Assembly: GCA_019636345.1 (NCBI GenBank)
Contig: JAHBXQ010000004.1
Location: 124,001 to 188,000 of the forward strand
DNA: 64,000 nt
Source of the DNA: Pirellulales bacterium
GTDB taxonomy: Bacteria; Planctomycetota; Planctomycetia; Pirellulales; Lacipirellulaceae
Reading direction: 5' to 3'
Positions 1 to 64,000 of this stretch are shown one piece after another (the stretch's first letter is position 1; each line of letters opens with the position of its first letter). A program made the position numbers and the translations under genes. Below the pieces are notes generated by a model, which saw nothing but the letters and a program-made list of their open reading frames with translations, was not told the DNA's origin and searched no databases.

Positions 1-768
1 GCCGCTGCCGAAGTAGCTTTGGCAAAAAAGCCGCAGCACGCTTTTCAAATCGGCCATCGTGACGCCGCGATCGACCAACAACCCCTCGATCTGGTGAAAC
101 ATGGGGTAATGCGTCGCGTCGGCCGTATCGGGTCGATAGACGCGCCCCAGCGAGATAATCCGCACGGGCGGAGGCGTGCTCTCCATCACGCGGATTTGCA
201 CGGTCGAGGTCTGGGAACGCAACAGCAGCGGTATTGCGCCCCCCCGCTTTGCCCCCGGCGATTCGCCGGAGACTAAGTAGAAATTGTCGAGCGGGTCGCG
301 CGCCGGGTGCGAGCGCGGGATGTTGAGCGCCTCGAAGTTGTGCCAGTCGTCTTCGATCTCGGGCCCCTCGACCGCCGTGAAGCCGAGCCGGCCCATGATG
401 TCCTTCATCTCGGCGATCGTCTGCGTGACGGGGTGCAAACGCCCCAATCGCACCGCCCGGCCGGGAAGGGTGACGTCGAAGGCCTCGCGGGCGGCCGAAG
501 CGCCGCCCGACTGTTGTCGCTCTTGAGCCGCGGCGAACGCCGCCTCGATTGCCTGCTTGACTTCGTTGAAGCGTTTGCCAGCCGCGGGCTTGTCGGCCTT
601 GTCGACCTTGCCCAGTCCAGCCTGGACGTCCTTGAGTCGGCCCGACTTGGCCCCCAGGAACTCCACGCGCGCCGCTTCGAGCGCAGCGGCGTCACCGGCG
701 CTAGCGAAGGCGCCCGCTGCGGCGGCGCCGAGCGAATCGAGATCGGCAAGAAATTCGGCCAGGGCCAC
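1..768 (-). CDS. pheS: Phenylalanine--tRNA ligase alpha subunit (partial, N-terminal 256 codons)
   Basis: PheS is the catalytic subunit of the cytoplasmic (alpha-beta)2 enzyme that charges tRNA-Phe. The frame is open from a GTG at 768 to the window edge, so the C-terminus is missing. The first ~90 residues form the helical arm; the class II catalytic core follows, with motif 2 readable around the segments TSTVQIRVME and ISLGRVYRPDTADATHYPMF, and HQIEGLLVDRG after it, all diagnostic of PheS. The GTG lies 23 nt after the rplT stop codon and is the only plausible start before the conserved ALAEFLADLDSL segment. Co-transcription with rpmI-rplT is the usual bacterial order. The pheT gene would be expected beyond the left edge. 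Confidence 0.95.
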   Translation of the reverse strand, partial: MALAEFLADLDSLGAAAAGAFASAGDAAALEAARVEFLGAKSGRLKDVQAGLGKVDKADKPAAGKRFNEVKQAIEAAFAAAQERQQSGGASAAREAFDVTLPGRAVRLGRLHPVTQTIAEMKDIMGRLGFTAVEGPEIEDDWHNFEALNIPRSHPARDPLDNFYLVSGESPGAKRGGAIPLLLRSQTSTVQIRVMESTPPPVRIISLGRVYRPDTADATHYPMFHQIEGLLVDRGVTMADLKSVLRLFCQSYFGSG

Positions 769-791
769 GGTGCTGCACCCCCGCTGGCGCG

Positions 792-1148
792 TTAGGCCGA
801 GAGGGCTTCGCGAGCCTTTTCCACCACCGCGTCAAAGGCGGCGGTATCGTTGACGGCCATCTCGGCGAGCGTCTTGCGGTCGAGTTCGAGCGCGGCCTTT
901 TTCAGCCCGGCGATCAGCTCGCTGTAGCGCAAGCCGCGCTCGCGGGCCGCAGCGTTGATGCGGATGATCCACAACTTGCGGAACTCGCGTTTCCGCACCC
1001 GACGGTCCCGGAACGCAAACGCCTCGGCCCGGACGAGCGTTTCCTTGGCGGTCCGCAGCAGCGAGCCCCGCCCGCCGGTGTAGCCTTTGACCTTTTTGAA
1101 GAGGCGATTCTTCGCCCGATTGCGGGCGCTGCCCTTGGTGGTACGCAT
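792..1148 (-). CDS. rplT: 50S ribosomal protein L20
   Basis: L20 binds 23S rRNA early in large-subunit assembly and in many bacteria also represses its own operon. The 118-residue product has the full family length, with the basic N-terminal extension ([19 protein letters not shown]) and the conserved core segments RAFAFRDRR-like, [19 protein letters not shown] and [10 protein letters not shown]. The ATG at 1148 begins exactly where L20 proteins start. It sits between rpmI (174 nt upstream) and pheS (23 nt downstream) on the same strand, so it is the middle gene of an rpmI-rplT-pheS operon. The unusually long structured spacer in front of it may carry autoregulatory RNA. Confidence 0.97.
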
Positions 1149-1239
1149 GCGAGGCGAACCCCTTGCTCAAACGATTCTCGCGCCCAGGCCCCTGCTTGCG
1201 TCGGCAGGCGTTGTTTGCCCGGCGTGGTTGACTGTGTGG

Positions 1240-1302
1240 GTCAGGCTTTTCTCCTGACAGGTCGATCCAGCTTGACTGGTCGACCGGCCTCGGCGACAGG
1301 CC
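1240..1302 (-). promoter_or_regulatory. Three tandem RNA hairpins in the rpmI-rplT spacer, candidate ribosomal-protein leader
   Basis: Three inverted repeats follow one another: 1240-1245 with 1253-1258 (GTCAGG/CCTGAC); 1260-1265 plus 1267-1270 with 1276-1279 plus 1280-1285 (GGTCGA, CCAG / CTGG, TCGACC, one bulged base); and 1286-1290 with 1298-1302 (GGCCT/AGGCC). They lie in the 174-nt spacer between rpmI and rplT and would be transcribed. L20 is known to autoregulate through mRNA structures in E. coli and Bacillus, so a regulatory role is a reasonable inference. No U-run follows, so a simple terminator is unlikely. Confidence 0.45.
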
Positions 1303-1322
1303 GAACGCCTGACGAACTGGCC

Positions 1323-1526
1323 TTAATAGCTGTGGCCGTTGAGGGCCTGCGCGATCGTCTTCGACGTCACGACCGAAGCGGCGCTCGTGCCGCGGAGTTG
1401 ACGCTTGCGCTTTTGGCTCATCCGGGCGGCCAAGTGGCTGGTGCCTGCCGAGCGATGCATCGCCTTGCCGGTGGCCGACAGGCGGAACCGCTTCTTGGTC
1501 CCTTTGTGGGTCTTTTGCTTGGGCAT
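1323..1526 (-). CDS. rpmI: 50S ribosomal protein L35
   Basis: L35 is a small basic protein of the large ribosomal subunit. The 67-residue product begins MPKQKTHKGTKKRFRLSATG, the signature L35 N-terminus, continues with KAMHRSAGTSHLAARMS and a basic KRKRQLRG stretch, and has the normal family length. The frame stays open upstream of the ATG at 1526, but the added sequence is unlike L35 or any infC product, so the ATG is the start. It is the first gene of the rpmI-rplT-pheS operon. No infC is visible upstream; the next gene, lpxD, is divergent. Confidence 0.96.
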   Translation of the reverse strand: MPKQKTHKGTKKRFRLSATGKAMHRSAGTSHLAARMSQKRKRQLRGTSAASVVTSKTIAQALNGHSY

Positions 1527-1837
1527 GACAGTGGTTCCGTCGCTAGCAGTCGTTATGGCTTGGTACCGCCGCACGGGCCAATTCGCCCGCGCCGGCCATG
1601 TTGTGGGGCGTGTCTGGCGAGCTTGCGACCCGCAGGCCGGCTCCCGAGGAGAACGGCAAGTCCCGCAGAATAGCACGGTTTCCGGCCAGCGGAAAGGGGA
1701 CCGTGGCGGCAATTTCGAGCGATTGAGGCGGGAGTGATCTTCCCCGGCGGACTGACCGGAGGTACGATTCGCAGCCCTCCGACGCAAGGAAGCGTCGTCA
1801 TCGCCGGCTGTGCGAAACCCTGGGAAAGGACTCCCGT
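1527..1837. other. Divergent intergenic region between rpmI and lpxD
   Basis: This 311-bp region must hold promoters for both directions. Apart from a weak -35/-10 pair for rpmI on the minus strand and an AAAGGA-like ribosome-binding site just before lpxD, I see no gene or RNA. infC, which usually precedes rpmI, is not here. Confidence 0.6.
1667..1695 (-). promoter_or_regulatory. Possible promoter of the rpmI operon
   Basis: Reading the minus strand, TTTCCG (1695-1690) and TATTCT (1672-1667) are separated by 17 nt, with a GC-rich start region after. The -35 match is poor (3/6) and the -10 is 4/6, so this is tentative. It would give a leader of about 130 nt before rpmI. Confidence 0.3.
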
Positions 1838-2911
1838 ATGGCGATCACCTTGGTCGAAATGGCCCGACTAGTGGGGGGGCGACTCCAAGGTTCCGGCGAG
1901 ACGCTGCTCGTAGGCGCCGCGACGATTGAAGTCGCCCAGCCGGGTGAATTGACGCTGGCCGACCACCCCGACCGGGCCGCCGCCCTGGCCAAGAGCCCCG
2001 CCGCCGCCGCGATCGTCTCCCCGATGGTCGCCGTCGCCGACAAGCCGACGATCGTGGTCGACGACGTTCATGCCGCATTTGCCGTGGCAATCGAGCATTT
2101 CCGCCCCAGTCGCATCCGTCGCCGACTGGGGATCAGCCCCGCGGCGTTCGTGTGCCCGACCGCCCGGGTCGCCGCGGACGTTGACATTCACCCCGGCGCC
2201 TTTGTCGGGGACGACGTGTCGATCGGCCCCGGCTCGACCATTCACTCCGGAGCGAGGCTGCTCGCTGGCTGCGTGATCGGCGCAGGAGTCACAATCTTCC
2301 CGAACGCCGTACTGTACGAGGAGACCCGCGTCGGCGATCGCGTGATCATTCACGCCGGCGCCGTACTGGGAGCCTACGGCTTCGGCTACCGCCAACGCGA
2401 CGGTCGGCACGTTTTGTCCGCTCAGCTCGGTTACGTCGACGTCGGCGCCGAAGTCGAGATTGGCGCCGGGACGACGATCGATCGGGGCACCTACGGGCCC
2501 ACACTGGTCGGCGAGGGGACCAAAATCGACAACCAAGTGATGATCGGCCATAACTGCCGCTTGGGAAAGCACAATCTCATTTGCTCTCAGGTCGGCATCG
2601 CGGGCAGCACCTCGACCGGCGATTACGTCGTCATGGCCGGCCAAGTGGGAGTGCGCGACCATGTCCACATCGGCTCGCGGGCCGTGGTGGGTTCCAAAGC
2701 CGGGGTCAGCAACGACGTCCCCGAAGGCGCCGAGTACCTCGGGTGCCCGGCCACCCCGATCCGCCGGCAAAAGCTGCAGTTCGCCGCCGTGTCGAAGTTG
2801 CCCGAGATGCGACGTGATTTCCGCGCCCTGCAGAGCGAATTGGAAGAGCTGCAGCGCCGCCTCGGGCTTTCCGGGTCTGAGCAGTCGCCTCCCGCCGACC
2901 AAGCCGCCTAA
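1838..2911 (+). CDS. lpxD: UDP-3-O-acylglucosamine N-acyltransferase
   Basis: LpxD adds the second (N-linked) acyl chain to UDP-3-O-acyl-glucosamine in lipid A synthesis, in the cytoplasm. The 357-residue protein has the LpxD layout: an N-terminal uridine-binding domain (about 1-100), a left-handed beta-helix of hexapeptide repeats (about 105-315, e.g. GAFVGDDVSIGPGSTIHSGA), and a C-terminal helix (ELEELQRRLGL). The segment KIDNQVMIGHNCRLGKHN carries the conserved catalytic-site His. The ATG at 1838 follows a GGGAAAGGA-type ribosome-binding site. It is followed after 30 nt by lpxI, so the pair is probably co-transcribed. Together they support an outer membrane containing lipid A. Confidence 0.96.
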   Translation: MAITLVEMARLVGGRLQGSGETLLVGAATIEVAQPGELTLADHPDRAAALAKSPAAAAIVSPMVAVADKPTIVVDDVHAAFAVAIEHFRPSRIRRRLGISPAAFVCPTARVAADVDIHPGAFVGDDVSIGPGSTIHSGARLLAGCVIGAGVTIFPNAVLYEETRVGDRVIIHAGAVLGAYGFGYRQRDGRHVLSAQLGYVDVGAEVEIGAGTTIDRGTYGPTLVGEGTKIDNQVMIGHNCRLGKHNLICSQVGIAGSTSTGDYVVMAGQVGVRDHVHIGSRAVVGSKAGVSNDVPEGAEYLGCPATPIRRQKLQFAAVSKLPEMRRDFRALQSELEELQRRLGLSGSEQSPPADQAA

Positions 2912-2941
2912 TCTCCGCACTTGCCAGCCCCCGACGCCGCG

Positions 2942-3844
2942 ATGAAGACTTCGCTCGCCATGACCGCCCCGCCGATCGGCCTGTTGGCCGGTTGGGGCGA
3001 CTATCCCCTGGTCGTCGCCGCGGCGCTCCGGCGACAGGGGCATCGCGTCGCTGCACTGGGGATCCGCAAGCACGCCGATCCCGCCCTCATGGAACTGTGC
3101 GACGAGTTCGCTTGGATCGGGCTGGGGAGCCTGGGGCGAGCCATCCGCCAATTCCGGCGCTGGGGAGTTCGCCGCGCGACGATGGCCGGGAAGGTTCATA
3201 AGGCCCAGTTGTTTCAACCTGGTTGGTGGCTTACGCATCGGCCCGACTGGACTTGCTTGCGAACCTTCTCGCGTCAATTGCTCTACGGCGCGAGCGACCG
3301 CAAAGACGATACGCTGCTGAATCTGGTGGTCGAGGCGTTCGCCAAGGGAGGAATCGTGTTCGAGCCGGCCACCGACTTCGCCCCCGAACTGCTTGTGGGC
3401 GCAGGGCAAATTGCCGGGCGACCTCTCTCGGCACGACAGCGGCGGGACGTGGAGTTCGGCTGGGAACTGGCCAAGCGGATGGGGGACCTCGACATTGGCC
3501 AGACGGTTTGCGTCATGGATCAGGCCCCCCTGGCGGTCGAGGCCATCGAGGGGACCGACGCCTGCATCCGCCGGGCGGGCGAACTCTGCGGCGGCCGGGG
3601 GTTCACGGTCGTCAAAGTCGCCAAGCCCCGCCAGGACATGCGGTTCGACGTTCCCACCGTCGGGGTGAAGACCTTGCAGTCCATAGCCGCGGCGGGGGGG
3701 CATGTCCTGGCCGTCGAGGCGGACCGGACAATTCTGCTCGATGCGGCCGACTTCCATCGGATCGCCGACGAGCTTCGGATCAGCGTGCTGGCCGTCCCCG
3801 GCAGCCAGACCGTCACCCTGCTCAATCGGCCAAAAGCGGCTTAA
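2942..3844 (+). CDS. lpxI: UDP-2,3-diacylglucosamine diphosphatase LpxI (DUF1009 family)
   Basis: LpxI hydrolyses UDP-2,3-diacylglucosamine to lipid X and UMP, the step that LpxH performs in enterobacteria. The N-terminus IGLLAGWGDYPLVVAAALRR and the segments TMAGKVHKAQLF, GLGSLGRAIRQFRRWG, QTVCVMDQAPLAVEAIEGTDA and FDVPTVGVKT are typical of this family. Length (300 residues from the ATG at 2942) fits. A TTG at 2921 in the same frame is possible, and a further ATG occurs at 2960; I chose 2942 because the residues upstream are not family-like. It lies 30 nt after lpxD, so lipid A synthesis here uses the LpxI branch. Confidence 0.93.
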   Translation: MKTSLAMTAPPIGLLAGWGDYPLVVAAALRRQGHRVAALGIRKHADPALMELCDEFAWIGLGSLGRAIRQFRRWGVRRATMAGKVHKAQLFQPGWWLTHRPDWTCLRTFSRQLLYGASDRKDDTLLNLVVEAFAKGGIVFEPATDFAPELLVGAGQIAGRPLSARQRRDVEFGWELAKRMGDLDIGQTVCVMDQAPLAVEAIEGTDACIRRAGELCGGRGFTVVKVAKPRQDMRFDVPTVGVKTLQSIAAAGGHVLAVEADRTILLDAADFHRIADELRISVLAVPGSQTVTLLNRPKAA

Positions 3845-4166
3845 GGCAACGCAACACGTTGTCGCAAAACAACTTGCGATTATTCATGCAGGCAGGTCCA
3901 CTGCGTCCAACGGGGCCGGCAGAACCGATTCATCCGGTCCTGATTCCCTGGATTTCTTCGCCGGCGCTTGCGCAATTGTTTGAGCAGTCCTGAAGATCTG
4001 ATTAGAATCAGGGCAGCAGAGGCTAGCTCGACAGGGGCATTAGGGTTGGCCAACCGGACTTTCTTGCGCCGGTCGCGGGACGGCAACTTGCCGTCTTACC
4101 CCCCTTTTTTTGGCACTATGGCTGGGCCGCTAGTGAAATGATGCGCCGTGATAACTTCTGTCAGCG
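3845..4166. other. Intergenic region upstream of the sigma-54 activator gene
   Basis: The region contains a good sigma-70-type promoter (annotated separately) and an AT-rich stretch near 3865-3890. I see no gene. A TGGCAC at 4112 resembles half of a sigma-54 promoter, but no GC element sits at the required spacing. Confidence 0.55.
3980..4008 (+). promoter_or_regulatory. Sigma-70-type promoter for the sigma-54 activator gene
   Basis: TTGAGC at 3980-3985 and TAGAAT at 4003-4008 are separated by exactly 17 nt (4/6 and 5/6 matches to TTGACA/TATAAT). Transcription would begin near 4015, about 150 nt before the TTG start of the regulator and about 220 nt before its alternative ATG. Confidence 0.5.
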
Positions 4167-5216
4167 TTGACGGACGTGGCACGGCAAGAACTCGGCAAGT
4201 CACTTATCTTGGACTTGCCCCGGAGCAGTGAACAGATGGCAGTAATTGCTACCCCTTCGCTGGATCGCTTTACCAATCTCCCGCCTGATGATCCAGCTCG
4301 CGTCGTCATCGGAACCGACGCCGCAGTCACCCGAATTGCCCATCACGCCGAGCGTGCCGCTCAGGTGGAGTGCACCGTTTTGCTTACCGGAGAAACCGGC
4401 ACGGGCAAAGAGGTCTGGGCGCGCATGCTTCACCGGATCGGCCCTCGCCAAGGAAGGTCGTTTCTGCCGGTCAATTGCGCCGCATTGACCCCCACTCTGG
4501 CCGAGAGCCAGTTGTTCGGCCACGAACGGGGGGCGTTCACCGGCGCCGCGGGGGCCAGTCTGGGCGTGTTTCGCGCCGCCGAGGGGGGGATCGTTTTCCT
4601 CGATGAAGTTGGCGACATGCCCCTCGAATTGCAGCCCAAATTGCTACGCGTGCTGCAGGAGGGGGAGGTGACGCCCGTGGGCGCCGCTCATCCGCTGCGG
4701 GTCGACGTGCAGATCATCGCCGCCACAAACAAGAACCTGGAGGACGAGGTCGCCGCGGGCCGGTTCCGCGAGGACCTGTACTACCGGCTGAACTTGGTCG
4801 AGTTGCGAATGCCCGCACTCCGCGAACGTCCCGCCGACATCCCGATGTTCATCGATCATTTCTCGCGTCGGTTTGCCGCGAGATACCAGCGTCCTGTTTG
4901 GCGCCCTTCGCCCGATCGACTCGCCGAATTCTGCAGTTACGCTTGGCCCGGCAATATTCGCCAGCTTGGGTTTGTGATCGAGCAAAGCTACGTGCTGGAA
5001 TGCGAGCCGACGCTCCCGGGATCCCGGCCTGGTCAGGACGGCAATTCCTCGCTGCCGTACACGGACCTTTCCAAGCTGCGGCGAGCCGCAGTCGAACAGG
5101 CGCTGAAGACCACCGGCGGCCATAAGTCGCAGGCGGCTCGGTTGTTGGGGATTCACCCAAACACGATGACTCGCTTGTTGGCCCAACTCGGTTCGGAGGA
5201 TCAAACCGCGGAGTAG
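4167..5216 (+). CDS. Sigma-54-dependent transcriptional activator (AAA+ and Fis-type HTH, no receiver domain)
   Basis: Bacterial enhancer-binding proteins use ATP to remodel RNA polymerase-sigma-54 closed complexes. The AAA+ domain spans about residues 45-280: Walker A GETGTGKE at 75-82, the sigma-54-contacting GAFTGA loop at 122-127, Walker B GGIVFLDEVGD near 144-154, and the arginine-finger region REDLYYRLN. A Fis-type helix-turn-helix closes the protein (GGHKSQAARLLGIHPNTMTR). Only ~45 residues precede the AAA+ domain, so there is no response-receiver or GAF input domain and the sensor is unclear. The start is a TTG at 4167; an ATG at 4236 would remove 23 residues. Clustered palindromes and a sigma-54-like promoter lie just downstream, suggesting a local target. 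Confidence 0.93.
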   Translation: MTDVARQELGKSLILDLPRSSEQMAVIATPSLDRFTNLPPDDPARVVIGTDAAVTRIAHHAERAAQVECTVLLTGETGTGKEVWARMLHRIGPRQGRSFLPVNCAALTPTLAESQLFGHERGAFTGAAGASLGVFRAAEGGIVFLDEVGDMPLELQPKLLRVLQEGEVTPVGAAHPLRVDVQIIAATNKNLEDEVAAGRFREDLYYRLNLVELRMPALRERPADIPMFIDHFSRRFAARYQRPVWRPSPDRLAEFCSYAWPGNIRQLGFVIEQSYVLECEPTLPGSRPGQDGNSSLPYTDLSKLRRAAVEQALKTTGGHKSQAARLLGIHPNTMTRLLAQLGSEDQTAE

Positions 5217-5483
5217 CTCTGCTGCCCGCACGCCCCCCTCGTCTTGCTCGCCATCGTCCTGACGACGACCGGCGAGCCTCGACTCTCGTCCCGCCTGCTC
5301 GTTCCGTCGCGCAACGACACGTCGCCGACGGCCCGCCTCCCCAGCGGCTGACGCACCGCTTCTTCTCGCTTCGCCATCGCAAATCCGGCTACGGATGCGC
5401 TGATGCTGCGCAGCCGCTTCGGCAATGCCAGCTTTGCTGCAACGACCTGCAACCTACTCGAACATCGCCGGCGGAACGCCTGC

Positions 5484-5590
5484 CTCACCATATTAGTGAG
5501 CATTCACTGCTTTAGTGATTTCATGCTAATTCCCTGCAATTGCCGAGCGAGGCTCCGTCGATCACGCGGCCCTCTCACAATCTTGGTGAG
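5484..5590. promoter_or_regulatory. Cluster of three palindromic sites, putative upstream activating sequences
   Basis: Two copies of a 17-bp dyad CTCAC-N7-GTGAG occur at 5484-5500 and 5574-5590, exactly 90 bp apart. A related dyad TCACT-N5-AGTGA lies between them at 5504-5518. Dyads of this size, 90-200 bp upstream of a -24/-12 promoter, are the usual binding sites of Fis-type HTH enhancer-binding proteins, and such a protein is encoded immediately upstream. Binding by that protein is inferred. Confidence 0.5.
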
Positions 5591-5678
5591 TTCGCCTCAG
5601 GCTTTCTCGGGCGACCGACATGACGCAGGCTGCATCAAACGCCGGGGAAAGCCGCAAATCTCCTCGCAGCACAGGACA

Positions 5679-5695
5679 TTGGCACGAGACTCGCA
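5679..5695 (+). promoter_or_regulatory. Sigma-54-type (-24/-12) promoter
   Basis: The sequence TTGGCACG-AGAC-TCGCA matches the consensus TTGGCACG-N4-TTGCA with one mismatch. The invariant GG (5681-5682) and GC (5693-5694) are separated by the required 10 nt. The start site would be near 5706, giving a leader of about 165 nt before the small gene at 5873. Confidence 0.6.
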
Positions 5696-5872
5696 TAGAC
5701 GTATCTCGACGCTCGGAGTACGCACGCAGGTCGCAGACCGGTCGTGCGGGATGATGCGAGCGTCGCATTTGTAGGTGCGTTCGCCCCCATGACGGGCAAT
5801 GTCGGCAAGCGAGAGAGCCGCGACACGGGGTCGCCGTCCTCCGCTGCCGAGCGACGCTAAGGAGAAAAGCAA

Positions 5873-6061
5873 ATGAGTCACACCCATCTCTACGAATCGG
5901 ATGACATGAACTACCAGGGCGGCGTCAGCGACGGCTTCCGTCGCGACGGCAAGGCGGCGAACGGCCGCGAACGCCGGCCGGTGCATGGCCGCAAGCGGGG
6001 CAAGGCCCCTCAGTCGGTCAACGGCATTCATCGTCGCCGTCGTCGGAAGATCGCTTGGTAG
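5873..6061 (+). CDS. Small Arg-rich protein with C-terminal GIHRRRRRK motif
   Basis: This 62-residue protein has an acidic/aromatic N-terminal part (MSHTHLYESDDMNYQGG) and a strongly basic second half with HGRKRGKAP and a C-terminal NGIHRRRRRKIAW. A strong ribosome-binding site, AAGGAGA at 5859-5865, is 7 nt before the ATG, and high GC at third codon positions supports coding. I know of no characterised function; the basic tail could bind nucleic acid or an acidic partner (inference). A second protein with the same C-terminal motif is encoded at 7110-7277. The gene lies downstream of the sigma-54-like promoter and is the likely target of the neighbouring activator. Confidence 0.75.
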   Translation: MSHTHLYESDDMNYQGGVSDGFRRDGKAANGRERRPVHGRKRGKAPQSVNGIHRRRRRKIAW

Positions 6062-6411
6062 TGCGCTCGCGTCGGTTGTTCAGGCCGGTCCGACAGACGG
6101 AGGTCCCGTCGGCCCGGACCGCGCCCGAGACGTTTGTGCACGCCCATGATACGCCGGCGTGAGGACGCGAGAGCGTTTGCGCGCGTGCGATTCATCCTGG
6201 GCGGGCCTTGCAGGCCGGAGCCTTCGTTTGAATCGGTCGTCGCGGGCGAGGCGGTTGCTTCCGGAAACGGTCAAGAAACGTGCGAACCTGCCATGCGATC
6301 CTTTCGCGGCGATGCCCAAGGCCGTTCCCGTTGAGAGGCGAGGCCTGCTGGGCGCGAGACGATGCAGGCGCCTTGACGGAAATCCTGCGCGAGTCGAGTT
6401 AGCTCTCGTCG
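6062..6411. other. Intergenic region, no gene seen
   Basis: This 350-bp stretch separates the small basic protein gene from the receiver-like gene. Open frames across it encode only Arg-rich low-complexity sequence typical of GC-rich shadow frames. A TGGGC...TTGCA pair near 6200 has a -24/-12 spacing one base too short. No terminator or RNA is recognised. Confidence 0.5.
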
Positions 6412-6933
6412 ATGGTCAACTTGAGTATGACGACAAACCTTTCAACCGCGCCGCAGGAACGTTGTTCCGTTCCAGAGGCTCTGCAAGCGCCGCCGCAGCT
6501 TTACCGCTGCTTGGCCGTGTCGCTGCTGGAGCAGCGGCGTCGTTTGATCGAACTGGCGGCCCTCGATGCCGACTGGCTGCCTGTCGTCGTCGCCGACGGA
6601 TCGGCGCTCGTCCGCCAAGCGTTTCTGTTTCGCGCCGACCTCTTGTGGATCGACCTCCCCGAGAATCCCTGCTCGGCCGACGAAAGCCGACTGAACCTGG
6701 AACAAGCCGTGGAGAGCGTTCTGGCGATTTGCCCCGGCTTGCTCGTGGTGAGCGGCAGCGACGCCAGCGGCAGTGAAGAGACGTGGGCTCGCTCGTTGGG
6801 AGCTTGGGCCTATTTGCCCGAGGCGAGGACGCCCCTGCAACTGACCTCGGTGTTCAGCGACGTTCGCAACGCGATTCGCCGCTTGAACGCTCGTCGAGAC
6901 GAATTGGAGTCGGCGACTTGGCGCGGCAGTTAG
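6412..6933 (+). CDS. Receiver-like protein of unknown function
   Basis: The 173-residue product has no signal peptide or membrane segment. Its middle resembles a response-regulator receiver fold read loosely: WLPVVVADGSALVRQAFLF, DLLWIDLPENPCSADES, SVLAICPGLLVVSGSD, and GAWAYLPEARTPLQLTSVF with a following helix. The usual phospho-acceptor pattern is not convincing, so it may be a degenerate receiver. The start at 6412 is uncertain because no clear ribosome-binding site precedes either this ATG or the one at 6427. It sits between the two small GIHxRR protein genes and may be part of the same locus. Confidence 0.55.
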   Translation: MVNLSMTTNLSTAPQERCSVPEALQAPPQLYRCLAVSLLEQRRRLIELAALDADWLPVVVADGSALVRQAFLFRADLLWIDLPENPCSADESRLNLEQAVESVLAICPGLLVVSGSDASGSEETWARSLGAWAYLPEARTPLQLTSVFSDVRNAIRRLNARRDELESATWRGS

Positions 6934-7109
6934 CCGTGCAGCGCCGGGCAGACTTGCTCGCCATGAGCGGGCCGCCCGCAAGAGTTCGTCCCACGGGGCA
7001 TCGCGGCCAACGGAACAGGAGAAGCAGGCGACACTTCGACACGCAAGGCAGATTCTCGTCGTCGGTTTGTCAACGCACGACGAGAATCGCGAGTTCACCA
7101 GAGGGCGCC

Positions 7110-7277
7110 ATGAGCAGTAAACGAGTCGCGGAGATTGGGGTCGATTCCTTCGACGAACCGACGGGGCGCTCGGCGCCCCAACGACAAGCCGTGCGAAGGC
7201 TGCCGGCCAAGCGAACCAAACGTCGGACTAATGCCGCCGCCGGAGGAATTCACCAGCGACGCAACCGGCGGACCTGA
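7110..7277 (+). CDS. Second small Arg-rich protein with C-terminal GIHQRRNRR motif
   Basis: A 55-residue frame begins at ATG 7110 after AGAGGG and ends at 7277. It reads MSSKRVAEIGVDSFDEPTGR, then a basic region with PAKRTKRRTN, and ends GGIHQRRNRRT. The shared C-terminal pattern GIHxRRxR(R/K) and the acidic-then-basic layout relate it to the protein at 5873-6061. The frame remains open upstream of the ATG, but that sequence is low-complexity. Function is unknown. Finding the same rare motif twice within 1.4 kb makes chance unlikely. Confidence 0.6.
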   Translation: MSSKRVAEIGVDSFDEPTGRSAPQRQAVRRLPAKRTKRRTNAAAGGIHQRRNRRT

Positions 7278-7582
7278 CCGACCGCCGAACGACGCGCGAC
7301 GGAACGACCGACAGAAGGAACGACGAAGGATTGCCGAGGGCCTAGCCGACCGACGCGAGACGGACGGCTGGCATGGCAGGAAGCTAAAAGAGTTGAAAGC
7401 CGCCAGCATGACGCTGACAGCCGGGCGACGAAGAAGTCGCCGCAACTACTCGAATTGACCAAGCGGCGCGGTCCTCCGGGACTCGCCGCCGCGCTGCCGG
7501 CCTTCGAGAGCCGTACGTGGCAGCGCACGTAGACATCATCCGTTGTCTTTCCCAACACTGAAACCTTTGAGACGACAGTACA
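7278..7582. other. Intergenic region, no gene seen
   Basis: This stretch of about 305 bp precedes the PEP-CTERM protein gene. No clear promoter pair, terminator or RNA was recognised. Confidence 0.5.
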
Positions 7583-8299
7583 ATGAAATCACTGGCTAGC
7601 AACCTGCGACGAACGCTGTTCGCCGCGATCTGTCTGCTGACGCTTCCGGGCGTCGCTTCGGCGGCATTCCTGGGCGCGTCGGCGACGATCGACCAATTGA
7701 CGCCCGGCATGTCGATCGGCGTCAACGGCTACACGTTCACCGACTTCAAGCTGACGCCGACCGCGTCAGTCAATCACACTCCGATTCCGCCCGAGAACTT
7801 CTCGGTGACGGCGATCGCGCTGCCCAACAACAAAGTGGAACTGAAGTTCCAGTTCCCCGGCGTGTGGAAGGAAGGCGAGTTCAGCGAATTCGTCCTTGAC
7901 TTCACTGCGATGGCGCCGCAGGGATACGCCTTCATGGAGCATGGACTCTCGTTCGGTCCGGTCCTGTTCGGCGACTTGTCGGGCAACCCGTATGCGACGA
8001 TCGTTGAGAAAGTGGTTCCGATGGATCCCAACAGCACGCAAGCGCCTTACACGCTGGGCGTGTTCTCGGATCCCGGCTTCACTCAACTCGTCGACAGCAA
8101 GCCGATCGTCACCCCCGCCAACAAGCTGCAGATCTCGAAAGACATCCAGATCTACGGCGGCAATGGCGACGGTCCGACGCGCGTCGTGCTGACCGACTTC
8201 AGCCAGACCTTCATGGGCGTCGTCCCCGAGCCGACCACGATCGGGCTCGCCATGATCGGGTTGATCGCAGTCACGGCCGTCCGCCGCAACCGCGGTTGA
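7583..8299 (+). CDS. Secreted PEP-CTERM protein of unknown function
   Basis: The 238-residue protein has a signal peptide (about 1-27; SLASNLRRTLFAAICLLTLP then ASA/AF), a beta-rich body without recognisable catalytic motif, and a C-terminal sorting signal: VVPEPTTIGLAMIGLIAVTA followed by VRRNRG. PEP-CTERM proteins are exported and processed by an exosortase, often in bacteria that make exopolysaccharide; no exosortase gene is in this window. The ATG at 7583 fits the signal peptide. It is a single-gene unit ended by the strong terminator at 8364-8401. Confidence 0.88.
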   Translation: MKSLASNLRRTLFAAICLLTLPGVASAAFLGASATIDQLTPGMSIGVNGYTFTDFKLTPTASVNHTPIPPENFSVTAIALPNNKVELKFQFPGVWKEGEFSEFVLDFTAMAPQGYAFMEHGLSFGPVLFGDLSGNPYATIVEKVVPMDPNSTQAPYTLGVFSDPGFTQLVDSKPIVTPANKLQISKDIQIYGGNGDGPTRVVLTDFSQTFMGVVPEPTTIGLAMIGLIAVTAVRRNRG

Positions 8300-8363
8300 G
8301 GTCGTCGACAGGCTAAGCCGATTTGCGCAGATTCTGCGCAGGGAATAGCTCCAACGGAAAGGA

Positions 8364-8401
8364 GACGCACGGCGCTCGCGCGCCGTGCGTCTTCGTTTTT
8401 T
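8364..8401 (+). terminator. Rho-independent terminator of the PEP-CTERM gene
   Basis: A perfect 12-bp stem (8364-8375 with 8380-8391, arm GACGCACGGCGC) with a 4-nt loop is followed by TTCGTTTTTT. It lies 65 nt after the stop codon at 8299. Confidence 0.92.
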
Positions 8402-8531
8402 CGTTTCTCTAAGCCAGCGGGGGAGTTCCGTGACGTCGCAAGTTTACGCTGCATCGGCAGCGGGCTGACGCTCAGCTCGCCGGCTGACGCCGCTTTCCAA
8501 CGCGACTCGTTCCCAGCATTTCTCCGTTTTC

Positions 8532-8560
8532 TTGACGGCGAGGTCTCTTCTCGCTTATTT
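8532..8560 (+). promoter_or_regulatory. Sigma-70-type promoter for the exported secretin-N-like protein
   Basis: TTGACG (8532-8537) and TTATTT (8555-8560) are separated by 17 nt. Transcription would begin near 8567, about 100 nt before the ATG at 8666. Confidence 0.5.
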
Positions 8561-8665
8561 TCCCGCCATGTGCCGAGCGGCGCCCGGAACCGCCCTCGGC
8601 GTGGGGTTTTCTCTCTGTGCTGGCGTGGCGCCGGAACCGCTGCGCATCAACCGAGGAGGCATGTC

Positions 8666-9787
8666 ATGCGAGTCGCTCTTGAGGGGTCATGCTGCGCGCT
8701 GACCGCAATGGCCGCACTGTTGATTGTCGGTCCGGCCGTCGCCCAATTCGGCGGTCGCGGTGGGGAGTACGGCGGGCGTCTGGGTGCGGATCCGGCTAGG
8801 ATGGACGAAGGCATGGGCGGGTACGGCGGCGGCGAGTTCGGCATGGCAGGGCCGGCCCAAGCCGAGGCGCTCGACCGACCGGCCTCCCAGCGAATGCGCG
8901 CCGTCGCTGCGGAGCGGATCAACGCGATTCTCGATCAACCGCTGCGACAACCGCTGCAATTCTCGGAGACGCCTCTCAATCAGGTGACGGCCGTCCTGGC
9001 TGAGGAGTACGAGCTGCCGATCGTGTTCGATCGCCCGGCGCTCGACGCTTTGGCCGTCTCGCCCGAGGTCGAAGTCTCGGTCGCCGTCTCCGGCGTGTCG
9101 CTTCGCTCGGCTCTTGAACTGCTGTTGGCCGAGGTCGAGGATCTTGCCTACGTCGTCGACAAGGAAGTGTTGCTCGTCACGACGGTTGATGAAGCCGATC
9201 AACGGTTGTTCACCCGCGTTTATCCTGTTGCCGATCTCGTCGCAGGCGCGTCGTCCGGCAGATCGCACGGCCCTGCGAAGCCGAATTTTACGGAATTTGT
9301 CCACGTCGTTACGGCGACCGTCATGATCGACAGTTGGGCGAGAAACGGCACGGGCGAGGGGCAAATCGAGCCGCTCGCGCCGGGGATGCTCGTCATTACG
9401 CAGACGGCCCGCGTCCACGACCTCGTCGAGGATCTGTTGGCCCAGATCCGGCTGGCTCGCGGACGTTTGCTCGACGTGGGGCAGGTTGAGGACGAAAATC
9501 CCTTTTCGATGTCGACTCGCGGCTTCAAGCTCAGTTCGCCGGACCTCGTTGCGGTCGAGGGCGCCCGGTCGACGATTGCGGACGCTTTGCGGCGTTCCGT
9601 CCCGTGGGACAACGTCTCCGCCGGCTCCGACGAGTCGTTTCTTCACGTCGTCGGCGATCGCGTCTTCGTGCGCCACACGGCCGCGGTGATCGGGCAAGTC
9701 GAGCAGGCGCTTGATCAGCTTGGTTTGGTCGACGGCCCCGCGGCGGAACGCTCGGCGGGTCGCGGGCGACGCGGCGGAGGATTCTAG
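8666..9787 (+). CDS. Exported protein with STN/secretin-N-like domain
   Basis: The 373-residue product starts with a signal peptide (MRVALEGSCC, hydrophobic AALLIVGPAVAQ) and a Gly-rich linker (about 30-60). From about residue 80 it shows INAILDQPLRQPLQFSETPL, VLAEEYELPIVFDRPALDAL, VAVSGVSLRSALELLL and YVVDKEVLLVTT, the pattern of STN/secretin short N-domains found at the periplasmic ends of secretins and TonB receptors. The remaining part reads as a second, similar domain (VYPVADL, LAPGMLVITQTARVHDLVEDLL). No secretin beta-barrel follows. The ATG at 8666 follows GAGGAGG and is preferred to upstream starts that would bury the signal peptide. Function is unknown. Confidence 0.8.
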   Translation: MRVALEGSCCALTAMAALLIVGPAVAQFGGRGGEYGGRLGADPARMDEGMGGYGGGEFGMAGPAQAEALDRPASQRMRAVAAERINAILDQPLRQPLQFSETPLNQVTAVLAEEYELPIVFDRPALDALAVSPEVEVSVAVSGVSLRSALELLLAEVEDLAYVVDKEVLLVTTVDEADQRLFTRVYPVADLVAGASSGRSHGPAKPNFTEFVHVVTATVMIDSWARNGTGEGQIEPLAPGMLVITQTARVHDLVEDLLAQIRLARGRLLDVGQVEDENPFSMSTRGFKLSSPDLVAVEGARSTIADALRRSVPWDNVSAGSDESFLHVVGDRVFVRHTAAVIGQVEQALDQLGLVDGPAAERSAGRGRRGGGF

Positions 9788-9988
9788 CGATGCAATCGGC
9801 GGCCGTCTGCCAGGCGAACGCCGTCCGCACAAGGTCGGCCCTGGTCATGCCCCCCGGAGCCGGAACCTGCTCGGGCGAGCGGAAGACGACAACTTGTCTC
9901 CGCCCGGGACAACGATGATGATAACCCTGTTGCTTGCGTCGCCGCTTCTTGCCCGTCGATTGATCCCCTCGCTTCGCCGCCACGCGCC

Positions 9989-10876
9989 ATGCACCTCGGT
10001 CCTACGCTTGTCGTCGACACCTTTGCCGAGGCGTTCCGCATGCGCTTCGCTCGGCTGGTCGTCACAGCGGCCGATTCGGATTGGCTCGACGCAGCGCTGC
10101 GGGCGTTTTGCGGCTACGGGTGCTCGGTGATCGGGTGCGACGCCGAGGTCGGGATCGAGCGGTTGCTCGCCCCGGCGGAAACGCCCGACGGTCGGCCGGG
10201 GGCGGCGGTGCTCGCTTTCGGGTTCTCGACCGAGGGGCTCGCCAAGGCCGTCCCCAACCGCGCGGGGCAGTGCCTGATGACCTGCCCGACGACCGCGGCG
10301 TATAACGGTTTGGCCGACGCCGAGGAGCAAGTCCCCCTGGGAAATCGGCTGCGGTTCTTCGGCGACGGGTTCCAAAAGAGCAAGGTCGTCGGCGACCGGC
10401 GTTTCTGGCGGATCCCCGTCATGGACGGCGAGTTTCTCGTCGAGGAGACCGTCGGCGTCGCCAAGGGGATCGCCGGAGGCAACCTGATTGTGCAGGGAAC
10501 GACCTCGACGACGGCGCTCGCGGCGGCGCGGCGCGGCGTCGAGGCGATCGCCGCCATGCCCGGGGTGATCGCGCCCTTTCCGGGCGGCGTCGTTCGCAGC
10601 GGCAGCAAGGTCGGCTCGCGGTACACGGGGCTCGTCGCCTCGACGAACGAGTCGTTTTGCCCCGCGCTCCGCGGACGCGTCGTGTCGGAGCTCGTCGCCG
10701 ACGCCGCGGCTGCCTACGAGATCGTGATCAACGGCGTCGACGAGCCGGCCGTCGCCGCCGCGATGCGGGCCGCGATCAAAGCCGCCGCGGGCGAAGGAGT
10801 CCCCGCCGTCTCCGCCGGCAACTACGGCGGCAAACTTGGCAAGTTTCACTTCCGATTGCGCGAGGTTCTGGCATGA
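9989..10876 (+). CDS. fhcD: Formylmethanofuran--tetrahydromethanopterin N-formyltransferase
   Basis: Ftr/FhcD moves the formyl group between methanofuran and tetrahydromethanopterin, a step of the H4MPT-linked C1 pathway that planctomycetes share with methylotrophs and methanogens. The 295-residue protein has the characteristic start VVDTFAEAFRMRFARLVVTA, then CGYGCSVIGCDAEVGIER, TCPTTAAYNG, GNRLRFFGDGFQ, and the C-terminal VSAGNYGGKLGKFHFRL. Family length and order match. In aerobic bacteria the enzyme normally works within a formyltransferase/hydrolase complex with FhcA, B and C, none of which is nearby. The stop codon overlaps the next gene by 4 bp, so the two are translationally coupled. 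Confidence 0.95.
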   Translation: MHLGPTLVVDTFAEAFRMRFARLVVTAADSDWLDAALRAFCGYGCSVIGCDAEVGIERLLAPAETPDGRPGAAVLAFGFSTEGLAKAVPNRAGQCLMTCPTTAAYNGLADAEEQVPLGNRLRFFGDGFQKSKVVGDRRFWRIPVMDGEFLVEETVGVAKGIAGGNLIVQGTTSTTALAAARRGVEAIAAMPGVIAPFPGGVVRSGSKVGSRYTGLVASTNESFCPALRGRVVSELVADAAAAYEIVINGVDEPAVAAAMRAAIKAAAGEGVPAVSAGNYGGKLGKFHFRLREVLA

Positions 10877-12105
10877 CCCCGCGTAACGTCGCATCAGCGC
10901 GAAGCGTTGCGCCGCTCGGCCGGCGCCGGCAAGTCTTGGTCTTGCTGTGCGGCTTAGCGTCTCTGTGCGAGTTTCGACCTGCCGGCGCCGCCGAGCCGCT
11001 TGACGGGGCGGAGGGGCGGCCGTTGGCGATTGAACAGTTTCGCCCCCGGTCGCAGCTTGTGCTCGCCGAGCACAGGCCGGCTCGGGCGAAGTTTCCGGTG
11101 GTCGACGTCCACGTCCACTGCCGGCACAAGTTGATGCAGTCTCCCGCGGCGCTTGACGAGTTCGTCCGGTTGATGGACGACCAACGGATCGCGGTTTGCG
11201 TCAGCTTGGACGGGGAACTGGGCGATCGACTTGTCGAACATCTGGCGTTTCTCGCCCCGCATCGCGATCGGTTCGTCGTGTTTGCGAACATCGACTGGCA
11301 GGGCTCCGGGCGGGAGGACGATCCGGCGACCTGGGATTGCCAGCGGCCCGATTTCGGCCGTCGCACGGCTGTTGCGCTGGCCGAGGCCAAGGCCGCCGGG
11401 GCTGCAGGGCTCAAGGTCTTCAAACAACTGGGGCTCGGATATCGCAACGCCGACGGCACGCTGGCGACGATCGACGACCCGCGATGGGACCCAATCTGGA
11501 CCGCCTGCGGCCAGCTCCAGTTGCCGGTGCTGATTCACGTGGCCGACCCGCGGGCGTTTTTCGATCCGGTCGATCGCTTCAACGAGCGGTGGGAGGAGTT
11601 GTCGCGGCATCCCGAGTGGAGTTTCGCCGGGCCCGAGTTTCCGACGCACGCGGAGCTTCTGGCGGCGTTTCATCGCGTCGTCGCCCGGCATCCGCGCACC
11701 GCCTTCATCGGGGCCCACCTGGGGGGCGATCCCGAGGACCTCGCGGCGCTGGGGCATGCCCTCGACACGTATCCGAACCTCCATGTCGAACTGGCGGCCC
11801 GCATCGCCGAACTGGGCCGGCAACCTTATACCGCCCGGGAGTTCTTTCTGAAGTATTCCGATCGCATCCTGTTCGGCACCGACGGTCCGCGCAATCTCGC
11901 CCGACTGCGACCCCACTGGCGGCTGCTCGAAACCCGCGACGAGTATTTTCCTTACGCCGAAGACCAGTACCCGCCGCAGGGGCTGTGGAACATTTACGGC
12001 CTGGGGCTCCCTGACGAGGTGCTGCGTCGCGTCTATGCGGAGAACGCGGCCCGGCTCATCCCGGCAGTCGCCGAGCGACTGGCGAAGGCGAATCGGGGGA
12101 GATAG
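10873..12105 (+). CDS. Exported amidohydrolase-family (COG2159-like) protein
   Basis: The 410-residue protein has an N-terminal signal-like segment (RRQVLVLLCGLASLCEFRPA ending near AGAAEP), then a metal-dependent TIM-barrel hydrolase: the metal-binding VDVHVHC (H80, H82), a barrel-strand His in LPVLIHVADP, FIGAHLGG, and the closing FGTDGPR with the conserved Asp. This arrangement matches the decarboxylase/amidohydrolase-2 family. The ATG at 10873 overlaps the fhcD stop (ATGA), which fixes the start and implies co-translation with the C1 gene. Substrate unknown. Export of this enzyme, if real, separates it from cytoplasmic C1 metabolism, so the coupling may reflect operon packing only. Confidence 0.85.
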   Translation: MTPRNVASARSVAPLGRRRQVLVLLCGLASLCEFRPAGAAEPLDGAEGRPLAIEQFRPRSQLVLAEHRPARAKFPVVDVHVHCRHKLMQSPAALDEFVRLMDDQRIAVCVSLDGELGDRLVEHLAFLAPHRDRFVVFANIDWQGSGREDDPATWDCQRPDFGRRTAVALAEAKAAGAAGLKVFKQLGLGYRNADGTLATIDDPRWDPIWTACGQLQLPVLIHVADPRAFFDPVDRFNERWEELSRHPEWSFAGPEFPTHAELLAAFHRVVARHPRTAFIGAHLGGDPEDLAALGHALDTYPNLHVELAARIAELGRQPYTAREFFLKYSDRILFGTDGPRNLARLRPHWRLLETRDEYFPYAEDQYPPQGLWNIYGLGLPDEVLRRVYAENAARLIPAVAERLAKANRGR

Positions 12106-12466
12106 CGAAACGGGGGCGGGGCTCAGGGACAGCGGCCCGATCGGAGGACAAGACTGGAGCGGCAGTGCGTCCCATCGTCCGATGATCCGAAAATCCCATG
12201 GCCCCATCGTCTCGCGGTCCCCTGAATCCGAATCCTTCCGCCAGCGGTCTCCGCTAGTTGCACCCTGCTCCGCCCCGCTGGTACACTTGGCGCTTGGCCG
12301 GACGACGGGAGCCGGCCGTAACTTCTACGTTTGCTGAGGTTTCCAGGCGGCCTTATGACGTCGCCATGCGGCGCGTCTTGCTCGCGCGCTCGCCGTCGCC
12401 CTGCGACCGGCCGTCAATCGCGTCGATGGCTTGTGCGGAAACCGACTCGTCAGGACCCATACCGCG
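12106..12466. other. Intergenic region upstream of the S1-domain protein
   Basis: This 361-bp region has a possible promoter near 12258-12287. No gene, terminator or structured RNA is evident. Confidence 0.5.
12258..12287 (+). promoter_or_regulatory. Possible promoter of the S1-domain protein gene
   Basis: TTGCAC (12258-12263) and TACACT (12282-12287) are 18 nt apart, and TTGG follows the -10. The matches are moderate. The leader would be about 175 nt. Confidence 0.3.
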
Positions 12467-14014
12467 ATGACTGTTGAATCCGACGACGCGCCTCGCCCCG
12501 AGGAGTCGACCCCTGCTTCCCCGGATGCTGCGCGGGAGTCAGTCTCGGCGCCGCCGGCTTCTGCCGTCGGCGACGAACCGGCCGCCGCGGCGCCGGTCCC
12601 CGTTCCCGCTCCTGGCGAAGCGGAGCGGCCCAGCGATCGGATTCAGATCGGCTCGCAACGCGAAGGGACCGTCGAATCGCCGAAGCCCGCGGCGCTCCCC
12701 ATCGCCGCGTCGTCGCCTGCTCCAGCGGCTGCGCCCCCCGCGGCGTCCAAGAAGTATCCCCCGCCGAATATTCGCGGTCAGTTGCCGCCCGAGTTGCAGG
12801 CCGAGTTTGACGCGGCGGTCGGGGAAGGTTCCGTTGAGTCGCTCCTCGAGCAATCCGTCGAAGCCGCCAAGCAATCGACGATCGCTCCCTCGACGAAGAT
12901 GACCGCCCGCGTGGCGAGTCTCCACGACGAAGACGTGTTTCTCGATCTGGGCGTGCAGTATCAAGGCGTCATCCCCGCGAAGCAATTTGAAACGCCTCCT
13001 GAGATCGGGGCCGAATTGAACATCCTCGTCACGCGCTTCAACGAAGATCAGGGGATGTACGAAGCGACCCTCCCCGCGGCCGCGGTCGACGTCGGCAACT
13101 GGGACGAGGTCCACGAGGGTCAGGTCGTCGAGGTGACCGTCTCGGGCGCCAACAAGGGGGGGCTCGAATGCACCGTGGCGAACATTCGCGGCTTCATCCC
13201 GATGGGGCAGATCTCGATGTTCCGCGTCGAGAACGCCGAGGAGTACGTCGGCCAGCGGTTGGCATGCGTCATCACCGAGGCGAACCGCAAACGCAAGAAC
13301 CTGGTCCTCAGCCACCGCGCCCTCATGGAGCGCGAGCGGAAGGAAAAGCGCGAGGAGTTGCTCGCCGAGATCGCCCCGGGGCAAATTCGCGAGGGGATCG
13401 TCCGCAGCCTGCAGGACTTCGGCGCGTTCATCGACCTGGGGGGCGCCGACGGGTTGATTCACGTGAGCCAGCTTAGCTGGGAACGCGTCGGCCATCCCAA
13501 CGAAGTCCTCACCGTCGGCCAGCAGGTGAAGGTCAAGGTCGAGAAGATCAACAAAGAGACCGGCAAGATCGCTCTCTCCTACCGCGAGGTCGGCGAGAAC
13601 CCCTGGGCCAAGGTCCCCGAGCGCTACCCTGTCGGGACAACGGCCAAGGGGACGGTCACCAAGCTGATGCAATTTGGCGCCTTCGTGCGGCTGGAGGCCG
13701 GGGTCGAGGGGCTGATTCATATTTCCGAACTCGGCCATGGCCGGGTGCAGCGCGTCTCCGACGTGCTGAGCGAAGGACAAGACGTCGAGGCCAAGGTGCA
13801 AAGCGTCGATGTCGACGCCCAGCGGATCGGCCTGTCGCTGAAGGCCCTGTTGCCCAAGCCCGAGAAGCCCCCCCGCGAAGAAGCTCGCCACGCCCCCGAA
13901 CAGCCCGATCCCGAGGCCGAGAAGCGCCGCGAGCGCCGTCGCCGCGAGGCCGAGCACCTCAAGGGAGGCCGCGCCGGCGCCGGAGGCGGCGAGATGTTCG
14001 GGCTGAAGTGGTAG
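12467..14014 (+). CDS. Multi-S1-domain RNA-binding protein (ribosomal protein S1-like)
   Basis: Four S1 OB-folds are readable in a 515-residue protein. They follow an Ala/Pro-rich N-terminal extension of about 100 residues: VASLHDEDVFLDLGVQYQGV, VSGANKGGLECTVANIRGFI, VRSLQDFGAFIDLGGADGLI and VTKLMQFGAFVRLEAGVEGL. The last two have the strongest RNA-binding signature. A basic tail (KRRERRRREAEHLKGG) closes the protein. S1 helps the 30S subunit capture mRNAs with weak Shine-Dalgarno sequences. Typical bacterial S1 has six domains, so this is either the short S1 of this lineage or a paralogue. The ATG at 12467 is the first that avoids unrelated upstream sequence. Confidence 0.88.
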   Translation: MTVESDDAPRPEESTPASPDAARESVSAPPASAVGDEPAAAAPVPVPAPGEAERPSDRIQIGSQREGTVESPKPAALPIAASSPAPAAAPPAASKKYPPPNIRGQLPPELQAEFDAAVGEGSVESLLEQSVEAAKQSTIAPSTKMTARVASLHDEDVFLDLGVQYQGVIPAKQFETPPEIGAELNILVTRFNEDQGMYEATLPAAAVDVGNWDEVHEGQVVEVTVSGANKGGLECTVANIRGFIPMGQISMFRVENAEEYVGQRLACVITEANRKRKNLVLSHRALMERERKEKREELLAEIAPGQIREGIVRSLQDFGAFIDLGGADGLIHVSQLSWERVGHPNEVLTVGQQVKVKVEKINKETGKIALSYREVGENPWAKVPERYPVGTTAKGTVTKLMQFGAFVRLEAGVEGLIHISELGHGRVQRVSDVLSEGQDVEAKVQSVDVDAQRIGLSLKALLPKPEKPPREEARHAPEQPDPEAEKRRERRRREAEHLKGGRAGAGGGEMFGLKW

Positions 14015-14149
14015 GCGAGTCCTGAAGCGTGAGGAAGGCTGCTGGGGGTGACTTCGCGTCGCCTGCGCCGGACGCTCACGCGCTGTCGCCGTCGATAAGT
14101 CTCGGTCCCCCGCCCTTCCGCATCCACTTTTCCCCCGCACCCTCCTCTC

Positions 14150-15283
14150 ATGTCCGACTTCACTGGCGGCGTGTTCTCGGAGCGGATCGACGGGGGTCGA
14201 GCCGGCGCGACGATCACGCTCGCTCCCGAGGGGATCGTCGCGTTCGCCTCCGACGGCCAGCGATTCACCGTCCGCTGGGGCGACTGCCAGCTGGAAATGG
14301 GGGGCGCCAGCGGGCGAATGGTTTTCTGCCGCAATGCGGATCGCTCGCTCACGATTTTCTGCGAGGACAAGCGGTTCCCGCAGGCGCTCGCGCAGGCCCG
14401 CGGCTCGGGGCTCAACGAGCAGGTCGAGCAGATGCTCGTGCTGCGTCAAGCCCGGGGACGCCAAGGGCGCGGGCTCCTTACGTTGGGGTTGGTCGCGCTG
14501 GGGCTGCTGTTGGTCGGCGGTTACTACGGCGTGATGGCCGGGGCGCGGGCAGCGCTCAAGGCCCTGCCTCCCAGCGTCGATCGCACGCTCGGCGATCACG
14601 CCTTCACGGCCATGGAGAAGGAAGGGCCCGAGCTTCGCGACCCCGTGGTCGTCGACGCGATCGAGACGATCGTCGAGCGGCTCGGCAAGCACGCCAACGC
14701 GGGGCGGCAAGGGGACGCGGCGTTCGATTTTCGCGTCCACGTGATCCAGGCCGACGTGCTCAACGCCTTCGCTCTGCCGGGGGGGCAAATCGTCGTCTTT
14801 ACCGGCCTGATCGCGGCATGCGACGACCCGAACGAACTGGCCGGCGTGATCGCGCACGAGATGGCCCACGTGACGCTGCGGCACGGCATCGAACGAATCG
14901 GCCAATCGATGGGGCTTGCGCTGGCGGTCAATCTGGTATTGGGCAACGTCGAAGGGATCGCCACCGCCGGGGTCGAGTTGCTGCGATTCGCCACGCAGAA
15001 CAAGTACAGCCGTGAACAGGAAGCCTCGGCCGACGCCGAGGGGGTGCGGATGATGCACGCCGCAGGGCTCGATCCGCGCGGGCTGTCGCGGTTCTTCGCG
15101 AGATTGAAGGCGGAGGGCCAAGGCCGAGTTCCCAAGGCCCTGGAATGGATCAGCACCCACCCCGACCATGACGCCCGGATCGCCGCCGTCGACCAGCAGG
15201 TCGACGGCCTCGCCGCCAAGCCGCTGGAGCCGCTGGAACTCGAGTGGGCGGAGGTTCGCCGCCGGTCGCGGGGAGAACGATAG
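14150..15283 (+). CDS. M48 family metalloprotease, membrane-anchored
   Basis: The 377-residue protein has an N-terminal beta-rich domain (about 1-100), one transmembrane helix (LLTLGLVALGLLLVGGYYGV, about 110-130), and a C-terminal M48 zinc peptidase with HEMAH (H236, E237, H240), QADVLNAFALPGGQIVVFTG upstream and a downstream REQEASADAEG segment carrying the third zinc ligand. M48 enzymes such as BepA/YcaL act in envelope protein quality control. The helix placement puts the catalytic part outside the cytoplasm if the N-terminus is inside. The unusual N-terminal domain (TITLAPEGIVAFASDGQRFT) is not part of the family core. Convergent with clpP. Confidence 0.88.
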   Translation: MSDFTGGVFSERIDGGRAGATITLAPEGIVAFASDGQRFTVRWGDCQLEMGGASGRMVFCRNADRSLTIFCEDKRFPQALAQARGSGLNEQVEQMLVLRQARGRQGRGLLTLGLVALGLLLVGGYYGVMAGARAALKALPPSVDRTLGDHAFTAMEKEGPELRDPVVVDAIETIVERLGKHANAGRQGDAAFDFRVHVIQADVLNAFALPGGQIVVFTGLIAACDDPNELAGVIAHEMAHVTLRHGIERIGQSMGLALAVNLVLGNVEGIATAGVELLRFATQNKYSREQEASADAEGVRMMHAAGLDPRGLSRFFARLKAEGQGRVPKALEWISTHPDHDARIAAVDQQVDGLAAKPLEPLELEWAEVRRRSRGER

Positions 15284-15422
15284 TGCGATCGCTCACGATT
15301 TTTGGACAGCGGCGGGGGCCAGAATAACGGTCCCTGAAGCCTGAAGGGCGCGCGGGAAGGACTGCGCCCACGCGGCGCAACGTAACATTCCCCGCCCGGC
15401 AAGAAAGCCGCTGAGGCTCCCC

Positions 15423-16010
15423 TTACGCCCCCATTCGGCTGACGACCTTGTCGATGATCCGGTACTCGAGCGCTTCCTCGGCCGACATGAATTTGTCGCG
15501 GTCAGTGTCTTTCTCGAGTTGCTCCATCGTCTGGCCGGTGTGCTCCATCAGGATCCGGTTGAGCTTTTGCTTGGTCTTCAGATACTCGGCCGCGTGGATC
15601 ATGATGTCCTCGGCGGTTCCCTCGGCCCCGGCGGAGGGTTGATGGATCATAATCCGCGAGTTGGGCAGGGCGTGGCGCTTGCCCGCGGCGCCGGCGGCCA
15701 GCAGGACGGCGCCCATCGACGCGGCCTGTCCCAGGCAGTAGGTGGCGACGTCGCAGGTGACGAACTGCATCGTGTCGTAGATCGCCATCCCGGCCGTCAC
15801 GCTGCCGCCCGGCGAGTTGATGTAGAGGTGGATGTCGGCCTTGGGATCGTCGGACTGCAGGAACAGCATCTGCGCGACGATCGCGTTGGCCACCTCGTCG
15901 TTCACCCCCGAGCCGAGGAACACGATTCGGTCGACCAGCAGTCGGCTGTAGATGTCCATGGCCCGCTCGTCGCGGCCGGACTTTTCAATGACGTAGGGAA
16001 TGAGCGGCAT
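15423..16010 (-). CDS. clpP: ATP-dependent Clp protease proteolytic subunit (ClpP, first copy)
   Basis: ClpP forms the tetradecameric proteolytic barrel used by ClpX/ClpA. This copy has 195 residues from ATG 16010 and a complete catalytic triad, Ser98 (LGQAASMGA), His123 (MIHQPSAG) and Asp172 ([10 protein letters not shown]), with the usual [11 protein letters not shown] loop. Upstream residues in the open frame are unlike ClpP, so [20 protein letters not shown] is the N-terminus. It is the last gene of a minus-strand run tig - small lipoprotein - clpP2 - clpP1. The presence of two different ClpPs suggests a mixed or paired barrel. Confidence 0.96.
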
Positions 16011-16053
16011 GACGGGCCTCGATTGACTCTGCTGGTTGTGATCGGTTTCTTTC

Positions 16054-16090
16054 GCCACGGAGGGCAGGGCAAACGCCAAGACGCAAGGGG
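16054..16090. repeat. Degenerate ACGC(C)AAG-type intergenic repeat
   Basis: In the spacer between the two clpP genes, short units resembling CGCCACGG, AACGCCAAG and ACGCAAGGG follow each other. Similar units occur at 34748-34780, and complementary-style 9-mers lie at 40602-40628. This looks like an intergenic repeat family. Confidence 0.4.
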
Positions 16091-16193
16091 ACCTGCCTGA
16101 ATGCAATCAAGCTAGGCTCGTCCCTGGCAGTCCTCCGCGACCCCTGTGCGCTCGGTGGAGGATTCCATGTCGCTGCGCCCGGCGGGCAGCCGA

Positions 16194-16829
16194 CTATTCG
16201 TCCTCGGCCGCAACAGTTTGCTTGTCGAGGATGTCGTCGACGACGCCGAAGTCCTTCGCCTCTTGGGCCGACATGTAGTAGTCGCGATCGCACGCCTTGT
16301 GGATGTCCTCGACCGTCTTGCCGGTGTGGCCGGCGAGGATCTGGTTGAGGACCTCGCGGGTCTTGATGATTTCGCGGGCCTGGATTTCGATGTCCGAGAC
16401 CTGCCCCCCGACCCCGCCGTGCGGCTGGTGGATCATCACCTTCGAGTGGGGCAGCGCAAACCGCTTCCCCTTGGCGCCGCCGGCCAAGAGCACCGCCCCG
16501 CCGCTGGCGGCGAGCCCGACGCAATAGGTCGCCACAGTGGGCGAGATCATCTGCATCGTGTCGTAGATCGCCAGGGTCGCGGTGACGCTTCCTCCCGGCG
16601 AATTGATGTAGAAATGGATGTCCTTGCGGCGATTGTCGCTCTGCAGATACAGGAGCTTCATCACCAGCTCGTTGGCGTTGCCGTCGTAGATCTCCCCCTG
16701 GAGAAAGATGACGCGGTTTTCCAAGAGCAGGTCGCCCAAGGTCATCTGCCGCTGCCGCTGATAGTCGCGCATCGCGGCGGCGAGCAGCGGGTCGCGATGC
16801 GGCGCATCGAATGGCGAGCCGTGGTTCAC
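16194..16829 (-). CDS. clpP: ATP-dependent Clp protease proteolytic subunit (ClpP, second copy)
   Basis: This 211-residue ClpP paralogue keeps the triad Ser109 (CVGLAASGGA), His134 (MIHQPHGG) and Asp183 (CDRDYYMSA). The residue after the catalytic Ser is Gly where canonical ClpPs have Met, and Gln of GQAAS is Leu; paralogues of this kind occur in other bacteria with two ClpPs. A ~30-residue N-terminal extension (MNHGSPFDAPHRDP...) precedes the conserved GDLLLENRVIFL. The start ATG at 16829 is the only one near. It lies 68 nt downstream of a small lipoprotein gene and 183 nt upstream of the canonical clpP. A hetero-tetradecamer is plausible but not shown by sequence. Confidence 0.94.
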   Translation of the reverse strand: MNHGSPFDAPHRDPLLAAAMRDYQRQRQMTLGDLLLENRVIFLQGEIYDGNANELVMKLLYLQSDNRRKDIHFYINSPGGSVTATLAIYDTMQMISPTVATYCVGLAASGGAVLLAGGAKGKRFALPHSKVMIHQPHGGVGGQVSDIEIQAREIIKTREVLNQILAGHTGKTVEDIHKACDRDYYMSAQEAKDFGVVDDILDKQTVAAEDE

Positions 16830-16897
16830 GGGGCAATCTCCTTAATACTCGTGCGCCAAGCGACCTTGCCGGAGGCAGTGCCGCCGGCTTCGCTCGA

Positions 16898-17131
16898 TTA
16901 GTTTCTGTTTGCGGCCGAAGCCTCGGCCCTGCTTCTCTCGCGTTGGTTGGCGGCGTCGATCTCGGCGAGCAGCGCCTTCCTTGCTTCGTCTCGAGTCACG
17001 CCATGCGACTGACTGTACGCGGTCACGCGTTCGGTCGGAACGGCGATTCCGTCGCCGACGAGGGTGAAGGTCGGCGCGCTGCGAGCACAACCGAGCGCGA
17101 CCAGGACCGTCGCCAACCGCATCCGATGCAT
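16898..17131 (-). CDS. Small predicted lipoprotein between tig and clpP
   Basis: The 77-residue product begins MHRMRLATVLVALGCARSAP, a short signal peptide ending in a lipobox (VALG-C), so Cys15 would be lipidated. The remainder is soluble and charged (VTRDEARKALLAEIDAANQR), with a DUF-like helix. A ribosome-binding site GAGGAGA is well placed before ATG 17131. It is 31 nt downstream of tig and in the same orientation, so it belongs to the tig-clpP unit. I do not recognise the family. Confidence 0.65.
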   Translation of the reverse strand: MHRMRLATVLVALGCARSAPTFTLVGDGIAVPTERVTAYSQSHGVTRDEARKALLAEIDAANQRERSRAEASAANRN

Positions 17132-17162
17132 GTCGGGTCTCCTCGTTCCGCCGCGGGCGAAT

Positions 17163-18638
17163 CTACGCCTCTTCGGCCGTCTCGGCTTCGTCCTTGGCTT
17201 CGGGGATCGCGTTGGCCCCGGCGCCGCCGGCGGCCATGTTGATCGCTTCCTCGGTCAGTTTGGCCGGCTCGTACGGTTGGTCTTTGAACTTCGCTTCGGC
17301 CTGGACCCGTTCGAGAACTTTGCGCTCGACGATCTGGTTCTGCAACACGTCCATCAGGCCCCGCTTCTCGATTTGGGCCCGGACTCGGCGAGGCGACTCG
17401 CCGCTTTGCATGGCGATCAGGAAAATTTCCTTGTCGAAATCTCCCTCCTCGGCCTCGATCTTCTCTTCCTCGGCGATCCGCTCGAGCACGAAATGCTCCT
17501 TAAGCGCTTTGGCGGTCGAGGCGCCGCTGTTCTGCCGGAGATTGTTTTCGTGGGCGCGGATCTGGGCTTCGCTGAACCCCGCCCGACGCAACTCCATGAC
17601 GGCCCGTTCCAGTTCGCGGGCCGTTTGCCGCTTGAGCAGGCCCGGCGGCAGGTCCCAGTCGGCCTTCTTGGTCAGTTCCGCGGCAATCTGCTTGCGGGCG
17701 ATCTTCTGCTGCTCGTACTCGAGCTGCCGGACGAGATTCGCCTTGATCGCCTCGCGCAGCTTCTCTTCCGACTCGAAATTGCCGATTTCGGCCAGGAAAT
17801 CTTCGGACAGTTCTGGGAGCTTGAGCGTCTTGATCTCGAGCACGTCAAACTCGATCTCGATCTCCTTTTCGCGAAGCTCCTCGTTCGGGGCGTCGGAGGT
17901 CAGCTTCACCGTGCCGGCGCGCTTGTCGCCCGCCTTGGCGCCGACCATCAGCTTGTCGAAGCCTTCGAGGCTGCCGTCGAGGAAGCTCAACTTTTCGCGG
18001 ATTCGCAGGACCGCTTCCTCTTCCCGAGCGACCTCGGCCCCGTCGTGCCGGGCGACGATATTCGCCACGACGTAGTCGCCCGCTTCGGCCGCCCCGTCGA
18101 ACGGCACGAGCTGGCCGTAACGCGACAGCATCTGCTCAAGCTGCACGGCGACGTCGGCGTCGGTGAATTCGCGGACCGGGCGTTCGATCGTGAGGCCCTT
18201 CCACTTGGGCATCTCGAACTCGGGACGAACTTCGATGTCGAACTCGAAGGTCATCGGCCCTTCGTCGGGGACGTCGACCCCCTCGAGGTTCAACTCTGGT
18301 TCGCTAATGGCCGTGAAAATGCTGTCCTCGCTGATCTGGCTCAGGCTGTCCATGAGCAGCGAGCCCTTGATCTGCTGGACGACCTCGTCCTTGAACTTCC
18401 CTTCGACGAGCTTGCGCGGCGCCCGGCCGACGCGAAATCCGGGCACGGCGGCCGTGGCCATCATGCCCGAGTAGGCCTCGTCGAGGTACCGCTCGATATC
18501 GTCGCGCGACACCTGCACGGTGACGTGCCGCTCGCAGGCGCTGGGGGCGTCGACCTTCACGTCGAGGGTGAGCCGTTGCGGCTTCTCCTCAACGGCGGTT
18601 GCGGAATCTTCGACTTCGGGGGCGTCATCAGCAGACAT
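17163..18638 (-). CDS. tig: Trigger factor, ribosome-associated chaperone
   Basis: Trigger factor binds nascent chains at the ribosomal tunnel exit. The 491-residue protein has the ribosome-binding domain with the signature GFRVGRAPRKLVEGKF (about 65-80), a PPIase-like FKBP domain (about 190-280, AGDYVVANIVAR), and the long helical C-terminal domain (FLAEIGNFESEEKLREAIKA). Acidic tails at both ends extend it slightly beyond the usual ~430-450 residues. It is first in the run tig - lipoprotein - clpP2 - clpP1, matching the common tig-clpP association; clpX, which often follows, is absent here. A tRNA-Gly gene lies 212 bp upstream. Confidence 0.95.
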   Translation of the reverse strand: MSADDAPEVEDSATAVEEKPQRLTLDVKVDAPSACERHVTVQVSRDDIERYLDEAYSGMMATAAVPGFRVGRAPRKLVEGKFKDEVVQQIKGSLLMDSLSQISEDSIFTAISEPELNLEGVDVPDEGPMTFEFDIEVRPEFEMPKWKGLTIERPVREFTDADVAVQLEQMLSRYGQLVPFDGAAEAGDYVVANIVARHDGAEVAREEEAVLRIREKLSFLDGSLEGFDKLMVGAKAGDKRAGTVKLTSDAPNEELREKEIEIEFDVLEIKTLKLPELSEDFLAEIGNFESEEKLREAIKANLVRQLEYEQQKIARKQIAAELTKKADWDLPPGLLKRQTARELERAVMELRRAGFSEAQIRAHENNLRQNSGASTAKALKEHFVLERIAEEEKIEAEEGDFDKEIFLIAMQSGESPRRVRAQIEKRGLMDVLQNQIVERKVLERVQAEAKFKDQPYEPAKLTEEAINMAAGGAGANAIPEAKDEAETAEEA

Positions 18639-18850
18639 CGGCGCGGGGTCCCACGATAGGGAGTGAGCGGAGTCGGACCCTCAGCATCGCCCCGCCGAAC
18701 GACTCGCCGAACAACTGCTTGTCGAACGACGCGTCGGGCCGGGCGAGCGGCGAAGGCCGCAACGGGTCCGGAAAAACAATCCTTGCGAAACAAACCAGCC
18801 CGCAACCCTCTGAACCAGAAAGTGCGGGCTGAATCAATTCCAACCTAAAG

Positions 18851-18923
18851 AGCGGGTGATGGGATTCGAACCCACGACAACAACGTTGGCAACGTTGTGC
18901 TCTACCAACTGAGCTACACCCGC
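18851..18923 (-). tRNA. tRNA-Gly (anticodon GCC)
   Basis: Read on the minus strand the 73-nt sequence folds as a standard cloverleaf. The acceptor stem is GCGGGTG/CACCCGC with discriminator T. The D arm is GCTC...GAGC, and the anticodon stem is CAACG/CGTTG with loop TTGCCAA. The T arm is GTGGG-TTCGAAT-CCCAT. The anticodon is GCC, giving tRNA-Gly. CCA is not encoded. Confidence 0.96.
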
Positions 18924-19256
18924 GCTGTCGGGACCGGCCTGACGCCGCAACGAACCGCGATCCCATTCTCCCCCTCGGGAAACCCGACGGGAAGGACATG
19001 CGGCCGGCGACCACAGGGACCGGCGAGACGCCGGCGAGCCGTCCAGTCCCGCAATTATAGGAGCGCCGGGGGGGTACGCAAGGGGGACGACCGGCCCCCG
19101 GCGGGCTCGTCGGACCGGGGCCAAGCCGCAGGCGCCCGCGTCCGCCTGACTCCGCCTGCCAAGCGGGGGCTATCCTTCTGCTCGCTTGACGCGGCGCGAT
19201 CCGATAGGCTGGTCTCCGACCGCGGCCTCGGCCGCTCGGCCGACAGCGAGGGGACC
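18924..19256. other. Intergenic region, no gene seen
   Basis: This 333-bp stretch lies between the tRNA gene and the ASCH-like gene. It contains GC-rich low-complexity sequence; no promoter or RNA is recognised. Confidence 0.45.
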
Positions 19257-19565
19257 ATGCTGCTGTTCAAGAAGAAGTTCCTCCCGGCGATTCGCGCCGG
19301 CGCCAAAACCCAGACCATCCGGCTGTGGAAGCACCGCATGATGCGCCCTGGGCAGCGCAGCTACGTCCCGGGGGTCGGGCCAATCCGCATCGACGGAGTC
19401 GAGGAGGTCGCCGTCGAGGGGCTCACCGACGCCGACGCCGTTCCCGACGGCTTCCCGACCGCCGAAGCCTTGCGGACCGAGCTCCAGACGATCTACGGAG
19501 AGAAACTCGCAGCAGGCTACAAGGCGTTTCGGGTGACGTTTCAGGTGGCTGCCGGCGAATCGTGA
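19257..19565 (+). CDS. ASCH-domain-like protein
   Basis: The 102-residue protein starts MLLFKKKFLPAIRAGAKTQT and continues IRLWKHRMMRPGQRSYVPGV. The G-x-K-T-x-T-I-R pattern near residues 15-22 is the hallmark of ASCH domains, a PUA-like fold thought to bind RNA or modified nucleotides. The rest (VEEVAVEGLTDADAVPDGFP, YKAFRVTFQV) fits the small beta-barrel. The frame is open upstream, but the upstream residues are not family-like, so ATG 19257 is used. It stands alone after the tRNA gene. Function in this lineage is not established. Confidence 0.7.
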   Translation: MLLFKKKFLPAIRAGAKTQTIRLWKHRMMRPGQRSYVPGVGPIRIDGVEEVAVEGLTDADAVPDGFPTAEALRTELQTIYGEKLAAGYKAFRVTFQVAAGES

Positions 19566-19600
19566 CTGGCGATCGGCGGAGTACGACTCGGCGCCAGTCA

Positions 19601-20326
19601 CTACAGATTAAACATCTCCTGCATCGCCTGCGCGACCTGCTGTGGGTGGTACAGCATGTGGACGATGCTGACTCCGATGAGCGCCGCGGCGACTGACAGC
19701 AGTCCCATGGCGCGCGGATTGCGCCCGACCTGGAGTTGGCCAAGCCGGTCGCGGAGCGCCGCGCTGAGTTGCCGCCAACCGTCGATGCTCTGGCGGTTGC
19801 CGCTCGAAACAAGCGAGGCGTGCCGCATGACGTCCCAGGTCTCCAGGTGAAGCTGCACGCCGAGGGTCGGCAAGGCGAGGCTGTCGCCCGCCCAGCGCGA
19901 TTGGGGATCGATTTCGCGGGCCGCCTCGGCCACGAGCGGCCTCAATTCCTCGCCGCTGATGTTGTAGATCACCAGCCGGGGGCGCCCCAACAGCACGGCC
20001 AACCACACCCACAGCCAGTAGAAGACCAACAGGAACAGCCAGACGTAGTTGCCGAACTCGATGGAGGCCGCCTCGGGGCGAAACAACTCGATCGGCCCCA
20101 CGAGCACCAAGCCCGATGCCGCGGCCCCGAGCGCAGCCAGATCGCTCCCCCCCGAGGTGACGAAGGGCCGCCGTCGCACATTGAGCAGCCCGATGAGGAC
20201 GAAATACGCCCCCACGGGGATCAGCGCGAGGGCCAAACGGAGCGGGTCGGGAAGCATCACCGGGGCGACGAAGGGTTCAGGGAGCCGAGTTGTCGGGAGA
20301 GAGATCCTGGGGCGAGCGAGCCCCAT
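19601..20326 (-). CDS. Membrane protein of unknown function
   Basis: The 241-residue protein shows about four transmembrane helices: LALALIPVGAYFVLIGLLN, LAALGAAASGLVLVGPIELF, YVWLFLLVFYWLWVWLAVLL and near the C-terminus LLSVAAALIGVSIVHMLY. A soluble region between about residues 130 and 200 has no motif I recognise. The ATG at 20326 follows GGGGAAAG; a second ATG at 20257 would remove 23 residues. It is the last of three minus-strand genes after the M28 peptidase and a two-helix membrane protein, likely one transcript. Confidence 0.65.
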   Translation of the reverse strand: MGLARPRISLPTTRLPEPFVAPVMLPDPLRLALALIPVGAYFVLIGLLNVRRRPFVTSGGSDLAALGAAASGLVLVGPIELFRPEAASIEFGNYVWLFLLVFYWLWVWLAVLLGRPRLVIYNISGEELRPLVAEAAREIDPQSRWAGDSLALPTLGVQLHLETWDVMRHASLVSSGNRQSIDGWRQLSAALRDRLGQLQVGRNPRAMGLLSVAAALIGVSIVHMLYHPQQVAQAMQEMFNL

Positions 20327-20387
20327 GCTACTTTCCCCGGCGCCTTGACGGAAGCGACGCCGCCGGCGCCCGGTGCGGCTTGCTTCG

Positions 20388-20804
20388 CTAGTTCTCCGAC
20401 CCGCGGGAATCGGCGAGCGTGTTTTGCCGCCGCTTCAGGGAATCGGCCAATTCCTGACGCAAGGCGGCCAGGGCTTCGCGGCGATGTTGATTGCGCAGGT
20501 CGCGGTAATCGACCACGCCCAGGACGGCCAATGCGACGACCGCCGCGAGCAACCCGAACAGATAGGCCGTGACGGCCCCCGGGTGAACGGGTACGACGCC
20601 GTTCAGCATGATCGCCGCGCCGATCAACGCCATCAGGCTGCTTGCGCACGTGCGGCGTCGCAACATTCGGAGCTGAGACGGGATTCCCGAGGTCCCCCCC
20701 TTCGCGGTTGCCCGGCGGAGCTCCTGCCAACTGCGATAGTGAGTCGCCAGCAGCGCCGCAGCGATGGCGACGACCGCGCCTCCCGCCCAATCAGCCGCGC
20801 TCAC
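20388..20804 (-). CDS. Small membrane protein, translationally coupled to the M28 peptidase gene
   Basis: The 138-residue product has a helix at the N-terminus (WAGGAVVAIAAALLATHY) and two more in the middle (ALIGAAIMLNGVVPVHPG, YLFGLLAAVVALAVLGVVDY), then a charged coiled-coil-like C-terminus (RREALAALRQELADSLKRRQ). The likely start is a GTG at 20804 that overlaps the peptidase stop codon (GTGA), which argues for coupling. A longer frame extends upstream but would overlap the peptidase gene heavily. The family is not recognised. Confidence 0.6.
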   Translation of the reverse strand: MSAADWAGGAVVAIAAALLATHYRSWQELRRATAKGGTSGIPSQLRMLRRRTCASSLMALIGAAIMLNGVVPVHPGAVTAYLFGLLAAVVALAVLGVVDYRDLRNQHRREALAALRQELADSLKRRQNTLADSRGSEN

Positions 20805-21814
20805 CGGGGATCCTCCGGCGTCGCCTCGGCGAGCCAACCGCGAGCCCAAGCGAGCACGACCCGTCCGACCTTGCCGAGCGACTCGGCCGAGCAGTTCTCC
20901 GGCACGTCGGCGGTCGTGTGCCAGTAGCTGTTGAGCGGATCAGGATAGTTGAAATCGATAATGTCGCACGCGGGGATGCGGGCGATGTTGTGGAGCGGGA
21001 TATGATCGTCCTGGATCAGGTTAGGCCACTCAGTGCGCTGAAACTCCCACACGCCCAACTGGCGAGCCGTTTCCCACAATTCGTCGACCAGCCACTTTGA
21101 GTCTTCCCAGCGGTTGCTGGAACCGTCGTAGCGGATCCCGAGCTGCTTGTCGGCGATCATGTCCAACAGCACCGCCGCCACGTAGCGATGATTCGGCGGC
21201 TTGTCGCGATATTTCCGGGCGAAATGGGTGCTCCCTAGGAAGTACTCGCCCCGTTCGGCGATGACGTACTCCTCGCCGTCGAACAGCACGAGATCGACGC
21301 CGCGCGTCCCGCCGAGGCCGCGCAAGTGCCGGGCCAATTCCATCAGCGCGGCCGTGCCGCTGGCGCCGTCGTTGGCGCCGACGAACGTGCCGCGGCGCCG
21401 CTGCCGCTCCTCGGGATCGCGATCGGGCAAGGGGCGGGTGTCGTAGTGGGCGCAAAGGATGATCCGCTGGGTCGCCGCGGGGTTGAGCGGCACGATCAGG
21501 TTGGCCATCGGGAGCGCTCCCCCCTGGAACCGATCTCGCGTGGAACGAAACTCCTGTCGCTCGACCTTCAGCCCCAGCGACGCGAAATGTCGTTCGAGCA
21601 GCTGCTGCTGTTCGGCCATCCCCGGCGAGCCGCTGTAACGGGGCCCCAGGTTGCACAGTTCTACGAGTTGGCCGAACGCCCGCTGACCGTCGAAGTCGGC
21701 CGGCGCTTCGTCCGCACGGCCCGGCGTAGGCGATAGCACTGCCAGCAGCGCCGCCAAGCTCGTGGCGACCACGATCCGTCGACGCCGGAAAACGCCCTGC
21801 TTCAGTTGCGGCAT
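20801..21814 (-). CDS. Exported M28-family zinc peptidase / glutaminyl-peptide cyclotransferase-like
   Basis: The 337-residue protein has a signal peptide (RRRRIVVATSLAALLAVLSP, cleavage near GRADEA). Its M28 catalytic domain has metal-site motifs CAHYDTR (His123, Asp125), GANDGASGTAALMEL (Asp149), LFDGEEYV (Glu181-Glu182), IQDDHIPL and SYWHTTADVPENC with the last His. The arrangement and the DDHIPLHNIARIPACDIIDF segment resemble glutaminyl cyclases more than aminopeptidases. It is exported and could modify N-terminal Gln or trim peptides. It heads a three-gene minus-strand set with two membrane proteins. Confidence 0.88.
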   Translation of the reverse strand: MPQLKQGVFRRRRIVVATSLAALLAVLSPTPGRADEAPADFDGQRAFGQLVELCNLGPRYSGSPGMAEQQQLLERHFASLGLKVERQEFRSTRDRFQGGALPMANLIVPLNPAATQRIILCAHYDTRPLPDRDPEERQRRRGTFVGANDGASGTAALMELARHLRGLGGTRGVDLVLFDGEEYVIAERGEYFLGSTHFARKYRDKPPNHRYVAAVLLDMIADKQLGIRYDGSSNRWEDSKWLVDELWETARQLGVWEFQRTEWPNLIQDDHIPLHNIARIPACDIIDFNYPDPLNSYWHTTADVPENCSAESLGKVGRVVLAWARGWLAEATPEDPR

Positions 21815-22034
21815 GATTTTTCCGTGCGGGTGCGCGGGGCGTCGGCGGGAAAGAGGGCTCGTCGGCTAGCATTCTAGTCGCCCGTCGACTCCGGGACGAG
21901 CGACGTTCCCGCTGCTTGTCTCCCGCTGCCGCGGAGAACCCGCCTTGGCGACGTTCGCAGCGTTCCCTAGACTCCCGCCCCCGCGTGAGCCCCGGCTTCC
22001 AGTCGCCGGACGCGCCCCCCGCCCCGATCCCAGG

Positions 22035-22664
22035 ATGACAGGCATGTCCTTTCACCCCCGCAAATTCGTCGACTCGGTTCTGAAGCTCCACCGCGATGCG
22101 GTCGTCCGCTGGCACGCCGAGGAGCCGGACAATCCCTGTCAGGACCTGCTGGCGATTGTCTGTCAGCAGCATCAATACAACTTCTTGCTGTGGCACGAGG
22201 AAGACGTCGCCCGCAGTCCCGACGTCAGCGATGCGCGGATCGCGATGGTGAAGCGCGCCATCGACGGCTACAACCAGCAGCGCAACGACTGGATCGAGCG
22301 GATCGACGAGGGGCTCATCGACCAGTTGTTCCAGCAGAGCATCATGCCCCGCCGCGACGCGACGCTGAACACCGAAACGCCAGGGAGCGCCATCGACCGG
22401 CTGTCGATCATGTCCCTGCGGATCTATCACCTGAAGGAACAGCGGGCCCGGACCGACGTCGACGCCGCCCATCTGCAAAAAGTGAAGGAACGCCTCGACC
22501 GCTGCCGGCTCCAGCGAACCGACTTGGCCTGCTCGCTGACCGAACTCCTGGAAGACGTCTTCGCCGGCCGAAAGATGCTCAAGGTCTATCGGCAGATGAA
22601 AATGTACAACGACCCGTCGCTGAATCCGTACCTGTACGGACGCGGGCAGCAGCAAGTGGCGTAG
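22035..22664 (+). CDS. DUF4254 domain protein
   Basis: The product of about 209 residues contains HRDAVVRWHAEEPDNPCQDL, QQHQYNFLLWHEEDVARSPD, RAIDGYNQQRNDWIERIDEG and NTETPGSAIDRLSIMSLRIY, the conserved blocks of DUF4254, a helical family common in planctomycetes and Bacteroidetes and often beside glycosyltransferase genes. Here a glycosyltransferase gene follows 119 nt downstream, which fits that association. Starts at 22035 and 22044 are both possible. No catalytic role is established for the family. Confidence 0.82.
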   Translation: MTGMSFHPRKFVDSVLKLHRDAVVRWHAEEPDNPCQDLLAIVCQQHQYNFLLWHEEDVARSPDVSDARIAMVKRAIDGYNQQRNDWIERIDEGLIDQLFQQSIMPRRDATLNTETPGSAIDRLSIMSLRIYHLKEQRARTDVDAAHLQKVKERLDRCRLQRTDLACSLTELLEDVFAGRKMLKVYRQMKMYNDPSLNPYLYGRGQQQVA

Positions 22665-22783
22665 CGAGCCTGGTGAACGGCGATTGAAGCAGCGCTCGCA
22701 GAGTGCGCTCGGCGCCCGGCAGCAACCATGATCGCCGTCAATTTGCTTTCGCCTCCTCCCATCGCCAATCGCCACGCCCTCTC

Positions 22784-23908
22784 ATGCCCTCCCTCGCCGC
22801 CGATTGCCGCGTTTCGCCGAGCGCCGCACTCGTCGGCGCCCGCCGGACGTTTCGCGTGCTGCAGGTTATCACCCCCTCGCACATGTCGGGGGCTGAAACC
22901 CAGCTTGTGCGGATGGTGCAGCGGATGGAGCAGCGGGGGCACTTCCTGCCGGTGCTCGTCAAGCACGGCGGCGACGTCCCCGCCGAGATGCGACGCCGCG
23001 GAATCGACCCCGCCACCGGGCGAATCGGCGGCAAGGCGAACCTGTTCGCCCCGCTGGTGATCGGCCGCGCGGCCCGACGCCTCGAAGCCGAGATCGTCCA
23101 ATCCGCTCTCTCGACCGCCAGTTGGTGGTGCGGGTGGCTTGAGTCCCTTGGCGGTCCCCCCTCGCTTGGGCACGTCCACGGGTTCACCTCGGCCGCGTGG
23201 CACCGTCGGCAGCGACACCTGCTGGCCGTGTCGCAATCCGTCAAGGACGACCTCGTCGCTCAAGGAATCGAGCCGCAGCGGATTACGGTGCTGCCGAACG
23301 CGATCGATCCGGCCGAGTTTCGCCCGCAGCGCGACCCGCTCGCCGTACGCACCGAACTGGGGGCCGACGCGACGACCCCCGTCGTCGGGACGTTCGCCCA
23401 CCTCGGCGAGAAAAAGGGGCATCGCGAACTGTTCGCAGCAATTCCCCGCGTGGTCGCCCGTGTGCCGAACGCGCAGTTTTGGATCGTCGGCCAAGGCGTC
23501 CTGACCGCGGAACTGCAACAAGTCGCCGAGCGCGGCGGGTTCGCCCGCCATGTCAGGTTCACGGGATTCCGTCGCGACGCGGCAGACCTGATGAACGCAA
23601 TCGACGTGCTCGCCCTCCCCTCGCACCGCGAGCCGTTCGGGCTGGTCTACATCGAAGCCGCGACCCTCGGCAAACCGTCGGTGGCGTGTCGCGCGGGGGG
23701 CGCGGTCGAAGCGGTCGCCGACGGCGAGACGGGCCTCCTCGTCCCGCCGCACGACAGCGAAACCCTCGCCGAGGCGATCACGACGCTCTTGGAAGACCCG
23801 TCGCTGGCCAGCCGCATGGGCGCCGCCGGCCGGGAGCGCACAGCCGACCTCTTCGGTTGGGACCGCTACGCCCGCACGCTGGAAGGCGTATACGATCGGT
23901 TGGCGTAA
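22784..23908 (+). CDS. Glycosyltransferase family 4 protein
   Basis: The 374-residue protein has the GT-B fold signatures: N-terminal FRVLQVITPSHMSGAETQLV, and in the C-terminal Rossmann domain VVGTFAHLGEKKGHRELFAA, FWIVGQGVLTAELQQ, RHVRFTGFRRDAADLMNAID and the donor-binding E-x7-E segment REPFGLVYIEAATLGKPSVA. It transfers a sugar from a nucleotide donor to an acceptor, probably a lipid-linked exopolysaccharide or LPS intermediate. The ATG at 22784 precedes the conserved start. Its neighbours are DUF4254 upstream and, convergently, a Wza-type export gene, so a role in surface polysaccharide synthesis is likely. Confidence 0.92.
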   Translation: MPSLAADCRVSPSAALVGARRTFRVLQVITPSHMSGAETQLVRMVQRMEQRGHFLPVLVKHGGDVPAEMRRRGIDPATGRIGGKANLFAPLVIGRAARRLEAEIVQSALSTASWWCGWLESLGGPPSLGHVHGFTSAAWHRRQRHLLAVSQSVKDDLVAQGIEPQRITVLPNAIDPAEFRPQRDPLAVRTELGADATTPVVGTFAHLGEKKGHRELFAAIPRVVARVPNAQFWIVGQGVLTAELQQVAERGGFARHVRFTGFRRDAADLMNAIDVLALPSHREPFGLVYIEAATLGKPSVACRAGGAVEAVADGETGLLVPPHDSETLAEAITTLLEDPSLASRMGAAGRERTADLFGWDRYARTLEGVYDRLA

Positions 23909-23932
23909 CCGCACTGGCGGGGGCGACGATCG

Positions 23933-25234
23933 CTAATTGCTGATCGAGCGGAAGTTGTTGAAGTTGAAATTCCCGAACGAGAACTGCGGGAACATCGCGT
24001 AGAGACCGTTCGTAAAGAACTGGTTGATAAACTCGTTGACGACCAGGATCGGCGCCTTGGGGACGACGACGATGTCGCCGTCGTTGAGCCAGATTTCGTC
24101 GGCCGGCGCCGGGCGGCGGGCGTAGAGGGCGCCCTGGATGTCGAGCATCGTCGCCATCAGCCGCCAGTCGTCGCCGCGACGGAACACGACCACCTGCCGG
24201 AGGTTCGCCCCGGGGATCCATCCGCCGGCCATGCTGATCGCCCCCATGAGACTCGTCGGCCCGTCGAGCGAGTACCGTCCCGCGGTCCGCACCTCGCCCA
24301 GGACGAAGACGTTTCGCGGCGCCCGCTGGGTCAGCACGGGCGTGATCTCGACGCCGGGGATCATCGCCCGATACCGAGCGTTCAGTTCCATTTGCAGCTC
24401 GTCCAGGGTGAGCCCTTGGGCGCACACCGCCCCCAGCGCGGGGAGATAGATCCGTCCGTCGGGGTTGATCGTCGTCTCGAGCCGCAACCCGCCGCTGGCG
24501 CCCTGCCGAGCGTCGACCGAGTCGATCAGATCTTGCAGCCGCGTGTTGAACAGGATCGGCGTCACCGTGATCGCGGGGACCTTGTAGAACTTCTTGTAGC
24601 GCTCTTCGAGCTGCAGTCGCAGCGCATCGACCGTCAGATGAGCCGCCCGCACTTGTCCCAGCAGCGGCAGGCTGATCGTGCCGTCGGGCTGGATGATCAG
24701 TTCCCGGCGGATGTTGTCCTGCCCCCCGTCGGCGCTGCCGCCGCCGGCCGCGTCGCCGGTGAGCGACTCGACGCGGATCGTATCGCCCACCTGCAGCGCA
24801 TACGGCCCGTCGTGCGACTCGCGCGTCAGACGGAAAACGAACGACACCTTGTCATCGACGCGAATGCGGTACTCGGGGACGTGAGCAGTACGGGCGTGCC
24901 CCACGTACTCGCCTTGGGCATAGGCCTGCCAGTTGACATGGCCGCGAGACTCCCAGCCCGGTTCGCCCCGACCGGCGCCGGCCGTTCCGTCGACGCCCCA
25001 GATCGGGTGAGGCGCCGCGGGCCCAAGCGCCTGGCACAGTCGCACTTGGTCCCAGGGGACGCACCGAGAGGTCGTCGCCGCTGGGCCGGGCCACTCGGTC
25101 CGCGGCATCGGCGCCCGCAGCGCCGCCGCGGTCGCGGCAAGACTGGCTCCGATCAGGCAGGCGGTCGCAAGCGGGGTGCGCATAACGTCAATCGGCGAGC
25201 AGAGGTTCAATCGTTCGGGGAACGGCTTGGTCAT
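23933..25234 (-). CDS. Polysaccharide export protein (Wza-like, SLBB domains)
   Basis: Outer-membrane polysaccharide export proteins form the exit channel for capsule or exopolysaccharide. The protein has a signal-like segment (RTPLATACLIGASLAATAAA), then the Poly_export domain (about 130-240: YALQVGDTIRVESLTG, IIQPDGTISLPLLGQVRAAH, LTVDALRLQLEERYKKFYKV) and SLBB-type repeats (VFVLGEVRTAGRYSLDGPTS, AGGWIPGANLRQVVVFRRGD, DIVVVPKAP). The ATG at 25234 overlaps the upstream stop by 4 bp; an in-frame ATG at 25183 gives a more usual signal peptide. A phenylalanine/asparagine-rich tail (FPQFSFGNFNFNNFRS) ends the protein. No lipobox Cys is evident. Confidence 0.9.
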   Translation of the reverse strand: MTKPFPERLNLCSPIDVMRTPLATACLIGASLAATAAALRAPMPRTEWPGPAATTSRCVPWDQVRLCQALGPAAPHPIWGVDGTAGAGRGEPGWESRGHVNWQAYAQGEYVGHARTAHVPEYRIRVDDKVSFVFRLTRESHDGPYALQVGDTIRVESLTGDAAGGGSADGGQDNIRRELIIQPDGTISLPLLGQVRAAHLTVDALRLQLEERYKKFYKVPAITVTPILFNTRLQDLIDSVDARQGASGGLRLETTINPDGRIYLPALGAVCAQGLTLDELQMELNARYRAMIPGVEITPVLTQRAPRNVFVLGEVRTAGRYSLDGPTSLMGAISMAGGWIPGANLRQVVVFRRGDDWRLMATMLDIQGALYARRPAPADEIWLNDGDIVVVPKAPILVVNEFINQFFTNGLYAMFPQFSFGNFNFNNFRSISN

Positions 25235-26727
25235 CGCATGAACCGCGCCGCGTCAGGAATCGCCATCGACTGCGGCCCGACAGGATTGCGAGCGGTTTGC
25301 GCGGGCCATCCGCCGGGCGCCGATTGCGAACCGGGAACAGCGAGCGCGCCGTACGCGGCGCCGTCGGGGGGCGCGACCTGCGCGAATTGCTGCGGCGGAA
25401 GCCACGCCACACGCGGGTCGGGGATGCGCGCCGCGAGTTGGGCCGCATACCGATTGGCTTGCTCGGCGCCTTCGAGATTCCCCAGCGACCGCTCGACGCG
25501 TGCCAGGTTCTTCAGCACCGTGGGGTCGGGTTGCTCGGCAGCAACTTGACGCAACAGGCTTCCCGCCTCGGCGTAGTGCCCGGTTTCGGCCAGCAGCACG
25601 CCCAACTCATGCGCAGCGAGGTAGTTGTCGTCCCGCGCGAGCAGCGCCGCCTGCTGAAAGGCGACCGCCCTGCGCACTGCCTGCGGGTAGTCGGTCGCAC
25701 CGGGGGAGTGCATCTGGCCGTGAAGCTTGCCCAAGGCGTGCAGGGCCATCGACCCGGACGCCTCGCCCGCCACCGCGGCAGCGAGCTTGGACTGGGCGTA
25801 CTGGCAGTAACGGTCGGCAAGCGCCACGGGCGAAGCCCCGCCGCGCGGGTCGCTTCTGCCGATCGGCGTCTTATGCGAGCGGACCAGCACGTCGATCTCG
25901 ACCTTCGCGTCCGCCTGAGCGGGCAGGGCGAGGAAATCGTTCGCCTCGTCGAGCGCCCGCAACCCCGCGGCCAACGCCATGCTGCGGCGCACCGTGCCCG
26001 TGCGCGCGTCCTTCGCCTCGGCGATCAGCTTGAGCGTGCCGACGAATCTCTTTTCCGCGGCATAGTAGGCGCCGCGGCGGGCCAGCTCATATCCTTCGCG
26101 GATTTGGCGGCGTGCTCGGTCTTCGATTTTCTGGCCTGTCATCGACCCCGAGAGCGTGAGGCGATTGTTCGGTTGGCCGGCCTCCGCGACCTCGCTCTCG
26201 GTCGGAAGGACTTGCCCCTGTAATTCCGCCAGTTCGGTCGCAATGCTTGGCGACGGGGCCGATGGAGACTGCCGAGCGACGTCTGCCTCAGGAACGTCAG
26301 CCTCAGGAATTGACGGGAACGCGAGCGATTGCTCCTGAGGCGGGTCCGCGGGGCGGGGGAGTTCCGTCGGCGGCATCAGCATGGGGCCTGGCGCGGGGGT
26401 CGGAACGACGCCGTACGCTTCGCCCAAGGACGCCGAGTCGGGCGCCGCGAAGTCCGCAATCGGGGCCTTCCAGGTCGGAACAAGCGGCGTGGAATCAGCC
26501 GGAGTCGGAAGCGTCGGCTGCGGGGCGGATTGTCCTTCGCGCTCCACAGGGGGGGGCGGCGAAGCGAACGACCAAGCCGGTCCGCCGGTAACGACCGTCG
26601 GCGGCGACTCGAACTGAGACGCCGGTGGCTCGGCGTAGCGATACGCCCAGGCGACCAGCGGGGTCGCCGCGCACGCGACCCACACCCATCCGGGCGTCGA
26701 CGACGATTGGCGATACCGCTTCCGCAT
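25231..26727 (-). CDS. Membrane-anchored TPR-containing protein
   Basis: The 498-residue product has one N-terminal membrane segment (GWVWVACAATPLVAWAYRY), a Pro/Ser/Ala-rich linker (about 40-190), and a helical C-terminal half with TPR-like repeats, for example YPQAVRRAVAFQQAALLARD, NYLAAHELGVLLAETGHYAE, AGSLLRQVAAEQPDPTVLKN and LARVERSLGNLEGAEQANRY. ATG 26727 follows GGGAAGG. It overlaps the next gene, the polysaccharide export protein, by 4 bp (ATGA). A scaffolding role in the export machinery is inferred from that coupling. Confidence 0.8.
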   Translation of the reverse strand: MRKRYRQSSSTPGWVWVACAATPLVAWAYRYAEPPASQFESPPTVVTGGPAWSFASPPPPVEREGQSAPQPTLPTPADSTPLVPTWKAPIADFAAPDSASLGEAYGVVPTPAPGPMLMPPTELPRPADPPQEQSLAFPSIPEADVPEADVARQSPSAPSPSIATELAELQGQVLPTESEVAEAGQPNNRLTLSGSMTGQKIEDRARRQIREGYELARRGAYYAAEKRFVGTLKLIAEAKDARTGTVRRSMALAAGLRALDEANDFLALPAQADAKVEIDVLVRSHKTPIGRSDPRGGASPVALADRYCQYAQSKLAAAVAGEASGSMALHALGKLHGQMHSPGATDYPQAVRRAVAFQQAALLARDDNYLAAHELGVLLAETGHYAEAGSLLRQVAAEQPDPTVLKNLARVERSLGNLEGAEQANRYAAQLAARIPDPRVAWLPPQQFAQVAPPDGAAYGALAVPGSQSAPGGWPAQTARNPVGPQSMAIPDAARFMR

Positions 26728-26967
26728 AGCGCCTTCCCTGGCTCGACGGAGCACGGCGCGAACGCGCGACGCTCCAGGCGCAGAATCCTCCTGCGCTCGG
26801 TTCTGATTTCGACCGTCGCGACGCTGCGGTGTCAGCAAATCCGCTACCACCGACTTAACCGCGTAAGCTGGCGAAGCCCCCAGGCGTCACAGCCCGCAAA
26901 GCTTCGCGGCAAAGCGATGAGAATGGCCCGCCGCCAGTGCCAGCAGCTAGCAGAGCATGTCGTCAGT

Positions 26968-28119
26968 TCACCGGATGCGACTCATCTGCCGCTGGAATTC
27001 CGACTCCAACTGCTGGAGATCGCCGAAGTGCTTGCGAAACTCCTCGAGTCGCGCCGCAGGTTTGACCTCGACGAGTTGGGGCTTCGCGGCGATCGCCTGC
27101 AGGTACGCGACGTACTCTTGCTGGCGCCACTTCACGAGGAAGTACGTCAGGGCCCACGCTTGGGCGTAGGCGTCGACCGCCGTCTGCGGGTTGCGGAACA
27201 CGTCGTCGCCTCCCACGATCCGCTCAAACGGCAGCAACCGGCCCGCGGCCTCGTTCGCCTGATACAGTTCCCACCGCGAAGAGTTCACTTCGCCGATCCC
27301 CGCCCAGCCGCGCGTGCTGCGCAGATCGGGGGTTTCGAAGAACTCGGCGAGCCCCTCGCTCATCCACACGGGGTTGTCGGCGAATCGCTTCTGCAACCCG
27401 CAGTTGAACGAGATCTGGTGAGTCGCCTCGTGCACGATGGTGGCCACCAGCGGCTCGGCTGCGGGCAGGGTCAGCAGCGATACGATGTCCGCCCGTGATC
27501 CGGAGTTGCTGAACCCTCGCACGACCGCCTGAGCGCCGGTCAGGTCGTACATGATGATCCGGTTGGTCGCCATGCTGTAGTAGCCGATGACGTTCCGTGC
27601 ACTGGCGCCCAATTCCGGCACGGCGTGCTGCAAGTAACTCGCCTCGTCGGAGAATACGATCACCGGCAGGGGGCGCTGCGGAACGTCGACCTCGCAGCCC
27701 CGTTTCTTCCAGTACGAGACGAACCCCTTTTGCAACCGCTCCAAGAGCGAGCTGCACCACTTGGCGTACGCGGCGGTCGTGTTGTAGCAGACGACGTAGT
27801 TCTTCGAGTGATGCACGCGGAAATCCGCGGGAAGTTCCTTGAGCAGTTCCTCGGCCAGTCCCTTCGCGTCGAGCAGTTCGAACGGGCGATCGTCGGTCGA
27901 ACGATTGCGAACCTGTGCGGCGGGGATGACGTGCAACTGGTCGCTGGGAGTGCGAAGCACGACTCCGCCGGCGCGGTCTTCAAGCACGATCTCGCCGGCG
28001 TGTTCAACCAATTGGCGCTCGACCGTGTGCAGCACCCGCTCGAGCGCAGCGGTAGGCCGCGCCGTCAGCAGCAGGCCGAGCGTCGCCAGCGCTGCAAGGA
28101 TCGTCCGCCGGCGTCTCAT
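26968..28119 (-). CDS. DUF1570 family protein, putative exported zinc metallopeptidase
   Basis: The 383-residue protein has a signal peptide (RRRTILAALATLGLLLTARP, cleavage near TAA/LE) and a C-terminal metallopeptidase-like domain with VHEATHQISFN (His230, Glu231, His234), followed by NPVWMSEGLAEFFETP, the gluzincin-type third-ligand region. DUF1570 is abundant in planctomycetes and its substrates are not known. The start ATG overlaps the upstream gene's stop by 4 bp (28116-28119), so the two are translated together. Confidence 0.88.
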   Translation of the reverse strand: MRRRRTILAALATLGLLLTARPTAALERVLHTVERQLVEHAGEIVLEDRAGGVVLRTPSDQLHVIPAAQVRNRSTDDRPFELLDAKGLAEELLKELPADFRVHHSKNYVVCYNTTAAYAKWCSSLLERLQKGFVSYWKKRGCEVDVPQRPLPVIVFSDEASYLQHAVPELGASARNVIGYYSMATNRIIMYDLTGAQAVVRGFSNSGSRADIVSLLTLPAAEPLVATIVHEATHQISFNCGLQKRFADNPVWMSEGLAEFFETPDLRSTRGWAGIGEVNSSRWELYQANEAAGRLLPFERIVGGDDVFRNPQTAVDAYAQAWALTYFLVKWRQQEYVAYLQAIAAKPQLVEVKPAARLEEFRKHFGDLQQLESEFQRQMSRIR

Positions 28120-29804
28120 TCCCCGCCCCCTTCGCGATACAACGGCAAGTAACGGTAGTAGACTTCGAGGGTCAGGACGCTGAGGGCCGTCGTGTACACC
28201 CGGCCCCCGTCGCGGGAATAGCTCTCTTCAAAGTACCAGCTTCCTTGTTCGTGGTCGCTAGTGCTTTGCGATTTGACCAAGTAGTCGCGCATCTTGGGAT
28301 TCCAACGGATCCAGTCCGACCCCCCCGCGTGGTGCAGCACGAGCGTCGCATAGTAGTTGTAGTACATGTGGTTGTCCTCGGGCCGCTGGCTGCCGAGATT
28401 CGCCACCCCTTTTTGCAGCGGGCGATGGCTCCGCGGCCAACCCTCGAACATCCGGCACAACAACCCAATTGCCGACGTGGCCCGCGTGCCTCTCTGCCCC
28501 TGGACGTAGCCGTATTCGGCGCCGTCGTTGACGGCGTTCGTGTCGAGGAACCCGCTCAGCTTGCGCCAGGTTTCATAGGGCACGGGGATCCCGCCGATCG
28601 CGCCGCTCTTGAGGGCCATCGCCTGCCAACCGCTGACTGTCACGTCGCCGGCTGTGGGGGTCTCGAACGCGGGAGCGTAGCGCCACCCCCCGTCGGGGTA
28701 CTGGGCGTTGACGATGAACTTGACCGCCTGCTCGGCCGGTTCGCGCAGCGCGCGGTCGCCGGTCATCGCGTACGCCTCGGTCAAGGCCAAAGTCGCGATC
28801 CCGTGCGAGTACATCGTGTCCACCTTGTTCCGCAGCAGGTCGACGGCGTTGGCCAGAGCCCCGGACCCGCCGGCGCGTTCCCTGCTGATTTCGCGGACCC
28901 GCGTGTCGCGCAGGTCGCCGCCATGGGTGGTGACGGCCATCGTCTCGGTGAGGTAGTACACCCCTCGCTGCACCGTCTCGGCGTATTTGCCGTCGCGATG
29001 GGTGTAGCCGCCGCCCAGGAACGACAACAGCGCGAGCCCCGTCGCGGCAGTGCTCGAAGCGTTCGTCCCCGAGTTGCGGCAGTAGCCGGCGCAGTTCGGG
29101 CAGCGTTCAAGATCGAACCGCCAAGCGCCGTCGGGATACTGGTGCGCGGCAAGCCAAGCGAGCCCCGCCTCGACGGCCGCCTCGCTGGCGTCGCTTCCCC
29201 CGCCGGCCAGGGCGCGACCGTGGCGATTCGCCAGCCGTCGTCCTTCGAGCCCCCCGCCCAGCGTCGACAGCGAGCCGGCGTCGGCGGCGAACGGTTCGAA
29301 TGCGATCTCGCCGATTGTCGCGATCGGGTCGACGAGTACGGGCGTGGTCGGAGTCGACGCATTGGTCGGCGCTGCGTCGAGATTGCCCACCAGCGGCTCG
29401 CTGGTCGTCGGCAGGTCCGACTCGACGCCTCCGGCCAGCGACGTGTCGAATTGCAACTCGGCCTCGTCGTCGGGGGTCGTGTCGACGAACCCCTCCAAGA
29501 GCAAGGCGGGGCCCAAGCCGCGGGGAGAGAACACCAAGAGCGACAAGCAAAGCACGATCGCCGCATGGATTGCGGCGCTGGCGAGCCACGCCGAGGCCCG
29601 CCCCTCGCGAATCGCCTCGTCGATCGCGGCGCCAACTGACCAGCGGCGCCGGCCAGAGGATTCGGCGGTTGCGTCCGCCTCGGCAGGTTCAGGAGGAACC
29701 GACGCAAGACCCCCGACCGGCGGCGCAGCCTCGCCGGGGCCGACCGAAACAAAGCTCGGCGGCCGGACCGCGACGGGCGAATTAGGGACCGACGGCGCCG
29801 ACAA
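28116..29804 (-). CDS. Membrane protein with squalene-cyclase-like alpha/alpha-barrel repeats
   Basis: The 562-residue protein has a Pro/Ala-rich N-terminus, one membrane helix ([20 protein letters not shown], about 75-100), a linker, and from about residue 200 repeats of the prenyltransferase/squalene-oxidase type: [60 protein letters not shown] and [18 protein letters not shown] Cys pair cluster (CPNCAGYC) sits in the first repeat. Related planctomycete proteins have no known enzymatic activity, and I see no DxDD cyclase motif. The topology puts the barrel outside the cytoplasm. It heads the minus-strand run with DUF1570, TPR and Wza-like genes. Confidence 0.82.
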
Positions 29805-30034
29805 TGGCCTCTCCTGGCGGCTGCTCCGGTGACTCTGGCGACCGCAACTCCCCCTGCGGGCCGAGTTTAAGTATACCCCGGTCCTGCAAAAAATGCCCCC
29901 GAGAACTGCTCGGGCGGCCCTGGCAAGGTTCGCCCTTCGGCCCTAAAATGCCGGGTCAGCCGCTGCCGCGGGGAGCCAAACCCTGCCGGCGCGCCCCCCG
30001 ACCACCCCCTCAATTGTTTGCGAGAGTCCCTGCC

Positions 30035-30211
30035 ATGGCCAAGAGCGGCGGCAAGAAGAAGAAGAAGGTGGAAACCGTGTTTCTCGTCTGCGACGAGACC
30101 GGCGACTACAACTACACGCTCCGCCGAAAGACCGGCGGCGAGAAGTTGAAGCTCAAGAAGTATTGCCCGCGGTTGCGGAAACACACGCTGCACGTCGAGA
30201 AGAAGAAGTAG
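30035..30211 (+). CDS. rpmG: 50S ribosomal protein L33
   Basis: The 58-residue product [20 protein letters not shown]...[22 protein letters not shown] is a standard L33, including YCPRLRKHT near the end. Each half contains a single Cys (C19, C44), so the full four-Cys zinc ribbon of C+ L33 is absent. It starts at ATG 30035; the frame is open upstream but unlike L33. It is followed after 80 bp of hairpin-rich spacer by recJ. Confidence 0.95.
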
Positions 30212-30212
30212 C

Positions 30213-30280
30213 CGCGCTCGCCGGCAAGCGCGCTCCGATCCTCAGAGCGCAAGCCCGAGCCCCAGAGCGTAAGCTCGGGG
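30213..30280. repeat. Hairpin-forming repeats in the rpmG-recJ spacer
   Basis: Two dyads fill the spacer: CGCGCT/AGCGCG at 30213-30218 and 30227-30232, and CCCGAGC/GCTCGGG at 30254-30260 and 30273-30279. A 12-mer CAGAGCG(C/T)AAGC is present twice (30243-30254 and 30263-30274). No U-run follows, so these look like intergenic REP-type repeats and not terminators. Confidence 0.5.
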
Positions 30281-30291
30281 AGAAAGTCCCC

Positions 30292-32031
30292 ATGCCCAAA
30301 CGCTGGCGGATCGCCCCCTACGATCGCGAGCGGGTTGCCCAACTCGAACTGGCGGCCGGGGTTCCCGCGGTCGTCGCTCAGCTTCTGCTCGCTCGCGGCA
30401 TTCATGACCCCGCAGAGGCGCGAAGCTTCCTCGACCCGAAGCTCACAGGGCTCCGCAATCCCGACGAGCTCCCCGGCGCCGCGGCCGCAGCCGACCTGAT
30501 CTACGACGCCCTTCGCGCCGGTCGACGGATCACCGTCTACGGCGACTACGACGCCGACGGCATGACCGCGACGGCAATTCTGCTGCGGTGCTTCCGGTTG
30601 CTTGGGGCGAAGGTCGACTCCTACATCCCGCACCGCATCGACGAGGGATACGGCCTGAACGACGACGCATTGCGGCGGCTGGCGGCCGACGGGGCCGACG
30701 TCGTGGTGACCGTCGACTGCGGCATAGCCAGCGTCGCGGAAGCGGCGCTCGCTGCAGAGCTGGGACTCACGCTGGTCGTCACCGATCATCACCAGATGGC
30801 CGCGGAGCTGCCCGCCGCTGCGGCGCTGGTCCATCCTGCGCTCCCTGGTTGCGCCTACCCGTTTCCCGGCCTCTGCGGCGCAGCGGTCGCGTTCAAGCTG
30901 GCGTGGGCCTTGTGCCAACGTGCGGCCGGCGCCAAACGCGTCACCGAGCCGATGCGCCGCTTCCTGATGCAGGCGGTCGGGTTGGCCGCGATCGGCACCG
31001 TGGCCGACGTCGTACCGCTCGTCGACGAGAACCGCATCCTCGTACGCGAAGGGCTCAAGGCGCTGCGCCACTCGCCGACCGTCGGCGTGGCTGCGCTCCT
31101 TAAGCAAACCAATCTCGCCGACAAGGAAGCGCTCGATGGCGAGGATCTCGGCTTCACGATCGGCCCTCGCTTAAACGCCACGGGTCGGCTTGGCCAAGCC
31201 GAGATGGGGGTCGAACTGCTGACGACCGAGGATCCCGAGCGGGCCGCGAAGCTGGCCGCGTTCATCGATGAACTCAACGCCGAGCGGCAAACGCTGGAAC
31301 GCAGCATGCTTCGCTCCGCGGACAAGCAGGCCCGCGAGCGGTTCGACCCGCAGCGCGACCCGGCCCTGGTCCTCGCCGACCACGAGTGGCACCCGGGGAT
31401 CATTGGAATCGTCGCCGGACGGCTCGCCGAAAAGTACCACAAGCCGGTCGTCCTGGTCGCCGCCGACAAGCTGGGGGTGAAACCGGGGGTCGGCTCGGCA
31501 CGGAGCGTGCCGGGGTTCGACCTGCACGCGGCGCTGACCGAGTGCAGCGAACATCTGGAAGGGCACGGCGGACACGCCGCTGCCGCGGGTTTGCGTGTCG
31601 CCGAGGCGCGCTTGCCCGTATTCCGCCGCGCGTTCTGCGAAGTCGCGGCCCGCGAGTTGGGAGAGGGCGCCGCCGTGCCTGACCTGCGAGTCGACGCCGA
31701 GGCGGTTCTGTCGATGCTCACCCATCAAACGGTCGCCCAAATCGAGAGCCTCGCCCCGTTCGGCCACGGCAACAGTCGGCCCGTCCTGTGCACCAGCAAC
31801 GTGCGTCTGACCGAAGCCCCGCGCCGCATGGGGGGCGCCGGTCGGCACCTGTCGATGACCGTCGCCCAGCACGGCGTGCGGATGCGGGCGGTTGCGTTCG
31901 GCGGCGGCGACTGGGAGGAGGAACTTGCGGCGATCGACGGCGAGTTGTCGATCGCCTTCCGCCCGGTCATTAACCGGTATCGCGGTCGAGCGAGCGTCGA
32001 GATCCATCTTGCCGATTGGCGCGTGGATTGA
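30292..32031 (+). CDS. recJ: Single-stranded-DNA-specific exonuclease RecJ
   Basis: RecJ degrades single-stranded DNA 5' to 3' in recombination and mismatch repair. The 579-residue protein has the DHH phosphoesterase motifs in order: RITVYGDYDADGMTATAILL (motif I), VVTVDCGIASV (II), LTLVVTDHHQM (III, DHH), then LCGAAVAFKLAW. It continues into the DHHA1 domain (EWHPGIIGIVAGRLAEKYHK, GHGGHAAAAGL) and a C-terminal OB-like domain (FGHGNSRPVLCTSNVRL). The ATG at 30292 precedes the conserved WRIAPYDRERV start. It directly follows rpmG on the same strand. Confidence 0.96.
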   Translation: MPKRWRIAPYDRERVAQLELAAGVPAVVAQLLLARGIHDPAEARSFLDPKLTGLRNPDELPGAAAAADLIYDALRAGRRITVYGDYDADGMTATAILLRCFRLLGAKVDSYIPHRIDEGYGLNDDALRRLAADGADVVVTVDCGIASVAEAALAAELGLTLVVTDHHQMAAELPAAAALVHPALPGCAYPFPGLCGAAVAFKLAWALCQRAAGAKRVTEPMRRFLMQAVGLAAIGTVADVVPLVDENRILVREGLKALRHSPTVGVAALLKQTNLADKEALDGEDLGFTIGPRLNATGRLGQAEMGVELLTTEDPERAAKLAAFIDELNAERQTLERSMLRSADKQARERFDPQRDPALVLADHEWHPGIIGIVAGRLAEKYHKPVVLVAADKLGVKPGVGSARSVPGFDLHAALTECSEHLEGHGGHAAAAGLRVAEARLPVFRRAFCEVAARELGEGAAVPDLRVDAEAVLSMLTHQTVAQIESLAPFGHGNSRPVLCTSNVRLTEAPRRMGGAGRHLSMTVAQHGVRMRAVAFGGGDWEEELAAIDGELSIAFRPVINRYRGRASVEIHLADWRVD

Positions 32032-32072
32032 CCTCCGTTCGGCCGCGGCAATACGTCTCCGTTGAGCTTGCC

Positions 32073-32948
32073 GTGTCACGCGCTGCCGTTGAAGACGTCC
32101 CCCTGACCTCGGCGGACTACGCCCGCTTCCACAAGAACGCCCCCGCGGCGCTCGCGCGACGGGGCGCCGGGTTCGCCTGGGAAGAAACCGTCGACGCCCT
32201 GCAGCGGATTCTCTTCGGCGCCTTGCCGATCGTCGGCATGTTGCGGTGGGAGTGGTCGGGCGAGGCGATGTTCGCCTTCCTGATCGCCGGGCTGTGGGTC
32301 GGCATCGCGTGCGACGCTGCCAAGTACTGCTTCCTCAACTCGCAGGCCGAAGCCTTCGCACAGTCCCGCTACGACGACTGGCACGTCTGGATCGTCGCCG
32401 GCGCGATCCGCGACGGGACGCATCGGGCGCCGCCGGCTCACTTGCGGGCCAAGTGGGCTCCGCAATCGGGGGTGTTCGTCGATTTCTTTCTGGGAGGCGC
32501 GTCGACCGCCCTCCTCGTGATCCTGCTGGTGCGCAGCGCCGGCATGGGCTGGGCGGACGTCGCCGTGCCGAGCGTCGCGATCGGGCTCGCCGTGACGGCC
32601 GCGGTGCGCATTGCAGGCACGATCGTCGAGATCCTGCAGCACCGGCGGGCCGACCGCGCGGGGTTCGGGGTCGCTCCGCTGAAGTTCGCCGACGCCGAGC
32701 GGCCGGTCAAGTGCGCCGTCGGCTTGCGCGGCGTCGCGATGTTTCTGCTGCTTTTCCCCGCGGCGATGATCGCCGAGAGCGACTCGCTGCGGCAGAGCGC
32801 CCCGCGGCTGCTGATGCTCGGAGTCAACGGCCTGATCGTCCTGTCGGGTCTCGTGAACCTCGCCGGTCCGCTGCTGCTGCGGGGCGAAACGCGATGGCTG
32901 CGCGATTATCTTGCCCGACGCGACGCCGAGTTCAAGATCACCCCATGA
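32073..32948 (+). CDS. Integral membrane protein of unknown function
   Basis: A frame of about 290 residues predicts about five membrane helices, for example AMFAFLIAGLWVGIACDAAK, GASTALLVILLVRSAGMGWA, VAIGLAVTAAVRIAGTIVEI, GVAMFLLLFPAAMIAE and LMLGVNGLIVLSGLVNLAGP. I recognise no family. The start is uncertain: a GTG at 32073 is used; a TTG at 32016 in the same frame would overlap recJ by 16 bp. The gene ends 11 bp inside lysC, which lies on the opposite strand (tail-to-tail overlap). Confidence 0.6.
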   Translation: MSRAAVEDVPLTSADYARFHKNAPAALARRGAGFAWEETVDALQRILFGALPIVGMLRWEWSGEAMFAFLIAGLWVGIACDAAKYCFLNSQAEAFAQSRYDDWHVWIVAGAIRDGTHRAPPAHLRAKWAPQSGVFVDFFLGGASTALLVILLVRSAGMGWADVAVPSVAIGLAVTAAVRIAGTIVEILQHRRADRAGFGVAPLKFADAERPVKCAVGLRGVAMFLLLFPAAMIAESDSLRQSAPRLLMLGVNGLIVLSGLVNLAGPLLLRGETRWLRDYLARRDAEFKITP

Positions 32949-34719
32949 CGTCGGCGAAGGCCGCCTTCAGGGCTTCGAGCCCAGCGTCCCCTTGGGCGCT
33001 GTCGACGACGACGTTCACGCGCATTTCGCTCGTGTTGATCATCTCGACGTTGATCCCCGCGTCGGCCAGGGCGGCGAACATTCGCACCCCCACCCCGACG
33101 TGCGTTCGGATGCCGATGCCGAACACGCTGAGGATGGCGATCGCGGGGTCGCTCTCGACGGGGCCGCAGTCGAGATCTGCGGCCGTCTCTTCGACGACCT
33201 TGACCGCTTGCGCGACCGAGTCGCGCGGGACAGTGAAACTGAGATCGGCCAGCCCGTCGCTCCCCGCCCCTTGGACGATCATGTCGACGAGCAGATTCTC
33301 CGACGCGACCGCCTCGAAGATTTGGGCGGCGATCCCCGGTTTGTCGGGGATCGCGGTCAGCGTGACCCGCCCTTGCGACTGGTCGAGCGAGACGTTCTCG
33401 ATTGTCAGGTCTTCCATCCGCTGCAGCCGGGCGACAATGTCGGCGGGGCTCGCCTGCTCGAGTTGGCTCGCCTCCTCGGCATAGGCGCTGCGCTGTGCGG
33501 GGGGCTTGTCAAGTTCGAACTCGCGATGGACCGCCCGGAGGGCCTTCTGCCCGTGAGCCTTGTCGACGAGCACCGAGATCTTGATCTGGCTGGTGGTGAT
33601 CGCTTTGATGTTCACGTCGTCGTCGGCCAGAACGCGAAACATGCGATCGGCCACGCCGGTCTGGGTGGCCATCCCCAGTCCCACGACCGAGACCTTGGAC
33701 AACCCCTCCTCGACCTGCACATCGACGTCGCCGAACTCCGCGGCGACTTTCTTCACCGCCTTGAGCGCGGCGGGGAAATCTCCCTCGATGACGGTGAACG
33801 CGATGTCCGCTTTGCCGTCGGCGCCGACGTCCTGAACGATCATGTCGACCGCAATCTGCGCCTGGCCCAGTTCGCTGAAGATGCGATTCATCGTCCCCGG
33901 CTGATCGGGGACGCCCCGCATACTGACGCGGGCCTCGTTCTTGGTCAGGGCGCAGCCGCTGACCGGCCGGTCGGCGCTCTCCGAGTCGGGGCCGATCACG
34001 GTGCCGGGATCGTCGTTGAAGCTGCCGCTGTTGCGGACGTGAATCGGCACGTTGAACTTCTTGCCGAACTCGATCGACCGGCTGTGCATGACGCCGGCGC
34101 CGAGGCTCGCCAGTTCGAGCATCTCGTTGTGGCTGACCCGATCCATCTTGCGGGCCTCGGCGACCAGCCGGGGATCGGTCGTGAACACGCCGTCGACGTC
34201 GGTGTAGATGTGGCACTCGTCGGCGCCCAGCACGGCGGCCAGAGCGACGGCGGTCGTGTCGCTCCCCCCGCGGCCCAGCGTGGTGATGTTCCCTTCGTCG
34301 TCGGTCCCCTGGAATCCCGCGGCGATGACCACATGGCCGTCGTCCAAGAGCGACTTCATCCGCTCGGTCGAAATGTTCTGGATGCGGGCCTTGGTGTGGC
34401 TGCTGTCGGTCTTGATGCCGATCTGCCCGCCGGTGAGGCTCGTGGCTTTGCCGCCGAGTTCGTGAATCGCCATCGCGACCAGAGCGACGCTCACCTGCTC
34501 GCCCGTCGAGAGGAGCATGTCCATTTCACGGGCCGAGGGGGCGCTGCTCACCGCGTTGGCGAGGTCCACCAACACGTCGGTGTTTTTTCCCATGGCGCTC
34601 ACCACCATCACCACCTGATGGCCCTGGGCCTGAGCGCGAATTGCCTTCCGCGCGGCTTCGGTGATCTTCTCAGGGGTGGCGACGCTGGTGCCGCCGAATT
34701 TTTGCACGATTAACGACAT
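32938..34719 (-). CDS. lysC: Aspartate kinase with two pairs of ACT domains
   Basis: Aspartokinase catalyses the first step of Lys/Thr/Met synthesis. The catalytic domain (about 1-240) opens MSLIVQKFGGTSVATPEKIT and has GRGGSDTTAVALAAVLGADE and MKSLLDDGHVVIAAGFQGTD. Two ACT domains follow (about 265-405, MRGVPDQPGTMNRIFSELGQ), as in ordinary enzymes, then a linker and a second ACT pair (about 435-593, TAIPDKPGIAAQIFEAVASE). At 593 residues it is about 180 longer than single-pair enzymes; a four-ACT layout is known from the Synechocystis enzyme. ATG 34719 precedes the invariant KFGGTS. It is last in the hom - ApgM-like - lysC cluster, consistent with feedback control by two effectors. Confidence 0.95.
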   Translation of the reverse strand: MSLIVQKFGGTSVATPEKITEAARKAIRAQAQGHQVVMVVSAMGKNTDVLVDLANAVSSAPSAREMDMLLSTGEQVSVALVAMAIHELGGKATSLTGGQIGIKTDSSHTKARIQNISTERMKSLLDDGHVVIAAGFQGTDDEGNITTLGRGGSDTTAVALAAVLGADECHIYTDVDGVFTTDPRLVAEARKMDRVSHNEMLELASLGAGVMHSRSIEFGKKFNVPIHVRNSGSFNDDPGTVIGPDSESADRPVSGCALTKNEARVSMRGVPDQPGTMNRIFSELGQAQIAVDMIVQDVGADGKADIAFTVIEGDFPAALKAVKKVAAEFGDVDVQVEEGLSKVSVVGLGMATQTGVADRMFRVLADDDVNIKAITTSQIKISVLVDKAHGQKALRAVHREFELDKPPAQRSAYAEEASQLEQASPADIVARLQRMEDLTIENVSLDQSQGRVTLTAIPDKPGIAAQIFEAVASENLLVDMIVQGAGSDGLADLSFTVPRDSVAQAVKVVEETAADLDCGPVESDPAIAILSVFGIGIRTHVGVGVRMFAALADAGINVEMINTSEMRVNVVVDSAQGDAGLEALKAAFADVMG

Positions 34720-34747
34720 GGTGCGAGTTCTAAGTGCCTGCTTGTTC

Positions 34748-34970
34748 TGAACCGCCAAGGACGCAAGGGCGCCAAGGAGCGGCGAAAGGGTTGACTATGG
34801 GTGAGCGCAATACGCTCAATTCCGTGGCGCTATTGTTCGACGTTGAAGTTCAACAAGTGCCCAGGCTGGAGTTTCGTGGCGCGGAGGCAGTTGAGCGCCT
34901 GGGCTCGATTCGTTCTCCCGGCTCAGCCACTCGGCTCCCCCATGGCGCACTTGGCGTCCTTGGCGGTTCA
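34748..34970. repeat. 223-bp element with 17-bp inverted ends, possible MITE-like insertion
   Basis: TGAACCGCCAAGGACGC at 34748-34764 is exactly complementary to GCGTCCTTGGCGGTTCA at 34954-34970. The left end is extended by further CGCCAAGG/CGCAAGGG units. The interior (about 190 bp) has no gene, only small dyads such as GAGCG...CGCTC near 34803-34817. The right end overlaps the stop codon of the ApgM-like gene. No target-site duplication was identified. Confidence 0.5.
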
Positions 34971-36179
34971 ACCTTCAGCTTTCCCCACGAACCGCCCCAT
35001 CGTCCGCCAGCCTTCGTCGAACGCGAGCTTCGATTTCGCCGCGTTCGCGTCGCCGTAGCTGGTGAACTCGTCGGGGGCGATTCCCGTACCGGCCATTGCC
35101 ACGGGGACATACCCGTGGGTGTGGGTCTTCGTGGCCAGGAACGTGGGATGATCGGGGCTGATCATCATCCGCCAATCGCCCTGCTTCGCCAAGGCCTCGG
35201 CCAGCGGGGCGACGACATGGCGGTCGATTTCCTCGATCGCCTTGACCTTTTCCGCGGCGTTCCCCTCGTGAGAAGCCTCGTCGGGGGCTTCGACGTGGAC
35301 GCACACCAAGTCGTGCGTTTGGATCGCATCGATCGCGTAACGCCCTTTGGCGGCGTAGTCGGTGTCGAGATATCCCGTGGCGCCCGGGACCTCGATCCGC
35401 GGCCAGCCGACCAAGGCGGCCAGCCCCCGCAGCAGGTCGACCGCCGTGATCATGCATCCCTGCGGGCCGTAGGCCTCGGCGAAGGGCGCCAGCCGCGGGG
35501 CCTTGCCGATTCCCCACAGCCAGACGTTCGTGGCCGGCAGCTTGCCCGCGGCAAGCCGCCGCGTGTTGACCGGGTGATCGCGGAAAACCTCGACGCTCTT
35601 GATCATGAGGTCGTGAAGCACGTCGGCCCCTGGGCCGCGGGGGAAGTCGTTCTTGATCGACTTGTCCGTGAGGTCGTGCGGCGGGGTCGCTCGCATGTCC
35701 ATCGTGAAGGGAGCCTTGTGCTTCGCCCCGCGCCAAATGAGCAAATTGCGATAGCTCACCCCGGGGACGAACTCGAGCCCGTCGCCGACGAGCGCCTCGT
35801 TCGCTGCGGCGAGCAATTCCGTCCCTTCCTCGGTGCTGATGTGATCGGCGGTGAAGTCGCGCATCACCTGGTCTTCGACCGTGACCAGATTGCAGCGAAT
35901 CGCCCAATCGTCGGGCCCCAACTCGATCCCCTGAGCCGCCGCCTCGATAGGCGCCCGGCCGGTGAAGTTCGTGAGCGGGTCGTAGCCGAGCAGGCTCATG
36001 TTCCCCACTTCGGACCCCGCCGGCAGTGCGCGCGGCGTGTGACAGGCACGGGCGATCACTCCCTGGGCGACGATCGCATCCATCGCCGGGGTGCTGGCCG
36101 CCTCCAAGGGGGTGAGCCCCAGGAGCGACTCCTGCGGCTCGTCAGCGGCCCCGTCGGGGATGATGATGACGTATTTCAT
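34968..36179 (-). CDS. apgM: Cofactor-independent phosphoglycerate mutase family protein (ApgM type), proposed homoserine kinase
   Basis: The 403-residue protein belongs to the alkaline-phosphatase-like ApgM family: MKYVIIIPDGAADEPQESLL at the N-terminus with a metal-site Asp, PAGSEVGNMSLLGYDP with the catalytic Ser region, HVEAPDEASHEGNAAEKVKA with metal-binding Asp/His, and MMISPDHPTFLATKTHTHGY with the closing Asp-His. Some members are proposed homoserine kinases because they lie between threonine-pathway genes; here it lies between hom and lysC and no thrB is visible. Which reaction it catalyses cannot be told from motifs. ATG 36179 is 37 nt after hom. Its last codons are overlapped by a repeat element. 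Confidence 0.88.
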   Translation of the reverse strand: MKYVIIIPDGAADEPQESLLGLTPLEAASTPAMDAIVAQGVIARACHTPRALPAGSEVGNMSLLGYDPLTNFTGRAPIEAAAQGIELGPDDWAIRCNLVTVEDQVMRDFTADHISTEEGTELLAAANEALVGDGLEFVPGVSYRNLLIWRGAKHKAPFTMDMRATPPHDLTDKSIKNDFPRGPGADVLHDLMIKSVEVFRDHPVNTRRLAAGKLPATNVWLWGIGKAPRLAPFAEAYGPQGCMITAVDLLRGLAALVGWPRIEVPGATGYLDTDYAAKGRYAIDAIQTHDLVCVHVEAPDEASHEGNAAEKVKAIEEIDRHVVAPLAEALAKQGDWRMMISPDHPTFLATKTHTHGYVPVAMAGTGIAPDEFTSYGDANAAKSKLAFDEGWRTMGRFVGKAEG

Positions 36180-36216
36180 AGACGGTTGTTGGCGTTCAAG
36201 GAGTTTGCGACAATGC

Positions 36217-37515
36217 TCAGTCTCGCACCCACATCCGCACCGTGCTGCCGTGGCATGCGGGCAGCTTGTCGATGGCGGCGGTGGCACGGGCGGCGGCGCC
36301 TTCGGTCGTTTCGTGGGTCATCACCACCAACGGCACGGGCTGGCCCTTGGCGAGCGGTTCCTTCTGCAAGACCGAGGCGATCGATACGTTCTCGTTCCCC
36401 AGCGCCGCGGTCACCTGGGCGAGCACCCCGGGGTGGTCGTCGACCATCGCCCGCAGATAAAATCGGGCCTCGCTCTCGGAATGGTCGGCCGGGGTGACCA
36501 AGGCCTCGCGCTGCGACCAGAGCTCCAGCGTGCGGAACGTGATCGCGGTGCGGCCGACCGCCGTGTCGATCAGGTCGGCGGCCACAGCCGAGGCGGTGGG
36601 CATCTGCCCCGCTCCTTGACCGTGAAAGAACAGCGGCCCGACGCAGTCTCCTTCGACTCGAATCGCGTTGAACGGCCCGCTCACCTCGCCCAGCGGGCTG
36701 CCGGCGCGGACCAAGGCGGGCGAGACCTCGAGGTCAAGCTTCTCGCCCACCAGATCGGCGACAGCCAGCAGCTTGATGCGGTAGCCCATCTCCATCGCGT
36801 AGCGGATGTCGAGCGGGTCGACCGTGTCGATCCCCGTGCGGGGGATCTCCTTCCAATGGACCCGGGCGCCGTACGCCAGATGGGCGAGGATCGCCAGCTT
36901 CTGGGCCGCGTCGCTGCCGTCGACGTCCATCGTCGGATCGGCCTCGGCGTAGCCAAGCCGCTGAGCGTCGGCCACCGCGGCCGCGTAGTCGCCGCCGCCC
37001 GGCTCGTGCATCTTCGACAGGATATAGTTGCTGGTGCCGTTGAGGATGCCGTGAAGCGAGGTGATTTGGTTGGCGGAGAGGCACTGGCTGATGTTGGCGA
37101 TGATGGGGATCCCCCCCGCCACCGCCGCTTCAAAGGCGATCGATCGGCCCAGTTCGCGGGCGCGGTCGAACAACTCGGCCCCGTGCTCGGCAAGCAGGGC
37201 CTTGTTCGCGGTGACGACGTCTTTGCCGTTTTCCAGCAGCCGCAGCATGACGGTCCGCGCCGGTTCGAGCCCCCCCATGAGTTGGGCCACGAGCGTGATC
37301 TCGGGGTTGCAGACGACGTCGTCGAGCTTGTCGGTGAGCACTCCCGCGGGAAGGTCGCAGTCACGCGCCTTCTTCAGATCGCGGACGACCGCCTTTTCGA
37401 GCCAGAGGGTCCGCCCCGCGTGCCGGGCCGTGCGGTCGCCATGGTCGAGCAGAATGCGGGCGACCCCGCTGCCGACGGTTCCCAGGCCGATGATGCCGAC
37501 TTTGGTTTTTTGCAT
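36217..37515 (-). CDS. hom: Homoserine dehydrogenase
   Basis: Hom reduces aspartate semialdehyde to homoserine with NAD(P)H. The 432-residue enzyme has the N-terminal Rossmann motif KVGIIGLGTVGSGVARILL, the catalytic-domain signatures VVTANKALLAEHG, FEAAVAGGIPIIANISQCLS and HGILNGTSNYILSKM, LGYAEADPTMDVDGSDAAQK, and a C-terminal ACT domain (YLRAMVDDHPGVLAQVTAAL). It starts at ATG 37515; residues upstream in the open frame are not part of the family. It is first in hom - ApgM-like - lysC, transcribed away from leuS. The ACT domain fits threonine feedback. Confidence 0.96.
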   Translation of the reverse strand: MQKTKVGIIGLGTVGSGVARILLDHGDRTARHAGRTLWLEKAVVRDLKKARDCDLPAGVLTDKLDDVVCNPEITLVAQLMGGLEPARTVMLRLLENGKDVVTANKALLAEHGAELFDRARELGRSIAFEAAVAGGIPIIANISQCLSANQITSLHGILNGTSNYILSKMHEPGGGDYAAAVADAQRLGYAEADPTMDVDGSDAAQKLAILAHLAYGARVHWKEIPRTGIDTVDPLDIRYAMEMGYRIKLLAVADLVGEKLDLEVSPALVRAGSPLGEVSGPFNAIRVEGDCVGPLFFHGQGAGQMPTASAVAADLIDTAVGRTAITFRTLELWSQREALVTPADHSESEARFYLRAMVDDHPGVLAQVTAALGNENVSIASVLQKEPLAKGQPVPLVVMTHETTEGAAARATAAIDKLPACHGSTVRMWVRD

Positions 37516-37911
37516 GGCGGACTCGACCCGTACGGAACAAGCGATGTGAAAGGCGACGTTTTGCGGCACGCGAACCCCAAGCAAGCGGGGGTTGTCAGCC
37601 CCCCAGCGGCAGAGGACCACGTTGCGATGCATTGCGCCAGGGCCGCACCGGAGTTTGACTCCTCCCGGCCGCATCGCCCCTGCTATCCGCTCGGCGACGG
37701 GCCGTGCGTAAGCCTGCTATCGTACTCGCCGAATTCGAGCAACGTCAAACGGCGCCGTGGTTTGCGCCGCGACGGGGGGGCAGTAGAATCGGCGGACTTT
37801 CCGGGCGGGCGAAGGCGCCGGGGGCGGGGACGCCCCGGCTCGCTCGAATTGTCGCTGCTCGCCTGACCTCCGATCTCTCCCCCTTGGCCTCTCAACTCTG
37901 ACCTCTCCGCG
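37516..37911. other. Divergent intergenic region between hom and leuS
   Basis: This 396-bp region must carry promoters for both operons, but no clear -35/-10 pair stood out. It contains one REP-like repeat (37815-37838) and C-rich polypyrimidine runs just before leuS. No gene is seen. Confidence 0.5.
37815..37838. repeat. REP-like repeat upstream of leuS
   Basis: The 24-mer beginning GCGCCGGGGGC and ending ACGCCCCGG matches the sequence at 45835-45858 at 21 of 24 positions and contains an internal CCGGGG/CCCCGG dyad. Both copies lie upstream of a gene on the plus strand (leuS and ppk). Confidence 0.45.
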
Positions 37912-40548
37912 ATGCCTCGCTATAACCCTGCGACGATCGAGCCCAAGTGGCAAGCCTTTTGGGAGCAGCACGCCACTTTCGCGGCGCCGCGGCTGCCGTT
38001 GGGGCCCAAGCTCTACGTGCTCGACATGTTCCCCTACCCCAGCGGCGACGGCCTGCACGTGGGGCACCCCGAGGGGTACACCGCCACCGATATCGTCTGC
38101 CGGGCGGCCCGCATGCAGGGCAGGAGCGTCGTCCACCCGATGGGATTCGATGCCTTCGGGTTGCCGGCCGAGGAACATGCGATCAAGACGGGCGAGCACC
38201 CCCGCGTGCAGACCGAGCGGAACATCGCCACGTTCCGTCGGCAACTGAAGATGCTCGGCTTCAGCTACGACTGGGGACGCGAGCTGGCCACGACCGACTT
38301 CGACTACGTCCGCTGGACGCAGTGGATCTTCCTGCAGATCTACGACACCTGGTTCGACGTTGAGACGCAGCGCGGCCGGCCGATCAGCGAATTGCCGATT
38401 CCCCCTGAGGTGAAGAAGCAGGGCGAGGGCGCAGTGCGCGCGTACCAGGATGAACGCCGCTTGGCGTACCAGAGCCACGCCCCCGTGAATTGGTGCCCGG
38501 CGCTGGGCACCGTGCTGGCGAACGAGGAGGTGATCGACGGCAAGAGCGAGCGCGGCGACCACCCAGTGGTTCGCATGCCGTTGCGGCAGTGGATGCTGCG
38601 GATTACGGCGTATGCCGATCGGTTGGAACGCGACCTGGAAGGGCTCGACTGGCACGACGGAATCAAGGCGCTGCAAAGGAACTGGATCGGACGCAGCACG
38701 GGCGCGGAGGTGGATTTCCAAATAGCCCCCGGTGATTCACCGGGGGCTCAATCGGCGAAGCGCGCATTTCCCGAGAAACCTGCCGACGACGTGCTCCGCA
38801 TCTACACGACGCGCCCCGACACGCTGTTCGGCGCCACGTACATGGTGATCGCGCCGGAGCATCCGCTCGTCGACCGCCTCACGACCCCCGAGCATCGCGA
38901 CGCGGTGAAGGCCTTTTGCCACGCTGCGTCGACCAAGAGCGATCTCGACCGCACCGAGCTCGCCAAGGAGAAAACCGGCGTCTTCACCGGCAGCTATGCG
39001 ATCAATCCCGTCAACGGCGAGCCGATCCCCGTATGGGTCGCCGACTACGTGCTCATCAGCTACGGCACGGGCGCCATCATGGCCGTCCCGGCGCACGACG
39101 AGCGCGACTTCGAGTTCGCTAAGCAGTACGACATTCCCGTGCGCGCCGTCGTCCAGCCGCGGGACCCTGTCCCGCCGGCAGAAGCGGCCAAGATCCTCGC
39201 CGGCGAGCAAGTCTACGCCGAGCCCGGCGTCGCCATCAATTCGGGCAAGTTCAACGGCTTGACGACCGACGAGTTCAAAAAGCAGATCACCGCTTGGCTC
39301 GCCGAGCGGGGGCTCGGGCGCGAGGCGGTCAACTACAAGCTTCGCGACTGGCTGTTCAGTCGGCAGCGGTTTTGGGGCGAGCCGTTCCCGATCCTCCACG
39401 AGCTTGACGCCGACGGCCAGCCGACCGGCCGCGTGCGTACGGTTCCCGAGGATCAACTGCCGGTCGACCTGCCGCACCTCGACGACTACAAGCCTCACGG
39501 CCGGCCCGAACCCCCGCTCGACAAGGCGCCGGCGGAGTGGCTCTACCCGGTCGTCGACGGTGTGCGCTACAAGCGCGAGACGAATACGATGCCCCAGTGG
39601 GCCGGTTCGTGCTGGTATTACTTGCGGTTCCTCGATCCGCGTAACGCCGACGCGGCGATCGACCCCGAGGTCGAGAAGGCGTGGATGCCGATCGACCTCT
39701 ATGTCGGCGGGGCTGAGCATGCGGTGCTCCACCTGCTGTACTCGCGGTTCTGGCACAAGGTGCTCTACGACCGGGGGGTGGTCAGCACGCCCGAGCCGTT
39801 CCAGAAGCTCGTCAACCAGGGGATGATTCTCGGCGAGAACAACGAGAAGATGTCCAAGAGCCGGGGGAACGTCATCAACCCCGACGAAGTGGTGCGCGAG
39901 TACGGCGCCGACGCCCTGCGGCTGTACGAGATGTTCATGGGTCCGCTCGAGGCGACCAAGCCCTGGAGCATGGAGGGGGTCAACGGCGTCTACAACTTCC
40001 TGGGTCGAGTGTGGCGATTGATCGTCGACGACCGGGCCGACGAGATCGCCTTGCATCCTGCGATGACGACTGCGGACCCCGACGAGGAGGAGTTGCGGGT
40101 GGTTCACCGCACGGTGAAGGCGGTGACCGACGACCTGACGAAGCTGCAGTTCAACACGGCGATCGCCCGGATGATGGAGTTCACCAACCATTTCACCAAA
40201 GCCGAGCGGCGTCCCAAGGCGTGTATGGAAACGCTCGTGCTGCTGCTTTCGCCGTTTGCGCCCCACCTGGGCGAGGAATTGTGGTCGATCCTGGGGCACG
40301 TCGACTCGCTCGCCTACGAGCCCTGGCCCCAGTACGACGAGGCCCTGCTCGCCGAGGCGACGATCGAGGTCCCGGTGCAGATCAACGGCAAGGTGCGCAG
40401 CAAGGTCCATGTCCCGGCCGACGCCTCACAGGCCGCAGTCCTGGACGCCGCCAAGGCCGACGCCAAGATCGCCGAGCAGCTTGCAGGCAAACAGATCGTC
40501 AAAGAGGTGTACGTCCCGGGACGTCTGGTCAACTTCGTGGTCAAGTGA
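37912..40548 (+). CDS. leuS: Leucine--tRNA ligase
   Basis: LeuRS is a class Ia synthetase. The 878-residue protein has the HIGH-type motif [12 protein letters not shown] (HVGH at 49-52), the CP1 editing domain (about 225-430; [15 protein letters not shown] and [19 protein letters not shown]), the KMSKS loop (646-650) and the C-terminal anticodon-binding part with [18 protein letters not shown]. At the start of CP1, between VDFQI and LRIYTTRP, there are about 15 extra residues compared with E. coli LeuRS; they coincide with a perfect 25-bp palindrome. Start ATG 37912 is at the conserved [11 protein letters not shown]. It ends in a terminator-like hairpin. Confidence 0.97.
38724..38748. repeat. 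Perfect 25-bp palindrome inside leuS (REP-like element read in frame)
   Basis: AGCCCCCGGTGA at 38724-38735 and TCACCGGGGGCT at 38737-38748 are perfect inverted arms around a single T. It encodes [10 protein letters not shown]-like residues at about 271-279 of LeuRS, at the tip of a linker of the editing domain where the protein is longer than the E. coli enzyme. Palindromes of this kind are usually intergenic. Confidence 0.6.
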
Positions 40549-40601
40549 CTTTCCGAGACGTTTCCGCGAGCGCCCGTGGCTTCGCGACTCCTTCCTGGCA
40601 A

Positions 40602-40628
40602 CTCTGTGACCTCTGCAATCTCTGTGGT
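40602..40628. repeat. Three 9-bp CTCTG(T/C)xxx units between leuS and glgC
   Basis: CTCTGTGAC, CTCTGCAAT and CTCTGTGGT follow directly on one another. Short-unit repeats of this type (CTCTGTG / CACAGAG) recur between genes in many environmental bacteria. It lies between the leuS stop and its terminator. Confidence 0.45.
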
Positions 40629-40642
40629 AAAACGGTGACCGA

Positions 40643-40668
40643 CGCCCGCGGTCGGGCGCTTTTCTTTC
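40643..40668 (+). terminator. Probable terminator of leuS
   Basis: A 6-bp GC stem (CGCCCG/CGGGCG, 40643-40648 and 40653-40658) with loop CGGT is followed by CTTTTCTTTC. It is modest in length but well placed about 95 nt after the leuS stop. Confidence 0.55.
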
Positions 40669-40697
40669 TGGAACAGGCAGCTTAAGGGTTCGGTGCT

Positions 40698-41987
40698 ATG
40701 CGTAACGCTGTCGCGGTCGTGCTCGGTGGCGGACAGGGATCCCGGTTGAGGCCGCTTACCAACTATCGGTCGAAGCCCGCCGTGCCCCTGGCCGGCAAAT
40801 ACCGGCTGATTGACATCCCCATTTCGAACTGCCTCAACAGCGGGCTCAACCGCATCTACGTGCTGACGCAGTTCTTGTCGGTGAGCCTCCACCGGCACAT
40901 CCGCGGCACGTACCGGTTCGACAACTTCAGCGGCGGATTCGTCGAGATTCTTGCCGCCCAGCAGACCATGGCCGAGGGGACCGACTGGTATCAGGGGACC
41001 GCCGACGCCGTGCGGAAGAACCTGCGTTACATGACCCAGGCGGGGATCGATTACGTGGTGATCCTCTCCGGGGATCAACTCTACCGCATGGACTTTGCGG
41101 CGATGCTGAGAACGCACATCGACTCGGGGGCCGACGCCACGATCGCCGCCAAGCCGTTCCACAGCAGCGAGGCCGACGCCCTGGGCGTGATGCGGATCGA
41201 CGACTCGGGCCGGGTGATCGGCTTCGTCGAGAAACCGAAGACCGAGGAACAGCTCGCCAGCGTTCGCATGGATCCCGCCTGGTTCGACGCCCGCGGCGTG
41301 GTCAGCGGCGGGCGCGACTGTCTGGCGAGCATGGGAATCTACATCTTCTCCAGCCGCGTGCTCAGCGAACTGCTGGAAGGAGACAACCACCAGGATTTCG
41401 GCAAGGAAGTGTTCCCCCACGCCATCGATCGCCGCAAGGTGCAGGTCCACCTGTTCGACGGCTACTGGGAGGACATCGGAACGATCCGGTCGTTTTTCGA
41501 CGCAAACCTGCAGCTCGCCCAGCCGAATGCGCCGTTCGACCTCACCGACGCGGTGGCGCCAATCTACACCCGGCCGCGGTTTTTGCCCCCGTCGCGGTTC
41601 GACGGGGCGAAGATCTCGGGAAGCCTCATCGCCGACGGGTGCGTCATCGAGCCGGGGGCGGTCATCGAGAACAGCGTCGTCGGCGTCCGCTGCCGGATCG
41701 GCCGAGGGGTGACGATCCGCAACAGCGTCCTGATGGGCGCCGACTTCTACGAGTCGCCGCGCGGACTGGCCGCGTCGGAAGGGGCGGGACTTCCGCCGAT
41801 CGGGATCGGCGCGGGGGCGACGATCGAGGGGGCGATCGTCGACAAGAACTGTCGCATCGGCCCCGGGGCCCAAGTCGTCAACAACGACGGGATCGGCGAG
41901 GGAAAGGCGGGCGATTTCTGCATGGTGAGCGAGGGGATTTTGGTCGTCGAGAAAGACGCCGCTCTCCCCGCCAACTGGCGAGGCTAG
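40698..41987 (+). CDS. glgC: Glucose-1-phosphate adenylyltransferase
   Basis: GlgC makes ADP-glucose for glycogen synthesis. The 429-residue protein has the nucleotidyltransferase start VAVVLGGGQGSRLRPLTNYR, then SKPAVPLAGKYRLIDIPISN, YQGTADAVRKNLRYM, VVILSGDQLYRMDFAAMLR, FVEKPKT and YWEDIGTIRSFFDANL, followed by a C-terminal left-handed beta-helix (GSLIADGCVIEPGAVIENSV). Length and order match the bacterial/plant family. The ATG at 40698 precedes the invariant core. It follows leuS and precedes a YwqK-like gene; no other glycogen gene is adjacent. With ppk nearby it points to carbon and phosphate storage. Confidence 0.96.
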   Translation: MRNAVAVVLGGGQGSRLRPLTNYRSKPAVPLAGKYRLIDIPISNCLNSGLNRIYVLTQFLSVSLHRHIRGTYRFDNFSGGFVEILAAQQTMAEGTDWYQGTADAVRKNLRYMTQAGIDYVVILSGDQLYRMDFAAMLRTHIDSGADATIAAKPFHSSEADALGVMRIDDSGRVIGFVEKPKTEEQLASVRMDPAWFDARGVVSGGRDCLASMGIYIFSSRVLSELLEGDNHQDFGKEVFPHAIDRRKVQVHLFDGYWEDIGTIRSFFDANLQLAQPNAPFDLTDAVAPIYTRPRFLPPSRFDGAKISGSLIADGCVIEPGAVIENSVVGVRCRIGRGVTIRNSVLMGADFYESPRGLAASEGAGLPPIGIGAGATIEGAIVDKNCRIGPGAQVVNNDGIGEGKAGDFCMVSEGILVVEKDAALPANWRG

Positions 41988-42260
41988 CCGATTTGGGGCT
42001 CGGGCGCGGCTCGGTCAGTCGACGTGTCCAACCCAGCCAGTCCGCGCAACCCCACCCGCGACTCCCGCGCCGGCCCGCCCGGAGCCGACCGGTCGATGGT
42101 CGCCGAGCGGACTCCCGGGCATAATGAGGGGGTCCCCCCGCGGCGATCGCGCGACCTTGCCGCCGCCGGGGACGAACTGATCTCACCACGAATTCGCGGC
42201 TCGGTCCGATCGCTTGCCAGCGTCGATCGACGCACAGTTTCCTGCAGGAGCTACCTAGCC

Positions 42261-43001
42261 ATGCGGCAGTTCTCGTTTACGAGTTTCATGACTTGCGGCG
42301 TTGCCGCCCTCGTTCTCGGAGCGACGGCTTCAGCCTACGCCGCCGAAACGGCGTACCTCGACGAACCGACTCCTCCGCCCCCGCCCAAGGCGATGGGCAA
42401 GCTGAAGATCCCTGAGAAGTACGAGGACGGAAAGGTCCGCGTCGAGCGCGAAGTGATCCGCATGTCGGACGACACGGTCGTCAATGACGGACTGTTCACC
42501 GAGTACTACCACGACGGCCAGAAGTTTGCTGAGGGGACCTTTAAGCAGGGGATCCACAACGGCACGTGGACCTTCTGGCATCCCAACGGCCAGATTTGCA
42601 AGGTCGTGACGTTCGTCGACGGGCTGCCCGACGGCGAATGGGACGTGTTCGACGAGAAGGGCAATCTCGCCGCCCACAAAGGGTACGCCAAGGGGCTCCG
42701 CGCCGGCACATGGACCACGTACTACGACGACGGCAAGACCCCGAAGATCGTTCAGTCCTGGAAGGACAACAAACTCACCGGCGAGCGGAGGACCTTCCAC
42801 CCCAACGGGAAGGTGAATCAAGAGTCGCACTTCGTCGATGGCCTGCTCGACGGAATGGTCGTCGAGCACGACCCCTCCGGCCGCAAGACCGCCGAGGCGA
42901 ACTTCAAGGCCGGCAAACGCGAAGGGAAGTTCACCCAGTGGGCGCCCGACGGCACGGCGACCGTTGTGAACTACCGCGACGACAAGCCCGTCATGGAGTG
43001 A
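42261..43001 (+). CDS. Exported MORN-repeat (YwqK-like) protein
   Basis: The 246-residue protein has a signal peptide (FTSFMTCGVAALVLGATASA, cleavage near AYA/AE), a short Pro-rich segment, and about six MORN/YwqK-type repeats such as GLFTEYYHDGQKFAEGTFKQ, GTWTFWHPNGQICKVVTFVD, GEWDVFDEKGNLAAHKGYAK and GERRTFHPNGKVNQESHFVD. Such repeats form beta-hairpin sheets. Some YwqK proteins are immunities to toxins, but this one is exported and has no toxin beside it, so that role is unlikely. ATG 42261 follows CAGGAG. Function unknown. Confidence 0.8.
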   Translation: MRQFSFTSFMTCGVAALVLGATASAYAAETAYLDEPTPPPPPKAMGKLKIPEKYEDGKVRVEREVIRMSDDTVVNDGLFTEYYHDGQKFAEGTFKQGIHNGTWTFWHPNGQICKVVTFVDGLPDGEWDVFDEKGNLAAHKGYAKGLRAGTWTTYYDDGKTPKIVQSWKDNKLTGERRTFHPNGKVNQESHFVDGLLDGMVVEHDPSGRKTAEANFKAGKREGKFTQWAPDGTATVVNYRDDKPVME

Positions 43002-43362
43002 TCCGCCACTGGCGCCAATAGGAACCGCCTGCCGAAATCGCTGGTGACCAGAGCCGGCGAATTGTTGGGCTGCGATCATCGACGTTGTTCCGAGGTTGGC
43101 GAGAGCTCTGTCGGCAATTTTGGCGGCTGCCTGTTGCACAGCCCGGAACTCGGCTGCGACATTGCCGGTCCCCTGCCGACCCCGGGCCGACGGGGGGCAT
43201 TTCTGATACAATCCCCCCGAACCGGGACGATCCGGCCGCGCCCGCGCGGGCCTACGCCGGGCCGAGCGCCGGTGAAGGCGACCCGGCGGCGTCCCGTCTC
43301 GCGGGTTGCCGCGGATCGGGCTTCCGCCGACTTCGCGCATTTCTCCTGTGAGCGTCACGACC
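43002..43362. other. Intergenic region upstream of ftsH
   Basis: This 361-bp region includes an extended -10 promoter (43204-43212). No gene or terminator is seen. Confidence 0.5.
43204..43212 (+). promoter_or_regulatory. Extended -10 promoter upstream of ftsH
   Basis: TGATACAAT matches the extended -10 consensus TGnTATAAT with one mismatch in the hexamer. No good -35 is found, as is common for extended -10 promoters. The leader would be about 145 nt before ATG 43363. Confidence 0.4.
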
Positions 43363-45351
43363 ATGGACGATTCGTCTCCGCCCCCCAAGAAACCCTCTGG
43401 CGCTCAACGAATCAATCTCGGCCCCCTCGTGCTGCTGTTGGTTCTGGGGTTCGCCGTGGCGATGGCGATAAGCGGCTCGTGGAGCGAGGTCAAGAGCCTT
43501 GCTTACACCGAGTTGCTCGACGCGATCGAGGCGGGGAACGTCGCCTCGGTGACGTTCGTCGGCGGGGACCACGTCAAAGGGGAGTTCAAACCTCCCGTCG
43601 AAGCGGCTGCGGGGGCGGCCCCGACGGCTGGCGAGGAGACGCCCTCGACGTCCGACGCACCCGCGTCAGCAGCCAAACCGGCCGCGGCGGAGAACAAACC
43701 GGCGCCGGGGCAGGTGTTCGTCTGCACGTTGCCGCCTCAAACCGGCGAGGCGTTTCTGCAAGCCCTGCGCGACGCCGGGGTGCAAGTCGCCGCTGAGGAG
43801 CCGGCCAATTACGGCGACATCCTGGCGCTGGCGACCTTCGCCCTGCTGGTGGCGATGATCATCGCCGCGTGGTCGATGATGCGTCGTACTCGCGAGCAGA
43901 TGATGGGAGGCGGCATGCTGTCCGGCGTCACCAAGAGCCCGGCCCGCCGGTATGACGAACAGGCCCAGCGCGTCACGTTCGACGACGTCGCGGGACTGGG
44001 AGGAGTGAAAAGCGATCTCAAGGAATTGGTCGACTTTCTCAAGTCGCCCGAGAAGTTCCAGCGCCTTGGCGCCCAGCCCCCGAAAGGGGTGCTGCTGATG
44101 GGCCCCCCCGGCACCGGCAAGACGTTGCTGGCCCGCGCCGTCGCCGGCGAGGCAGGCGTGCCGTTCTTTTCGATCAGCGGGTCGGAGTTCATCCAACTTT
44201 TCGTGGGGGTCGGCGCCGGCCGGGTCCGCGACATGTTCAAGACCGCCAAGGAGAACGCCCCCTCGATCCTGTTCATCGACGAGATTGACGCGGTCGGCCG
44301 GCAGCGCGGAGCCGGGCTCGGCGGCGGTCACGACGAGCGCGAGCAGACGCTCAACCAGATCCTCAGCGAGATGGACGGCTTCACCCCCGCAAGCACCGTG
44401 ATTGTCGTTGCCGCCACCAACCGGCCCGATGTCCTTGATCCCGCCCTGCTGCGTCCCGGGCGGTTCGATCGACACATCACCGTCGACCGTCCCACGGTCG
44501 CGGGGCGCAAGGCCTTGTTCGAGCTTCACGCCCGCAAGGTGCCGATTGACGAATCGGTCGACTTCGATCGCTTGGCTCGCGCCACCGTCGGACTCACCGG
44601 GGCCGACATCCGCAACATCGTCAACGAAGCGGCCCTTTGGGCCACGCGGCGGAACAAGGAGCACGTCGGCTCCGAGGATTTCGAGTACGCCCGCGACAAG
44701 GTCATCATGGGGGGCCGACGCGAAGAGGTTCTCAACGAGAAGGAAAAACTGGTCACCGCCTACCACGAGGCGGGGCACGCGGTGCTCGCCTGGCTGCTGC
44801 CGGGCAGCGACTTGGTGCACAAGGTGACGATCGTTCCGCGCGGGCGGGCCCTGGGAGTCACGCAACTGGTTCCCGAAGAGGACCGCCACAACATCTCGCA
44901 GCAGTCGCTCGAAGCCCGGATCGTGATGGGCCTGGGAGGCCGCACCGCCGAGAAGTTGCAGTTCGACGAATACAGCGCCGGCGCCGAGAGCGATCTGAAG
45001 ATGGTCACGCAAATCGCCCGCCGTATGGTGACTCGCTGGGGGATGAGCGAACGCGTCGGGCCGATCGCCTACGCCAACAGCGAGGAGCATCCGTTCCTCG
45101 GTCGCGAAATCGTGCAGGAAGAACGGCAGTTCAGCGAACACACGGCCCGCATGATCGACGAGGAGGTCGCCCGGATCATCAACGACTGCGCCGAACGGGC
45201 CGTCGCCATGCTCGGCGAGCATCGCGACAAACTCGATAAACTGTCGCTAGCGCTGTTGGAAGACGAGGAGCTCGACGTCGACGAAATCGCCGCACTGATC
45301 GGCCCTTCGGTGAACGCCCCCCGAGCCGTCGTCGCCGATGCCGCGACTTAA
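43363..45351 (+). CDS. ftsH: ATP-dependent zinc metalloprotease FtsH
   Basis: FtsH is a membrane-anchored hexameric AAA+ protease that removes misfolded membrane proteins and regulators. The 662-residue protein has two membrane helices ([39 protein letters not shown]) flanking an Ala/Pro-rich periplasmic domain, the AAA+ module with Walker A GPPGTGKT (247-254), Walker [12 protein letters not shown] and the [23 protein letters not shown]. The zinc protease site is HEAGH at 468-472, with a later Glu/Asp ([15 protein letters not shown]). The low-complexity insertion in the periplasmic part is longer than usual. ATG 43363 is preferred over GTG 43348. Confidence 0.97.
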
Positions 45352-45392
45352 TCCCACCTTAATCACGCGATTCTCAACCCCTTGCCCCAGCT

Positions 45393-45716
45393 ATGCCCGA
45401 CGGACACCACGGACTCTCGCACGGCGTCTACTTCACGCTCAAAGATCGCAGCCCCGCGGCGTGCGCGGCGCTGGTGTCCGCGTGCAACAAGCACCTCCCC
45501 GAGCACGAGGGGCTCGTTCACATGAGCGTCGGAATCCGGGGCGAGCAGTATCAGCGGCCGGTCAACGACCAGGATTTCGACGTGGCGCTCACGCTCGTCT
45601 TTGCGACCGAGGCGGACCACGAGCGGTATCAAGTCTCGGCCCGGCACAAACAGTTCATCGCCGAGAACGCCCCGACGTGGGCCAAAGTCCGCGTCTTCGA
45701 CGCCCTCATCGGCTAG
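45393..45716 (+). CDS. Dabb (stress-responsive alpha/beta-barrel) domain protein
   Basis: The 107-residue protein fits the Dabb dimeric ferredoxin-like fold: GLSHGVYFTLKDRSPAACAA, LVSACNKHLPEHEGLVHMSV, and the conserved FDVALTLVFATEADHERYQV followed by HKQFIAENAPTWAKVRVFDA. Roles vary (stress response, oligomeric oxygenase-like enzymes) and none can be assigned here. ATG 45393 is 41 nt after ftsH, so it may be transcribed with ftsH. Confidence 0.8.
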   Translation: MPDGHHGLSHGVYFTLKDRSPAACAALVSACNKHLPEHEGLVHMSVGIRGEQYQRPVNDQDFDVALTLVFATEADHERYQVSARHKQFIAENAPTWAKVRVFDALIG

Positions 45717-45815
45717 CCCGCGAATAACGCCCGCGACGACGAGCGGGGGAGGCGCCCCCCTGACCGGGCCATCCCTCCCGCCCCCGAGCCACAGCGCCGG
45801 TTCGGCCCGCTTTTT

Positions 45816-45858
45816 CACGGGGCCGAAGCCCCGTGCGCCGGGGGCCGGAACGCCTCGG
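45816..45858. repeat. Hairpin plus REP-like 24-mer upstream of ppk
   Basis: CACGGGGC/GCCCCGTG (45816-45823 and 45828-45835) form an 8-bp stem with loop CGAA. A 24-mer (45835-45858) follows that matches 37815-37838 at 21/24 positions. Five Ts precede the stem, so it has the wrong polarity for a plus-strand terminator. Confidence 0.5.
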
Positions 45859-45887
45859 TCCGAGCGTGCCGCGACGCCCGGGTACGC

Positions 45888-45893
45888 TATACT
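45888..45893 (+). promoter_or_regulatory. Possible -10 element of ppk
   Basis: TATACT followed by TGGAGG lies 62 nt before the ppk ATG. No convincing -35 is seen. Similar TATACT/TACACT boxes precede the genes at 12467 and 55939. Confidence 0.3.
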
Positions 45894-45954
45894 TGGAGGA
45901 ACCCGCGCCGCCGGCGCGATCCGGTCCCTTACCGCCTCCGCTTGCGTCTCAGCG

Positions 45955-48141
45955 ATGCCCCCTGCGCCCGTGTTCAGCTCCGACCACTTCATCAACCGCG
46001 AGCTCAGTTGGCTCGACTTCAACGCCCGCGTGCTGGAAGAGGCCCAGGACGCCACCAACCCGTTGTTCGAGCGGCTCAAGTTCCTGTCGATCTTCAGTTC
46101 GAACCTCGACGAGTTCTTCATGGTTCGAGTGGCGGGCTTGCGCGAGCAGGCCTTCGGCGGCGCCGCTCCTCAAGACACGGCTGCCGACGGGCTCGACTCG
46201 CTGACCCAGTTGCAGCGCATCTCCGAACGCGTCCGCGCCCTGGTGCAGCAACAGTACGCGTGCTGGAACGACGCCGTCCGCCCCGCGCTCGCCGAGCAGG
46301 GGATCCGCATCCTCCGCGAGGACGAACTCGACAAGCCGCAGCGCAAGGAGGTCGCCGCGTTCTTCCGCCAGCGGGCGTTCCCCGTGCTGACCCCCATGGC
46401 GATCGATCCCAGCCACCCCAGCCCGCGGTTCCACAATCGGGGGCTCTACCTCGGCGCGCTGTTGCACCGTATCAGCGGTCTCGGCCCGCGGACCCTGTTC
46501 GCGGTCGTGCAGATCCCGCAGGTCCTCCCGCGGCTTGTCCCGGTCGGCGAGGGGAGCGACTACGCCTTCGTGATGCTCGAGGACGTCATCGCGTCGAAGC
46601 TCCCCGAGTTGTTCGGCGGGTACGAGATCGCCCGCAGCGCGTCGTTCCGCATGACGCGCGACATGGACTACGAACTGTTGGATCAAGAGGGAGACGACTT
46701 GCTGCGGGCCATCGAAGGCCGCTTGCGCGCTCGCCAACGGGCCGAGGCCGTGCGGCTGGAAGTCTCGCGCGAGATGGGACGCGACTTCCTCGCGATGCTC
46801 ATCGACGAAGAGGGGATCCGCGAGAACCTCGACGTCGCGGGGGGGCTCTACACCGAAGTCTACCGCATCGACGGCATGATCGACATGACGGGCCTCGGCG
46901 AGCTGACCCGGCTGGCCGGCAAGGACGCGCTCTGCGACCCGCCGTTCGTCCCCCGGCGCCCTCCGGGGCTGCGCAGCGGGGTCGACATCTTCTCGCAGAT
47001 CGCCGATCACGACGTGCTGCTCCACCACCCGTTCGACTCCTTCGACCCGGTCGTCGAATTCGTCCGCACCGCGGCCGAGGATCCGCACGTCCTGGCGATC
47101 AAGCAAACCCTGTATCGCACCAGCGGCGACAGCCCCATCGTCAAAGCCCTCAGCTTGGCCGCCGAGAACGGCAAGCACGTCACGGCCCTGGTCGAGCTCA
47201 AGGCCCGCTTCGACGAGGCGAACAACATCAGCTGGTCTCGGCAGATGGAACGCTCGGGGGTCCACGTCGTCTACGGCTTCATGGATCTTAAGACCCACTG
47301 CAAGCTTGCCCTGGTCGTCCGGCAGGAAGGGGGCAAGGTCCGCCGCTACGTCCACCTGGGGACCGGCAACTACAACCCGACCACCGCCCGACTGTACACC
47401 GACCTGGGACTGTTCACCGCCGACCGGCAGATCGCCGACGACTCGACGGCGTTGTTCAACTTCCTCACCGGGTACTCGCAAGGGCACGAGTGGAAGAAAC
47501 TGGTCGTGGCGCCCACGGACCTTCACCGCCGTACGATCGAGCTCATTGACGAACAAGCCGAGCGCTCCGCCGCGGGGAAGCCGGCTCGGATCTTCGCCAA
47601 GCTCAACTCGCTGGTCGACTCGCCGACGATCGAGGCCCTGTACCGCGCCAGCCAAGCGGGGGTTCCGATCGATCTGGTGATCCGCGGCATTTGCTGCCTG
47701 CGGCCCGGCATGCCGGGATTGTCCGAGACGATCCAGGTCCGCAGCATCGTCGACCGGTTCCTCGAACACAGCCGCATCATGGTGTTCGGCGAGGGCGCCA
47801 AGGCGCAGGTCTATCTGGGAAGCGCCGACTGGATGCCGCGGAACTTCACGCGCCGGGTCGAGGTGATGTTCCCGGTCGAGGCGCCCGCCCTGCGCGAGCG
47901 GGTCATTGAGGAAATCATCCCCGCGTACCTGCAGGACAACGCTCGGGCCCGGGTCCTGATGCCCGACGCCAGCTACGTCCGCGCCGCCGCGTGGCACGGC
48001 GAACCGGACCGCCGCGCCCAATGCGACTTGCTCGCGTTGGCCGCCTCGAGCGCGCTGCCCAAGGTGGGCGAACCGGCGATCGTCAAATCGAGCGAAAAAT
48101 CCCCCGACCCGTCCTCGGGCAAGGGGAAGGCCGCGGGATAA
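45955..48141 (+). CDS. ppk1: Polyphosphate kinase 1
   Basis: PPK1 makes inorganic polyphosphate from ATP. The 728-residue protein starts with INRELSWLDFNARVLEEAQD and LSIFSSNLDEFFMVRVAGL, has the phospho-acceptor His in DLKTHCKLALVV (His448), YVHLGTGNYNPTTARLYTDL, the second PLD-like half (ICCLRPGMPGLSETIQVRSI) and SRIMVFGEGAKAQVYLGSAD. Length matches the family. ATG 45955 is set by the conserved N-terminus; the open frame extends further upstream through a repeat. A Lys/Ser-rich tail follows the catalytic part. Confidence 0.96.
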   Translation: MPPAPVFSSDHFINRELSWLDFNARVLEEAQDATNPLFERLKFLSIFSSNLDEFFMVRVAGLREQAFGGAAPQDTAADGLDSLTQLQRISERVRALVQQQYACWNDAVRPALAEQGIRILREDELDKPQRKEVAAFFRQRAFPVLTPMAIDPSHPSPRFHNRGLYLGALLHRISGLGPRTLFAVVQIPQVLPRLVPVGEGSDYAFVMLEDVIASKLPELFGGYEIARSASFRMTRDMDYELLDQEGDDLLRAIEGRLRARQRAEAVRLEVSREMGRDFLAMLIDEEGIRENLDVAGGLYTEVYRIDGMIDMTGLGELTRLAGKDALCDPPFVPRRPPGLRSGVDIFSQIADHDVLLHHPFDSFDPVVEFVRTAAEDPHVLAIKQTLYRTSGDSPIVKALSLAAENGKHVTALVELKARFDEANNISWSRQMERSGVHVVYGFMDLKTHCKLALVVRQEGGKVRRYVHLGTGNYNPTTARLYTDLGLFTADRQIADDSTALFNFLTGYSQGHEWKKLVVAPTDLHRRTIELIDEQAERSAAGKPARIFAKLNSLVDSPTIEALYRASQAGVPIDLVIRGICCLRPGMPGLSETIQVRSIVDRFLEHSRIMVFGEGAKAQVYLGSADWMPRNFTRRVEVMFPVEAPALRERVIEEIIPAYLQDNARARVLMPDASYVRAAAWHGEPDRRAQCDLLALAASSALPKVGEPAIVKSSEKSPDPSSGKGKAAG

Positions 48142-48205
48142 GGCGTCTGAGTTAAGGGGCGATCGCTGGCGTACGCAGATGAGCTAGTCGCTGGGAGATC
48201 GGGCG

Positions 48206-49147
48206 CTATCGTAGTCGCTTCAATCGCTTCTTCGCCCGCTCTTTGATCCGCGTCGTCAGCCGCTTCGTCTTGCGAGCGACGTCTTCGCCCGCTTCGTCGG
48301 CCAGGACCAGGTCGTGCAGGCAGGCGACGTAGTTTACCTGGAGATGATCGGTGAAGTGGTCGATGCGCCGCTCCTTGAGCCCGTGCCAGAACCCGCGCAG
48401 CCGGTCCTTGGTCCGCTGCCAACCCGACAGCCGCCGCAGCTTGCCGTGGGCGTTGAAGTACATCTCCTTGCCGGCGTGACGATAACCAAACCACGGCGGC
48501 GGGACGCGGGTGACGACGTCGTTGTTGTTGACCCAGCGGAAGTGGGGAAGCCGCACGTGATTCACGTACGCCCGATCCCCCACGCGGGGACTGCCGAAGG
48601 TATGGACCCCGGCGGGTTCCGACTCGATGAACGAGATCTTGCACCGTCCCGCGCAGATCGCCGCCATGGCGCCCCCCAGCGAGTGGCCGGTGAACCACAG
48701 CGTCTTGGCGTTTGTCTCGAGCGATTCCTCGAGCTGGGGCCACAGGTGGTCCACCTCTTCCTTGAACCCCCGGTGGACGCGCCCTACGGTCTCGGCCACC
48801 GCCCACAGGGCGTTGCAGTCGGCCTTGATGTCGTTCCAGTCGTGGGGCTCGGTCCCGCGGCAGACAACGATCGCGTCGTGCTCGTTCGAGAGCATATACG
48901 CCTGCGCCCCGTCTTCGTCGAAGAACTGCAACTCGGTCAGTCCGATTTGTTCGGCCAACCGACGGGCAATCGGCTCGATGTAGTAGGCGACGTCGGCCAA
49001 CTCGGCCAGCAGCAGCGCTTGCCGCCAGAAGCTCAACTCGCTGACGGGACCGGCGAGGGGCGTGCTGCGCCACTCGTGGGGGAGGCGGTCAGCGACGGCC
49101 TCGGTCGGCCGCTCCGGGGGGCGGATTTGGCGGGCCAGAACTCCCAT
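48206..49147 (-). CDS. Class 3 lipase family protein
   Basis: The 313-residue alpha/beta hydrolase has the lipase elbow WFTGHSLGGAMAAI with nucleophile Ser156, an upstream VCRGTEPHDWNDIKADCNAL (oxyanion region), then FGSPRVGDRAYVNHV and VNNNDVVTRVPPPWFGYRHA, which supply the Asp, and a later His (ERRIDHFTDHLQVNYV). There is no signal peptide, so it is probably cytoplasmic. A very basic tail (RKTKRLTTRIKERAKKRLKR) ends the protein. Its orientation is the same as the downstream-reading desaturase gene 174 bp upstream. Substrate unknown. Confidence 0.85.
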   Translation of the reverse strand: MGVLARQIRPPERPTEAVADRLPHEWRSTPLAGPVSELSFWRQALLLAELADVAYYIEPIARRLAEQIGLTELQFFDEDGAQAYMLSNEHDAIVVCRGTEPHDWNDIKADCNALWAVAETVGRVHRGFKEEVDHLWPQLEESLETNAKTLWFTGHSLGGAMAAICAGRCKISFIESEPAGVHTFGSPRVGDRAYVNHVRLPHFRWVNNNDVVTRVPPPWFGYRHAGKEMYFNAHGKLRRLSGWQRTKDRLRGFWHGLKERRIDHFTDHLQVNYVACLHDLVLADEAGEDVARKTKRLTTRIKERAKKRLKRLR

Positions 49148-49321
49148 CGACGCATGGCTCCTGCGCGCGAGTCAGGTGAAGGCGACGCGGCGGCTTACGG
49201 ATTCTACAGAAAGTCGTTCACCGCCGCGAAGTGCAGGGGAAGTTTTCTTGACGACGGCGACGCTTGCCGCAGGCAACGCTGGCAAGTTGGAGGGATTGCA
49301 GCAGCGATTCGCAACCGCCCG

Positions 49322-50485
49322 TCAGGCCGCTTGCGGCTTGGGAGAGGAGTTCCGCTTCGCACGCCGCCACAGTTCTGCGAGGGCTTCAGGGAGCGAACGG
49401 GCCTCGCACCGGCGATACGGGCTGTCGGCCGGAAGATCGCGCATCAGCCGACGATGAGCCTCGGGCAGGGCATGGTACGGCATCGACGGAAACACGTGGT
49501 GCAAGGCGTGGAATCGCAGCCCGATCGGCGCCCACAAGCCCCCCGTGATCGGGTGATAGGGGTAGTTCACCGAATCGAGCAATTGGTCGACGAAGTTCAT
49601 TTGCGAGCCGTCGTTCGTCCAGCGATGGGCGCCCAGGGTCCGCAGGGCGTTGATCCCCACGATGAAGACGCCGGTCAGATACGCCTGCACGACGAACCAG
49701 GGGGAGAGCCGCTCGTCGAACAGAATCCCCCCTGCGTAAACCATCCGCACGACGATGAACCAGATCACCGCCATGCACCCCAGTTCCTGCAGACGGATAA
49801 TCCGCAAGGTGCGCTTCGTGGGAAGCGGCCGCAGGTACTTGGGGTCCATGACCATCGACGAGGCGTGCTGATGCACCCAGTCGCGAATTCGCGGACTGAT
49901 CCAAGTGAGCGGCGTCAGCAACCCCCACCGTACGATCGCCAAAATGGGAATCACCAGCACCTGCGACAGGTAATACAGCAATTGCCCGACGGGCAGATTG
50001 GCCAGCGGGATGTATTCGCCGTCGTGCTCCGTGCCGTACATCTTCCGACGATGGTGATCGATGTGCGTGTAGTACACAAACGTCGGGATCAAAAACGGAA
50101 TCCCCACCAGCAGGTTCCACACGAAGCGGAACGCCGTGAACTGGTTCGCCGGGATGTGGACCAACTCGTGAATGAACAAACTGCAGCGGTAGATGAGCAG
50201 CGCCGACACGACGAACAGCGCGATCGTCGCCGGCCAGTGCCAGCCGGTCGAGGCGGCGAGGGCCTCAGCCTTCCAGAACCGATTGTCGACCAACCGCTCG
50301 GGATGCAACACCAGCGCGAAGGCGGTCATGCCGACGGCGTAGCTTGCCAACAGGTCGGTCCAGTAGATCCACGGATTGGGGCGAAAGAAGTCGCCGACGA
50401 TCCGCCTTGCCTCGGCCAGCGAGAACCGGGGGGACGATTCGTCGAGATGGTCGGAATCGAAGTCGAGGGCGGGAGCTGCAGACAC
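49322..50485 (-). CDS. Membrane fatty acid desaturase
   Basis: The 387-residue protein has the three His boxes of membrane di-iron desaturases: HELVH in LFIHELVHIPANQFTAF, HIDHHRR in VYYTHIDHHRRKMYG, and HALHHVFPSMPYHALPEAHR. Hydrophobic helices lie between them (ATIALFVVSALLIYRCSLF; LLVGIPFLIPTFVYY; AVIWFIVVRMVYAGGILF). It introduces double bonds into acyl lipids. The start is a GTG at 50485. It is divergent from a ketosynthase-like gene 313 bp away, so the two could share regulation. Confidence 0.88.
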   Translation of the reverse strand: MSAAPALDFDSDHLDESSPRFSLAEARRIVGDFFRPNPWIYWTDLLASYAVGMTAFALVLHPERLVDNRFWKAEALAASTGWHWPATIALFVVSALLIYRCSLFIHELVHIPANQFTAFRFVWNLLVGIPFLIPTFVYYTHIDHHRRKMYGTEHDGEYIPLANLPVGQLLYYLSQVLVIPILAIVRWGLLTPLTWISPRIRDWVHQHASSMVMDPKYLRPLPTKRTLRIIRLQELGCMAVIWFIVVRMVYAGGILFDERLSPWFVVQAYLTGVFIVGINALRTLGAHRWTNDGSQMNFVDQLLDSVNYPYHPITGGLWAPIGLRFHALHHVFPSMPYHALPEAHRRLMRDLPADSPYRRCEARSLPEALAELWRRAKRNSSPKPQAA

Positions 50486-50798
50486 GGCCGTTCGCTCAGC
50501 GAGAATTCAAACCCAGGCGACGGGCGGCAACCGCCGCCGCCTGGGGGGAGAAGCGGGAAGTTCGGCGGCTTGTGACGATCCCCTAGAGTTTATCTTCGGC
50601 GGAGACGGCCGACCAGCCAGTTGAGTTCCTGGGGCTTCGCTGCGGCAGGGCGACTGGGGTGCGTCCTGCTCCGCGCTTGTTGCCCATTTCCAGGCCGATT
50701 AGACTGACGGACGACTTGGAGCCGCTCCTGCCCGCGGCGTCCGCCGACCCTGCCCGTCCCCGCACCTCGCCCGCACGCCTCCAAGATTGCCGTTCGTC
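50486..50798. other. Divergent intergenic region between desaturase and ketosynthase-like genes
   Basis: This 313-bp region has a TTG at 50787 in frame with the ketosynthase gene, which could extend it by four residues. No clear promoter pair was recognised. Confidence 0.45.
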
Positions 50799-52055
50799 AT
50801 GCGCGAGGTCGTCATCACCGGCATGGGCATTGTTTCGTCGTTGGGAATCGGGCTGGAAGCCGTCCTCAAGGCGCTGGAAACCGGCCGCAGCGGCGTGCGA
50901 ACCGTTCCCGAGTTGGCCGCCGCCAACCACCCGATTCCCATCGCGGGGGACGTCGTCGATTTCGACGCCAAGGCCTACGTCAAGCCGCGCAAGGCCCTCA
51001 AGGTCATGTCGCGGGAGACTCAGCTCGCCTTCGCGGCTGCGGAATTGGCTTGGGACGCGGCTCGGCTCGAGGGCTGCGGCGTCGATCCCGAGCGGCTCGG
51101 CGTGACCGTCGGCTCGAACATGTTCTGCCCCGAAGTCGTCGAACTGGACGCCGCGTTCCATGCCTGCAAGAGCGGCGACGGCGCGTTCAATCTCGACCGC
51201 TGGGGCGATCGCGGGCTGGCTGAGATGTTTCCGCTGTGGCTGCTGAAATACCTGCCCAATATGGCCCCCTGCCATGTGGGGATCGCCCACGACGCCCGCG
51301 GTCCCAGCAACTCCGTCGTCGCCGGCGACACCTCGGGGTTGCTGGCGGTGATCGAAGCGGCCGACGTCGTTGCTCGCGACCACGCCGACGTCATGCTCAC
51401 CGGAGGCGCCAGTTCGATGCTGGGCATGATGGACGTCATGTGGCATGCCGGCGCCCGACTGTCTCGCAGCGTCGCCGAACCGGAGCGAGCCAGCCGGCCG
51501 TTCGACGCCAAGCGGGACGGAATCGTCGGCGGCGAAGGAGCGGCCATCCTCGTCCTGGAAGCCCGCGAGCATGCCGTCGCCCGCGGCGCGTCAATCCTGG
51601 GGGCCGTCCGCGGCTACGGCCGCCGGCACGAAGATGCCGCGGCGTCGCATCGGCCGACGGGACGATCAATCCGCGGCGCGATCGCCGCTGCGCTGGCTAC
51701 GGCCGACGCTACCGCCGCCGACGTGGGATGCGTCTCGGCGTTTGGCGCCAGCACCGAGAACGACGATCGGATCGAGGCCCAAGCGATCGCCGCCACGCTG
51801 GGGGACGTCCCCGTGACGGCTCTGAAGAGTCGCCTGGGCCACGCCGGGGCGGGATGCGGCGCGATTGAATTGGTCGCCGCGTTGGCCTCGATCCGCTGCG
51901 GCACGGTTCCGGCGACGCTTAACTACGAAACCCCTGACCCCGCGTGCCCGGCGAACGTCGCGGCGCAGGCTCGCCCGCCCCGCAGCCCGCTGATCATGGC
52001 TCTCGGCCATCGCATCACCGGCCAAGCCGTCGCGCTGACGGTCGAAGCACAGTGA
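50799..52055 (+). CDS. Beta-ketoacyl synthase (FabF-type) homologue lacking the catalytic Cys
   Basis: The 418-residue protein is FabF-like along its length: MREVVITGMGIVSSLGIGLE, the thiolase core, SRPFDAKRDGIVGGEGAAIL and LKSRLGHAGAGCGAIELVAA. At the active-site elbow GPSNSVVAGDTSGLLA an Asp (177) stands where Cys163 of FabF lies, and VSAFGASTENDDRIEAQ has Phe315 in place of the His of NAHGTST. Lys343 and the second His348 are kept. Loss of both catalytic residues resembles chain-length-factor (KS-beta) or decarboxylase-type relatives. It is unlikely to condense acyl chains itself. ATG 50799 matches family starts. Divergent from a desaturase. Confidence 0.88.
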   Translation: MREVVITGMGIVSSLGIGLEAVLKALETGRSGVRTVPELAAANHPIPIAGDVVDFDAKAYVKPRKALKVMSRETQLAFAAAELAWDAARLEGCGVDPERLGVTVGSNMFCPEVVELDAAFHACKSGDGAFNLDRWGDRGLAEMFPLWLLKYLPNMAPCHVGIAHDARGPSNSVVAGDTSGLLAVIEAADVVARDHADVMLTGGASSMLGMMDVMWHAGARLSRSVAEPERASRPFDAKRDGIVGGEGAAILVLEAREHAVARGASILGAVRGYGRRHEDAAASHRPTGRSIRGAIAAALATADATAADVGCVSAFGASTENDDRIEAQAIAATLGDVPVTALKSRLGHAGAGCGAIELVAALASIRCGTVPATLNYETPDPACPANVAAQARPPRSPLIMALGHRITGQAVALTVEAQ

Positions 52056-52129
52056 TGTTGGATGCGTGATTGTTGCTCTTGAACGGGTCGTCCTTACGTC
52101 GACAATCGAACGTCACGCATCAAACATGC

Positions 52130-52621
52130 TCACCGTCTCATCGCCCGATCGATGTCGCGCTGCATGTCCTTCTGCTTGAGCGACTCGCGCTTGTCGTAGG
52201 TCTTCTTTCCCTTGCACAATCCGAGAAGCAGCTTCGCGCGGCCGTTTTTAAAGTACATCTTCAGCGGCACGAGCGTGATGTTCTTCTCGTACGCTTTGCC
52301 TGCGAACTTGTTGATCTCGCGGCGATGCAGCAAGAGTTTGCGACGGCGGCGCGGCTCGTGGTTAAGCCAGTTGCTGTTCTTGTACTCGGCGATGTCGCAG
52401 CCCACCAGCCACACCTCGCCCTTGTCCATCCGCCCGTAGGCTTCGTCGAGCGAGACCTGCCCGGCGCGCAGACTCTTCACCTCGCTGCCGACCAATTGGA
52501 TGCCGCACTCCAGGGTGTCGAGCACCTCGAAAGAGTGACGGGCCTTGCGGTTCTGCGCGATCAGGCGTTCGTTCTTGTCGTCGTCTTTCGACGCTGACTT
52601 CTTGTCGGACTTTTTGGCCAA
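52130..52621 (-). CDS. smpB: SsrA-binding protein SmpB
   Basis: SmpB brings tmRNA to stalled ribosomes. The core is clear: NRKARHSFEVLDTLECGIQL, GSEVKSLRAGQVSLDEAYGR, NWLNHEPRRRRKLLLHRREI and TLVPLKMYFKNGRAKLLLGL, ending with the basic GKKTYDKRESLKQKDMQRDI tail. A TTG at 52621 gives the usual 163-residue protein beginning MAKKSDKKSASK; the frame is open further upstream but those residues are not SmpB-like. The next gene in the same direction lies 240 bp upstream. Confidence 0.95.
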   Translation of the reverse strand: MAKKSDKKSASKDDDKNERLIAQNRKARHSFEVLDTLECGIQLVGSEVKSLRAGQVSLDEAYGRMDKGEVWLVGCDIAEYKNSNWLNHEPRRRRKLLLHRREINKFAGKAYEKNITLVPLKMYFKNGRAKLLLGLCKGKKTYDKRESLKQKDMQRDIDRAMRR

Positions 52622-52861
52622 TGCAAGAGAGCGGATCAAAAGGAGCCGGCCGGAGTTCAGCGCAACACAGCGAGCCGGAGCGTCCTCGCCCCGGCGCACT
52701 GAATCCGCTCCCCGAGCATACCCTCGCCGGCGCGCACAAAAAAGCCGCGATCGGGTGTGCGCGAATGGGAGGCGTGGGGTGGTCGCGCAACCCCCGATCG
52801 CAGCCGGCGGCGTCAGGGAGCCCTGGTCAAATTGTCGGCCGCGGCAGGGCGGCCAGGGTCG

Positions 52862-53176
52862 TCACTCCGCGGGGGCGGGCAAGGGGCCCGAAAATCCGCC
52901 GGACAGCAGGCTGCCAAGCACCGTGACGCTCTTCTTCGGCTCGCCCGCGCCCGGATCGGGCGAGGCGAAATGCTCATGCAAATCGACGTGTAATTGCACG
53001 CAATCAAGGTACCGGTCGCGGACCTCCTCGTGCTCCAGCAGCAGCGATTCCAGCTGAGCAATCTGGGCGTCTTCGACTTTTTCTTCGTCGATCACCGACC
53101 AAATGAGCTGTTCCGCGGCGTCGAGCAACTCCTCGCGCGGTTGGGGCTTGTCGCCCGGGGGGGTAGGGCGGGACAT
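52862..53176 (-). CDS. Short anti-sigma/FecR-N-like protein
   Basis: The 104-residue product contains EELLDAAEQLIWSVIDEEKV, AQIAQLESLLLEHEEVRDRY and LDCVQLHVDLHEHFA, the helical pattern found at the N-terminus of planctomycete anti-sigma/FecR-domain proteins that sit beside ECF sigma genes. Those proteins normally continue into a membrane helix and a FecR or LamG part; this one stops soon after SVTVLGSLLSGGFSGPLPAP. No sigma factor gene is adjacent. It is either a stand-alone regulator or a truncated remnant. ATG 53176 is the start. Confidence 0.6.
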   Translation of the reverse strand: MSRPTPPGDKPQPREELLDAAEQLIWSVIDEEKVEDAQIAQLESLLLEHEEVRDRYLDCVQLHVDLHEHFASPDPGAGEPKKSVTVLGSLLSGGFSGPLPAPAE

Positions 53177-53551
53177 TGAATCACTCCAATTCGTAATGCG
53201 GACAAGGAGACGCACGCCCGGCGGCTTTGGAGGCCGCTGCGCTGATCGCTCAACTTGTCGCCAAGGCAGGATGGGGTGGCGCCACGGACGCGGCGCCGGC
53301 GGGAACGACACGTGTCACGGGCGCCGAATCAGCCGCCGCCATCACTGTCATCGGCCAAAAGCTTGAGCAAATCGGATGCCCATCTAGTGTTTTGACGAAG
53401 CCGGGACAAGGTCGGTTCGCCCGACGCCCGCCAAAACCGGCCTCATTGCGCGATTGCGCACCCCCGCCAACCGGCCGAGATCGGCCCCGTGCGTGCCAAT
53501 ATCCCAGGCGCCCCTGCCGACTCGGCAGGCGAATCTCCGGCCCGACGCTAG
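53177..53551. other. Intergenic region, no gene seen
   Basis: This 375-bp stretch has a weak minus-strand promoter candidate (TTGTCC-N17-TAGATG near 53382-53410). The plus-strand open frame across it is not convincing as a gene. No sigma-factor fragment is recognisable. Confidence 0.45.
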
Positions 53552-54034
53552 CTACAGGGGCACGATTTCTGCCTGCAATGCGGGCAGATCGATAATCGCC
53601 AGACTGGGGGGATTCGCCCGATAGAGGGCCCCGGGGTTCACCGCGAGCGTTGAGCCGTGCCAATCCACTGCCGCGACGTGCGTGTGGCCATAGAGGACCA
53701 GATCGAACCCGCCTCCCGCCAGGGCCGCCCGGAACCGCCGCGCGTCGTCGCCGTGGAGGATCGCTATCCGTCGGCCGACAAGTTCCAGTTCGCCGAATTC
53801 CCCGTAGCAGGTTTGGCCGGCCCCGACGATTGCCGCGGCCAGGGCTCGACGATCGTAGTCGCAGTTGCCGTAGACGAACCCCGTGGGCCAAGAGGAAAAC
53901 AGTTCAACGACGTCCGCGGTCCCCACGTCGCCGCAATGGAGGACCCGCTCGACTTGAAACGATTCCAGCGCGCGCACGGCCCGCTCCGTCTTGTCGACGT
54001 GTCCGTGCGAGTCGCTGACGATTCCCAAACGCAT
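53552..54034 (-). CDS. YfcE/MJ0936-type metallophosphoesterase
   Basis: The 160-residue protein has the calcineurin-like dimetal motifs: MRLGIVSDSHGHVDKTERAV (D-x-H), VLHCGDVGTADVVELF (GD), FVYGNCDYDRRAL (GNCD), IAILHGDDARRFRAAL (GH-like) and LVLYGHTHVAAVDWHG (GHTH). YfcE-like enzymes are cytoplasmic phosphodiesterases. ATG 54034 is the best start; one at 54052 adds six residues. It follows the ATP-grasp gene (stop at 54057) by 22 nt and is probably in the same transcript. Confidence 0.85.
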   Translation of the reverse strand: MRLGIVSDSHGHVDKTERAVRALESFQVERVLHCGDVGTADVVELFSSWPTGFVYGNCDYDRRALAAAIVGAGQTCYGEFGELELVGRRIAILHGDDARRFRAALAGGGFDLVLYGHTHVAAVDWHGSTLAVNPGALYRANPPSLAIIDLPALQAEIVPL

Positions 54035-54056
54035 TCCGAATTCCCTAGACATCGAC

Positions 54057-55244
54057 CTACGGTACGGACCAAGCCCCGTCATTGTACCCGAAGGGGCGAC
54101 TGAGAATCTCCGCAGTAAACTCGTCGAGCCGGGAGGCGCACTCTTCGATGGTCCTGCCCGCGGCGAACGCCGTCAGCAGCGGATCGCCGCGACGGATCAA
54201 CTCCCCGGCGCGAGGGATGTCGGCCAGCAGACGCCGCGGATCGTGCAGCGCCGCGTCGAGCGCGAACTCGGCAAACGACGGCAACACGCGCACCTCGGCC
54301 GGGGCGTATAGGATCGCCTTGCCGTGAACGGGTTCGGGCATGGCGTCGTCCGACGCATCGGCATGACCAGAGCCGCCCTCGGGGTCCTCGACTTCGGCGC
54401 CGCAGGCGGCAAGATGCGCAGCGATTGCCGACCGCCCCCGGGCTCGCTCCAGCACCTCGACCGACGCGGTGTAGCGGGGATTCACCTCCAGCAGGTGAAA
54501 ATCGTCCTCCGCGACGATTAAGTCGGCGCCGACAATTCCGCGGAGGCCGAAATCCTCCCGGAGCATCTGCCCGAGCTGATTCAACCCGCACAGGATCTTC
54601 TTACTCCCCGGCAGCGGCCCGATTGATCCGGCGTAGCGCCAGGGGCGCTCCGGATCGCCGCCGAGGAGTTGTCGCGTGACGCCCCAAAGCTCGGCGGACT
54701 CGTTGCCAAGCGTAAAGATCGCCGCAGCGGGAGTGCCTGCCACGAAGCGTTGCGCGACGGCCCGCTCGCGCTCGGCCCGCTGGACAGCGGCCTCGCCGTC
54801 GAGTCGCCATACGCCCGAGCCGCTTGAGCCCTGGTAGGACTTGGCCAGCCACGCGCCATCGCGGGGAACGCTTGCAGTCTCGACCCTGGTTTCTGGGAAA
54901 GGGATCTCCCGGCGTCCGCAGACCGCTTGCAACCGCAACGGGTCGCGACACGCTCGCAGGGACTGCCCGGCATTCCCCCATAGCGGTTTGAGCGCGGCCA
55001 TTTGGTCCACCAGCGCCGGTTGATTCTCCAAAGCGCCCGTGTAGAGCCAACCGTCGCACTCGATCTCGGCCAACCAATCGACGAGCCCCGCGGGATAGTC
55101 GGCGATGCGGCTCGCCGGGCAAACGGCGGCGAGATCGGCATCGGCGAACAGATCCGCGGAGACCGCCGAAAACCCGGCCCGCAGCGCCGATTGAGCTGCC
55201 GCCCGCACGCTCGCGCCGACAAGGGCGACTTTCGGCGCGGGCAT
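54057..55244 (-). CDS. ATP-grasp domain protein
   Basis: The 395-residue protein has an N-terminal Rossmann-like part (KVALVGASVRAAAQSALRAG) and an ATP-grasp fold (about 120-270) with DGAWLAKSYQGSSGSGVWRL, VAQRFVAGTPAAAIFTLGNE and the metal-binding LIVAEDDFHLLEVNPRYTAS (E-x-N). The C-terminal part is specific to this protein. ATP-grasp proteins of this general type occur in H4MPT-linked C1 gene sets of methylotrophs and planctomycetes, but the substrate cannot be derived from sequence. ATG 55244 follows AAAGGGAAACC; a TTG at 55268 is less likely. It is followed by a phosphoesterase gene. Confidence 0.78.
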   Translation of the reverse strand: MPAPKVALVGASVRAAAQSALRAGFSAVSADLFADADLAAVCPASRIADYPAGLVDWLAEIECDGWLYTGALENQPALVDQMAALKPLWGNAGQSLRACRDPLRLQAVCGRREIPFPETRVETASVPRDGAWLAKSYQGSSGSGVWRLDGEAAVQRAERERAVAQRFVAGTPAAAIFTLGNESAELWGVTRQLLGGDPERPWRYAGSIGPLPGSKKILCGLNQLGQMLREDFGLRGIVGADLIVAEDDFHLLEVNPRYTASVEVLERARGRSAIAAHLAACGAEVEDPEGGSGHADASDDAMPEPVHGKAILYAPAEVRVLPSFAEFALDAALHDPRRLLADIPRAGELIRRGDPLLTAFAAGRTIEECASRLDEFTAEILSRPFGYNDGAWSVP

Positions 55245-55314
55245 GGTTTCCCTTTGGCGACGCGGCAAGGTGGATCGAAATCAGCGGCGACCTAGCCCGC
55301 AAGTCTGACGCCGG

Positions 55315-55683
55315 TCACTCCGACTGGTTTTCGCGGCTCGTCCGTCCGCGAAACTCGTCGGCGGGGTACTTTTGGGCGTTTTTAGCCATCTTTGCCCGGA
55401 TCGTTTCCGACACGTCAATTCCCAGTTCATTCGCCAGCGCCAGTCCGTACCCCAGAACGTCAGCCAACTCTTCAGCCGCGGCGGTCAGCTTCTCGGCGTC
55501 GTCGGGGAGCTGCCGAGACGTCTCGACGTCGATCCATTGGAAGTGCTCCATCAACTCGGCCGCCTCGATTGCCAGGGCCATCGAGAGATTCTTGGGAGCG
55601 TGGAACTGTCGCCAGTCGCGTTCGTCGACGAACTGGCGAACGACGTCCCGCAACTCGGCAACTGTGGTCGTGGCGTCGCTCAT
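55315..55683 (-). CDS. MazG-like nucleotide pyrophosphohydrolase
   Basis: The 122-residue helical protein has the all-alpha NTP-PPase pattern: FHAPKNLSMALAIEAAELME followed by HFQW, and then AEELADVLGYGLALANELGI, giving the E-x2-E...E-x2-D metal-binding residues. Proteins of this size (RS21-C6/dCTPase-like) remove noncanonical nucleotides. ATG 55683 is chosen because MSDATTTVAELRDVVRQFVD is the natural start. It is upstream of, and in line with, the ATP-grasp gene (70 bp). Confidence 0.85.
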   Translation of the reverse strand: MSDATTTVAELRDVVRQFVDERDWRQFHAPKNLSMALAIEAAELMEHFQWIDVETSRQLPDDAEKLTAAAEELADVLGYGLALANELGIDVSETIRAKMAKNAQKYPADEFRGRTSRENQSE

Positions 55684-55864
55684 GGCGATTCTGTCTGTAG
55701 AGAGTGCTGCGGCGACGGTTCCTGCCGGGACTACCCCGTCTCGCCGGCCGCCGCCTTGTCGCAAAGCCGGACGCATGATATCCCCTGCGGCGGCGTCTCG
55801 GCCAGTCGCCCGGAGCGATCCCGGCTCGCGGAGCTCGCTGCGTGCCGTTTTTCTCCTCCAAGAG

Positions 55865-55870
55865 TATACT
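55865..55870 (+). promoter_or_regulatory. Possible -10 element of a PEP-CTERM gene
   Basis: TATACT followed by GAGGGC lies 68 nt before ATG 55939. The -35 position (GTGCCG) is not a good match. The box resembles those near 12282 and 45888. Confidence 0.3.
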
Positions 55871-55938
55871 GAGGGCGATCCGGGGACCGCGGAGTTCTGC
55901 CTCGGCTTCTCGTCCCGATACGTCCTTGCACACAGGGC

Positions 55939-56559
55939 ATGCTCATGAACCGCGTCGCAATCTGGGCCTGCGGGCTGGTCCTCCTCGGGGCGACTTCGGC
56001 CCCCGCGGCGGTCTTGTTCGAGCGGTCGCTCGCTGTTGACCGCAGCAACAACGTGTTCGCTTCAACGCGGTTCACGCTCTCGCTCGACGTCACGCCGTCG
56101 TTCTTGGCGCCCACGAGCGCGGGGGCGATGTTGTTCGACGTGTCGATCACCCCCGCCGACGTCGGCTCGGCGTTCGCCTTGACCGGCGGCGCGGGGGGTG
56201 AGTTCGACGCCGCGATCGGGCGGCTCACCGACGGAATCGACGAGATTTTGCGAGTCGTCTTCGCAGAGGAGTCGACCGGCCGGGCCGAAAAGCGCGGCTT
56301 CGCCGAAAGCGGATTCTTCGCCGGGATGAACGGCTGGCCCGATTTCGGCGGCATGACGATCGAGGAATTGCGATTGCGGATCGATCGGTTCTCGCTCGTC
56401 CCCGGGACGATCCCGCTGGCGCCCGGAGCCCCGCCGCAGGTAGACTTGGGGTTCACTTTGCAGGTCGTCGGACAAGTCGTTCCCGAACCGACCAGTGCGA
56501 TGCTGGCCGCAGCCGCCGCCTTGGCGCTGGCACGTTGCCGACAGCGGCTGCTGCGTTAA
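55939..56559 (+). CDS. Secreted PEP-CTERM protein of unknown function
   Basis: The 206-residue protein begins with a signal peptide (NRVAIWACGLVLLGATSAPA) and ends with the sorting motif VVPEPTSAMLAAAAALALAR followed by CRQRLLR. The body is beta-rich (FTLSLDVTPSFLAPTSAGAM, VDLGFTLQVVG) with no motif I recognise. ATG 55939 is used; another at 55945 is equally good for the signal peptide. Like the protein at 7583 it needs an exosortase encoded elsewhere. Confidence 0.82.
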   Translation: MLMNRVAIWACGLVLLGATSAPAAVLFERSLAVDRSNNVFASTRFTLSLDVTPSFLAPTSAGAMLFDVSITPADVGSAFALTGGAGGEFDAAIGRLTDGIDEILRVVFAEESTGRAEKRGFAESGFFAGMNGWPDFGGMTIEELRLRIDRFSLVPGTIPLAPGAPPQVDLGFTLQVVGQVVPEPTSAMLAAAAALALARCRQRLLR

Positions 56560-56628
56560 TTCGACTGCTCACGGGGTCGTACTCTAACTCGTTCTTGGCC
56601 ACCCACACTGCAACGGGCGATCGCGCAT

Positions 56629-56886
56629 ATGGCATGGTTGTTTGAACGCATGATTGAGTTGGGGGCGTGGGTCGCCTTCATCCTGGGAATCGTTTTTCTC
56701 GCTGACGCCGGGTACCTGCTCGCCCAATGGGCCATGAGCCTGGGGAGCGACGCCCCCAGTACGGAACTGCTTGGCCAAGCCGGCTATGCCGCGGCGTGCT
56801 TCGTCGCGTCGACGTTGGCGCTGGGGGGACTGGCCTGCATCGATCACTACGTGTTCGATTTGCCCGAAGAGACTGCGGCCAAGTAA
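56629..56886 (+). CDS. Small two-helix membrane protein
   Basis: The 85-residue product predicts two membrane helices: GAWVAFILGIVFLADAGYLL and AGYAAACFVASTLALGGLAC, with short polar ends. No family recognised. It follows the PEP-CTERM gene by 70 bp on the same strand. Confidence 0.5.
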   Translation: MAWLFERMIELGAWVAFILGIVFLADAGYLLAQWAMSLGSDAPSTELLGQAGYAAACFVASTLALGGLACIDHYVFDLPEETAAK

Positions 56887-57439
56887 CCGCGAAACCGCCT
56901 CGCATTTGCCGCCGTGCGGCTCAATATCGTTCCCGAGACGGTCCTTCGACAAGGGCGCGAATCTCGCGTCGTCGCCGCAGCCGGCGCCGCTGATGGGTCA
57001 GCGTCAAATAGGCGCCCCGGGCGTGCCGCTCGCGGGTCCAGGCGCGGCGCATCCGGCGGTTCGCCTGCGAGAAATCAACCGCCACGGGAACGTCTTCGGC
57101 CAGACGCCGCGCAACCTCCAGTGATCGAGTTGCCGCCGCTTCGAGCAGGTTCAGGCAGAGCCGGGCAAGGTTCATCGTCGGCGGATCTCGCGTTCCAAGT
57201 CGCTGGGGACGACGCGACCCGCTGTCGGCCGTCGTCGAGAATCATACGCCTATACCGCCGGGAGGCCATCTCTTGCCGTTCGCCGACAATCGCTTTGACG
57301 GCCTCGCCGCCGGTCCCCGCCGTGGCGGCCAGTTGGTAGACTGGTGACAAGTCGACGTTGCGATGCACTTCGCGACCGCGCGACGAAGTCGTCCCGACCC
57401 CTGCTGCATGAATTTTCCGTTTCAGGATCGTACCCCTCG
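56887..57439. other. Region of weak coding potential between a membrane protein gene and a dehydrogenase gene
   Basis: This is about 550 bp with no clear gene on the plus strand. On the minus strand two overlapping frames (57075-57368 and 56921-57175) both have coding-like third-position GC, which may mean a decayed or frameshifted gene. No terminator or RNA is recognised. Confidence 0.4.
56921..57175 (-). CDS. Doubtful small ORF, possibly part of a broken gene
   Basis: The 84-residue frame reads MNLARLCLNLLEAAATRSLE, then VARRLAEDVPVAVDFSQANR and a very basic end. Codon third positions are GC-rich, as in neighbouring genes. No ribosome-binding site is obvious. A second frame immediately upstream (57075-57368, starting [13 protein letters not shown]) is also coding-like, so the two might be pieces of one frameshifted gene. 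No family is recognised. Confidence 0.3.
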   Translation of the reverse strand: MNLARLCLNLLEAAATRSLEVARRLAEDVPVAVDFSQANRRMRRAWTRERHARGAYLTLTHQRRRLRRRREIRALVEGPSRERY

Positions 57440-58378
57440 ATGACGCCAGTTTCTCCCGCCACGACGCGTCTGGGGTGGATCGGCGCCGGCGTCATGGGCG
57501 CCAGCATGTGCGGGCGTTTGCTCGAGGCCGGGTTCGCCGTAACGGTGTTTACGCGCACCCGGGCCAAGGCTGAGCCGCTTTTGGCCGCGGGCGGCCGTTG
57601 GGCCGATTCCCCGGCCGCCGTTGCCGCGGCGAGCGACGTCGTGTTTTCGATCGTCGGCTACCCTCGTGACGTGCGAGAAATCCATCTGGGAACGGGCGGC
57701 GTCCTGACGACGCTTCGGCCCGGGGGAGTGCTGGTCGATATGACCACCAGCCAGCCGGCCCTGGCCGAAGAGATCGCCGCGGAGGCCGCGGCCCGGGGGA
57801 CGACGGCGATCGACGCCCCCGTCTCGGGCGGCGACGTGGGGGCCCGCAACGGCGCCCTGTCGATCATGATCGGCGGCGACGCCGCGGTCGTCGAAGCCCT
57901 GGCCCCCTGCTGGAACGCGATGGGCAAGACCTGGATCCGCCAGGGGGGCCCCGGCGCCGGGCAGCATGCCAAGCTGGTCAATCAGACGCTCGTCGGCGGC
58001 AACATGGTCGGCGTTTGCGAGGCGCTGCTTTACGCCTACCGCGCCGGACTCGATCTAGAGACGGTTCTCCGTTCCGTCGCCCCCGGGGCTGCGGGGAGTT
58101 GGTCGCTGTCGAATCTCGGGCCCCGGATGATCGCCGGCGACTTCGCCCCGGGGTTCTACGTCGAGCACTTCCTCAAGGACATGGGGCTGGCGCTTGAGGA
58201 AGCCCGGCGGATGAACCTCGCCCTGCCGGGGCTCGCGCTGTGCGAGCAATTGTACCGAGCCGTCGCAGCCCAAGGCCACGCTCGCAGCGGCACGCACGCC
58301 CTCATGCTGGCTTTGGCGAACTTGTCGGGGATCGACTGGCAGAGCCGCGACCGGGCCCGCTCAATAGGGCCCCGCTGA
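57440..58378 (+). CDS. NAD(P)-dependent oxidoreductase, 3-hydroxyisobutyrate dehydrogenase family
   Basis: The 312-residue protein has the Rossmann start [20 protein letters not shown], then [33 protein letters not shown], the substrate-binding [20 protein letters not shown], and the catalytic Lys in [20 protein letters not shown]. These identify the beta-hydroxyacid dehydrogenase family; the exact substrate (3-hydroxyisobutyrate, tartronate semialdehyde or similar) is not determined. ATG 57440 is chosen over an upstream start with unrelated residues. The stop codon lies within a hairpin-forming repeat. Confidence 0.9.
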
Positions 58379-58386
58379 ATCGGGGC
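58369..58386. repeat. Short hairpin overlapping the dehydrogenase stop codon
   Basis: GCCCCG (58369-58374) and CGGGGC (58381-58386) flank CTGAAT, which includes the stop codon TGA (58376-58378). The centre TGAATC is also present in the reverse complement of the leuS palindrome at 38724-38748, so they may be related repeat elements. Confidence 0.4.
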
Positions 58387-58469
58387 GGGTCTCGCTTGAC
58401 CTGAGGGAATCCTCAGCCGGCTTGATGCAGACGGCGCCTCGCCTGCAAGCGAGCGGTTAAGTGCAGTGC

Positions 58470-58509
58470 AAAAAAATCGGGGCCGGGCTCCCGTAGGAAC
58501 CCGGCCCCG
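58470..58509 (-). terminator. Rho-independent terminator of the YTV protein gene
   Basis: On the minus strand a 10-bp stem (58500-58509 with 58478-58487, arm CGGGGCCGGG) extended by three inner pairs is followed by ATTTTTTT (58477-58470). It lies about 36 nt after the stop codon at 58545. Confidence 0.9.
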
Positions 58510-58544
58510 TCGTCAGGTTTCATTCAACGAGTCGTCATGGACGC

Positions 58545-60263
58545 TCAGTTGCAGCCGCAAGCGGCGGGGGCCGCTTCGCCGCAACCGCAGCTGCTCGCCG
58601 GAGCGGCGCAACCGCAGTCGCTGCTCGCCGCACAGCCGCAGCCGCCGGTCGAGACAGTTTCCTGGACTTCCTGGGCGACCATCTTGCAGACCTTCACCTC
58701 GACCTGCTTTTCGACCTGGACCGGCACGCACACGGTGTAGGTCTCGGTCTTTTCTTCCGGCACGCACTCATAGGTGGTGACGTCGTAGGTGCGAGTCTTC
58801 TCCTCGGGCACCATCACGCAGACCTGGACTTCCTTCGTGGCCTGCTCAGTGACGTAGCTCGTGACCTGGTACTCTTGAGTCCGGGTCTCGGTACGGCACT
58901 TCTGCACGCACACGGTGCGGGTCTTCTGCTCGGGAACCATCTTGCACACCTTGACGGTGGTCGAGACGGTCTCGGGCACGCACTTGGTCACGCAGACGGT
59001 GCGAGTCTTCTGGACCGGGACCATCGTGCAGACCTTGACCTCGCGCTGGCGGGTCTCGGTCCGGCACTTGTTGACCGTCACGGTGCAGGTCTTCTGGACC
59101 GGGACCATCGTGCAGACCTTGACCTCGCGCTGGCGAGTCTCGGTCCGGCACTTGTTGACCGTGACCATGCAGGTCTTGGTCTCTTGACGGCACTTGGTCA
59201 CGCAGTAGGTGTACGGCACCTCTTCGGTGACGCACTGATAGGTCGTGCAGGGGACTTCCTTGGTTTCGCAGCCGGGGACCCACACCCGCTTGCAGCAGGT
59301 CGTGGGGCAGCCGCACGAGTCGGTCCCGGCGACCTGTTGGGTTTCCCAATGACCGGTGTTGACCGTCACGGTCTTCATCGTCGTCACGGGGACCTTCTTC
59401 GTTACGGTCCGCGAGGCGGTCACCTGCTCGGTGTAGGGGACGTTGACCGTGTAGGACTTCTCGACCTGCTCGGTGTACGGCACGCTGACGGTGTAGTCGA
59501 CCGTCTTGGTGCTGTAGCTCGGCTCCATGACCGTGTAGGACTTCTCGACCTGCTCGGTGTACGGCACGCTGACGGTGTAATCGACCGTCTTGGTGCTGTA
59601 GCTCGGTTCCATGACCGTGTAGGCCTGCTCGACCTGCTCGACGACCTGCTTCATCACCGTGCTGGTGACGACCTTGTCCTCATAGCTGGGGACCATGACC
59701 GTGTAGGCCTGCTCGACCTGCTCGGTGTAGGGGACTTGCACCGTGTACTCGCGAGTCTTCGTCTCGACGACCGGCTTGCACACGTTGTAGGTCACCGTCT
59801 TGGTCTGCTGCGAGGGGACCATGACCGTGTAGGTCTCGGTCTTGGTCTCGGTCTTCGGAACCCGGTTGTAGACGGTGTAGGTCCGAGTCTTCTCTTGCTT
59901 CTGGTACTCCGTGGACGTCACGGTCCGCATCTCGGTGACGTAGGTCGGCACCATGACGGTCTTGGTGACCACGGTCGTGCCGCAACCGCAATCGGCCGCC
60001 GCCGCCGAACCGCAGGCCGCCGCCGCTGCGCCGCAGGCGCCGCAACCGCTGGCCGCCGCACACGCGCACGACTCGCACGCGCTGGCCGCTTCACAACCGC
60101 TGTCGCAGCTCGATTCGCAGCCGCAACTCGACTCGCAAGCCGGAGCACAACACGACTCCGTCTTGCACTTCTTACGGAACAAGCCGGCGTCGGCCTGCTC
60201 CGTAACGCCCGCCGTCAGCACGCCGAGTGCTGCCGTCAGGCACAGGAAACGTTGATACATCAC
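58545..60263 (-). CDS. Cys-rich YTV-repeat cell-wall protein
   Basis: The 572-residue protein has a signal peptide (RFLCLTAALGVLTAGVTEQA), a Cys/Ala-rich N-terminal region (about 30-90), and then dozens of short repeats around Y-T-V motifs (YTVMVPSYEDKVVTSTV, YTVSVPYTEQVEKSYTV) and Cys-containing units (CTVTVNKCRTETRQREVKVC). It closes with another Cys-rich tail. The YTV domain is planctomycete-specific and such proteins were found in the wall of Rhodopirellula; disulfide cross-linking is the supposed role. Two tandem duplications are visible in DNA (period 84 bp near 59460-59610 and 81 bp near 59030-59170). ATG 60263 follows GGAGGG. Confidence 0.88.
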   Translation of the reverse strand: MMYQRFLCLTAALGVLTAGVTEQADAGLFRKKCKTESCCAPACESSCGCESSCDSGCEAASACESCACAAASGCGACGAAAAACGSAAAADCGCGTTVVTKTVMVPTYVTEMRTVTSTEYQKQEKTRTYTVYNRVPKTETKTETYTVMVPSQQTKTVTYNVCKPVVETKTREYTVQVPYTEQVEQAYTVMVPSYEDKVVTSTVMKQVVEQVEQAYTVMEPSYSTKTVDYTVSVPYTEQVEKSYTVMEPSYSTKTVDYTVSVPYTEQVEKSYTVNVPYTEQVTASRTVTKKVPVTTMKTVTVNTGHWETQQVAGTDSCGCPTTCCKRVWVPGCETKEVPCTTYQCVTEEVPYTYCVTKCRQETKTCMVTVNKCRTETRQREVKVCTMVPVQKTCTVTVNKCRTETRQREVKVCTMVPVQKTRTVCVTKCVPETVSTTVKVCKMVPEQKTRTVCVQKCRTETRTQEYQVTSYVTEQATKEVQVCVMVPEEKTRTYDVTTYECVPEEKTETYTVCVPVQVEKQVEVKVCKMVAQEVQETVSTGGCGCAASSDCGCAAPASSCGCGEAAPAACGCN

Positions 60264-60750
60264 GCGCCCTCCATCAAAAGCTGGGGAAACAAAAAAAGAG
60301 AATCAAAACGAACTCTAGCGATTCCGACGCATCGATAAGATGCGCTGGATGGGCATTTCACGAATTCTAGTTTAGTTCTGCCGGGTCACAAGCAGATTCA
60401 GACCCGCGCGGAGGGGGATTCCGCAGCCAATACCCGCTTTCTTGCGGGTTGTTCCGGCCTTTCGCCGTGGCGAGCCGAAACGACAGAACGGCCGCCGCGG
60501 CGACCCGCCCCTTCTGCCATGAGGATACCCGCAAATACGCCGAATAAAAGAGGCTGGCGAGGGGGAATTTGCGGATTGAGGGCAATATTCCAGCGCCTGT
60601 CCAAATTCGGTACGTGGCGCGCCTCGACCGATTCGCGGCTGCGTGGTCAGAGCGGAGAAGCCGTACTCGCCGGGCGCCCCTCTGCGCTCGTGGATCAACT
60701 CTCGCGAGACCACAGCCCGAATGCGTCGCCGGGCGCGAGATTTCGAAGAC
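60264..60750. other. Intergenic region upstream of the YTV protein gene
   Basis: This 487-bp region contains a promoter (60364-60391, minus strand) and a small dyad GCATC-TTATC-GATGC in the predicted leader. The part near FKBP has no terminator that I can see. No gene is convincing. Confidence 0.5.
60364..60391 (-). promoter_or_regulatory. Probable promoter of the YTV protein gene
   Basis: On the minus strand TTGTGA (60391-60386) and TAGAAT (60369-60364) are 16 nt apart. The start would be near 60357, giving a leader of about 95 nt before ATG 60263. Confidence 0.45.
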
Positions 60751-61467
60751 TTACTCCTGCAGCCTTCGCATTGCCGCCTGATCGACGATCTCCACCAGTT
60801 CAATCTCGAAAATCAGCGTCGCGTGGGGCGGAATGCCGTCGCGACCCTCCTCGCCGTAGGCCAGACTCGCCGGCACGAACAACCGCCAATGGTCGCCGAC
60901 TTTCATCTTTTGCAGCGCCTCGGTCCAGCCCGGAATGACCCGCTGGACGGGAAACACCGCTGGTTCGCGACCCTGGGTCGAATCGAATACCGTTCCGTCG
61001 ATCAGTTGCCCCGTATAGTGGGCTCGCACCGCATCGCCGGGGCCGGGCGTGGGGCCGTCGCCCGCTTTGAGCACGGCGTACTGCAGTCCGCTACGGGTAA
61101 TTTGAACTCCAGGCTGCGATTGATTCTTTTGCAGGAACTCAAGATTACGACGCCTTAAGATTTCCAGCCGACGGGCGTTGAGCTCCTGCATCGCCGCCCC
61201 CAGGGTCTCCGGCGCGTACTTCGGTTGGGCGCCGGCCAGCGCATCGCGGATGCCGGCGATCACGGCCTCGACATCAAGTTCAATCCCGTCGCCGCGGAAG
61301 CTGGCCCCCAGATCGTAGCCGATTGCGTAACTGTGATGAGTCGGCGTCGGGGCCGCAGCCCCTGCGCCGGGCCGCGCGGCCGCCCCTGCGGGGAGGCTTT
61401 CCTGGGCGGCGACCGAAGCGGTCGAGACGGCGACGACGACCAGCGAGAGTAAGACGCTTTCGCGCAC
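60751..61467 (-). CDS. Exported FKBP-type peptidyl-prolyl isomerase
   Basis: The 238-residue protein has a signal peptide (SVLLSLVVVAVSTASVAAQE), an N-terminal dimerisation-type helical region (about 45-125: YAIGYDLGASFRGDGIELD, MQELNARRLEILRRRNLEFL) and a C-terminal FKBP domain (GDAVRAHYTGQLIDGTVFDS, PVQRVIPGWTEALQKMKVGD, PASLAYGEEGRDGIPPHATL). This is the Mip/FkpA layout of periplasmic folding helpers. ATG 61467 fits the signal peptide. It is downstream of a coiled-coil membrane protein gene by about 100 nt. Confidence 0.92.
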   Translation of the reverse strand: MRESVLLSLVVVAVSTASVAAQESLPAGAAARPGAGAAAPTPTHHSYAIGYDLGASFRGDGIELDVEAVIAGIRDALAGAQPKYAPETLGAAMQELNARRLEILRRRNLEFLQKNQSQPGVQITRSGLQYAVLKAGDGPTPGPGDAVRAHYTGQLIDGTVFDSTQGREPAVFPVQRVIPGWTEALQKMKVGDHWRLFVPASLAYGEEGRDGIPPHATLIFEIELVEIVDQAAMRRLQE

Positions 61468-61572
61468 GGCGATTCTCCTGTCAGGGTATCTCGGACGCTC
61501 CTCGCGATACCGGCTTGCGGAATAATCGCTTGAGCGTTGGACATGCGTCGCGACATGGCGCGACGGGTCCTT

Positions 61573-61968
61573 TCATGACTGATCTTGATTGAGGACAACA
61601 TACCCGATGCCGCAGGCGGCCGTCAGGATACAGCCCCATTGAATGAGCCGCGAGCCGCGTGCTTGCAGGGTCTCGCGGGCCGAGCCGAGTTCGGCATGCA
61701 AGCGTTCGTACCGCTGCCGAGCGGCCTCGACCTGGCGACGAACCGCTTCGAAGTCGGGGCGCGACGCGTCGACGGTCGCCTGTTGGGCTTGGTGCATCGC
61801 GACGGTTGCCTCGGCGTAGTCCCGCGCCTGCTCGTCGGACCAGACCCACGAGTTGGGCGCCAGCATGTTCCAGGCGAGTCCCCCCGCCGCAACGAGGACG
61901 CCCGCCGCCGCCCCGACGGCGCACAAGCGGGCAACGACGAGTCGACCAGAACGAGGCGCGGAGGGCAT
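61573..61968 (-). CDS. Small membrane protein with coiled-coil
   Basis: The 131-residue protein has one helix near the N-terminus (LCAVGAAAGVLVAAGGLAW), a long charged helical segment (ATVAMHQAQQATVDASRPDF, VRRQVEAARQRYERLHAELG) and a second helix near the C-terminus (LIQWGCILTAACGIGYVVL). No family recognised. It follows the DUF1559 gene by 32 nt and is probably co-transcribed. Confidence 0.6.
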   Translation of the reverse strand: MPSAPRSGRLVVARLCAVGAAAGVLVAAGGLAWNMLAPNSWVWSDEQARDYAEATVAMHQAQQATVDASRPDFEAVRRQVEAARQRYERLHAELGSARETLQARGSRLIQWGCILTAACGIGYVVLNQDQS

Positions 61969-62000
61969 GCGTGGGAGAGCTCAGGGCTTGCTGCGGGCGG

Positions 62001-63095
62001 CTACGGCGCCGTGAGCCCGTCGCTCGCCGCGCCGTCGTCGATGGCGATCAGATAGGCCATCGTCGACTCGTCGACGCCGTCGGTCAATGCGAAAACGCCC
62101 CCGTCGAGCCGCACGAACAGCGCCAAACCTGGGTGATTCGACCGCGGCGCCGCCGAGATGTAGTACATCGCCTCGGGGACGCAAGGAAGTCGATCAAGCT
62201 GCTCGCCCACGAGATCGGGACACTCGTACAGTACGTCGGCCGTCTTCGCGTTAGGCGTTTGCGTAAAGCCGAAGCTGATCGGATCGATGATGAACGGGTT
62301 GATCGCGTCGCGCTTGTCTTTCATCGCGGTACTGTACCACAACGGGTGGACGTCCATGGCCAAGAGCGAAGTCGCCGCCCAGGGGAGGGCCCATGCGCCG
62401 CGTTGATCGAGCGGGTGCTCGCGGGTCCGGACTTCCGAGGCCAGGATCGTCCGCGAAGCCCCGTCGGTCACGCGCCGCAAGTCCTGCCCGTAGTGGGCGA
62501 GCGCCCCATGAGCGATGACGTCGTCGACGTGGAACGGGCTGGTGTAGCCGGCGTAATTCGACTTGGCGAACTGCGTGCGCCGCCCGGCGCCTGTCGGCGA
62601 AAAGTCGTACATACGCCCTCGAGACTCGTCCGCGGGACAGAGCAAAACCGCCGGCTGGGCCTGCTGCGGCGCCGAGTCGCTCTCCGAGACGTGCATCGTC
62701 AGGTCGAACTGGTCGAACAACGGTTGCTGCTCTAGATACGGCAGCAATCGCACAAGCCAACTGTGATTCGTCCCCGAGCGCAGGTTGACGCGAAAATGGT
62801 TCGAGCTAAACGCGATGGCGCTCGCGGCAGGTTCGAAATCGCCTGCGGCGGGGAGCTGGCGTCGCTGCTGTTCGTAGTTGACGACTGCCAAGCCGATTTG
62901 CTTGAGATTGCTCATGCACTGGGCTCGGCGAGCCGCCTCGCGGGCCGAACCGAGCGCGGGAAGCAACAGCGAAGCCAAGGCCCCGATGATTGCGATTGCG
63001 ACCAAGAGCTCGACGAGGCTGAACGCCCGACGCAGACGCCGCTGGTCGAGCTTTGTGCGGCGCGATCTCATCCGGCTGCCCAACGCGTGAATCAT
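62001..63095 (-). CDS. DUF1559 (SBP_bac_10) pseudopilin-like protein
   Basis: The 364-residue protein has a type IV prepilin-like N-terminus, [20 protein letters not shown] with Glu at mature position 5, preceded by a basic leader ([13 protein letters not shown]). The -1 residue is Ala where most prepilins have Gly. Then comes the family signature [20 protein letters not shown] and, near the C-terminus, [23 protein letters not shown]1559 proteins are present in large numbers in planctomycetes; their function is unsettled. ATG 63095 gives the standard leader; the frame is open upstream into unrelated Arg-rich sequence. It is 32 nt after the secreted protein gene. Confidence 0.92.
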
Positions 63096-63127
63096 AGTTC
63101 TTGAGCGAATGTCGCAGCAGCCGTCGG

Positions 63128-64000
63128 TCAGCACGTCTTGCACGGGCGCCTGCGGAGTCGTTGCCGCGCGGTCCAAGCACCGGCCGTCGCGGCGATTGCC
63201 GCCAGCGACGCCGCGGCCGGCTCGGGCACGACCCTCGCCAGAGCCGCGACTTGCAGCGGCGGGGGACTGACGACCGTGCCGTAGTTGTCTCGCAAGAATT
63301 GAAGATCGTCGTGATCGACGTCGCCGTCGCCATCGGCGTCGCCGTCGGAAGCCAGTGCTCCCTGCAGCTTGCCGAATCCGCGCTGCCAGAGCATAAAGTC
63401 CAACGCGTCGACGACGCCGTTGCCGTCGAAGTCGGCCGAGGGGACGTCGAACAGCGTCGACATCCGCCATGCAATGCCGAAGTCCCATCCCGCGGCGCCG
63501 GCCACCTCGATGGTGTAGGTCCCCGAGCCGATGTTGTTCGCGGCGTTGCCGTCGATGTTGCTGAAGAACAGATGCTCGACGTTGTCGACCGCGCTGACGC
63601 TCTCGGCGACCAGGGTGTCGAGGAATCCGTTGGTCGAGTCGTACAGCCGCAAATCCAGGTTCTGCAGCGAGTGGGTCGGAGAGAAGATCGACGGAGACGG
63701 ATTCGAGTCGGTAACCTTGACGTGCCAGTTGAGCACGATCGACAGTTCCTGGGCCGTCGTCCCCTGCGGCACCTCGAGCGTGTAATACACCGACCCGGCC
63801 GAGGGCTGGCTCTTGAGATCCTGATAGTCCCAGCCGTTGTTGCTAGCGGGCGCTGCGGGTTCGCTCTGGCTGCCGACGTTGCGCCCCGCGGCGGCGATGA
63901 GGTAGTTGTTCCAGACGTCAAGCTCGCCGGCGCCGTAGACGTCGTGCAGCGGTCTGGTCACTTGCACCGCCCCGCTAGGCAGGACGGTCGATGCGTCGTA
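63128..64000 (-). CDS. C-terminal part of a large secreted protein with dockerin-like repeats and PEP-CTERM (partial)
   Basis: The frame is open to the window edge, so the N-terminus is missing. The visible 290 residues contain [20 protein letters not shown], a beta-sandwich region ([60 protein letters not shown]) like the C-terminal domains of secreted subtilases, two dockerin/EF-hand-type calcium loops ([37 protein letters not shown]), and a sorting end [20 protein letters not shown]. Subtilase identity is an inference from the GAGELDV segment and sandwich domain. It is likely first in a unit with DUF1559. Confidence 0.78.

Follow-up and report, generated by a model that had tools for sequence, protein, structure and literature searches.

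A ketosynthase homologue with Asp at the nucleophile position in a Pirellulales bacterium is probably an unlinked, chain-length-factor-like partner of a complete ketosynthase

RESULTS

A cysteine-less ketosynthase fold divergent from a membrane desaturase

The window analyzed here is a 64,000-nucleotide stretch of a Pirellulales genome (5.18 Mb, 95.9% complete). It carries a gene for a ketosynthase (KS) homologue, P0001, with the following features. Sites were numbered by alignment to Escherichia coli K-12 FabF (C163, H303, K335, and H340).

49322..50485, minus strand: membrane fatty acid desaturase, divergent neighbor of P0001 (PF00487, 7.9e-21; synteny)
50486..50798, unstranded: 313-base intergenic stretch from the desaturase start to the KS-beta start (divergent layout kept in 32/53 loci)
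50799..52055, plus strand: KS-fold gene P0001, 418 aa, without the catalytic Cys (KS-beta, chain-length-factor-like; translation, Pfam, AlphaFold2, and family alignment)
50991..51002, plus strand: codons 65 to 68, with Lys65 and Lys68 at the FabF K65 and R68 positions; the FabF K69 position is Val (alignment)
51132..51233, plus strand: residues 112 to 145, holding an insert of about ten residues (family alignment)
51327..51329, plus strand: codon 177, GAC, Asp at the FabF Cys163 position (codon reading and alignment)
51741..51743, plus strand: codon 315, TTT, Phe at the FabF His303 position (codon reading and alignment)
51825..51842, plus strand: codon 343, AAG, Lys (FabF Lys335) to codon 348, CAC, His (FabF His340) (codon reading and alignment)
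52011..52022, plus strand: residues 405 to 408, R-I-T-G, replacing the FabF GFGG oxyanion/gating loop 399 to 402 (family alignment)

The frame of P0001 is open throughout, with no internal stop, and the 418-residue product matched both ketoacyl-synthase domains (PF00109, 6.2e-34; PF02801, 8.9e-20), in agreement with the fold proposed in the preliminary description. The AlphaFold2 model had a mean pLDDT of 93.7 and a pTM of 0.93. Its best structural matches were FabF enzymes (Z 59.6 over 397 to 398 residues, 1.7 Å), with ~28 to 34% identity to the solved structures; such fold searches return FabF-type folds and cannot tell a KS from a chain-length factor (CLF). PDB entry 9s5h, which holds two different KS chains, was considered as a lead and dropped because FabF structures outranked it in each of the three queries. 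The score of P0001 against the fabF equivalog model was 259.6 bits, below the curated cut-off of 493.75.

Direct reading of the codons bore out all four active-site assignments made earlier. Asp177 stands at C163 and Phe315 at H303, and Lys343 (51825-51827) and His348 (51840-51842) are retained at K335 and H340. P0001 thus shares the fold of FabF (KAS II) but has Asp, Phe, and His in place of the Cys-His-His triad and lacks the GFGG loop. In FabF, part of the oxyanion hole is formed by this gating loop (PMC7138838; for all articles cited, we refer to the portions available to us). Conceivably, Asp177 may pair with Lys343 and so hold the dead site together.

At E ≤ 0.001 the genome contained six KS-like places, and P0001 was the only one inside the window. 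A genome search gave six PP-binding (ACP-type) places and none within the 64-kb window. Since the window thus holds no other KS-like place and no PP-binding place, the earlier remark that P0001 is not beside a complete KS or an acyl carrier protein (ACP) was correct.

An acidic residue at the Cys position across a planctomycete family

We assembled 126 Cys-less planctomycete KS homologues, hereafter beta; the searches were seeded mainly with P0001, and the rows are not independent. The Cys position was occupied by Asp in 59, Glu in 62, Ser in 2, Asn in 2, and Gln in 1 (L206 read NSKH across the four sites in one reading and NNKH in another), so that 121/126 were acidic, and the six closest relatives of P0001 (64 to 69% identical) all had Asp. 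At the first-His position, His was found in 100/126 and Phe in 8/126, including P0001. The Lys was kept in 109/126, and the second-His position was Asn in 75/126 and His in 31/126. The GxGG loop was present in 2/126 beta rows, in 47/48 Cys-bearing rows with the insert, and in 44/47 FabF-like rows.

The preliminary description had asked whether the Asp is conserved in planctomycete orthologues and held that Cys and His at these sites in orthologues would indicate a local mutation or a sequencing error. For the Cys this was not found, and an acidic residue occupied the position in nearly all rows. The first His, in turn, is kept by most orthologues, so Phe315 alone could be local. Residues at P0001 positions 315 and 348 varied among close relatives, and a same-genus relative (L007) had Gln at the Phe315 position. 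Asp177 is therefore not a local mutation, an acidic residue being the family state; Phe315 appears to be a local departure, and His348 is a minority state.

The insert region spanned 30 to 38 residues in beta and in the complete planctomycete KS described below (alpha), versus 22 in most FabF-like rows; the insert of about ten residues is therefore common to beta and alpha and absent from typical FabF. Trees were quick searches with midpoint roots and SH-aLRT support only. The Cys-less rows fell on one side of a branch in each of three differently sampled trees, named here by their number of Cys-less rows: 88 (support 97), 109 (support 96), and 42 (support 99). The 109-row tree was built without five of the 205 rows, which were long or odd (L159, L160, L164_2, L165, and L166, the last two Cys-less). 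In the 42-row tree, the 42 beta rows (of 126) were combined with every one of the 48 Cys rows that carry the insert, E. coli FabF, 16 of the 47 FabF-like rows, and 8 of 14 Streptomyces rows; the Gln-type CLF L211 was left out. In this tree, the beta and alpha parts contained the same lineages in similar groups. The row adjoining the Cys-less branch (L052) retained Cys, had Asp at the second His, and was located 5′ of a complete KS.

Relatives of P0001 adjoin a complete ketosynthase

We examined the genes adjacent to beta in other genomes, as the preliminary description had proposed; the order and family assignments of relatives were made by inference. In three Gemmataceae-type loci (L051, L059, and L064), beta was immediately 5′ of alpha, and genes for two FabA/FabZ-like dehydratases, a FabG-like reductase, and an ACP lay upstream. 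Two further Gemmataceae-type loci (L053 and L084) had the beta-alpha tandem with fewer accompanying genes. Separately, we noted at L051:10648-13444 and L064:10573-13374 an alpha/beta-hydrolase and a GH3-family protein 3′ of the beta-alpha genes; for L051 the GH3 domain was clear, and OlsH, a lyso-ornithine lipid synthetase, gave a weak match under its cut-off.

Besides these five tandems, we examined 20 regions from other families. In 16 of them a Cys-less beta and alpha were neighbors on one strand, with Glu (14), Gln (1), or Asn (1) at the Cys position of beta. Eight of the 20 regions (7 genomes) had been selected after their beta hits were known. The remaining 12 had been picked for an alpha hit without a beta hit at an earlier cut-off, and in 11 of these beta was nonetheless next to alpha. 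The other four of the 20 were L232 (family f33), in which both copies bear Cys; L231, in which beta is present, alpha is cut by the contig end, and the sites were unread; and L218 and L230, with alpha alone, L230 and L231 being contig ends of one genome. Dehydratase-ACP-dehydratase genes like those of L051 occurred in 8/20 regions (L214, L215, L217, L225, L227, L228, L229, and L231) and were absent from several pairs in families f67, f73, f89, and f92, indicating that this operon is not universal.

In a phylum sample, beta was detected in at least 35 of 244 genomes, four of which (f33) matched through a Cys-bearing first member; this figure is a minimum, since some beta genes that were afterwards located next to alpha escape the cut-off. 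Alpha was detected in 55/244 genomes at 1e-117, a cut-off chosen after inspecting the list. Among the genomes with a beta-family hit, 34/35 also carried alpha, which shared descent alone could explain. In four genomes of family f23 (G060, G090, G140, and G205), beta was far from alpha or on a different contig; this unlinking is a separate case from that of the window's order.

ACP-docking residues are split between beta and alpha

In FabF, Lys65, Arg68, and Lys69 contact ACP (PMC7138838). According to the Fig. 3 legend of that article, an ACP makes most of its contacts with the KS monomer to which it is not linked; the wording is "most," and the legend does not name the monomer residue by residue. 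Position 65 was basic in 126/126 beta, 1/43 alpha, and 46/47 FabF-like rows, and position 68 in 124/126, 11/43, and 45/47, respectively. The mean net charge over FabF positions 61 to 71 was +3.89 in beta, −0.84 in alpha, and +1.43 in FabF-like rows. The K69 position was basic in just 1/126 beta, and docking region 2 (R127, K128, and R206) was mostly non-basic in both beta and alpha, with R206 retained in P0001; the kept patch thus consists of two residues. Conversely, alpha retained the Cys, His, and Lys of the active site, as well as the loop and second His in nearly all rows.

In the f33 pairs (L192, L200, L204, and L205), both members had Cys-His-Lys-His. The ACP patch was present in all four first members, and the corresponding segments of the second members showed no such motif. 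Because these pairs have two Cys residues and the patch in the first member, the docking split may, on these sequences, have preceded the loss of chemistry, and the f33 pairs are possibly an intermediate stage.

Were a patch-less alpha dependent on beta, any genome that carries alpha should carry beta as well, and on this basis we tested 14 genomes in which beta or alpha was seemingly missing or unlinked. A Cys-less beta was found in 14/14 (Glu 13, Ser 1), each basic at both 65 and 68. Eleven of the 14 had alpha; 0/11 were basic at both positions, 2/11 at position 65, and 3/11 at position 68. Three genomes, G022 (86% complete), G045 (430 contigs), and G107 (700 contigs), carried beta without a strong alpha match (no alpha hit in G045), which argues against strict dependence.

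Unlinked copies in the window's order

In the window's order, beta is found outside alpha clusters and is of two types, and the window's genome holds one of each. Type 1, the P0001 kind, was divergent from a membrane desaturase in 32/53 loci, the window not counted, and in 25/30 loci of the window's own family. All 32 of these neighbors were divergent, with starts 205 to 716 bases apart, and the placement pointed out in the preliminary description is therefore real as synteny. Both promoters likely lie in 50486..50798, and the kept divergent desaturase suggests that the P0001 copy is expressed together with lipid desaturation.

Type 2 has Glu. The own copy, P0003 (L156:12812-14164, minus strand), is in a cluster with acpP and fabF (nusA, infB, rbfA, fabD, and fabG in L156 were named by eye). 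It has Glu, His, Lys, and Asn at the four sites and is basic at FabF positions 65 and 68. The genome's alpha, P0002 (G000:C4:516131-517414), belongs to a dehydratase-ACP-dehydratase-alpha cluster without beta and has Ala/Asp/Gln at positions 65/68/69; the genome's FabF (L156:16257-17495) has Lys/Lys/Arg. Alpha was found in 56/59 related genomes at E ≤ 1e-110. Alpha and beta are thus unlinked in the window's genome, and P0001 does not have the position beside a KS and an ACP that marks a KS-CLF.

DISCUSSION

The proposed KS-beta role and the readings that compete with it

P0001 probably acts as the helper in an enzyme made of two parts, since its chemistry is lost and its carrier grip is kept, and its counterparts in many related bacteria adjoin an enzyme with the opposite losses. 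In our reading, which we regard as probable, P0001 is an orphaned, non-catalytic KS-beta (CLF-like) subunit that belongs to a planctomycete type II ketosynthase pair and works for alpha in trans. We infer a beta-alpha heterodimer in which one of the two sites is live. The ACP that supplies the active site of alpha would dock on the basic patch of beta, since the subunit not taking the acyl chain provides most ACP contacts in a KS dimer; the patch of alpha itself, which would serve the dead site of beta, would then decay. Beta would line the far end of the acyl pocket of alpha and limit chain length, and thus probably sets that of the product. With Ala/Asp/Gln at its docking positions and no adjacent beta, P0002 would be served in trans by one or both of P0001 and its Glu paralogue P0003, and the expression of P0001 is perhaps tied to desaturation.

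Three options had been offered for P0001 in the preliminary description: a CLF-like partner, a decarboxylase, and a non-catalytic binder. The first is favored because relatives adjoin a complete KS and keep two ACP-docking residues that this neighbor has lost; the last stays as a rival in the form of a homodimeric pseudo-ketosynthase that would bind acyl-ACP without chemistry, for example presenting it to, or sensing it for, the desaturase or the control of fatty acid synthesis. Retention of Lys65 and Lys68 with loss of catalytic residues, the kept divergent desaturase, and the absence of a nearby KS or ACP agree with such a binder, but it leaves the lost docking residues of alpha unaccounted for and sits poorly with an origin in tandem pairs with a complete KS; we consider it rather unlikely.

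A bolder version of the in-trans reading is that Planctomycetes made the inactive half of a tandem KS into a movable regulatory subunit. The Asp and Glu copies would compete for the patch-less alpha and couple chain length to desaturation, so that membrane fluidity would be controlled by swapping the docking half of the condensing enzyme, with the Asp copy by the desaturase and the Glu copy in the fatty acid cluster. We hold this to be a speculative and unlikely extension.

A partnership in which P0001 joins the ordinary FabF encoded in the main fatty acid operon, instead of alpha, and alters its chain length is doubtful. The location of P0003 with acpP and fabF would fit it, but the insert is common with alpha and not with FabF, and the FabF of this genome, basic at all three docking positions, needs no docking partner.

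A KSQ decarboxylase has Gln for Cys and keeps both catalytic His residues, and a Cys-to-Gln change is a known route to decarboxylase activity; P0001 instead has Asp, and Phe for the first His. Most beta rows do keep the first His and the Lys, as a malonyl-ACP decarboxylase making acetyl-ACP starter units would. This option is nevertheless disfavored, and we judge it highly improbable, because the GxGG oxyanion loop is lost in 124/126, the second His is mostly Asn, P0001 has Phe315, and FabH, the usual starter enzyme, scored over the cut-off in 53/59 relatives, the window's genome included. With FabH so widespread (E ≤ 1e-20 in 58/59), no starter decarboxylase is needed, and a decarboxylase replacing FabH was set aside.

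An error of a single assembly could explain Phe315 alone, which is uncommon and at a variable site, but a decaying pseudogene or sequencing error as the account of the whole gene is scarcely credible given the intact frame, the confident fold, the Asp in all six nearest relatives, and the acidic residue kept through the family.

Comparison with known ketosynthase pairs

Like beta, the CLF of an aromatic type II polyketide synthase has a full-length KS fold without the Cys, and in many relatives beta likewise adjoins a complete KS. P0001 shares the fold and the missing nucleophile and, by analogy, would act as the CLF does in type II polyketide synthases. The classical aromatic CLF has Gln at the Cys position, a residue seen in a single beta. 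We do not file P0001 as a classical CLF because it has Asp instead of Gln and does not adjoin its KS. An annotated ketosynthase chain-length factor, L211, differs from beta in having the Gln, 22 residues without the insert, and the kept GxGG loop.

The Streptomyces plasmid KS pairs L208, L209, L210, and L212 show a partial likeness to beta. One member has Ala for Cys with an insert of similar length and is basic at 65 and 68 in 4/4; in its Cys-bearing partner, position 65 is Val or Ile, although 68 remains Arg or Lys. Uniting beta, the first members that bear Cys, and the Ala-type Streptomyces rows in a single clade gave p-AU 0.419, so that a common origin is neither shown nor rejected. An independent origin from actinobacterial CLFs, suggested by the 109-row tree, was withdrawn on this value from the 42-row tree.

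Among highly reducing systems, the KS-CLFs Iga11-Iga12 (ishigamide) and ApeO-ApeC (aryl polyene) consist of a KS and a non-catalytic partner, accompanied by a reductase and dehydratases, as for beta; the ACP is reported to contact the CLF in Iga11-Iga12, and ApeC is about half-size compared with the full-length beta (PMC8358021). AmcF-AmcG (cispentacin) resembles alpha-beta in combining a complete KS with a partner without functional motifs, but AmcG, unlike beta, lacks some CLF secondary structure and is a proposed cyclization factor (PMC10698177). Planctomycetes have been counted among the phyla with KS-CLFs, and some beta-alpha pairs may be in those data (PMC10132072).

Asp and Glu at the Cys site were already reported for Rhodopirellula in 2009. 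Two FabF paralogues of Rhodopirellula baltica have Asp (NP_865682) or Glu (NP_866153) for Cys, which Rattray et al. took as a sign of different function (PMC2649909). At the remaining sites NP_866153 reads His, Lys, and Asn, which is the pattern that most often accompanies Glu in beta. The available portion of that ladderane study treats them as odd FabF paralogues and describes no tandem partner, docking split, or neighbor (PMC2649909); we found no ladderane link. Likewise, the accessible parts of the literature searched on planctomycete ketosynthases, FabF, and type II polyketides gave no account of the beta-alpha pairing, the docking split, or the unlinking.

If P0001 is indeed a KS-beta acting in trans, these genes would outline a route to a KS pair with one active site, namely a docking split between two copies that both bear Cys, then loss of chemistry in one copy, then relocation of the dead copy. 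Asking which copy retains the ACP patch would serve as a sequence test for partners of unlinked KS homologues, and a concrete partner would be assigned to an odd gene that persists across the window's class.

Two further observations concern the surroundings of P0001 and of alpha. The window also encodes, at 58545-60263 on the minus strand, a repeat-rich protein with many YTV-type repeats by eye. Its cluster comprised 10 loci, five of them near alpha operons elsewhere (L065, L067, L069, L072, and L077), and the own-genome member is L158:5262-6665. The records of L069 and L072 are titled as Candidatus Kuenenia group, and both grouped in the trees with the planctomycetacean alpha of L065 and L067; these assemblies may be mislabeled.
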